A stretch of 32,234 bases of DNA from Candidatus Saccharimonadota bacterium (lineage in GTDB: Bacteria > Patescibacteriota > Saccharimonadia > Saccharimonadales > Saccharimonadaceae): NCBI GenBank assembly GCA_017511965.1, contig JAFWHT010000006.1:1-32234 (forward strand), read 5' to 3'. The notes beneath the pieces were generated by a model. It was not told where the DNA came from. It saw only the letters and a program-made list of their open reading frames with translations, and did no database searches. The position numbers and the translations under genes were made by a program. This document shows, piece after piece, positions 1 through 32,234 of the stretch; positions within the stretch are counted from its first letter, which is position 1; every line of letters begins with the position of its first letter.

Positions 1-222
1 GCCGAGGCAGAAAAGTTTTACGAGGCACACACTGACGAAGTGTTTTACGACGACCGCGATTTGCGCGTAGGCGAAAAATTTGCAGATGCGGAGTTGATTG
101 GAATACCTTATAGAGTAGTAATTTCGGATAAAACTTTGGCCGAAGGGATGGTTGAGGTGACGGAACGCGCGAGTGGCGAAACGAAAAAAATTAGGCTTGA
201 CGAACTTGCTAATTTAGAGTAA
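1..222 (+). CDS. proS: Prolyl-tRNA synthetase, C-terminal fragment
   Basis: The reading frame is open from base 1 and ends in TAA at 220-222, so only about 73 C-terminal residues are in the window. The residues around FYDDRDLRVGEKFADAELIG and then IPYRVVISDKTL match the anticodon-binding domain of class II ProRS, where a DDR...G.KFADA.LIG.P segment is highly conserved. The enzyme charges tRNA-Pro with proline in the cytoplasm. An internal GTG at 40 is not the start, because the frame continues upstream with matching sequence. greA follows after 29 nt on the same strand. HisRS and ThrRS have related anticodon domains, but the FADAELIGIP string is typical of ProRS. Confidence 0.85.
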   Translation, partial: AEAEKFYEAHTDEVFYDDRDLRVGEKFADAELIGIPYRVVISDKTLAEGMVEVTERASGETKKIRLDELANLE

Positions 223-251
223 ACTTATACAGACTTAAAGTGGAAGTTATT

Positions 252-698
252 ATGATAAAGAAAAGTATTAGCTTAACTGCCGATGGCAAAAAAGAATTAG
301 AAAAAGAACTTGATGAACTAATTAAGGGCCGACCAGCGATTGCAGAAAAAATCGCAACGGCGCGGGCTTTTGGAGATTTGTCGGAGAATGAAGAGTACAG
401 TTCGGCTAGGGCCGAGCAAAAAATGGCAGAAAATCGAATTTTAGAAATTCAAGACATTTTGAAGAATGCAAAAATAATTCGGGGTGGAAAAAAAGATAAA
501 GTTGTTTTAGGTGCGACAGCTACTCTTACTATGGATGGGCGAAAAGTTGAATATACTTTAGTTGGGCCAACCGAAGCAAACCCATTAGAAGGAAAAATCT
601 CAAACGAATCACCAATCGGAAAAGCATTATTTGGGCGCAAAGCTGGCGAGAGCTTTGAATTTAATGGTAAAAAAGTTAAGATAGTATCCATAGCATAA
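252..698 (+). CDS. greA: Transcription elongation factor GreA
   Basis: 148 aa, close to the usual length of about 158. GreA enters the RNA polymerase secondary channel and stimulates cleavage of backtracked RNA. The N-terminal coiled coil carries the tip motif GDLSENEEY (residues 41-49), whose acidic residues coordinate the catalytic metal. The C-terminal FKBP-like domain includes SPIGKALFGRKAGE. I chose ATG at 252 over an in-frame GTG at 240, because MIKKSISLTADG is the normal GreA N-terminus and a purine-rich GTGGAAG (240-246) lies at Shine-Dalgarno distance. The stop codon lies inside the left arm of a long inverted repeat that extends to the lysS promoter. Confidence 0.95.
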   Translation: MIKKSISLTADGKKELEKELDELIKGRPAIAEKIATARAFGDLSENEEYSSARAEQKMAENRILEIQDILKNAKIIRGGKKDKVVLGATATLTMDGRKVEYTLVGPTEANPLEGKISNESPIGKALFGRKAGESFEFNGKKVKIVSIA

Positions 699-811
699 AT
701 TAGTCTTTTCCAGAGCGGACTTTTTGTCTTGTCAAAAATACAATTCTTGTATTTTTGACGACAAAAAATCTGGTCTAAATCTCATTATGCTCTGAAAAAG
801 ACTAATTTATG
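694..811. repeat. 118-bp nested inverted repeat between greA and lysS
   Basis: The outer arms 694-716 and 789-811 are 23 bp long with one mismatch. Inside them, 721-743 and 747-768 form a second hairpin with a 3-nt loop and a 2-nt bulge. The outer left arm contains the greA stop codon. The outer right arm ends at the TG of the lysS extended -10. As RNA it would be a long hairpin and could end greA transcripts, although a clean U-tract after the stem is missing. A MITE-like element is the alternative. Confidence 0.8.
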
Positions 812-818
812 TTATAAT
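810..818 (+). promoter_or_regulatory. lysS extended -10 promoter (TGTTATAAT)
   Basis: TG-T-TATAAT ends 7 nt before the lysS ATG, so transcription should start at or within 1-2 nt of the start codon (leaderless mRNA). There is no Shine-Dalgarno sequence. The TG lies in the last bases of the preceding inverted repeat. Confidence 0.7.
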
Positions 819-825
819 ATATAAT

Positions 826-2277
826 ATGTTACTTGAAGATTATAGAAATGAGAGGCTCCGAAAGCTCGAAGAGATTCGGGAGATGGGGATTGAGCCGTAT
901 CCGGCAAGGTCTTATCGAAATACAAAAATCATCGATGTGATTAACCATTTTGATGAGAAAAAGGGACAGGAAGTCGTTGTTGCTGGGCGAATTGTTGCAA
1001 TTCGTTCGTTTGGAAAATTAGCATTTATTAAAATTCGTGACTATTCGGGTGAGGTGCAGATTTTTATGAAGGCTTCAGACGAGAAGCATGATGGATTATT
1101 TGGTACCAAAGAAGTTCGATTGCTTGACACGGGAGATTTTATTGAAGCGAAGGGGATTGTTGATAAATCGCAAACTGGCGAGATTTCGGTATTTACTGAT
1201 TATGTGAGATTACTTACGAAATCTTTGCGCCCACTACCAGAAAAATTTACAAACAAGGAAGAAAGATATCGCCGACGCTATGTTGATATGAACGTAAATC
1301 CAGAAGTACGGGAAAGGTTAGTTAGGCGTTCGAAATTCTGGCAAGCGACGCGCGATTTTATGAATAAACATGGGTTTATTGAAGTTAACATTCCGATTTT
1401 AGAGCATACAACTGGTGGGGCAGATGCGACGCCGTTCGTAACCCACATGAATGCGCTCGACGAAGATTTTTACTTGCGAATTTCGCATGAGTTGCCGTTG
1501 AAGAGGTTGCTGGGTGGTGGTTTTGAAAAAGTTTATGATATTGGAGCGAGATTTAGAAATGAAGGCGTAGATGATGAGCATTTGCCAGAACATATTGCGT
1601 TTGAATCTTATGCGGCATATGAAGATTATGAAGACGGAATGAAGCTTTATGAAGAGATGATTAAATATGTGGCAAAGGAAACTTGGGGAACTTTGAAATT
1701 CAATGTAGGTGGATTTGAGATTGATTTAGACTGCGAGTGGCCGAGAGTGAAGTATGCAGATTTGTTGATGGAAAAATTTGGGGTAGATGTTTTTAATCCA
1801 GACCGAGAACAGCTTGTGAAGATTTTGAAAGATAACAAGGTAGAGACGAACTTTGACGTTTCGGAAGCGCGACTTATAGACAATGTTTGGAAATTGATTC
1901 GAAAGACTTCGGCGGGGCCGTATTGGTTGATTGAGGAGCCTTTGAGCTTGTCGCCACTGGCGAAAAAATCTGCTGAAAATCCATTAGTAACGGAAAGATT
2001 TCACCCGATTATCGCAGGTACGGAGATGGGAAATGGTTTTTCGGAATTAAATGATCCATTAGACCAATTAGAACGATTTGAAGAACAACAAGCGGCGCGC
2101 GATGCGGGCGATGAAGAAGCGCAGATGTTAGATCGCGATTTTGTTGAGATGCTTGAATACGGGATGCCACCGGCTTGTGGTTGGGGAAATTCAGAACGAA
2201 ATTTCTGGCTACTTGAGGGTGTGCCTGGGCGCGAAGCAGTGCCATTCCCAACCATGAAACGTGACGAGCAGCGCTAA
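826..2277 (+). CDS. lysS: Lysyl-tRNA synthetase, class II
   Basis: 483 aa. It has an N-terminal OB-fold anticodon-binding domain (roughly residues 45-145, from [18 protein letters not shown]) and a class II catalytic core. [26 protein letters not shown] and [22 protein letters not shown] are the LysRS motif 2 region, and [17 protein letters not shown] is the ATP/lysine-binding segment. It attaches lysine to tRNA-Lys in the cytoplasm. Motif 3 is unusual: [14 protein letters not shown] (about 452-465) replaces the common GxGxGIDRLxMLL. The class II arginine is kept and the chain ends normally in PFPTMKRD, so it is likely active. Promoter and ATG are nearly adjacent (leaderless). uvrB follows after 20 nt. 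Confidence 0.95.
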
Positions 2278-2284
2278 TATATTA

Positions 2285-2290
2285 TATAAT
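2285..2290 (+). promoter_or_regulatory. uvrB -10 element (TATAAT)
   Basis: TATAAT in a TA-only stretch begins 7 nt after the lysS stop codon and ends 7 nt before the uvrB ATG, with no Shine-Dalgarno site. This predicts a leaderless uvrB transcript. Confidence 0.6.
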
Positions 2291-2297
2291 AATATAT

Positions 2298-4265
2298 ATG
2301 CCTAAGTTTAAATTAGTTTCTAAACTAAAGCCGACTGGAGACCAACCAAAAGCGATTAAACAGCTTACGGATGGTATTTTGAAGGGCGTTCACGAACAAA
2401 CTTTGCTCGGTGTAACTGGATCGGGTAAAACTTTTACGATGGCAAATGTTATCCAAAACGTTCAGAAGCCAACCTTGATTCTCGCACATAATAAAACTCT
2501 TGCGGCGCAGTTGTATTCTGAGATGCGAGAATTTTTTCCGGAAAATGAAGTGCATTATTTTGTTTCGTATTTTGATTATTATCAGCCGGAAGCATATATT
2601 GCATCAACCGATACGTATATCGAAAAAGATTCGGCAATTAATGAAGAGATTGATAGGTTGCGACATGCGGCGACGGAAGCGTTGCTTTCGCGACGAGATT
2701 GTGTAGTTATTGCATCGGTTTCGTGTATTTATGGTATTGGCTCGCCAGAACATTATTTAGAGATGTCCTTTGAGGTTTCAAAAAATGAAAATTTATCACA
2801 GATGGATTTTATCAGAAAATTAGTTAATATCCAATATCACAGGAATGATCTCGCGTTCGAGCGAGGGAATTTTCGGGTGATGGGGGATACGATTGATTTA
2901 TATCCGGCAAATGGAGAATACGCATATCGGTTTGAGTTTGGGTTTGATACTTTGGAGGATATAAAAATTGTTGATCCTTTAACGTTTGAGACGCGCGAAA
3001 AACCAGAGCATGTTCATATTTTCCCGAATACACATTACGCAACGCCGATGGATCAGCTCGAAAAAGCGCTGGTGACGATTCGGGCAGAGTTTGAGGATAG
3101 ATTGGCGTATTTTGAGAAGCATCAAAAATACTTGGAAGCGCAGAGATTATCGCAACGGACAAAATATGATTTAGAGATGCTAAAGGAAACCGGATTTGTA
3201 AAGGGGATTGAAAATTATTCGAGACATTTAGACGGACGGGCGCCCGGCGAGCCGCCGTCGACGCTTTTAGACTTTTTCCCGGATGACTTTTTGTTAATTG
3301 TTGATGAATCGCATATGACTTTGCCACAAGTGCGCGGGATGTACAATGGCGACCACGCACGGAAGGAAACATTAGTTGAGTTTGGGTTTAGATTGCCGAG
3401 CGCGCTTGATAATCGGCCTTTGACTTATGGTGAATTTCAGAAACATATCAACCAAGCGATTTATGTTTCGGCGACACCTGGAGAGTATGAACTTGAAGTT
3501 TCGCCAGAACCAGCCGAACAGGTGATTCGGCCGACGGGGCTCTTAGATCCGGAAATTGAAGTTAGGGGTTCGGAAGGCCAGATTGACGATTTGATGGAAG
3601 AGATTGACCGAAGAATTGCTAAGGGACAGCGAACTTTAATTACGACTTTAACAAAACGAATGGCGGAAGATTTGTCGGACCATTTAAAAACGCGTGGGGT
3701 AAAAACCGCCTATATACATTCCGATATTGATACGCTAGAACGAGGCGATATTTTAAGGGATTTGCGCGAGGGGGTTTACGATGTTTTAGTCGGGATTAAT
3801 TTACTTCGGGAGGGTTTAGATTTACCAGAAGTTTCACTCGTTGCGATTTTGGATGCGGATAAAGAAGGGTTTTTACGTAGCGAATCGGCTTTGATTCAGA
3901 CAATTGGGCGAGCGGCAAGGCATGTAGAAGGGAAGGTGATTATGTATGCAGATTTTATTACCGAGAGCATGGAAAAGGCGATTTCGGAGACAAACCGACG
4001 ACGCGAAATTCAGAAAGAATATAACAAAAAACACGGGATTACGCCAGAGTCGATTAAAAAGGAAGTTTCGAAAGGGCTGCGCGCCATTATTCCGGAAAAG
4101 GAAAAAGCTGATAAACTTGATATCAAGAAAATTCCGAAAGACGAGTTGCCGGGGCTAGTTAAACAGCTGTCGAGCGAGATGCAACTTGCGGCGGCGAATT
4201 TGGAATTTGAGCGAGCGGCACTGCTTCGCGATGAGATTGAGAAAATTAAAGAGTTTATGGCGTAG
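2298..4265 (+). CDS. uvrB: Excinuclease ABC subunit UvrB
   Basis: 655 aa, normal length. UvrB is the damage-verifying helicase-like subunit of nucleotide excision repair. Visible features are the Walker A GVTGSGKT (38-45), the beta-hairpin region [20 protein letters not shown], the DEAD-like [20 protein letters not shown], helicase motifs [21 protein letters not shown] (with V for I) and QTIGRAARH, and a C-terminal UVR motif ([19 protein letters not shown]) that binds UvrA or UvrC. No uvrA or uvrC is in the window. The last 11 bp overlap tail-to-tail with the ORF6N gene on the other strand, and no terminator is visible between them. Confidence 0.98.
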
Positions 4266-5166
4266 TGACAGTTTTTAACATTTGATTTAGATAATTTTTG
4301 TCATTAATTTCATGAATCGCAAAACACTTTTTGCCTAAGTCTTTGAAGCTAGCGCCAGAATGATATAAGGTTTTTTGATCGATGATAATAAACCTGTCGT
4401 GAAAGGAATTATTGTGTATAAATTCGATATTTCTATATTGGCTTTCGTATTTTTTCTTTAATGTAGAATTTATGTTTTTAGAAACGATAATGATTTTTTG
4501 GCTAATATCTTTTAATATATCTAACAATTCTTTTCCGATATAATTATCTATTATAATAATTTCTTGCTTGGCAGAACTAAAAATATCAAGCAAAAGTGAA
4601 TGGGAATCGTATAGTTCGCCGGCGAAGAAAATTTTATCAACTGGCTTTTCGCTAAAACTATCTAGAGCGGCTTCTATTTTTAATAGTCTATTCTCATGAT
4701 TAATCAAAATTTCATTATTTTCCACGGTATTAGCAAAATATCTTCGCATCTCGACAAAGGCATTAATAATCCGGATATTAACCCTAACCGCAATATCGCT
4801 TTTTAATAAACCTGATAACATCATAATTCCTTGTTCGGTTAGAGCATAGGGTAGATATTTCGAATATCGTCCTCGCCCACCACTTACGTCTAAGGTCGCA
4901 AATTGCGACCTTAGACGTATGACATCAAATTCGTCTTCTGTCAACTTAAAGCAAAATAACTCTGGAAATCTTTTGATATTTCTTTTTATAACTTCATTCA
5001 CTCTTTTTGTTTCGACCTGATATAATTTTGCTACATCTGCATCAAGCATCACTTGTCGTCCGCGAATCTCGTAAATTAATGATTTAGCGTCTAAGATCAA
5101 TGTCCTCGACCTTAGAGAATTATTTTCGCTTGTATCTTGCAAGCGCAAAATAGAACTGTTTTCCAT
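4255..5166 (-). CDS. ORF6N (KilA-N-like) DNA-binding protein with PLD-like C-terminal domain
   Basis: 303 aa. Residues about 25-145 form an ORF6N domain ([25 protein letters not shown]-like [30 protein letters not shown]), a putative DNA-binding module common in phages and mobile regions. The C-terminal half (about 195-300) resembles a degenerate phospholipase D fold: HDRFIIID, then [10 protein letters not shown] in place of the HxK-x4-D/GSxN signature, with Arg replacing the usual Lys. The function is unknown, and phage control or defence roles are only guesses. ATG at 5166 has a TAGGAG Shine-Dalgarno site. A perfect 16-bp inverted repeat lies inside the coding sequence. The 3' end overlaps uvrB by 11 bp. 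Confidence 0.85.
4885..4919. repeat. Perfect 16-bp inverted repeat inside the ORF6N gene
   Basis: Arms 4885-4900 and 4904-4919 match perfectly around a 3-nt AAT spacer, centred on AGGTCGCA/TGCGACCT. On the coding (minus) strand the palindrome spells the [11 protein letters not shown] region, which is conserved in ORF6N proteins. It could be a protein-coding constraint, a binding site for the protein itself, or an mRNA hairpin. Confidence 0.95.
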
Positions 5167-5220
5167 AAGAAAACTCCTAATTAGATTAAATTTTTATAAG
5201 ATGTCAGCTGTACTGATTCT

Positions 5221-5249
5221 AGGATAGCACAGAAATTACTAATAGACAA
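5221..5249 (-). promoter_or_regulatory. Promoter of the ORF6N gene (TTGTCT-17-TGCTATCCT)
   Basis: On the minus strand TTGTCT (5249-5244) and TATCCT (5226-5221) are separated by exactly 17 nt, with an extended TGC before the -10. The predicted leader is about 50 nt and carries the TAGGAG ribosome-binding site, unlike the leaderless neighbours. Confidence 0.55.
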
Positions 5250-5294
5250 GATAAGATGTGGGGGTAGCAAAGTGGCCAGGAAAGCGCAAGGGGG

Positions 5295-7189
5295 TTAGCG
5301 GGCGAGGCAACGGAGGGAAAAACCGTAGCCACGATAGTACTCGTACTCGGGATAGATTGCTTCAGAATAGAATCGTGGGTTACGTGCAAGCGTAGCACTA
5401 GAGACTGTAGAGGACCAATAATACTCGCTGTCACCAGCGCCGAAAAGCATGTTCGCGTAAACGTAACCGTGGCGGATTATGTAGAGTGGGGCTTTTTCTA
5501 GACCTTCGGAAGAAATGTAAGCGTTCCCAATATAGTTGGCATAGAGATAAGCGAGTCTTGCAAAGTCATTAGGAGAGCCATTTGTTTCGTAGGTTGGGGT
5601 TTGCCCAGAAACAGTTGGCAATCTCCAACCTCTAGGGCAAATTGAATTTTTAGGGTTGTTAGCTATATTATTGTAAGTATCAGTCGTAATGCTACTTGTA
5701 TCGTTTGTAGCGATTGCAGCAGACCAGTTGTAGTAGTTACCTACATGGCCATGAGCGCCGTTGCTTGCATATGGTGTAGTAGAGAAATAATTTTTCCAGT
5801 TAGCATCTGCCTTGGTAACATAGTTACAACCTTGATATTGTACCCCGCCTACAGTGTAAGAACAGTTGGCTGATGGGTAGAATGTTGCGTTGTTCCAGTA
5901 ATAGTCTCCTGTATCTACGGAATATGGGGTATTATAGTCATTCGCCCAACCCGTAATACTCCCCGAAGTTGAAGCATTTGTTACTGCGTTGATTGTGCTT
6001 CGAGCCGGAGTCCAGCTTGTTACGGTGTTAAGGTCGGTATCTTGATTAGTAAGAGCTGTGGAAGTGGAGAGGTTCAAGTCTAAGTTTTGCGTCATCCAAC
6101 AATGGCCATCTTGCAACTTGGTTGCCCAATAGATTTTGTTATCGCGAACATCAATCAGCTGAGTCTGGCCGGGCTCATCTAAGACAGTTACTCTACCACA
6201 AATAGTGTTATCCATGTCTTGCATTTTATAGTAGCTATTGCTACCGACTGTAATCTTTTGCTTACCAGCTTCGGCGTAGGACTGAGCTATATTCATATCC
6301 CATTTGGCGTAGAGTACGATGGTTTGTTCAGTGCCAGTTAGGTTGGTAACTTCTGCTTCATTTGCATAGCTAGTGCCAGTCCCGTCGGCATTAGTAGTCC
6401 AGCCTGCAAAAGTATAATTAGTTCTTGTAAAGGTATTTGGGTTTAAGTTAGTCGGCACATCTTCTGGAATGATTTGGGTGTAGGTGGTTTCACTATTAGC
6501 CGTTACCCCGCCATTACCATTAAACTCTACCGTATATTGTTGGCAGGAGATAGGAACGGTGAGTTGGTAGACGATTACGCCAGGATTATTATTAGTGTCT
6601 TTAGCCATAGTGTATTGACCTGGCTCTAGGGTGTTTGGTACCGATACACCAAAGTAGACGGGGAATTGATCGCCACCAGAAGCGCTCGCGACATTACTTT
6701 GTTTGATAATGGTTGGAGTATTAGTAAGTCCGGTAAAAGAACCAGTAACAGTAGAACCGGTCATACTATAGCCCCAGGTACCTAAGAAGCTTCCGCCACT
6801 ACCATCCTCGCCTATGATGGGTAGGGGATTAGCTAAAGTACCTTTGCTTGGGCTAATTCTACTGTTACTAGTACTGTCACCGTCTTTATATAAAGTGGCA
6901 TCACTAATTGAACTTAAAATTGATACAGTATAGCCAGAAGAACAAGTGGTATTAACAGTTAAAGTATCAGTACCAATACTAGCAGAATTACCCGAAGCAG
7001 AGACATCAATAGAAACTGTACCAGAAGTAGAGATAGAAGCTGTAGCGGCAGAGGCAGAGTCTACCCTATATATATATATATATGAGATACTAAAATTAAG
7101 GCGAGAATAGAAAGAATTCTAGAAAGAGATTTAGAAAGAGAAAAATTAGAAAATGCAGATTTAAAAAATGAGTTATTTCTATTAAACAT
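5295..7189 (-). CDS. InlB-repeat/FISUMP surface protein, phase-variable by (TA)n, out of frame as sequenced
   Basis: The long in-frame body runs from 6764 down to 5295, and the same frame stays open up to about 7118 but has no start codon there. A signal peptide begins at ATG 7189 in another frame (MFNRNNSFFKSAFSNF..., hydrophobic core ILSILALILVS). It runs into the (TA) tract at 7067-7083 and stops just after. Losing one TA (or gaining two) joins the frames into about 630 aa with a signal-peptidase-like site DSASA/ATAS. The body has an N-terminal beta-rich domain with CSSGYTVSI, a Listeria-Bacteroides (InlB B) repeat (YTVEFNGNGG to YAKWD), and a FISUMP domain (GHCWMTQNLDLNL, CPRGWRLPT, YYWSSTV, GFSLRCLAR). 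It is probably secreted and exposed. No LPXTG motif or C-terminal membrane segment is seen. A sequencing error or a decayed gene is the alternative. Confidence 0.8.
7067..7083. repeat. (TA)8 tract at the signal peptide/body junction
   Basis: A 17-bp uninterrupted TA dinucleotide run lies exactly where the signal-peptide frame meets the body frame of the minus-strand surface protein gene. The unit is not a multiple of three, so slippage changes the frame. At this length the two parts are out of frame. Confidence 0.95.
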
Positions 7190-7195
7190 AATGTT

Positions 7196-7201
7196 TATAT
7201 A
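7196..7201 (-). promoter_or_regulatory. -10 element of the surface protein gene (TATATA)
   Basis: On the minus strand TATATA ends 6 nt before ATG 7189, the same spacing as the other leaderless genes. No Shine-Dalgarno sequence precedes this ATG. This supports 7189 as the real start of the phase-variable gene. Confidence 0.45.
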
Positions 7202-7314
7202 TGACCTTGTGATTTTAATGTTAATACTGGTGTTTTGTTTTTGTATAACTCTAAACTCTACTCAGAGTATAATGCTTGCGTTAAATAAAGTCAAGAGTTT
7301 TTTTGAAAATGTAG

Positions 7315-7320
7315 TATAAT
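7315..7320 (+). promoter_or_regulatory. -10 element of the split phosphoketolase operon (TATAAT)
   Basis: TATAAT ends 6 nt before the ATG at 7327, with no Shine-Dalgarno site, which predicts a leaderless transcript. A second TATAAT at 7268-7273 is a weaker candidate. Short ACTCT/AGAGT direct and inverted repeats around 7250-7268 could be an operator in this divergent region. Confidence 0.6.
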
Positions 7321-7326
7321 ATATAC

Positions 7327-8229
7327 ATGAGCGCGGTGGGAATTTTTGAAATAGAGAAAATTAAGCGACGGATACGAGCGTGTGATTATTTGGTGGTGGC
7401 GCAACTTTTTTTGCAAGATAATTTTTTGTTAAAGCGACCTTTGGAATTTTCGGATATTAAGCCAAGGCTCTTAGGGCACTGGGGAACTTGCCATGGGATT
7501 AACGTTGTTTATGCGAATTTAAAAGCAAGATATGGCGAGGATTCGAATTTTAGTTTTATTCTCGGGCCTGGGCATGGGTTTCCGGCCCTTAACGCAAATT
7601 TGTTTTTAGACGGGGAGTTGGAGGAAAAGGATATTGAGCGACTATGCCGAAATTTTAGCTGGCCGGATGGGTTTCCGAGCCACGCTAGCCCGCTGACACC
7701 TGGCGTAATCACAGAAGGCGGAGAGCTGGGCTATGCGCTAGCGAACGCTTATGGGCTAGTACTCGGGCATCCAGAAAAAACGGTTGCGGTGCTGATTGGC
7801 GATGGAGAACTTGAGACGGCAACAGCAATTGATTCACTGAATTTAAGGAATCTTCTTGATGGAGAAAAAAATGGGAAAGTTTTACCGATACTACATCTAA
7901 ACGGCTATAAAATTTCGGGGCCGACAATTTATGCGCGAAAATCTGAAAGAGAATTAAATGAGCTGATAAGAGGATTTGGGTTTGAGCCGATTTGGATTGA
8001 CGGAGAAAATACAGATGAGTTTCAGGAAGCATTGCGAACAGAAACGGAAGCGCCGTTTTATATTTTTAGAAACGAAAAGGGTTACGGTGGACCGAATCGG
8101 CATCATGAGGCGCATCAGATACCATTAAAAAATCCAGCGAGTGATAAAAAAGAGTTGGATGATTTAGAAAAATGGTTGCGACGGTATAATTTTGATGAAT
8201 TGTTTGACGGGAAAGGATTTAGAATATGA
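7327..8229 (+). CDS. Phosphoketolase, N-terminal (TPP pyrophosphate-binding) subunit
   Basis: 300 aa, matching the first domain of xylulose-5-phosphate/fructose-6-phosphate phosphoketolase. That enzyme splits Xu5P or F6P with phosphate into acetyl-phosphate and G3P or E4P. Active-site segments are present: LLGHWGT (48-54), GPGHG (80-84), PSHASP (117-122), EGGELGY (130-136), GDGELETA (158-165), HLNGYKI (190-196) and HHEAHQIPL (259-267). The chain ends right after KWLRRYNFDELFD, where a normal single-chain enzyme of about 800 aa enters its interdomain linker. The stop overlaps the start of the next gene (ATGA, 8226-8229), so the two halves are probably made together and assemble. The best reading is a genuinely split enzyme, not a frameshift. 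Confidence 0.88.
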   Translation: MSAVGIFEIEKIKRRIRACDYLVVAQLFLQDNFLLKRPLEFSDIKPRLLGHWGTCHGINVVYANLKARYGEDSNFSFILGPGHGFPALNANLFLDGELEEKDIERLCRNFSWPDGFPSHASPLTPGVITEGGELGYALANAYGLVLGHPEKTVAVLIGDGELETATAIDSLNLRNLLDGEKNGKVLPILHLNGYKISGPTIYARKSERELNELIRGFGFEPIWIDGENTDEFQEALRTETEAPFYIFRNEKGYGGPNRHHEAHQIPLKNPASDKKELDDLEKWLRRYNFDELFDGKGFRI

Positions 8230-9368
8230 ATGAACTATTTTCACCAGCCAAGCGAATAGGGGAACTACTGGCAAGAGAATTTGAAAAAGATGAGAGATTT
8301 TACTTTTTTTCACCAGATGAGACGACTTCAAATAAATTTGACAAGATTTTTGAAGTAGAGAAACGGGCATGGGGAATGCCGACGAAAACTTGGGATTTGC
8401 CGGAAGGTCCGGATGGGCGAATTGTCGAGATGCTGTCGGAGAACGTATTGTTTTCGGTAATGAGTGGGCACTTGATGAATGGCGAGAAGGCGATGATGGG
8501 AAGTTATGAAGCGTTTTTCCCGATTATTACGGCGCAGATTTTGCAACAAATGAAGTTTATTAAGCAGTCAAAAGAAGTTTCGTGGCGCAAACCAATTCCG
8601 GCGGTAAATTTGCTTTCGACGAGTGTTTGCTGGCGCCAAGATCATAATGGTTTTACGCATCAATCGCCGGCTCTGATTTCGACTCTGCTTAGTGTGCCGT
8701 CTGGGCTAGCGAACTGCTTGTTCCCAATAGATGACATATCGGCAGAGGTGGCGTATGATTTTATGATTGATGCAACGAATGTTGTAAATCTTACAACATT
8801 TGATAAAAACGAACGGCCGAGATATTTGGACTTAACACGGGCAAAAGCACAATTAGAAAATAGTGGCGCGATGGTGTTTGAAGAGTTTTCGGACGAAGAG
8901 CCAGATTTTATTTTGACAGCGGCAGGGGATATTGTAGCGCATGAAGCAATAGAGGCAATAAAAATTTTAAAGGCAGATGCGCCTGATATTAAAATGCGAT
9001 TTGTAGGACTTAGTGCGCTAACTTATAAAGCGATTGGAACGGTTGACAATAAATTGTCACAAGAAAAATTTGATGAGATGTTTACTAATGATAAGCCTAT
9101 TTTGGCTAATTTTCATGGGTTTCCGGAGACTTTGGAGGGGATTTTGGCAAATTATGCATCTAATAATCGACTGAAGGTGCATGGATTTATTGAAGAAGGC
9201 TCGACCACAACACCGTTTGAAATGCTACGACGAAACAAAGCATCGCGCTATGATTTAGCGATAGATGTAGCAAGAGTTATGGGGCGGGAAGATTTGATTT
9301 TGAAATACGAAGCAATTTTGGCGCAGAACCATTTTCGTGCTATAAATTATGGCACGGATTTGATATAA
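8226..9368 (+). CDS. Phosphoketolase, C-terminal (PYR plus C-domain) subunit
   Basis: 380 aa, matching the second half of phosphoketolase. FFSPDETTSN (27-36) holds the catalytic Glu of the PYR domain, WRQDHNGFTHQ (136-146) carries the conserved active-site His, and GFIEEGSTTTPFEMLRRN is the typical C-terminal segment. It lacks the roughly 60-residue linker found in single-chain enzymes and starts almost directly at the PYR domain. It overlaps the N-terminal subunit gene by 4 bp. With both subunits the TPP site would form at the interface, as in split transketolases. The product acetyl-phosphate can give ATP through acetate kinase, which is not in this window. Its TAA stop lies inside the TATAAT of the next gene. 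Confidence 0.88.
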   Translation: MNELFSPAKRIGELLAREFEKDERFYFFSPDETTSNKFDKIFEVEKRAWGMPTKTWDLPEGPDGRIVEMLSENVLFSVMSGHLMNGEKAMMGSYEAFFPIITAQILQQMKFIKQSKEVSWRKPIPAVNLLSTSVCWRQDHNGFTHQSPALISTLLSVPSGLANCLFPIDDISAEVAYDFMIDATNVVNLTTFDKNERPRYLDLTRAKAQLENSGAMVFEEFSDEEPDFILTAAGDIVAHEAIEAIKILKADAPDIKMRFVGLSALTYKAIGTVDNKLSQEKFDEMFTNDKPILANFHGFPETLEGILANYASNNRLKVHGFIEEGSTTTPFEMLRRNKASRYDLAIDVARVMGREDLILKYEAILAQNHFRAINYGTDLI

Positions 9369-9369
9369 T
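9361..9369 (+). promoter_or_regulatory. Extended -10 (TGATATAAT) of the PIN-TRAM gene
   Basis: TGA-TATAAT ends 7 nt before ATG 9377. The hexamer contains the TAA stop of the phosphoketolase gene (9366-9368), so the stop codon and promoter share bases. Confidence 0.65.
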
Positions 9370-9376
9370 ATCTGCT

Positions 9377-10063
9377 ATGGAATTATTTATTTTAGTTATT
9401 GTGCTAGTTATTTTAGCGGAAACAACAATTATATTATCGAAAAATAAATTACAGATAAACACTGCTAGGCGGAAAATTTATGTTGACACTTGCGTGTTAA
9501 TTGATGGGCGAATTTTGAATATCGCGAGGTCGGGATTTTTGGATGGGGATTTGATAGTATTAAAAAGCGTACTGCTAGAATTGCAACTTTTGGCAGATGG
9601 TAAAGACAACGAGAAGCGTCTAAAGGCACGGGCAGGGCTAGAGACGGTGGCAGAATTAGAGCGCGTGGTAAATATAAATACCGAGATTTTTGATGATGGT
9701 GGAGGGAGAAAAAAAGTAGACGAAGAACTGCTAAAATTTGCAAAGGAAAATAAGGGAGTGATTTTAACGTTGGATTTTAATTTGATAAAAGTAGCTGAGG
9801 CAGAGAAAATTGAAACTTTAAACATTAATGATTTGGCTTTGGCAGTAAGAACCGAGTTTTTGCCGGGCGAAAAAATGGAAGTAAAAATTACTGAAAAAGG
9901 CTCGGGGCGAGGGCAAGGAGTTGGGCATTTAGCAAACGGTTCGATGGTGGTAGTAGATAAAGCATCAAACAAAATTGGTAAAACTTTGACAGTGGAATTT
10001 GTAAGATTTCACGAAACTTCGGCAGGACGAATGATTTTTGCGAGGCTTACGAAGAAGAGCTAG
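9377..10063 (+). CDS. Membrane-anchored PIN-TRAM domain protein (YacL-like)
   Basis: 228 aa. Residues 2-20 form one membrane helix. A PIN nuclease-like domain follows (VDTCVLIDGRI at 36-46 with acidic D37 and D43; LTLDFNLIKVAEAEKIETLNIND), then a TRAM RNA-binding domain (about 165-228: GVGHLANGSMVVVDKASNKIGKTL, SAGRMIFARL). The order TM, PIN, TRAM matches the C-terminal part of YacL-type proteins, which usually have four membrane helices, so this is a shortened form. The expected role is RNA cleavage or RNA binding at the membrane, and substrates are unknown. The last 17 bp overlap tail-to-tail with the PBP gene. Confidence 0.85.
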   Translation: MELFILVIVLVILAETTIILSKNKLQINTARRKIYVDTCVLIDGRILNIARSGFLDGDLIVLKSVLLELQLLADGKDNEKRLKARAGLETVAELERVVNINTEIFDDGGGRKKVDEELLKFAKENKGVILTLDFNLIKVAEAEKIETLNINDLALAVRTEFLPGEKMEVKITEKGSGRGQGVGHLANGSMVVVDKASNKIGKTLTVEFVRFHETSAGRMIFARLTKKS

Positions 10064-12746
10064 TGGCTTTGATGGTTTTTTCGTCTACAGCGGTGTAGCC
10101 GGCGGAGTCGGAAATGACGAATTTGACGGTGGCTGATTTGCCACTCGGAACGGTGTAGACAACAAAAGTCTTGTCGGCATTGGGACAGGTAAAGCTAGGA
10201 TTTGAAACCTCGACGCCATCGACATAGAGAGTACAGCTCATATCGTAAGTGCCTTTTTTGACTGTGGCTTCGATACTGTTACCTTTAGTAGAAAGCGAAA
10301 GGCGTGGTGGCTTGTAATCGCAAGGGTCGGTCTTGTCTCTGTTGTACGGGGCAGGAACGTTGACGACTTCGTTGCCGGTCATCGGATCGGTAATTTTGGT
10401 AACTTCGATGGAGATTTTGTATTCTTCGGCGGTACAGCTGGCGGCAAGAAGGTGATTATATTTGTTGAAAGTGAGAGTATCTTTGGCGACACCGGAGTTT
10501 TTGGAGGCGTTGTACCAAGACGGGAAAATATCGGTTTTGCCGTTGACGGTGAGAGTTTGAAGACCAGCCGGCCTGACGGGAGTGCTTTCGGTGTTCCAGC
10601 GACCATCTGGGCCGTAAACGTTGTGATGGACGCCTTCCATGTAATTATTAACTACGCGGCGAACGAGGGTGTTGCTACCAGTGCTAAGGCCAGAGCCGTC
10701 GTGATTGCCGTTCCAGACTACGGTAGAGAGAGCAGAAGAATAGCTAACCATAAGAGAATCTTTGGCGACTTCGGCAGTAGTAGTGGTGGTGGTACCGGTT
10801 TTTGAGGCGGTTTTAACACCTGGCACGACGAAGCCGAAGGAGTAAGATTGCGAACCCCAAACTAGCGAAGCACGAGCTACTGGATCGTGAAGGATATCCC
10901 AAATCATATAAGCAACTTGGTCTTCGACGACTTTTGTGCCTGGATTATCTACCCATCGTTCGATGATTTCGCCAGAGCTATTTTTAAGCTCTAGGACATA
11001 AGTCATGTCTTTGTATGAGCCACCTCTAGCGAGCGAGGCATAAGTATTGGCATGCTCGGTGAGGCGAACGTTACAACCAGAACCGATAGCGATGGAAAGG
11101 CCGTAGTTTTCTCTGTCTGCACAGTAAGATTTATCGCCTAGAGCATGAAGAGTTTCGAGAGAATTATCGATACCGTTGATATAGAGGGCTTTGACGGCAG
11201 GGATATTAAGGGAGTTAGATAAAGCCTGACGAATGGTGATGTTGCCGAAAAATTGACGGGTGGCGTTGCGAAGGACACAAGGTCCAACATTGCCGGCACA
11301 ATAGATACGATCGATATTTTCGTCTCTTAGGATAGTACCTGGAGCATAATTGATGCCTTCACGTTGCATAAAGAGTGGGGCATAATCTAGCACCGGTTTG
11401 ATGGTTGAGCCTGGCTCAATAAGAGAATTGGCGGCATTGTAAGAACCATATTCGACGTTGTTGAAGTCGACTGAGCCGACCATGGCAACAACCTGTGAAG
11501 TTTCGACGTCGAGAGATACTAGGGAAATGTTGTCTGAGCCATTAGTGTAGAATAATTCGGCGCCAGCGGCAACAGCAGATTCGGCGATTTGTTGCGCGCG
11601 ATAATCGAGCGTGGTGGTGATAGTCCAGCCACCTGTACGCATGGTTTGAACGCCGTATTTTTCCTCGAGCTGAGACTTGACTTCTAGGACAAAGTGTGGG
11701 GCTAAGATGCCTTCGTATTGGCTTGACTCTGGCTGAATAGTATCAAGAATAGCTACTTCTTTAGCGGCAGTAGCTTCATCGGCGGTGATATAACCCATCG
11801 AAACCATGTCGTCGAGAACTTTGTGCTGACGCTCGATGAGCAGTTCGTGGCCTTTGGGATTGTATGGATCTAAGACGGCTGGATTATTAGGGATGGCGGC
11901 AAGCAATGCAGATTCGGCGAGAGTAAGCTCTTTGGCGGTTTTGCCAAAGTAGGTTTTAGAAGCGGATTCGACGCCGTTGCGACGACCACCATAAGGAGAC
12001 TGGTTAAGATACATGGTGATAATCTGCTCTTTGTCATACATACGCTCGAGCTCGACTGCGAGAATTAACTCTTTGATTTTGCGAGTTAAACCACCACGGT
12101 TAGCGCTGACGGCTTCGTCAGAAAAGTAAACTTGCTTGATTAACTGTTGAGTTAGCGTAGAGCCACCCTGAACGCCCTTGCCAGAAAGAGTGGCGAAAGT
12201 AGCGCGAATCAACGCACCAAAATCGACTCCCATGTGATTGTAGAAGTTTTTGTCTTCAATGGCAATGGTAGCTTTGTACATGTAGTCGGAGATGTTGTCT
12301 TTGTCGACGACGAGACGGTAATCTTCGGTACCAGTATCTCGCCAGAGCACAACACCGTTGCGATCGAGATAAGTATTGACGGTTTCGGCGATAGACATTT
12401 CGTCGAGACGAATTTGATCGAGATCTTTTTTGTAATAAAGAAAAAGACCACCAATGGCAATAATACCTAATAAAATACAAGCGGCGATAAACTTAAGGAT
12501 GGCTTTTTGACCACGCCAAGAAAACCACCATTTAAATACCCGCTTGGGGTGAAGTTTTGCAAAAAATCGTTTGACAGGCTCTTTGGGAAGCTTAGCAAGC
12601 TCTTCGGCGCGCTTTCTAGCATTGGCGTCTTTTTTAGTCTTATAATTGTGACTAAGACTAGAGTAGACGTTCATATTTTTTTTCTTTAAAGATTTTCGAA
12701 AAGACTTTTTAGGAGCCTTGTTCTTTTTCGCAGTTTCTGAAGTCAT
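10047..12746 (-). CDS. Bifunctional class A penicillin-binding protein (PBP1A-like)
   Basis: 899 aa. A basic cytoplasmic N-terminus (1-80, rich in K and R) precedes a single membrane helix (82-105). A GT51 glycosyltransferase domain follows (IEDKNFYNHMGVDF with catalytic Glu164, GGSTLTQQLIKQ at 194-205), then a transpeptidase domain with SxxK (GSTIK, Ser447), SxN (SLN, 512-514) and KTG (649-651). The last 150 residues form a beta-rich extension with two Cys pairs. It polymerises lipid II and cross-links peptidoglycan outside the membrane. It is divergent from murJ, the lipid II flippase, and the two starts are only 66 bp apart, so they may be expressed together. Its tail overlaps the PIN-TRAM gene. 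Confidence 0.95.
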   Translation of the reverse strand: MTSETAKKNKAPKKSFRKSLKKKNMNVYSSLSHNYKTKKDANARKRAEELAKLPKEPVKRFFAKLHPKRVFKWWFSWRGQKAILKFIAACILLGIIAIGGLFLYYKKDLDQIRLDEMSIAETVNTYLDRNGVVLWRDTGTEDYRLVVDKDNISDYMYKATIAIEDKNFYNHMGVDFGALIRATFATLSGKGVQGGSTLTQQLIKQVYFSDEAVSANRGGLTRKIKELILAVELERMYDKEQIITMYLNQSPYGGRRNGVESASKTYFGKTAKELTLAESALLAAIPNNPAVLDPYNPKGHELLIERQHKVLDDMVSMGYITADEATAAKEVAILDTIQPESSQYEGILAPHFVLEVKSQLEEKYGVQTMRTGGWTITTTLDYRAQQIAESAVAAGAELFYTNGSDNISLVSLDVETSQVVAMVGSVDFNNVEYGSYNAANSLIEPGSTIKPVLDYAPLFMQREGINYAPGTILRDENIDRIYCAGNVGPCVLRNATRQFFGNITIRQALSNSLNIPAVKALYINGIDNSLETLHALGDKSYCADRENYGLSIAIGSGCNVRLTEHANTYASLARGGSYKDMTYVLELKNSSGEIIERWVDNPGTKVVEDQVAYMIWDILHDPVARASLVWGSQSYSFGFVVPGVKTASKTGTTTTTTAEVAKDSLMVSYSSALSTVVWNGNHDGSGLSTGSNTLVRRVVNNYMEGVHHNVYGPDGRWNTESTPVRPAGLQTLTVNGKTDIFPSWYNASKNSGVAKDTLTFNKYNHLLAASCTAEEYKISIEVTKITDPMTGNEVVNVPAPYNRDKTDPCDYKPPRLSLSTKGNSIEATVKKGTYDMSCTLYVDGVEVSNPSFTCPNADKTFVVYTVPSGKSATVKFVISDSAGYTAVDEKTIKATSSSS

Positions 12747-12752
12747 ATAGCT

Positions 12753-12761
12753 ATTATAGCA
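12753..12761 (-). promoter_or_regulatory. Extended -10 (TGCTATAAT) of the PBP gene
   Basis: On the minus strand TGC-TATAAT ends 6 nt before the ATG at 12746, with no Shine-Dalgarno site. Leaderless transcription is predicted, divergent from the murJ promoter 30 bp away. Confidence 0.7.
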
Positions 12762-12792
12762 TTATTATTTTAATTTTGTAGAAAAAAGTCTG

Positions 12793-12801
12793 TGATACAA
12801 T
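12793..12801 (+). promoter_or_regulatory. Probable extended -10 (TGATACAAT) of murJ
   Basis: TGA-TACAAT ends 11 nt before ATG 12813, and an overlapping TATTAT lies closer. No ribosome-binding site is visible. Which hexamer is used cannot be decided by eye. Confidence 0.5.
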
Positions 12802-12812
12802 ATATTATATAT

Positions 12813-14453
12813 ATGCGACGTTTTAAGTTTAAGTCAGTAGTACAACTTGCAAACATTAAGTTGTCGGTAAAGGCCGCTGCGTTTGTTTTGGCGTCGTCGA
12901 CGCTAATTTCGGCACTCCTCGGGCTGTTTCGGGATAGGCTTTTAAACTCGTATTATCTCGGGACTTATCCGACTGGTATCGACGCTTATACGGCGGCATT
13001 TACGATTCCGGATTTTATGTTTTTTATTTTGACGAGTGGTGCGCTAGCGGTTTCGTTTATTCCAGTATTTAACCAACGGCTTGCAACGGGGAATAAAAAA
13101 TCGGCATGGGAATTGTCATCGTCTCTTGTTAATTTGTTTGCGATTTTAACATTGATAACGAGTATTTTGATTATGATTTTTGCAGATCCTTTAATTCGGT
13201 ATGTGGTTAGTCCGGGGTTGGACGAGTCGGGAATGATTCTTGCGATTAATATGACACGTGTGATTGCGATGAATCCGTTTTTGTTTAGTATTGCGACTGT
13301 TCTGACTTCGGTCCAACAGGCGGTCGGGCGATTTATTTTTTATGCTTTTGCGCCAGCTATATATAATATAGGAATTATTATCGGAATTACGTGGTTTACA
13401 AATGGAATTAATTTGTTTGGTATACAGCTGTTTGAGGGTGGGATTATGGGGGTGGCGCTGGGAGTGATTTTAGGGGCTTGTTTACAGCTTATTGTGGCTT
13501 TGATTGGACTGTTTGGCTTGGGGATGGATTATGAATTTAAAATTTACTGGAAAAATCAAGGGCTTAAGTCGATTTTGGGACTTTTGCCGGCGCGGTCAAT
13601 GGACCAAGGAATTGACTATATAAACGGAATCGTGAATACAAATTTGTCGTCACGGATGGGCGTAGGGGCAGTGCGATCATTTAATCAAGCGTCGACTCTA
13701 CATCTGATGCCGATTAATTTGATTGGGGTGGCGATTTCGACGGCATTTTTTCCAAAATTAACGGAAGAATTGGGTGGTGGCGACGAAAAAGAATTTTATA
13801 ATACTTTTCGAACGGCACTGAGGACGATTGTTTGGATTGCTTTGCCGGTAACGGTAGTAGCATTTTTTGGACGGGGATATGTAACTAGCTTTATCTCAAA
13901 CGTAGGGAACAACGATAGCAACGGAACAATTGCGTCGGTACTAGGAACGCTGACGATTGCAATTTTTGCGCGGTCGGTTTTTCATATTGCGTCACGTGGA
14001 TTTTATGCGCATCAAGACACTAAGACGCCATTTGTGGTTTCGATTTTTGCAATTGGGTTGACGATTTTATTGTCGGTGTGGTTTTATCTACTTGGATGGG
14101 GAGTGGACGGATTGGGCTTGGCACAGTCGTTTGGCGCGATTGTTGAAATTGTGATTTTGCTTTTGATTTTACAAAAACGTTCGCGAGGGCAGGTTTTGAC
14201 TAAAACATTTTTTAGAGCCTTTGTGCGAATGTTGTTTGCAGGATTTATTACAGCGTGCGTAGCGTTTTCGATGACAAAGTTTATTCCACTTATGGCGACG
14301 GATAATTCATTGGTGATTACTGCTCCGAAATTCTTGTTGATTTCAGCAATTTCATTTTCTGCATATCTTGTTGCGAGTTATTTTTTAAATATCAAAGAAG
14401 CGAAGCCGATTTTAAATTATATTAAGAAAATTCTCTTTAGAAACGTAAAATAG
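12813..14453 (+). CDS. murJ: Lipid II flippase MurJ (MviN family)
   Basis: 546 aa from ATG 12813. An in-frame GTG at 12792 is rejected because it lies inside the -10 region. It is a polytopic MOP-superfamily protein with about 14 hydrophobic segments. Typical MviN landmarks are LISALLGLFRDRLLNSYYLG and TAAFTIPDFMFFILTSGALAVSFIPVF near the N-terminus, QASTLHLMPINLIGVAISTAFFPKL in the middle, and ARSVFHIASRGFYAHQDTKTPF in the second half. It moves lipid II across the cytoplasmic membrane for peptidoglycan polymerisation. It is divergent from the PBP gene and immediately upstream of gatC, which has its own promoter right after the murJ stop. Confidence 0.95.
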   Translation: MRRFKFKSVVQLANIKLSVKAAAFVLASSTLISALLGLFRDRLLNSYYLGTYPTGIDAYTAAFTIPDFMFFILTSGALAVSFIPVFNQRLATGNKKSAWELSSSLVNLFAILTLITSILIMIFADPLIRYVVSPGLDESGMILAINMTRVIAMNPFLFSIATVLTSVQQAVGRFIFYAFAPAIYNIGIIIGITWFTNGINLFGIQLFEGGIMGVALGVILGACLQLIVALIGLFGLGMDYEFKIYWKNQGLKSILGLLPARSMDQGIDYINGIVNTNLSSRMGVGAVRSFNQASTLHLMPINLIGVAISTAFFPKLTEELGGGDEKEFYNTFRTALRTIVWIALPVTVVAFFGRGYVTSFISNVGNNDSNGTIASVLGTLTIAIFARSVFHIASRGFYAHQDTKTPFVVSIFAIGLTILLSVWFYLLGWGVDGLGLAQSFGAIVEIVILLLILQKRSRGQVLTKTFFRAFVRMLFAGFITACVAFSMTKFIPLMATDNSLVITAPKFLLISAISFSAYLVASYFLNIKEAKPILNYIKKILFRNVK

Positions 14454-14462
14454 TGATATAAT
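14454..14462 (+). promoter_or_regulatory. Extended -10 (TGATATAAT) of the gat operon
   Basis: TGA-TATAAT begins directly after the murJ TAG stop (14451-14453) and ends 6 nt before the gatC ATG. Leaderless gatC translation is predicted. Confidence 0.7.
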
Positions 14463-14468
14463 ACTTTT

Positions 14469-14756
14469 ATGGATATAAAACGCGAGGATATTTTGCATTT
14501 GGCAGATTTGTCGAATTTTTCGCTATCGGAAGCGGAGGTAGAAACGCTTAGTAAAGATTTGAGTGAAATTGTAAAATATATTTCACAACTAGATGAGCTA
14601 GATGTAGAAGGAGTAGAGCCAACGTATCAGGTTTTTGAGATGGAGAATGTTTGGCGGGAGGATATCGTATTAGAGCAAGACGCGTCGCGAGAAGAATTAC
14701 TTTCGCTTTCGCGCGAGGTTGTTGATAATCAGATTAAGGTGCCGAGGGTGTTATGA
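14469..14756 (+). CDS. gatC: Aspartyl/glutamyl-tRNA amidotransferase subunit C
   Basis: 95 aa, the usual size. GatC is the small stabilising subunit of the GatCAB amidotransferase that converts Glu-tRNA(Gln) or Asp-tRNA(Asn) to the amide forms. The N-terminal helices (REDILHLADLSNFSLSEAEVETLSKDLSEIVKYISQLDELDVEGVEPTYQ) and the C-terminal LSREVVDNQIKVPRVL match the family. The stop overlaps the gatA start (ATGA, 14753-14756), which indicates coupled translation. Confidence 0.95.
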   Translation: MDIKREDILHLADLSNFSLSEAEVETLSKDLSEIVKYISQLDELDVEGVEPTYQVFEMENVWREDIVLEQDASREELLSLSREVVDNQIKVPRVL

Positions 14757-16123
14757 AAATAGCAAATAAGAAAGTTACAGCGGAGAGATTGGTACGAGAT
14801 GCTTTGGAGAAAGCGAGACATTTTTCGGATTATCATATTTTTACGTTTCTTGACGAGGAGGGAGCTTTAGCCCGGGCGCGGGAGATTGACGCGCGGATTG
14901 CTAAGGGCGAGAAGGTTGGGCGACTGGCGGGAGTGCCGTATGCTTTGAAAGATAATTTTTTGAGCGAGCGCGGGGAAACGACGGCGTCGGCGCATATTTT
15001 GGAAGGATTTACTTCGCCAGTGACGGCAACTTCTGTGGCTAAGCTAGAAGCAGAGGGCGCAATTATGATTGGGCGGACGAATTTGGATGCGTTTGCGCAT
15101 GGTTCGTCGACGGAGAATTCGTATTTTGGGCCGACGTTGAATGCGTTTGATAAGACGCGAGTCGCGGGTGGTTCGTCGGGCGGGTCGGCGGTGGCGGTGG
15201 CTTTAGATATTGTAGAGTTTGCGACGGGGACGGATACCGGTGGTTCGATTCGCCAGCCGGCATCTTTTAATGGAGTTTACGGATTTAAGCCGACGTATGG
15301 ATGCATTTCGCGCTACGGCGTAGTCGCGATGGCGTCGTCAACTGATTGCGTGGGGTTCTTTACAAAAACGCCAGAAGATATGGATCTTTTAATGTCGATC
15401 GCTTCGGGAAAAGATCCGAAAGATATGACAACATTGGACGATTATTATGATGATAGTAAAATTGAAAAAGTTAAAAAAATAGGAATAATAACTGAGTTTG
15501 ATAATGAGTCGGTTGATGTGGAGATTCGGGAGGCGCTGAAGAAAAAGTGTGAGCTACTAAAGTCGAAGGGATATGAGATTGTTGAGCTTAGTATGCCGGC
15601 GCTCAAGTATGCCTTGGCGGCGTATTATATTACGGTGCCGGCGGAGGTGGCATCGAACTTGTCGCGGTATGATGGGGTGAGATATGGTTTTCGGTCAAAA
15701 GATGCGAACGATTTGGATTCGCTTTATGGTAAAACGCGGGATGAAGGCTTTATGTCGGAAAATAAGCGGCGGATTATGATTGGTAACTTTGTGTTGTCGA
15801 GTGGATTTTATGATGCGTATTTCTTGAAGGCGGCGAAGGCAAGAACTTTAATTATTGAAGAATATGCGAAGGCGTTTGAGCAGGTTGATTTTATTTTGAC
15901 GCCGGTGTCGCCAAATCCAGCATTTAAGCTGGGCGAGAAAGTAGACGACCCGATCGCGATGTATTTGGAAGACATGATGAGTGTGTCGCTTAATCTCGCG
16001 GGGGTGCCTGGGCTAGCAATTCCAGCAGGAAAGACGAAAGCGGGCTTGCCGATTGGGTTACAGTTAGTCGGGCCAAGACGAAGCGATAAAAGTTTAATCG
16101 AGTTTAGCAAGGAGTTAATCTAA
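14753..16123 (+). CDS. gatA: Glutamyl-tRNA(Gln) amidotransferase subunit A
   Basis: 456 aa. It is the amidase-signature subunit that releases ammonia from glutamine. The catalytic triad is visible as Lys66 (YALKDNF), Ser141 (GGSSGGSA) and Ser165 (TDTGGSIRQPAS). The spacings (75 and 24 residues) equal those of Staphylococcus GatA Lys79/Ser154/Ser178. Other family segments are GRTNLDAFAHGSSTENS and the C-terminal NLAGVPGLAIPAG. It overlaps gatC by 4 bp and ends in TAATG, shared with the next small gene. It works in the cytoplasm with GatB and GatC. Confidence 0.97.
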   Translation: MKIANKKVTAERLVRDALEKARHFSDYHIFTFLDEEGALARAREIDARIAKGEKVGRLAGVPYALKDNFLSERGETTASAHILEGFTSPVTATSVAKLEAEGAIMIGRTNLDAFAHGSSTENSYFGPTLNAFDKTRVAGGSSGGSAVAVALDIVEFATGTDTGGSIRQPASFNGVYGFKPTYGCISRYGVVAMASSTDCVGFFTKTPEDMDLLMSIASGKDPKDMTTLDDYYDDSKIEKVKKIGIITEFDNESVDVEIREALKKKCELLKSKGYEIVELSMPALKYALAAYYITVPAEVASNLSRYDGVRYGFRSKDANDLDSLYGKTRDEGFMSENKRRIMIGNFVLSSGFYDAYFLKAAKARTLIIEEYAKAFEQVDFILTPVSPNPAFKLGEKVDDPIAMYLEDMMSVSLNLAGVPGLAIPAGKTKAGLPIGLQLVGPRRSDKSLIEFSKELI

Positions 16124-16542
16124 TGGACGGCGGAGTAGTATCTTTGGTAGTTGCGATTTTGATTCTAGCGATGTTTTTGTTTGTGGCAATTCTTTTGACC
16201 GGGAAGCGTGGATATCATTTTGACATCAAAGCATATCAAGCACGATTTTTGGCGATTGAAAATAAGTTGAAAAAAGATAATCCAACGAGTTTTACAGTTT
16301 CGATTATCGAAGGTGATAAATTACTTGATAAGGCGATGATTGAAATGGGGTTGCCAGGTAAAACAATGGGAGAGAGGTTGAAAAAATCTGGAACACGATT
16401 TTCGAATTTGAATGCAGTATGGCGAGCGCATAAACTGAGGAATGCGATTGCGCATGAATCGGATTTTGAGGTTTCGTACAAACAGGCATTTAATGCGATT
16501 GAAATTTATAAACAAGCGTTAAAGGATTTAGGAGCGATATGA
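16123..16542 (+). CDS. Small membrane-anchored protein with Rx4H (HEPN-like) motif
   Basis: 139 aa. I do not recognise a named family. Residues 5-27 form one membrane helix, and the rest is soluble and mainly helical. The C-terminal HKLRNAIAHESDF (103-115) contains Arg106-x4-His111, the spacing of the Rx4-6H signature of HEPN domains, many of which are RNases. The helices around it (SNLNAVWRAHKLRN..., KQAFNAIEIYKQAL) would fit a HEPN-like bundle. It starts in TAATG overlapping the gatA stop and ends in ATGA overlapping gatB, so it is locked into the gat operon. A role near tRNA or translation is only inferred from that context. HEPN assignment is tentative because short LRNxxxH matches occur by chance. 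Confidence 0.6.
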   Translation: MDGGVVSLVVAILILAMFLFVAILLTGKRGYHFDIKAYQARFLAIENKLKKDNPTSFTVSIIEGDKLLDKAMIEMGLPGKTMGERLKKSGTRFSNLNAVWRAHKLRNAIAHESDFEVSYKQAFNAIEIYKQALKDLGAI

Positions 16543-17951
16543 AATTTTTACCGACGATTGGAATTGAATGTCACGTACAGCTTGCGACGAAAACGAAATT
16601 GTTTTCGGAAGTTGATAATGACGCGCGTGGAAAAGAACCGAACGCATGTGTTTCGCCGGTCTGTTTTGCGTTGCCAGGAATGTTGCCGAGACTTAATGGC
16701 GAGGCGGTAAGGCTAGCGATTTTGGCTGGGCGAGCGATGAACTGCGAAATTAATCCGGTTTCGAGATTTGATCGGAAACATTATTTCTATCCAGATTCGC
16801 CGAAAGGCTACCAGATTACCCAGTTTTATCAGCCAATTATTGGCGAAGGGTATGTTTTGCTCTCGAACGGGACGCGAATTCGAGTTGAGCATGCGCATCT
16901 TGAGGGAGATGCGGGCAAATTGACGCATTTTAATGATTATTCGTTGGTTGACTTGAACCGCGTTGACACGCCACTACTTGAAATTGTATCACAGCCGGAT
17001 ATTCACAGCGCGCGCGATGCGCACGATTATGCAAAAGAACTTTGGCGACTGATGACTTTTGCGGGAGTTTCTTTAGGAGATCTTTACAACGGAAATATGC
17101 GGTTTGATGTAAATATCTCTCTCGCACCAGAAGGTTCTTCTGAGCTTGGAACACGGGCGGAGATTAAGAATTTAAATTCATTTAGGAGTGTTTTTAGAGC
17201 AGTAGAGTATGAAATTAAGCGACAGACAAAAATTTTAGAGGCGGGCGAGAAGGTTGTTCAGGAAACGAGGGGATGGAGTGATGCAGAAGGGAAAACTTTG
17301 GCGCAGCGCTCAAAAGAAGAGGCAAAAGATTATCGCTATATGCCAGAGCCGGATTTACCACCACTTCGGCTGTCGGCCGAATTTATTGCAGAGGAATCGG
17401 CGAAATTACCGTTAATGCCGGCGGATTATCGAGAGAAGTTTAAAGACGTAATTTCGAATGATATTTTGGAAGTGTTGCTAGACTATAAAGAATTGATGGA
17501 AAAACTAGATGAAATTGATAATAAATATATCAAACCAATATCGAATCTATTCAGTTCGGTATTACTCGCGGAGGAAAAGTCGGCAGAGTATTTAAGTAGT
17601 TTACCGAGTGCGAAGGATTTGATGAAACTAGCAGAAATGAATGCATCAAAAGAGCTTAGCTCGACGGCGACAAAAGAAGTATTCTTAAGATTATTTGATC
17701 CGCAGATGAAAGGAAGGGGAACAGAGCAAATTGCGAAAGAATTGGGATTGATTCAGGAAAATGATTTGGGGGCTTTAGAGGCAATTGTGGATGTAGTGCT
17801 AAAGAAACCAGAGACTCAGAAAGCGCAAGCAGATTTTAAAGCAGGAGAAGAAAAAGTGATTGGATTTTTGGTTGGGCAGGTAATGAAAGAGTCGAAGGGT
17901 AAAGCGAATCCGTCGGCGGTACAGGAAATTTTGCGAAAGAAATTAGTCTAG
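16539..17951 (+). CDS. gatB: Aspartyl/glutamyl-tRNA amidotransferase subunit B
   Basis: 470 aa, normal length. GatB binds the misacylated tRNA and performs the ATP-dependent kinase and transamidation step. It begins IGIECHVQLATKTKLFSE, then has FDRKHYFYPDSPKGYQITQFYQPI, RVEHAHLEGDAGKL, VDLNRVDTPLLEIVSQPDI and DVNISLAPEGSSELGTRAEIKNLNSFRSV, all core GatB signatures. The C-terminal YqeY-like tail ends with GFLVGQVMKESKGKANP. It starts with ATGA overlapping the preceding small gene and overlaps the convergent glycosyltransferase gene by 9 bp at its 3' end. No GlnRS or AsnRS is in the window, so which amide tRNA it makes is open. Confidence 0.97.
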   Translation: MKFLPTIGIECHVQLATKTKLFSEVDNDARGKEPNACVSPVCFALPGMLPRLNGEAVRLAILAGRAMNCEINPVSRFDRKHYFYPDSPKGYQITQFYQPIIGEGYVLLSNGTRIRVEHAHLEGDAGKLTHFNDYSLVDLNRVDTPLLEIVSQPDIHSARDAHDYAKELWRLMTFAGVSLGDLYNGNMRFDVNISLAPEGSSELGTRAEIKNLNSFRSVFRAVEYEIKRQTKILEAGEKVVQETRGWSDAEGKTLAQRSKEEAKDYRYMPEPDLPPLRLSAEFIAEESAKLPLMPADYREKFKDVISNDILEVLLDYKELMEKLDEIDNKYIKPISNLFSSVLLAEEKSAEYLSSLPSAKDLMKLAEMNASKELSSTATKEVFLRLFDPQMKGRGTEQIAKELGLIQENDLGALEAIVDVVLKKPETQKAQADFKAGEEKVIGFLVGQVMKESKGKANPSAVQEILRKKLV

Positions 17952-19427
17952 AGCTTCGAGTTTTAGAGCGGTAAAATGTTCTGTTTTGATGGAGGCGGTG
18001 ACGGAAAAATCGCTGACTGGGAGTGAGTCGGGATTTTCGGTGATATACCAGAAAGTTGGATTTTCGGCGAGAAAATCATCGAGAGTTTGATAGACGCCAG
18101 ATTCAAGACGCGGGAGATGATCTACGTAATACTTCATCGGCTCTTCGGCACCCCAACCGTTTGTAAAAGTTGAATCTATCGTCCCGAAAACGGGAGTGGC
18201 TTTGGTTGAATAGATATTAGCGCTAAAAAATACCCAGATGTCGCTAGCGAGAATGGGTGCAGAGTCGGCAGAATGCTGAACTAGGCTGACGATATTTTGG
18301 ACATAAGATTCTGGTTCGCGGGTTAGAACTTTTGAAATGCTAAAACAGAGACTTGAGACGATAATTAAGATGGATGCGATAATTAAAGCGCGTAAGTTTT
18401 TGCCGATTTTAGAGATAATTATAACAAGGCTAACACCGAGCAAAGACCAAATTAAGATACTGGATGGGACGAGATAGCGATCAACAAACATTGGTTTGTA
18501 GATAATTGAAACGAGAATTAAAAAGAGTGGCGGAAGAGCGACTAAAATGCCAAGAAATGTAAAAGATTTTCGAGCGTTTTTTTCGGTTTTTTGATAGGCT
18601 TTTTTGATGATGAAAAAGTAAGTAGCAAGAAAGAGGAAGAAAAGCAGAAGTAAAAATCCGGTGACGTTTTTTGCTTCGGTGAAAATGAAAACGCTGGAAA
18701 GAAAACTAAGTGGCGTAACGGCTGTAACTTCTGGAATCCAAAAGCCGCCGGAGATGGCATTCATTTGTGAAAGAAGTGAGGGCACCCAGGGCAAAAAAAG
18801 CAAAATTGCGCCAAGATAAACTGGGATAATGGGAGATTTAAAAACGGGGAGTTTTAAGACGAAAACTAGATAGAAAAGCTGGGCAAGCCAGACAAGAAAA
18901 GTAAAATAATGAGTATACATACCGAGCGCAACGAAAAAAGCGTAGAGAATCCAATAGATTTTTTGTTTTTTCTCGATGGCAAGAGTGAGGAGAAAAGTAG
19001 CACTAAGGACGATGGTTAAAATTACCATGTACATTCGCATTTCCATGCCATAACGAATTAAAAACGGCGAGAGGGCGGAAAGAAGAGTTGCAAAAGCGGC
19101 TGGTTTTTGACCGAACCAATGTTTAAGAAGGAAAAATAATAAGACAAGCGAGACAGCACCGAAGAAAACAGACATGAGGCGAAGAGCGATTAGCCCGTCG
19201 CCAAAGATGAGTGACCAGATTTTTAGGAGGAAATAATAAAACGGTGGGTGGACATCGAGAGAAGTTAGATGCCAAATTTCGCCGAAATTACCTTTGATAA
19301 GATAGGCGCTGTAACCTTCGTCGAACCAAATTGGGTAAGAGATGTTGACTAAAACTAAAATTAGAAATAAGACGATAGCAACAATTAGCGCAAAATATGG
19401 TAAAAATCGGACGATTTTAGATTTCAT
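17943..19427 (-). CDS. Polytopic membrane glycosyltransferase (PMT/ArnT-like, GT-C fold)
   Basis: 494 aa with about 10-11 hydrophobic segments. The first extracellular loop after TM1 has YPIWFDEGYSAYLI (DE at 36-37) and LTSLDVHPPFYYFLLKIWSLIFG. The acidic pair and DxHPP are hallmarks of GT-C enzymes of the PMT_2/DUF2029 type, which transfer sugars from polyprenyl-phosphate donors. RYGMEMRMYMVIL and GMYTHYFTFLVWLAQLFYL also fit this group. The C-terminal 110 residues form a soluble, probably external domain. The acceptor may be a protein or a glycan and cannot be told from sequence. It is divergent from fusA, and its tail overlaps gatB. Confidence 0.8.
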   Translation of the reverse strand: MKSKIVRFLPYFALIVAIVLFLILVLVNISYPIWFDEGYSAYLIKGNFGEIWHLTSLDVHPPFYYFLLKIWSLIFGDGLIALRLMSVFFGAVSLVLLFFLLKHWFGQKPAAFATLLSALSPFLIRYGMEMRMYMVILTIVLSATFLLTLAIEKKQKIYWILYAFFVALGMYTHYFTFLVWLAQLFYLVFVLKLPVFKSPIIPVYLGAILLFLPWVPSLLSQMNAISGGFWIPEVTAVTPLSFLSSVFIFTEAKNVTGFLLLLFFLFLATYFFIIKKAYQKTEKNARKSFTFLGILVALPPLFLILVSIIYKPMFVDRYLVPSSILIWSLLGVSLVIIISKIGKNLRALIIASILIIVSSLCFSISKVLTREPESYVQNIVSLVQHSADSAPILASDIWVFFSANIYSTKATPVFGTIDSTFTNGWGAEEPMKYYVDHLPRLESGVYQTLDDFLAENPTFWYITENPDSLPVSDFSVTASIKTEHFTALKLEALD

Positions 19428-19434
19428 ATATACT

Positions 19435-19440
19435 ATTATA
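19435..19440 (-). promoter_or_regulatory. -10 element of the glycosyltransferase gene (TATAAT)
   Basis: On the minus strand TATAAT ends 7 nt before ATG 19427, with no Shine-Dalgarno site. It is back to back with the fusA promoter. Confidence 0.6.
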
Positions 19441-19448
19441 CAAAAATA

Positions 19449-19457
19449 TGGTAAAAT
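19449..19457 (+). promoter_or_regulatory. Extended -10 of fusA (TGGTAAAAT) with a leader and SD
   Basis: TGG-TAAAAT is followed by a leader of roughly 36 nt that ends in AAGGAG (19491-19496) before ATG 19500. fusA therefore uses ordinary Shine-Dalgarno initiation, unlike most genes here. Confidence 0.55.
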
Positions 19458-19499
19458 TAGACAAGGTTTTATTTTTTAATAATTAAATTTAAGGAGTAT

Positions 19500-21596
19500 A
19501 TGGCTGAAGTCAAAGATTTGGCGAATTTGCGAAATATCGGGATTATTGCGCATATTGACGCTGGTAAAACTACAACCTCGGAGGCGATTCTTTATCGTAC
19601 GGGGCTAAAACATAAAATTGATCTAGTTAAGGGCGGCACAGGTGGTGCTGAAACTGACTGGATGGAACAAGAAAAAGAGCGAGGAATTACAATTACGTCA
19701 GCGGCGGTGACGGTTTATTGGAAAAACCATCAAATTAACATTATCGACACACCGGGGCATATTGATTTTACGGCGGAGGTTGAGCGATCACTTCGCGTGC
19801 TTGATGGCGCAGTTGTAGTTTTTGACGGCAAAATGGGGGTAGAGGCGCAGTCGGAGACGGTTTGGCGCCAGGCAACAAAATACGGCGTGCCAAGAATTTG
19901 TTTTGTGAATAAAATTAACCAGATTGGTGGTGATTTTTACAAGTCACTTGATTCGATTCATAAGAGACTATCTAAAAACGCAGTAGCAATTCATTTGCCG
20001 ATTGGGTTTGAGAAAGATATTTGCGGGGTAGTCGATTTGATCGATATGAAGGCCTATACCTACAAAGATTATGCCGATAAGGAATTAACCGTTGGTGAGA
20101 TTCCGGCAGATATGGTTGAGAAGGCGAAAAATGCGCGCTCGATGCTTGTAGAAGAGGCGGTCCAAGCGGACGAAACTTTGATGGAGAAATTCTTTAACGA
20201 AGGTGAAGAGGCAATTACGATTGATGAGTTAAAATCGGCGCTTCGAAAACGTGTGCTGGATGGTGATTTTTATCTCGTAACTGGGGGTGATGGACGCGGG
20301 GTAATCGTTGAGAAGGTGCTTGATCTTATGACGGACTATTTGCCGTCGCCACTTGATCGTGACCAAGGTCAAACGGTTGGGACCGATCCAAAGACCGGTG
20401 ATCAAATTATTCGAAAAGCAAACGATTCTGAGCCTTTGACAGCGCTCGCGTTTAAGATTGCGACCGACCCGTTTGTTGGGAAGTTAATCTTTATCCGAGT
20501 TTATGCTGGTAAATTAAAGTCGGGCGATACGGTACTTAACGCATCGACCGGTGACAAGGAAAGAATTGGTCGCCTAGTACGAATGCATGCGAATGACCGA
20601 AAAGATATCAACGAAATCGGCGCGGGTGATATTGCGGCGGTAGTTGGCTTAAAGAACTGTACGACTGGTACTACACTTTGTGCGCCAAACGCGCCGATTT
20701 TGTTAGAGTCGATTGAATTCCCGGATCCACCAGTATCAATTGCGGTTGAGCCAAAAACGAAGGCCGACCAAGAAAAAATGGGCTTAGGTTTGTCTAAATT
20801 GGCCGAAGAAGACCCGACTTTTAGGGTTCATACTGATGAAGAAACTGGACAGACGATTATCTCTGGTATGGGTGAGCTTCACCTTGAGATTATTATTGAC
20901 CGTTTGAAGAGAGAGCATAACGTTGAGGCGAACACTGGTGCTCCACAAGTTGCGTATCGCGAAACAATTCGTGGAACGGCGGAAGCGCAAGGTAAGCACA
21001 TCAAGCAGTCTGGTGGTCGTGGTCAGTATGGTGACGTTTGGATTAAGTTTGAGCCGAACGAACCAGGCAAGGGCTTTGAATTTATCGACCAGATTAAAGG
21101 TGGTGTGGTTCCACAAGAATATAGAAAGCCGGTTCAAAAAGGTGTCGAGGATACGCTTGCGGGTGGTGTTATTGCTGGGTACCCAGTTGTTGATATTAAG
21201 GCAACGCTTTATGATGGTAGCTACCACGATGTCGACTCGTCTGAGCTCGCCTTCACCTTGGCTGGTAGCCTCGCAACGCGCGAAGGTATCAAGAAAGCAA
21301 ACCCGGTTTTGCTCGAGCCAGTGATGAAGCTTGAGATTACGACACCAGAAGAATTTATGGGTGATGTAATTGGTGATATCAACTCTCGCCGAGGCCGTAT
21401 TGACGAGATGGAAGATTTGAATGGTGGGGCGAAACTAATTAAGGCGTTTTGTCCTTTGGGGAATCTCTTTGGTTATACTTCAGATCTTCGTGGCATGACT
21501 CAAGGTCGCGCGGCTTCTTCGATGGAACTTTATGCTTACGAGGAAGTACCGCCGAATGTAGCGCAAGAAATCATTGAAAAACGCAACGCGAAATAA
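19500..21596 (+). CDS. fusA: Elongation factor G
   Basis: 698 aa, full length. EF-G drives ribosomal translocation and, with RRF, recycling. G1 is [10 protein letters not shown] (17-26), switch I is RGITITSAA, and G3 is DTPGHIDFT. Domains II-V are complete and end in [28 protein letters not shown]. The G4 motif is unusual: [10 protein letters not shown], so the NKxD aspartate that reads the guanine base is Asn140 (AAC at 19917-19919). Codons are biased towards GGT and CGT, as expected for high expression. It has a Shine-Dalgarno leader and is followed by a strong terminator. In the classical str operon it is followed by tuf; here thyX and another gene lie between. Confidence 0.98.
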
Positions 21597-21610
21597 CCAA
21601 ATCTAAAAGC

Positions 21611-21640
21611 AAAATAGCTCCTTGAAACAGGAGCTATTTT
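21611..21640 (+). terminator. fusA terminator
   Basis: A perfect 12-bp inverted repeat (21611-21622 with 21629-21640, 6-nt loop) has GC-rich AGCTCCT/AGGAGCT at its centre and an A-tract and a T-tract at its ends, so it can act in both directions. A TATAAT for thyX begins 5 nt after it. Confidence 0.9.
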
Positions 21641-21644
21641 GTTA

Positions 21645-21650
21645 TATAAT
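21645..21650 (+). promoter_or_regulatory. thyX -10 element (TATAAT)
   Basis: TATAAT lies just after the fusA terminator. The predicted start near 21657 coincides with the first base of the hairpin at 21658-21673. Confidence 0.5.
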
Positions 21651-21657
21651 ACGAGTA

Positions 21658-21678
21658 AGCGGTGGTTACCGCTTTTTT
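21658..21678 (+). promoter_or_regulatory. Hairpin plus U-tract in the thyX leader
   Basis: AGCGGT-GGTT-ACCGCT is followed by a run of T (21673-21678). It looks like an intrinsic terminator, but it starts at about the predicted 5' end of the thyX mRNA. It may be a second fusA terminator, an attenuator, or a 5' protective stem-loop. Confidence 0.6.
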
Positions 21679-21711
21679 GCACATTAACATCGCACGAATC
21701 AGGAGGTGAAA

Positions 21712-22917
21712 ATGAAGACGACAATCTTAGGCTCCACCAAGCCGGGTTATCAACTAACCACAGATGAAGCCCTGCAGTTTGCTGGCCACGAGGCTGGTAT
21801 TTGCTACATGCCGGACACACTGGAAGATATTTTCAATGAGCCGGAAAGTAAAACTGCCAGTCGCGTCAAGATGACCCTGGAAAACTACCATCATAGCGTG
21901 TTTGGCCACCCGTTTTTCAACTTCAGTTTTGAGGGGATTCCGAAGATTTTGGCCATGATTTTAAACAACGAAAAGGTCTATACGACCTCAGAAAAGTCTG
22001 CTCGCTACACCAAGATGCAGACTTCCGGCAGAGAACAGCAGTTGTATGAAAAATGGCTAGCTTTCTTTTACGGGCGCATCAACTGTATCTATCCTCACAT
22101 CCCCCTTGGGGAAGCCAATAAGCTGGCGCAGGAGAACGCACGCTATCTCATCTCTGTTTTTACACCGGCTACCACCATGGGATACACGGTCAGCCTACAA
22201 CAGATCAATTATATCTTGGGTTGGATGAAAGATGAGATTGATCGTCCCACGGACGACAAGTTTTTCATCAAACTCAAACCGGTTCTCCAGGAGTTTTATG
22301 ACCAAGTCTATCCGTTGGTGGGAGTGAAAGGACTGCGCGATAACAAGGGTCGCAAACTTTCGCTCTTTGCTGCCCCTGGCCATTGGCGTGAAGATGAATT
22401 TGGCGAAACTTATTGTGTCAACACAGAGGGTAGTTTTGCCTATCTGGCTCAAGCTCAACGCCATCGGACCATCAAGTATGAAATCTGCTATATCCCGGAG
22501 TCTGATTTTGACTCCAACCCCAGAGTCTATACTCCACGCTGTCTCGAACAAGAGATCCGAGCCGATACCGAGTGGCGGGAGGATATAATATCGCTCTATA
22601 ATGCTGGCGAATATCCTCAGGGTCTATTGCTGTCCATCAATGAGCGCGGCACGGTGGAAGACTTTATCATGAAATGTAAAGAGCGTCTTTGCGGCCACGC
22701 CCAGTTGGAGACCTGTCTCGTTACAAGGGACACCCTGGAGCTTTATTACGAAGAGGTAAGCTATGGCATGTCTGGTGTTAGAGACTACTTGGGTAAATTC
22801 GTTGAGTACGATGAACTTAATTATGCTTGCGCCCGTGCGCGTTGCGATTTCCCGAATTTTACCTGCACTCAGCCCTGTCGCTTTGGCCCCGAGCGATGCT
22901 TCACTAGACTCGTGTAA
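21712..22917 (+). CDS. thyX: ThyX-like FAD-dependent thymidylate synthase (long form)
   Basis: 401 aa, about twice the usual 220-250. ThyX makes dTMP from dUMP using FAD, NADPH and methylene-THF. Two halves each resemble the fold. The first has HHSVFGHPFFNFSFEG (60-75), SEKSARYTKM (93-102) and ENARYLISVFTPATTMGYTVSLQ. The second has AQAQRHRTIKYEICY (246-260) and CKERLCGHAQLE. The usual contiguous RHRx7S signature is divided: RHR sits in the second half and the SxxSxR part in the first. ATG 21712 has a perfect AGGAGGTGA (21701-21709), so GTG 21706 inside that site is rejected. Codons end in C or G far more than in neighbours, which suggests recent transfer. It sits between fusA and tuf. The Cys-rich tail is unexplained. 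Confidence 0.7.
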   Translation: MKTTILGSTKPGYQLTTDEALQFAGHEAGICYMPDTLEDIFNEPESKTASRVKMTLENYHHSVFGHPFFNFSFEGIPKILAMILNNEKVYTTSEKSARYTKMQTSGREQQLYEKWLAFFYGRINCIYPHIPLGEANKLAQENARYLISVFTPATTMGYTVSLQQINYILGWMKDEIDRPTDDKFFIKLKPVLQEFYDQVYPLVGVKGLRDNKGRKLSLFAAPGHWREDEFGETYCVNTEGSFAYLAQAQRHRTIKYEICYIPESDFDSNPRVYTPRCLEQEIRADTEWREDIISLYNAGEYPQGLLLSINERGTVEDFIMKCKERLCGHAQLETCLVTRDTLELYYEEVSYGMSGVRDYLGKFVEYDELNYACARARCDFPNFTCTQPCRFGPERCFTRLV

Positions 22918-22920
22918 TTA

Positions 22921-22945
22921 AATCCCCCCGAAAGGGGGGATTTTT
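22921..22945 (+). terminator. thyX terminator
   Basis: AATCCCCCC and GGGGGGATT pair around a GAAA tetraloop (22930-22933), followed by a T-run. It starts 4 nt after the thyX stop and is a strong intrinsic terminator. Confidence 0.95.
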
Positions 22946-22954
22946 CATGAAAAG

Positions 22955-22975
22955 AGCCCCGCTAAAAGCGGGGCT
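22955..22975 (-). terminator. Terminator facing the minus-strand gene
   Basis: AGCCCCGCT and AGCGGGGCT form a 9-bp stem with a 3-nt loop. On the minus strand it is followed by CTTTTC, so it probably ends the 23002-23418 transcript, back to back with the thyX terminator. Confidence 0.75.
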
Positions 22976-23001
22976 TATGGTTGGAGGCGTCATTCGGCGC
23001 C

Positions 23002-23418
23002 TTAAGATAAGGGTGAGTGGTTAAGTTTCCAGACTTCATCCATCCGGCGGTAGTTTTGTTCGTTCATTTCTTCCCAGCTAATGCCTTTGTACTCGGAAAG
23101 CCAAATTAGGCGGTCCTCCCATTTTTCCTTTCCTTGCGGGCGGTATATACTAGGTGTAAATAATCCGCTTTCGTTGATGCAGAGAACTTCCATTTCCTGA
23201 CCTCTGGACGGGTAGTTCTTTAGCCAGACACTATAATCATTAAACCGGCTACAACCTACTCTCAACTTTTTATCGCCCACGTTGCCATTTCTAAGAATCC
23301 TTTTAATATCTTCACAATACCTAAACGGGGGAAGATTACGCGGATCTGCAGTATCTAGGTGTCTCGTTTCTTCTTTCGGCTTTTCTCTTTTAAAGATACC
23401 AGCAATAATAGACGACAT
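23002..23418 (-). CDS. Protein of unknown function, 138 aa
   Basis: I do not recognise a family. The protein is soluble, with no signal peptide or membrane helix. It has a basic N-terminus (IFKREKPKEETRHLD), a cysteine-containing middle (RVGCSRFNDYSVWLKNYPS, VLCINESGLFTPSIYRP) and a Trp- and acidic-rich C-terminus (KWEDRLIWLSEYKGISWEEMNEQNYRRMDEVWKL). The start at ATG 23418 is set by a perfect TCACCTCC complement (GGAGGTGA, 23431-23424). A GTG at 23427 falls inside that site and is rejected. It has its own promoter and terminator and lies between thyX and tuf on the opposite strand. Like thyX it has a strong Shine-Dalgarno site, and it may have arrived with thyX. Confidence 0.7.
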   Translation of the reverse strand: MSSIIAGIFKREKPKEETRHLDTADPRNLPPFRYCEDIKRILRNGNVGDKKLRVGCSRFNDYSVWLKNYPSRGQEMEVLCINESGLFTPSIYRPQGKEKWEDRLIWLSEYKGISWEEMNEQNYRRMDEVWKLNHSPLS

Positions 23419-23457
23419 ATTCGTCACCTCCTTTACAAGAACTCACCCTCTACTATT

Positions 23458-23466
23458 ATTATAACA
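23458..23466 (-). promoter_or_regulatory. Extended -10 (TGTTATAAT) of the 138-aa protein gene
   Basis: On the minus strand TGT-TATAAT lies about 40 nt upstream of ATG 23418. It leaves a leader of roughly 33 nt with a perfect Shine-Dalgarno site. It is divergent from the tuf promoter. Confidence 0.65.
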
Positions 23467-23477
23467 TAAAAAACCTC

Positions 23478-23506
23478 TTTACAATTTGTAAAAAATAGTC
23501 TAAAAT
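23478..23506 (+). promoter_or_regulatory. tuf promoter (TTTACA-17-TAAAAT)
   Basis: TTTACA at 23478-23483 and TAAAAT at 23501-23506 are separated by exactly 17 nt. The predicted start is near 23513, giving a leader of about 60 nt. Confidence 0.65.
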
Positions 23507-23520
23507 AATAGAGTAGAGAT

Positions 23521-23548
23521 TTGGAGCTGGTTTTTATTAGTGCTCCAA
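23521..23548 (+). promoter_or_regulatory. Hairpin in the tuf leader
   Basis: TTGGAGC (23521-23527) and GCTCCAA (23542-23548) pair perfectly around a 14-nt loop, upstream of the AAGGAGA ribosome site (23564-23570). There is no U-tract, so it is not a terminator. It may stabilise or regulate the tuf mRNA. Confidence 0.6.
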
Positions 23549-23574
23549 ACATTAATAATATAAAAGGAGAAAGA

Positions 23575-24756
23575 ATGGCAAATTTTGACCGTTCCAAGCC
23601 ACATATCAATGTGGGTACTATGGGTCACGTCGACCATGGTAAAACTACTTTAACTGCTGCGATTACTAACGTTCTCGCGAAGAAACTTCCGTCTGAAGTT
23701 AACAAGGCGGTTGCTTACGATCAAATCGATAATGCTCCTGAAGAAAAAGCGCGTGGTATTACTATCGCGACTTCTCACCAAGAGTATGAATCGGATAAGC
23801 GTCACTACGCGCACGTTGATATGCCGGGTCACGCAGACTATATTAAAAACATGATTACCGGTGCGGCGCAGGTCGACGGGGCAATCCTCGTTGTTGCGGC
23901 GAACGATGGTGCTTTGCCACAAACCAAAGAGCACATCCTTCTCGCTCACCAAGTTAACGTGCCGAAGATTATCGTCTTCTTAAACAAGATGGACCTTGCG
24001 GATCCAGAAATGGTTGAACTCGTTGAGGAAGAAATCCGCGACATCTTAGAGAAGAATGGCTTCGATCGTGACTGCCCAATCATCAAGGGTTCGGCGACGA
24101 AGGCCTTAGAGGGTGATGCGGCAAACGAAGATGCAGTAATGGAACTCGTTAAGGCGATGGATGAATACTTTGAGATTCCAGAACACGATTTCAACAAACC
24201 GTTCCTAATGCCAATTGAGGACGTCTTCTCGATTAAAGGTCGTGGTACGGTTGCTACTGGTCGTATCGAACAAGGTACGATTCACGTTAACGACGAAGTT
24301 GAAATTGTTGGCCTCAAAGATACGCAAAAATCGGTTGTTACCGGTATTGAGGCGTTCCACAAGACTCTCGACCAAGGTCAAGCAGGCGATAACGCAGGGT
24401 TACTACTTCGTGGTATCGAGCGCGATCAAATCGAGCGTGGTCAAGTTATCGCGGCTCCTGGCACGATTACTCCACACACCGAATTTGAGGCTGAGGTTTA
24501 TATCCTTAAGAAAGAAGAAGGCGGACGCCACACTCCGTTCTCGAAGGGTTACAAGCCACAATTCTACTTCCGTACTACGGATGTTACTGGTGAAGTCGAA
24601 CTTCCGGCTGACAAAGAAATCGTGATGCCTGGCGACCAAGTTTCCTTCAAGGTTAAACTCTTGGCGCCAGTGGCGATGAACGACAACGACCGCTTTGCAA
24701 TTCGTGAAGGTGGTAAAACTGTCGGGTCTGGCGTTATCACCAAGGTTATTAAGTAA
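23575..24756 (+). CDS. tuf: Elongation factor Tu
   Basis: 393 aa, full length. EF-Tu delivers aminoacyl-tRNA to the ribosome. ATG 23575 ([25 protein letters not shown]) is chosen because of AAGGAGA just upstream and the normal EF-Tu N-terminus; an in-frame GTG at 23521 lies in the leader. G1 is GHVDHGKTT, switch I is [10 protein letters not shown]3 is DMPGHAD (Met for the usual Cys), and G4 is intact NKMD. Domains II and III are complete ([40 protein letters not shown]). Codon usage is biased, as in fusA. Strong promoter, leader hairpin and terminator make it a single-gene unit. Confidence 0.98.
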
Positions 24757-24769
24757 TTAAGCCACACAT

Positions 24770-24803
24770 AAAAAAGACTCCCTATTTACAGGGAGTCTTT
24801 TTT
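24770..24803. terminator. tuf terminator, bidirectional
   Basis: A perfect 14-bp inverted repeat, AAAAAAGACTCCCT with its complement, surrounds a 6-nt loop. It has a GC-rich core and A/T-tracts on both sides. The next promoter begins 2 nt later. Confidence 0.95.
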
Positions 24804-24804
24804 A

Positions 24805-24813
24805 TGTTATAAT
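24805..24813 (+). promoter_or_regulatory. Extended -10 (TGTTATAAT) of the transglutaminase-like gene
   Basis: TGT-TATAAT directly follows the tuf terminator T-run. It leaves a leader of about 35 nt containing GAGAGGAGA (24838-24846) before ATG 24855. Confidence 0.65.
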
Positions 24814-24854
24814 AATAAAAACCCGCACCTTAACAATGAGAGGAGAATAATTCT

Positions 24855-25673
24855 ATGGCTAGACTATTGCGTAAATTGTATATTCGTTTAATTCACTCAC
24901 TGATTGTCTTGAATGTTGAGCTCTGCTTAAAGCACTACCTAAACGGATTTCGTGTATGGGAATTTTACCATAACGAAGCTATTTCTCGATTAGGGGAATA
25001 CCTAAAACATGGGCTTTGCTATGAGTCGACTGCGCTACTAATGCTGGTCTGGAAGGATTTCAGAAAGACTCGCATTGCTTTTCTCGACTGCTATTCTGGC
25101 TACGAAAAACGTCGAGTAGACCACGCCTGGTTTGAGTTTAAGCGCTATGGCATTTGGTGGGTGATTGACTCTACTTGGTGTAAAGCAATTCCATTGCCAC
25201 GCGCCTTTTACGCTACCATGGTCCGTGCTCGCTACGTACGCATTATTGACCATGAGGAGTTTTGGCGGCCAAAGTTTGTAGCGGATTTTTACGAACACTT
25301 AAAGACTCCGGAAAATTCCTATCTTTTCTTTGAGCTCGTACTATTTCGTCGCATGGTTGAACATGGAGTATCGATGTATCACGAACACCGTGACGTAAAA
25401 AATCTACTGGCTGACGGCGAAAATCCAACATGGAGCATGATGGGCATTTACGGAAATGAGCACCCAATTAGTCAACAAATGTTGCGCGAATATATCGCAC
25501 GTCCTAAAAGGAAAAGACCTAAAGAACGCACTATTCGTAAAACCATTCGTCTGCAAAATACTGTAGAAAGGGCAATCGTTACCGCACAGGAACACTACGA
25601 CAAAACTGGCGAAAAAGTATTTATCCATCTAAAGAGCATCAGCTCTTACAAATTAGAATTAGAAACCTCCTAA
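24855..25673 (+). CDS. Putative transglutaminase-like/papain-fold protein
   Basis: 272 aa. I do not recognise a named family. The order of motifs suggests a transglutaminase-like Cys-His-Asp triad: GLCYESTALLML (Cys55 at a helix start), VDHAWFEF (His90 in a strand) and WWVIDSTW (Asp105 in the next strand). That order and spacing are typical of the fold, whose members act as proteases, amidases or acyltransferases. The N-terminus (LIHSLIVLNVELCLKHYL) is amphipathic rather than a clear signal peptide. The C-terminal 70 residues are very basic (RPKRKRPKERTIRKTIRLQ) and could bind nucleic acid. It has its own promoter, Shine-Dalgarno site and terminator, and lies between tuf and rpsJ. The activity is inferred only. 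Confidence 0.6.
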   Translation: MARLLRKLYIRLIHSLIVLNVELCLKHYLNGFRVWEFYHNEAISRLGEYLKHGLCYESTALLMLVWKDFRKTRIAFLDCYSGYEKRRVDHAWFEFKRYGIWWVIDSTWCKAIPLPRAFYATMVRARYVRIIDHEEFWRPKFVADFYEHLKTPENSYLFFELVLFRRMVEHGVSMYHEHRDVKNLLADGENPTWSMMGIYGNEHPISQQMLREYIARPKRKRPKERTIRKTIRLQNTVERAIVTAQEHYDKTGEKVFIHLKSISSYKLELETS

Positions 25674-25676
25674 GTT

Positions 25677-25705
25677 ATCCCCGACTTTATAGAGTCGGGG
25701 ATTTT
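25677..25705 (+). terminator. Terminator after the transglutaminase-like gene
   Basis: ATCCCCGACT (25677-25686) pairs with AGTCGGGGAT (25693-25702), followed by TTTC and TTT. The -35 of rpsJ (TTGACA) begins at 25708, at the end of this T-rich stretch. Confidence 0.9.
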
Positions 25706-25707
25706 CT

Positions 25708-25736
25708 TTGACAAAAAATCAAAAATAGTGTACCAT
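25708..25736 (+). promoter_or_regulatory. rpsJ promoter (TTGACA-17-TACCAT)
   Basis: A consensus TTGACA at 25708-25713 and TACCAT at 25731-25736 are 17 nt apart. The leader of roughly 85 nt before ATG 25830 has short inverted repeats (for example ATGAG...CTCAT around 25757-25775) and could hold a regulatory structure, but I cannot define one. Confidence 0.6.
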
Positions 25737-25829
25737 ATATTATATATAGTTAAAAAATGAGCTCTAACCACTCATCGACGACTCGACTAGAAGTCATCTG
25801 AGATTATAGGGCTAGTAGAAAGGATAAAG

Positions 25830-26177
25830 ATGGCAGAAGCCAAAAAAACCACAAAAACGGCAAAGGCGCCGGAAGGACTTAAAATTCGAATTCGCTTGAA
25901 GGCGTATGATCATCGCGTGATTGATCAAAGTGCTAGACAAATCGTAGATACGGCAATCCGAACGGGTGCTAGTGTGTCGGGGCCGATTCCTTTGCCAACT
26001 AAGCGTTCGACTTTTACAGTAGTAAAATCGCCACACGTTTATAAAACTGGTGGGGAAGCGTTTGAAATGAAAGTTCACAAACGCTTAATCGACATCAACA
26101 ATGCAACGCCAAAGACAATCGAGAGTTTGCAAAACCTCTCGCTTCCAGCTGGAGTTGATGCCGAAATCAAAATGTAA
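25830..26177 (+). CDS. rpsJ: 30S ribosomal protein S10
   Basis: 115 aa, slightly longer than the usual 102-105 because of a basic N-terminal extension ([16 protein letters not shown]). The core [51 protein letters not shown] and [12 protein letters not shown] is unmistakable. S10 (NusE) is a 30S head protein and also a transcription antitermination partner. A GAAAGGA site lies before ATG 25830. In most bacteria rpsJ leads the S10 ribosomal operon (rplC, rplD and so on). Here the next gene is a MurF-like ligase with its own promoter, so rpsJ stands alone. Confidence 0.97.
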
Positions 26178-26183
26178 ATTCTG

Positions 26184-26192
26184 TGCTATAAT
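26184..26192 (+). promoter_or_regulatory. Extended -10 (TGCTATAAT) of the Mur ligase operon
   Basis: TGC-TATAAT starts 7 nt after the rpsJ stop and ends 6 nt before ATG 26199, with no Shine-Dalgarno site. It probably drives the whole 26199-31240 cluster as a leaderless transcript. Confidence 0.7.
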
Positions 26193-26198
26193 TAAATT

Positions 26199-27467
26199 AT
26201 GGGTTTCGCGAGTTTTAAGAAACGTTTTTATTTTAGAGTAGCGAATTATTTTCGATATTTTGCGAACCGAGCTTTTAAGCGTTGGAACCCGCGAGTGATT
26301 GCAATTACTGGTTCGGCCGGCAAAACCACAATGATGAAGATGGTTGAGCATGAAATCGGTAAAAAAGCTCATTATTCACACGATGCAAATTCGGCATTTG
26401 GAATTCCGTTTGATATTTTGGGGCTAAAAGGCATAAAAGGCTCAAAACTAAAATGGATTTGGTTGATTATTGTAACGCCAATTCGAGGGCTGTTTTACAA
26501 ACACAAGGAAGAGTTTTATGTAGTAGAAATTGACGGTGAGAGACCAAACGAGACAAAATACCTTGCAGAATGGTTAAAACCAGAGGTGACGATTTGGGTA
26601 TCGATTGGACTTTCTCACGCAGTATGGTTTGAAAAGGAAGTTGAAAATGGCAATTTTGATAATTTGTCTGAAGCAATTACGGCGGAATTTGCGAATTTAC
26701 CAGAAAATACTTCGAAGCGAGTCTATATTGATGCGGATTCGAAATTGATGGTAGAAGCGACTAAGGGAATTACAGCTAAAGTAATACCTATACGCAAGGA
26801 GATTCTTAAAAAATACGTAGTATTTGCGGATTCGACAGATTTTACTTATGGCGATACGACTTTTCATTTTAATCACCCAGAGCCAAGAGATATTGCATTT
26901 AATTTGTTTGTTTTAAAAGATTTGATGCGATATTTGAAGTTAAAATTTAATCCGGATTTTTCGGATGTGCCAGTGGCGCCAGGAAGAAGTTCGTATTTTA
27001 AGGGCAAAAAGGGAATCGATATTGTTGACTGTAGCTATAATGCGCATATGATTTCGATGGCGTCGGTCTTGGATATGGCAGAGCGGATGCACGCAGAAGA
27101 AAAATGGTTGGTGATTGGTGATATTATTGATCAAGGGATGCTTGAGGAAGACGAGCATAAGAGATTAGCAAAGTTGATTGCAAAAGTAAAACCAGAGAGA
27201 GTAATCCTGGTTGGGAAAAGGACAAAAAAGTGGACGGCGCCAGAGCTAAAGAAGCTTGGTGTTTCGGCGGTGGCGACACTAGATCCTAAAAAAGCGCTAG
27301 AGTATATTGAAAAGAATATCACTGGACGTGAAACTTTGATTTTTAAGGGTAGTCAGTATCTAGAGTGGATTATTGAAAAATTGTTGGCAAATCCAAAAGA
27401 TGCAAAGAAATTGTGCCGACGAGAAAAGGCGGCGGTGATACGTCGCAAAAACAGGGGGCTAACTTAA
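26199..27467 (+). CDS. Mur ligase family protein (MurF-like)
   Basis: 422 aa. The central ATPase domain has the Mur P-loop VIAITGSAGKTT (33-44), followed by EEFYVVEIDGERPNE, where the Mur family keeps an acidic metal ligand. The C-terminal domain has GRSSYFKGKKGIDIVDCSYNAHMISM, which corresponds to the MurF segment GR....IDD.YNANP.SM. MurF adds D-Ala-D-Ala to the UDP-MurNAc tripeptide. The usual N-terminal UDP-binding domain is short here, replaced by a basic helix (FKKRFYFRVANYFRYFANRAFKRW), so the substrate may be lipid-linked or otherwise unusual. It leads an operon with a hydrolase, a DegT enzyme and two FemAB proteins. Its TAA stop overlaps the next ATG. Confidence 0.8.
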   Translation: MGFASFKKRFYFRVANYFRYFANRAFKRWNPRVIAITGSAGKTTMMKMVEHEIGKKAHYSHDANSAFGIPFDILGLKGIKGSKLKWIWLIIVTPIRGLFYKHKEEFYVVEIDGERPNETKYLAEWLKPEVTIWVSIGLSHAVWFEKEVENGNFDNLSEAITAEFANLPENTSKRVYIDADSKLMVEATKGITAKVIPIRKEILKKYVVFADSTDFTYGDTTFHFNHPEPRDIAFNLFVLKDLMRYLKLKFNPDFSDVPVAPGRSSYFKGKKGIDIVDCSYNAHMISMASVLDMAERMHAEEKWLVIGDIIDQGMLEEDEHKRLAKLIAKVKPERVILVGKRTKKWTAPELKKLGVSAVATLDPKKALEYIEKNITGRETLIFKGSQYLEWIIEKLLANPKDAKKLCRREKAAVIRRKNRGLT

Positions 27468-28144
27468 TGGCAGATTTATATATTGTGCATGGATGGACCT
27501 ACACAACAGAGCCATGGAAAAGGACTCTTAGTATTTTGCGTGAGCACGGCGTGAGCGTAAAAATGCTTCACGTGCCCGGTTTGACGGAACCGTCAAAAAA
27601 GATTTGGACGGTGGCGGATTATGCCAAATGGGCAGATGAGAATATCCCGGACGGAGCAATTGCCTTGGGGCATTCTAATGGTGGGCGAATTTTGCTGAAT
27701 ATGTGTGCAAAAAAGCCCGGAAAATTAAAATATTTGATTTTGTTAGACTCGGCAGGAATTTATGAACCATCTTTTAAGAAACGAATGGTAGAACGAGTAG
27801 CAAAAATCGGCAAGCCCTTAAAAAAGATTCCGATTTTAGACAAGGCATTTCACCGACTAACTGGCTCGACGGATTACTCAAAAGCGCCTGCAAACATGAA
27901 GGAAACCTTGAAAAACATGTTGGCATCGGATAAGGATTTGGATTTTGCAAAGGTAGAAACTAAGACGTTTATTTTATGGGGAAAGAAAGACACAACGACG
28001 CCACCTAGACAAGCAACGGCGATGTATGAAAAATTACCAAATGCAGAACTAAAGTTTTATGCAAACTGGACTCACTCGCCGTATATTTCTAATCCAGAAG
28101 AATTAGCGAAGGCGTTAAGTAATTTAATCAAGAGGTTAAGATAG
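27467..28144 (+). CDS. Alpha/beta hydrolase
   Basis: 225 aa from ATG 27467, which overlaps the stop of the Mur ligase gene (TAATG). An upstream in-frame GTG at 27413 would extend far into that gene and is rejected. The catalytic triad is visible: Ser70 in LGHSNGG, Asp175 in LWGKKDTTTP and His203 in NWTHSPYI. The oxyanion region is YIVHGW (5-10). Small proteins of this type are esterases, lipases or C-C hydrolases, and the substrate is unknown. The tight operon with cell-wall enzymes suggests work on an envelope lipid or peptide ester. No signal peptide is present, so it is cytoplasmic. Confidence 0.85.
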   Translation: MADLYIVHGWTYTTEPWKRTLSILREHGVSVKMLHVPGLTEPSKKIWTVADYAKWADENIPDGAIALGHSNGGRILLNMCAKKPGKLKYLILLDSAGIYEPSFKKRMVERVAKIGKPLKKIPILDKAFHRLTGSTDYSKAPANMKETLKNMLASDKDLDFAKVETKTFILWGKKDTTTPPRQATAMYEKLPNAELKFYANWTHSPYISNPEELAKALSNLIKRLR

Positions 28145-28146
28145 AG

Positions 28147-29259
28147 ATGCGACGTTACTTTTTAGGGTTAGGAGCGGGCTATTCTAAAAAGCAAAGACGA
28201 GAAATGCTTTTGGCACACGGCACGGAGGCAGATTATTTTAATTTACAAAATTATATTATAAAAGAATATGGTGCACGGCAAGTGCTGATTACGCGAAATG
28301 GGCGTTCGGCGATTGCGGGTGGGCTAAAGTATTATTTTGGCGACGAGGGCGGAGAGGTGATTGTAAATGGCTTAACTTGCCATGCAGTGATTCAAGGAGT
28401 AAAGGGGGCGGGAATGACGCCGGTTTATGCAGATATTGACGTAGACAATTTGAATTTTACTGCAAAAAGTTTGAAAAAAGTTTTGACTAAAAAAACGCGG
28501 GCGATTATCGTGCAGAATACCTTAGGAAATATGGCGCCAATTAAAGAAATTGAGAAATTTGCGAAGGAAAATAAATTAGTTTTAATAGAAGATTTGGCGC
28601 ATTGTACAGGCCGAAAATATGCAGACGGACGCGAAGCGGGGATGGTGGGGAAAATCACAGTATTTTCGTTTGGTAAAGACAAAACAATAGATGTAGTAAA
28701 CGGTGGCGCGGTGGCATTTAGAGACTCGGTGGCACCTTTGGTAAATATCCCGTTAATGCGGCCACCAATAATGGAAGTCATAAGAGCGAGGCTTTACCCG
28801 ACACTAGGGTTAATTTGCCGGGGAGCGTCTTATGTGCGACTGGATGGGATATTATTGAAATTTTTGTTTTTTACTCGACTGATACGAAAGTCGGCGGATG
28901 GAGAAATTGATTTCAAAAAAAGACGGCTGAGTTATTTTCAGGCAAAATTGGCTTTAGGGCAACTAAAACAACGTGGAAAAAATAGCAAAAAACCGATTAG
29001 GGAATTTAAATTAGTAAAAAATCGTGATAAAATCCTAAAGGAACTACAAAAAATGGGATATTATCTAAGTGGTTTTTGGTATGAAAGGCCAGTAGCGCCG
29101 ATAAGATATTATAGATTTGCGAATTTTCCAGAGAAAAAGTGTCCTAATGCAGTGTTTGTGGCAAGTCATATTATTAATTTACCAACCTACTATACCGAGC
29201 GCGATTTGACGCCGGCTCGCAGATTGATTATGATTTCAACCGTGGAGGGGAAAAAATGA
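28147..29259 (+). CDS. DegT/DnrJ/EryC1/StrS-family aminotransferase-like protein
   Basis: 370 aa. PLP-dependent fold type I: ITRNGRSAIAGGL (48-60) is the phosphate-binding segment, VLIEDLAHCTG (145-155) has the Asp149 that contacts the PLP nitrogen, and FSFGKDKTIDVVNGGAV (173-189) carries the Schiff-base lysine (probably Lys179). Relatives transfer an amino group to keto-sugars for surface polysaccharides. It starts 2 nt after the hydrolase gene and overlaps the first FemAB gene in ATGA. Within this operon it may supply an amino-sugar or amino acid for the envelope; that is inference. A substrate cannot be read from the sequence. Confidence 0.85.
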   Translation: MRRYFLGLGAGYSKKQRREMLLAHGTEADYFNLQNYIIKEYGARQVLITRNGRSAIAGGLKYYFGDEGGEVIVNGLTCHAVIQGVKGAGMTPVYADIDVDNLNFTAKSLKKVLTKKTRAIIVQNTLGNMAPIKEIEKFAKENKLVLIEDLAHCTGRKYADGREAGMVGKITVFSFGKDKTIDVVNGGAVAFRDSVAPLVNIPLMRPPIMEVIRARLYPTLGLICRGASYVRLDGILLKFLFFTRLIRKSADGEIDFKKRRLSYFQAKLALGQLKQRGKNSKKPIREFKLVKNRDKILKELQKMGYYLSGFWYERPVAPIRYYRFANFPEKKCPNAVFVASHIINLPTYYTERDLTPARRLIMISTVEGKK

Positions 29260-30227
29260 GCTGGGATGAAGTAGTCAAAAAATATCCGGAGTCGAATTTT
29301 TTGCAATCGCCAAGTTATCGCCGAGTAAATGAACTGCTGGGCGAGAGAACGATTACTTTTAATTTCAACAATGGTGGATATGCGTTGGGGATTATTCGCG
29401 ACGCAAAAAGAGGACGATATTTAGAAATTCCGTGTGGTCCGTTGATTGATTTTAAAGATAAAGCAATAGTACAAGAGGCATTTTCGGGGATTTTTAAGGT
29501 AGCAAAAAAGGAATTGTGCGTGTTTGTGCGAATTAGGCCACAACTTTTGATGAATCCAGAAAATCTTGCGATTTTAAAAAATGCTGGATTCAAAAAATCG
29601 CCAATGCATCTGGCGGCAGAACACACAGTAATGATTGATTTGACGGCATCGGAAGACGAAATGCTGGCAAGAATGCGCAGGCAAACTAGATACGAAGTGC
29701 GCCGAACGGAAAAGTTAGGAATAAGCGTGACGCGTGACAACTCGGAGGAAATTTTTAGAGAATTTCATGAAGTACAAGCAGAGACGGCGCATCGGCAAGG
29801 GTTTGTGCCACCAAAATTGGAAGTTTTACTAGCAGAGCGAAAAGCATTTGGAGATAAAATTTGGATTTATAAAGCAGAGCTGGAAGGGGAGGCAATTGCA
29901 TATGGTATGGTGATTTTTGGCGAGATTGAAGGAGATTATTATGAGGCGGCATCGACAGAATTGAATCGGAAATTGCCTGGAGCATATGCGGTAATTTGGC
30001 AAGCGATGCGAGATTTGAAAGCGGCAGGACTTAAAAGATTTAATCTTTGGGGAATTGCACCGGCTGGGCAACCACACCATCGTTATGCTGGAGTAACTAC
30101 TTTTAAAACTGGCTTTGGTGGCGAAGTAGTGGAATACGTGCCGGCGCACGATATGGTAATTTCAAAAGTTGGATATTTAAAAAATCTAGTGGTAGAAACA
30201 GCGCGCAAAAAACGGAGGCGATTGTGA
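29256..30227 (+). CDS. FemAB/FemX-family peptidyltransferase, copy 1
   Basis: 323 aa. Two GNAT-like halves are seen. The N-terminal SNFLQSPSYRRVNELLG and RGRYLEIPCGPLIDF, the middle MLARMRRQTRYEVRRTEKLGISV, and the C-terminal LKRFNLWGIAPAGQPHHRYAGVTTFKTGFGGEVVEYV are typical of FemAB. These enzymes add amino acids from aminoacyl-tRNA to the peptide of lipid II, building interpeptide bridges. The coiled-coil arm of Staphylococcus FemA is absent, as in FemX-type proteins. The gene overlaps the DegT gene (ATGA) and the second copy (GTGA). The neighbouring paralog suggests two successive additions. Confidence 0.88.
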   Translation: MSWDEVVKKYPESNFLQSPSYRRVNELLGERTITFNFNNGGYALGIIRDAKRGRYLEIPCGPLIDFKDKAIVQEAFSGIFKVAKKELCVFVRIRPQLLMNPENLAILKNAGFKKSPMHLAAEHTVMIDLTASEDEMLARMRRQTRYEVRRTEKLGISVTRDNSEEIFREFHEVQAETAHRQGFVPPKLEVLLAERKAFGDKIWIYKAELEGEAIAYGMVIFGEIEGDYYEAASTELNRKLPGAYAVIWQAMRDLKAAGLKRFNLWGIAPAGQPHHRYAGVTTFKTGFGGEVVEYVPAHDMVISKVGYLKNLVVETARKKRRRL

Positions 30228-31240
30228 AATTAGAAGAAATAACTTCGCGCGAGACTTGGGATGGGTTTATAAAATCGCGAGCGGAGGCGAATTTTTTGCA
30301 GTCGTGGGATTTTTATGAATTTCATATAGCGCGAGGGAAAAAAATTGTACGCCGAGCAGTGGTGGTGGATGGAAAAATCGTAGCGGCATATGCCGGAGTC
30401 ATTGAGACGGCAAAACGTGGAAAATATCTGGCGATTGCGGGTGGGCCAATAATGGATTTTGATAATTTTGAGTTGGTACGAGCAGTATTTGAAGATATTC
30501 GTAGGGTAGGTAACGAACTTGAATGCGTGTTTGTAAGAGTGCGACCACAGTGGCCAGAATCTTCGGAATCTTTGGCGTTGATGCAGAAAATGGGATTGAA
30601 GCGAGCGCCGATGTATTTATCGGCAGAATATGTGGGGATTTTGGATCTTTCAAAATCGGAAGAAGAGATTTTGGCGGGAGCCTCGCAAGGATTTAGACGA
30701 AAATTAAGAAAGGCCGAAAAGGTTGGAATTGAGATTGATGCCGAAACAAGCGATGAGGCAATTAAGGAATTTTGTCGATTAGAAAAACTACATGCTGAGC
30801 GACAAAAATACGTGGCGTTTTCGAGCGAATGGCTGACTAAGCAATTTGAGGCGTTTCGCGAGGGTGGGGAAATTTTAATTTATACGGCAAGGTTTGAGGG
30901 TGAAATTTTGGCGATGAATTTTATGATTTTTTATGGGCCGGAAGCGAGTTATCATTATGGAGTTTCGACTGAGCTTGGCACGCGGTATTCGGCGGCGCCA
31001 CTTTTGCATATGGCGGCAATGAGAGAAGCTAGGAAGCGTGGGTGCGTGCGATACAATTTGTGGGGGATTGTGGGCCCTCTAGAAAAGTCGCATAGATTTT
31101 ATGGCGTTTCGGAGTTTAAACGCTCGTTTGGGTGCGAAGAATTAAAATATACACCGGCGCACGATTTGATTTTAAAGCCGATGAAATACAAAGTAACTAA
31201 ACTAATTGAAAATTCGCGACGCAAAAAGAGAAAAGTGTGA
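30224..31240 (+). CDS. FemAB/FemX-family peptidyltransferase, copy 2
   Basis: 338 aa, clearly a diverged paralog of the previous gene: NFLQSWDFYEFHIARGKKIV, RGKYLAIAGGPIMDFDN, ECVFVRVRPQWPES, FRRKLRKAEKVGIEI and VRYNLWGIVGPLEKSHRFYGVSEFKRSFGCEELKYTPAHD line up with its segments. The role is addition of amino acids to peptidoglycan precursors at the inner face of the membrane. The GTG start (30224) overlaps the upstream TGA and has GGAGG at 30214-30218, so coupled initiation is likely. Its TGA stop (31238-31240) is also the TGn of the promoter of the next gene. Confidence 0.88.
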   Translation: MKLEEITSRETWDGFIKSRAEANFLQSWDFYEFHIARGKKIVRRAVVVDGKIVAAYAGVIETAKRGKYLAIAGGPIMDFDNFELVRAVFEDIRRVGNELECVFVRVRPQWPESSESLALMQKMGLKRAPMYLSAEYVGILDLSKSEEEILAGASQGFRRKLRKAEKVGIEIDAETSDEAIKEFCRLEKLHAERQKYVAFSSEWLTKQFEAFREGGEILIYTARFEGEILAMNFMIFYGPEASYHYGVSTELGTRYSAAPLLHMAAMREARKRGCVRYNLWGIVGPLEKSHRFYGVSEFKRSFGCEELKYTPAHDLILKPMKYKVTKLIENSRRKKRKV

Positions 31241-31246
31241 TATAAT
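31238..31246 (+). promoter_or_regulatory. Extended -10 (TGATATAAT) of the HdeD-like gene
   Basis: The TGA is the stop codon of the second FemAB gene. The leader of about 20 nt holds GAAGGA (31262-31267) 5 nt before ATG 31273, so this gene uses a Shine-Dalgarno site. Confidence 0.65.
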
Positions 31247-31272
31247 AAGCATAAGCTAAATGAAGGATTTTT

Positions 31273-31884
31273 ATGGCACACATTAATCGAAAATACATAG
31301 ATAAGCATTGGCTAATGTTTATTTTGAGAGGCGTGTTGGCAGGGATATTTGGATTTTTGCTTTTGTTTGGTGGATTAGTTGATTTGGAAGGCGTAGTAGC
31401 AGAAATTTGCGTATTTTTGCTGTTTATGGGGATTGTTGATTCGGCAGGGGCGCTATATAGTTCGACAAAAAAGCACGGTTGGGTTAATTCGATTATTGAT
31501 GCTTTGATTGATGTGGTGGCGGCCTTGACGCTAATGTTTTTCGCAAGAAATAATTTAGTGATGAGCCTGGTGATTATTTCGGTGTATGTGTTTTTGTCGG
31601 GAATTATTGATATTTTTCACGGGTTTTTGTCGACAGTTGATCCGACGGATAGATTTATCCGAATTTTGGTTGGGGTGTTTGGCTGTGTGATGGGGGCGGT
31701 AATTATTAATGCTGGAAGTTTTGAAATAATGACATTTATACGATTTTTTGGAGTATATATGATAGTGGTGGGGGTAACAAGTATGATTTACGGTGTACAT
31801 AACCGAGCGCAAGAAGTCGAAGACAGAATCGCGCGAAAAGAAGCTGCTCGAAAGAAGGGGACAAAAAAGAAGGGTAAAAGATGA
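31273..31884 (+). CDS. HdeD/DUF308-like integral membrane protein
   Basis: 203 aa with six predicted membrane helices in three pairs, about 12-33, 38-60, 70-92, 95-115, 126-148 and 152-172. The pattern LRGVLAGIFGFLLLFGG, then FLSGIIDIFHGF and FFGVYMIVVGVTSMIYG matches the HdeD/DUF308 family, named after an E. coli acid-resistance membrane protein; its biochemical role is not known. The cytoplasmic tail is strongly basic (KEAARKKGTKKKGKR). The stop TGA overlaps the ATG of a surface protein with a (TA)n tract (ATGA, 31881-31884), so the two are co-transcribed and their translation is probably coupled. Confidence 0.8.
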   Translation: MAHINRKYIDKHWLMFILRGVLAGIFGFLLLFGGLVDLEGVVAEICVFLLFMGIVDSAGALYSSTKKHGWVNSIIDALIDVVAALTLMFFARNNLVMSLVIISVYVFLSGIIDIFHGFLSTVDPTDRFIRILVGVFGCVMGAVIINAGSFEIMTFIRFFGVYMIVVGVTSMIYGVHNRAQEVEDRIARKEAARKKGTKKKGKR

Positions 31885-32234
31885 AAATCTCCAGATATAT
31901 ATATATATATATATTAGTGGCTTTGCTTGGCTCGGCTCTTCTTACTTCCAATAAAGTCTTCGCTGAATCATCTCCAGCTTCCGTAGTAATCCCAGCCAGC
32001 TATTGTAATGTATCTACTGGCTCTAGTACTAGCTCTGGCTCTAGTAACACCACAGACACTCCTCACGTAGCCACCATTAACAATGGGACTTACAAAGAAG
32101 ACATTGGTATTACTACCTTCAAAGTAGTCTGTGGAGATAATGGTGGTTATAGTATCTATGCTATAGGCTATAGTAATAATGAATATGGTAACAATAAGCT
32201 ACTAGCCACCGTAGGTAATACTCTCTCCCCCTCC
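31881..32234 (+). CDS. Secreted surface protein with (AT)10 in its signal peptide, in frame, 5' part only
   Basis: Open from ATG 31881 to the window end (118 codons, no stop). It has a signal peptide MKISRYIYIYILVALLGSAL followed by LTSNKVFA/ESSPAS, with a good signal-peptidase I site after VFA. The hydrophobic core is partly encoded by the (AT)10 repeat (YIYIYI). The mature start is Ser/Thr-rich with a Cys (SYCNVSTGSSTSS), then DIGITTFKVVCGDNGGYSIYAIGYSNN. This resembles the IGTDTLTVNTTCSSGYTVSI stretch of the surface protein at 5295-7189, so the two are probably paralogs. Here signal and body are in one frame (phase ON). It overlaps the HdeD-like gene by 4 bp. The rest, possibly with InlB or FISUMP domains, lies outside the window. 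Confidence 0.85.
   Translation, partial: MKISRYIYIYILVALLGSALLTSNKVFAESSPASVVIPASYCNVSTGSSTSSGSSNTTDTPHVATINNGTYKEDIGITTFKVVCGDNGGYSIYAIGYSNNEYGNNKLLATVGNTLSPS
31895..31914. repeat. (AT)10 tract inside a signal peptide
   Basis: A 20-bp uninterrupted AT dinucleotide run occupies codons 5-12 of the second surface protein. A change of one or two units would shift the frame and stop translation soon after, so the tract can act as an on/off switch. Confidence 0.95.

Follow-up and report, generated by a model that had tools for sequence, protein, structure and literature searches.

In Neisseria, the opa genes carry a (CTCTT)n repeat inside the signal peptide-coding region. The mechanism nearest to that proposed below is the (CT)n system of the Helicobacter pylori adhesins, among which sabA combines the dinucleotide tract in its coding region with a promoter homopolymer tract (PMC3960876). 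Among CPR bacteria, the nearest case is a Gracilibacterium gene with hypervariable PTD repeats (PMC6851277). The literature searched contained no account of phase variation driven by repeats in either Saccharibacteria or Patescibacteria. Little is understood of how CPR bacteria and Saccharibacteria bind, change, or re-infect the bacteria that host them.

The locus described here lies in a window of 32,234 nucleotides, which is the entire contig C23 of a genome of 695,404 bases in 39 contigs. Within it, a (TA)8 tract appears to be a slipped-strand phase-variation switch joining a signal peptide to a FISUMP surface protein; this reading is given a probability of roughly 0.88, and switching in the population is inferred from sequence. 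As in H. pylori sabA, babA/babB, oipA (hopH), and hopZ, the frame depends on a dinucleotide tract near the 5′ end of the coding region, with slipped-strand mispairing as the putative cause, and the switches are spread over a paralogous family of surface proteins. Unlike the H. pylori system, the units are TA rather than CT and read Ile-Tyr in every frame, the bacterium is a probable CPR member rather than a campylobacterote, the proteins are unrelated (FISUMP/List_Bact_rpt), and most copies of one group (group A, below) have promoters that appear leaderless. With Neisseria opa the locus shares a repeat within the signal peptide code and dispersed paralogs that would switch independently, but the opa unit is a pentanucleotide and the protein family and phylum are different. 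In the Gracilibacterium PTD-repeat gene, too, repeats drive variation in what is probably a surface protein of a CPR bacterium; these repeats, however, are in-frame 9-mers with mostly synonymous variation, without an ON/OFF switch and without a family.

On the minus strand, the ATG at 7189 opens a frame (7061 to 7189) that translates to MFNRNNSFFKSAFSNFSLSKSLSRILSILALILVSHIYIYIG (42 aa), enters the (TA)8 tract (7067 to 7082) on the 3′ side of the hydrophobic core, and terminates at TAG (7063-7061), which is the OFF state as assembled. The surface-protein body (5295 to 7064, minus strand; 589 aa and a stop) occupies a frame not matched by that start codon. It begins with V (GTA, 7064-7062), reads VDSASAATASIS..., stays open for 589 codons to 5298, and stops at 5297-5295; the earliest ATG, GTG, or TTG in this frame is the ATG at 6764. 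Two domains were identified in the body, a List_Bact_rpt/Flg_new (Listeria-Bacteroides repeat) domain at residues 177 to 254 (E value, 8e-10; 39 bits, above the cut-off of 27) and FISUMP TIGR02145 (Fib_succ_major) at residues 427 to 587 (E value, 5e-12; 46.8 bits, above the curated cut-off of 41.65). A structure prediction for the body, made with 18 sequences, reached a pLDDT of 35 and was not used.

With 7, 10, and so on units, leader and body fall into one full-length frame (630 and 632 aa), while all other numbers give products of no more than 44 aa. In the fused N terminus, a basic start is followed by a hydrophobic core and then by an ASA-type end (RVDSASA/ATAS), which makes it signal peptide-like as judged by eye, without a predictor. 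Thus the sequence-only reading of this DNA was borne out where it had the signal peptide run from ATG 7189 into (TA)8 and stop, found no body start codon upstream of 6764, and expected the removal of one TA or the addition of two to fuse both parts with a sensible cleavage site. It had placed the tract at 7067-7083, where 7082-7067 is the (TA)8 itself but 7083 is a single additional A preceding it, and had described a 560-codon InlB/FISUMP body in another frame; the open frame and the FISUMP domain hold, but the length was slightly low. The locus shows a structural hallmark of slipped-strand contingency loci, namely, a simple repeat in the 5′ coding region, with a unit that is not a multiple of 3 and a frame set by unit number.

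A σ70-like promoter (TTGACT-17-TATACT; 10/12 matches) was identified at 7266 to 7294 on the minus strand. Promoter-like sites are no commoner in this region than expected by chance; the 7294-7266 site is correctly placed upstream of a conserved 5′ untranslated region (UTR) (7190 to 7262, minus strand). Sequence comparison revealed in this UTR, ahead of the ATG, a shared element (AGAGTTATACAAAAACAAAAC...AAGGTCATA) that also precedes sibling genes of the same genome and has exact or near copies in congeners G123 and G103. The AGAGTTATACAAAAACAAAAC element was found ahead of group B (below) and related FISUMP-type genes (stretches L134, L132, L141, L052, and L053), and could possibly be a regulatory RNA or a translation signal.

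Comparison with homologs identified the leader and body as two halves of one gene, since an ortholog without the tract in congener G103 carries both in a single frame (MFSHKHYLRFARFVCTITLLFAISSIANIFNTANTSAATYEASISTSGSVTLDVSPAG...) behind a promoter and 5′ UTR resembling those of the window gene, and in the paralog C7:3982 (75% identical), where the TA stretch is interrupted, they are fused in frame. The G103 copy was also the sole match over most of the length when congeners were searched at the DNA level with the window leader region. The nearest paralog, C28:8032, agrees exactly with window 7067 for 81 nt on the upstream side of the tract and for 46 nt on the downstream side, and the only local difference between these near-identical copies is the number of TA units (9 versus 8). 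Both are OFF as assembled, with bodies that lack stops and a dN/dS of 0.14; OFF pairs without internal stops elsewhere gave values of 0.23 (two G156 copies) and 0.26 (two G117 copies). By this measure (dN/dS, 0.14 to 0.26) the OFF bodies are under purifying selection, which together with the absence of stops indicates that they have not long been permanently off. Unit numbers also differ between orthologs: G048 and G061 share a leader followed by 8 and 9 units, respectively, and G089 is ON with 11 units while its relative G134, with a body 57% identical, is OFF with 8.

Thirteen (TA)≥7 tracts were identified across the 695-kb genome, and every one (13/13) lies within the first codons or at the signal peptide end of a secreted-protein-type open reading frame (ORF). 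Dinucleotide-preserving shuffling of the window, repeated 100 times, yielded no (TA)7 match. Frame could be scored for 11 of the 13 tracts, with 3 ON (C1, window 31895, and C35) and 8 OFF; the remaining two, on C22 and C34, are cut by contig ends and retain the leader side only. The tracts of group A (window 31895, C1, C4, C5, C24, C27, C28:17859, and C35 are examples) are located 5 to 10 codons past the ATG and ahead of the hydrophobic core, whereas in group B (window 7067, C16, and C28:8032) the tract is 3′ of the core. The group A copy in the window starts at ATG 31881 on the plus strand and is cut by the contig end (31881 to 32234); its (AT)10 tract (31895 to 31914, plus strand), five codons past the start, leaves this second surface-protein gene in frame and ON. 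Most group A copies have an extended −10 box ending 6 to 7 nt upstream of the ATG, which suggests that their mRNAs are leaderless. Contig ends fall within or near TA tracts on C1, C4, C5, C16, C22, C24, C28, C34, and C35.

The layout recurs in 11 congeners and in one species (G376) of another family of the same order. The pattern TATAAT-N3..12-ATG-N9..39-(TA)7 was present in 6 of 174 genomes of the genus, the present one included, and a reversed-pattern control gave none. A census of (TA)8 found at least one tract in 18/174 genomes of the genus; tracts in surface-protein signal peptides were identified in G010, G036, G048, G057, G061, G079, G089, G117 (three copies), G134, and G156 (two copies), and several of the switched bodies in relatives are again FISUMP proteins. 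Some congener tracts are intergenic; those of G022, G013, G056, G058, G078, G080, G087, G115, and G136 are intergenic, unclear, or contig terminal. In G162 (C1:67460, L086), an in-frame TA tract lies in the first codons/first membrane segment of a family 2 glycosyltransferase, and through this membrane protein surface sugars may also come under phase variation. Altogether, 7 loci were ON and 20 OFF among 27 scored in 13 species, the present one included. A contig search aimed at conspecific genomes or close strains returned only distant FISUMP relatives, and very near records were possibly missed. The closest named FISUMP relative is from a Ca. Saccharibacteria metagenome-assembled genome (MAG) (37% identity), and the genome measures 0.7 Mb; without a marker-gene tree, the CPR episymbiont label given by the sequence-only reading is plausible but not proven.

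Mismatch repair restrains the slippage of short dinucleotide tracts. Neither the present genome nor any of 59 congeners, 60 members of the genus in all, gave a MutS_V match, while 11 of 14 control genomes were positive. As proposed, gain or loss of a TA unit would shift the frame by 2 nt. Of every three successive unit numbers, one would then allow the complete protein to be made and exported (ON), and the others would end in a peptide no longer than 44 residues (OFF). Since (TA)n encodes alternating Ile and Tyr whatever the frame, it introduces no stop itself and is tolerated next to the signal peptide core; the run, being hydrophobic enough in or next to that core, would cost the ON protein little. 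With at least 13 such loci, each presumed to switch independently and at random, many surface combinations would be expected in a clonal population. The sequence-only reading of a phase-variable surface protein captured OFF is supported by the fused homologs, the purifying selection, the unit difference, and the recurring ON/OFF architecture, and the data support a family of such TA-tract genes in a probable CPR bacterium, although switching itself is an inference. Surface exposure and any benefit, whether in host range, attachment, or the avoidance of phages and host resistance, are likewise inferred, and so is the part in attaching to hosts or escaping phages suggested from the sequence earlier. 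A genome-encoded ON/OFF set of surface proteins is a candidate means of switching host range and of evading phages or host resistance, and automatic annotation would call such genes truncated or start-less ORFs.

The tract could instead be merely the site of a disabling indel in a recent pseudogene. The gene is OFF as assembled, its body lacks a start of its own before 6764, and 20 of the 27 scored loci are OFF; the 7:20 ratio is that expected for randomized frames with one ON frame in three, and taken alone it cannot tell switching from frozen frameshifts. This explanation is nevertheless very unlikely, given two OFF paralogs with 589 stop-free codons at a dN/dS of 0.14, the recurrence of the tract at one position across many independent genes and species, several of them ON, and the concentration of all tracts of this genome at signal peptide ends. 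It is also conceivable that assembly or sequencing went wrong, with true unit numbers that are constant and in frame or with leaders and bodies mis-joined at the tract. Ten of the 13 tracts, including those of most group A copies, lie no more than about 350 bp from a contig end and two contigs start inside a tract, which points to assembler trouble there, yet possible mis-joins of this kind leave window 7067, C28:8032, C27:9521, and most copies in relatives unaffected. Window 7067 is mid-contig with unique flanks on either side, the layout and OFF frames were seen again in separate assemblies of other species, and a single assembly contains two almost identical copies whose unit numbers differ, all of which renders an artefact highly improbable. 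The pseudogene and artefact readings were both rejected on dN/dS, tract-free orthologs, and recurrence in other genomes.

Leader-body combinations do break at the tract in places: C35 has 45 nt upstream in common with C22 and 44 nt downstream in common with C5, the leader of which is different. These swapped pairs among group A copies may stem from recombination or from assembly mis-joins. It could be argued from them that the tract serves mainly as short homology for exchanging leaders and bodies among paralogs, frame changes being a by-product, but the mixed copies are at contig ends, where mis-joins are possible, and each locus retains its own upstream chromosomal context. The one-unit difference between window 7067 and C28:8032 and the single-copy tracts in relatives would also be left unexplained, making this proposal scarcely credible.

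Besides the TA switch, there is a second likely type of switch, formed by poly-G/C tracts that lie either in promoter spacers or at 5′ coding ends; runs of at least 9 were considered in the present genome. Five such runs, spanning 9 to 15, are positioned between −35 and −10 boxes and are likely promoter-strength switches. Those at C2:1260, C15:1684, and C31:5391 precede genes for unknown, apparently non-secreted proteins, while those at C7:20725 and C39:15544 are upstream of two tract-free FISUMP-family genes; the arrangement resembles the promoter homopolymer tract of sabA. At C7:7952 (2153-2164 of C7:5800-9200, L162), a poly-C run is located in the 5′ coding end of a 245- to 248-aa gene of unknown family, which is OFF and has a leaderless promoter. 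The other poly-C copy is split at the run between the end of C8 and the start of C13, apparently two halves of one locus. A Pfam search with the products of the C2, C15, and C7:7952 poly-G/C genes gave no match. A broader proposal, that some 20 independent switches (TA, poly-C, and poly-G/C) operate in 0.7 Mb, favored by loss of mismatch repair, with leaders and bodies also shuffled at the tracts, is regarded as doubtful.

Directly downstream of the phase-variable gene is an ORF6N/Rha-type phage regulator-like gene (4255-5166 of the window, minus strand). The window also encodes a phosphoketolase in two plus-strand ORFs with a 4-nt overlap, one carrying XFP_N (7327-8229) and the next XFP and XFP_C (8226-9368). 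This two-ORF arrangement (7327-9368) could represent either a split enzyme or a frameshift.
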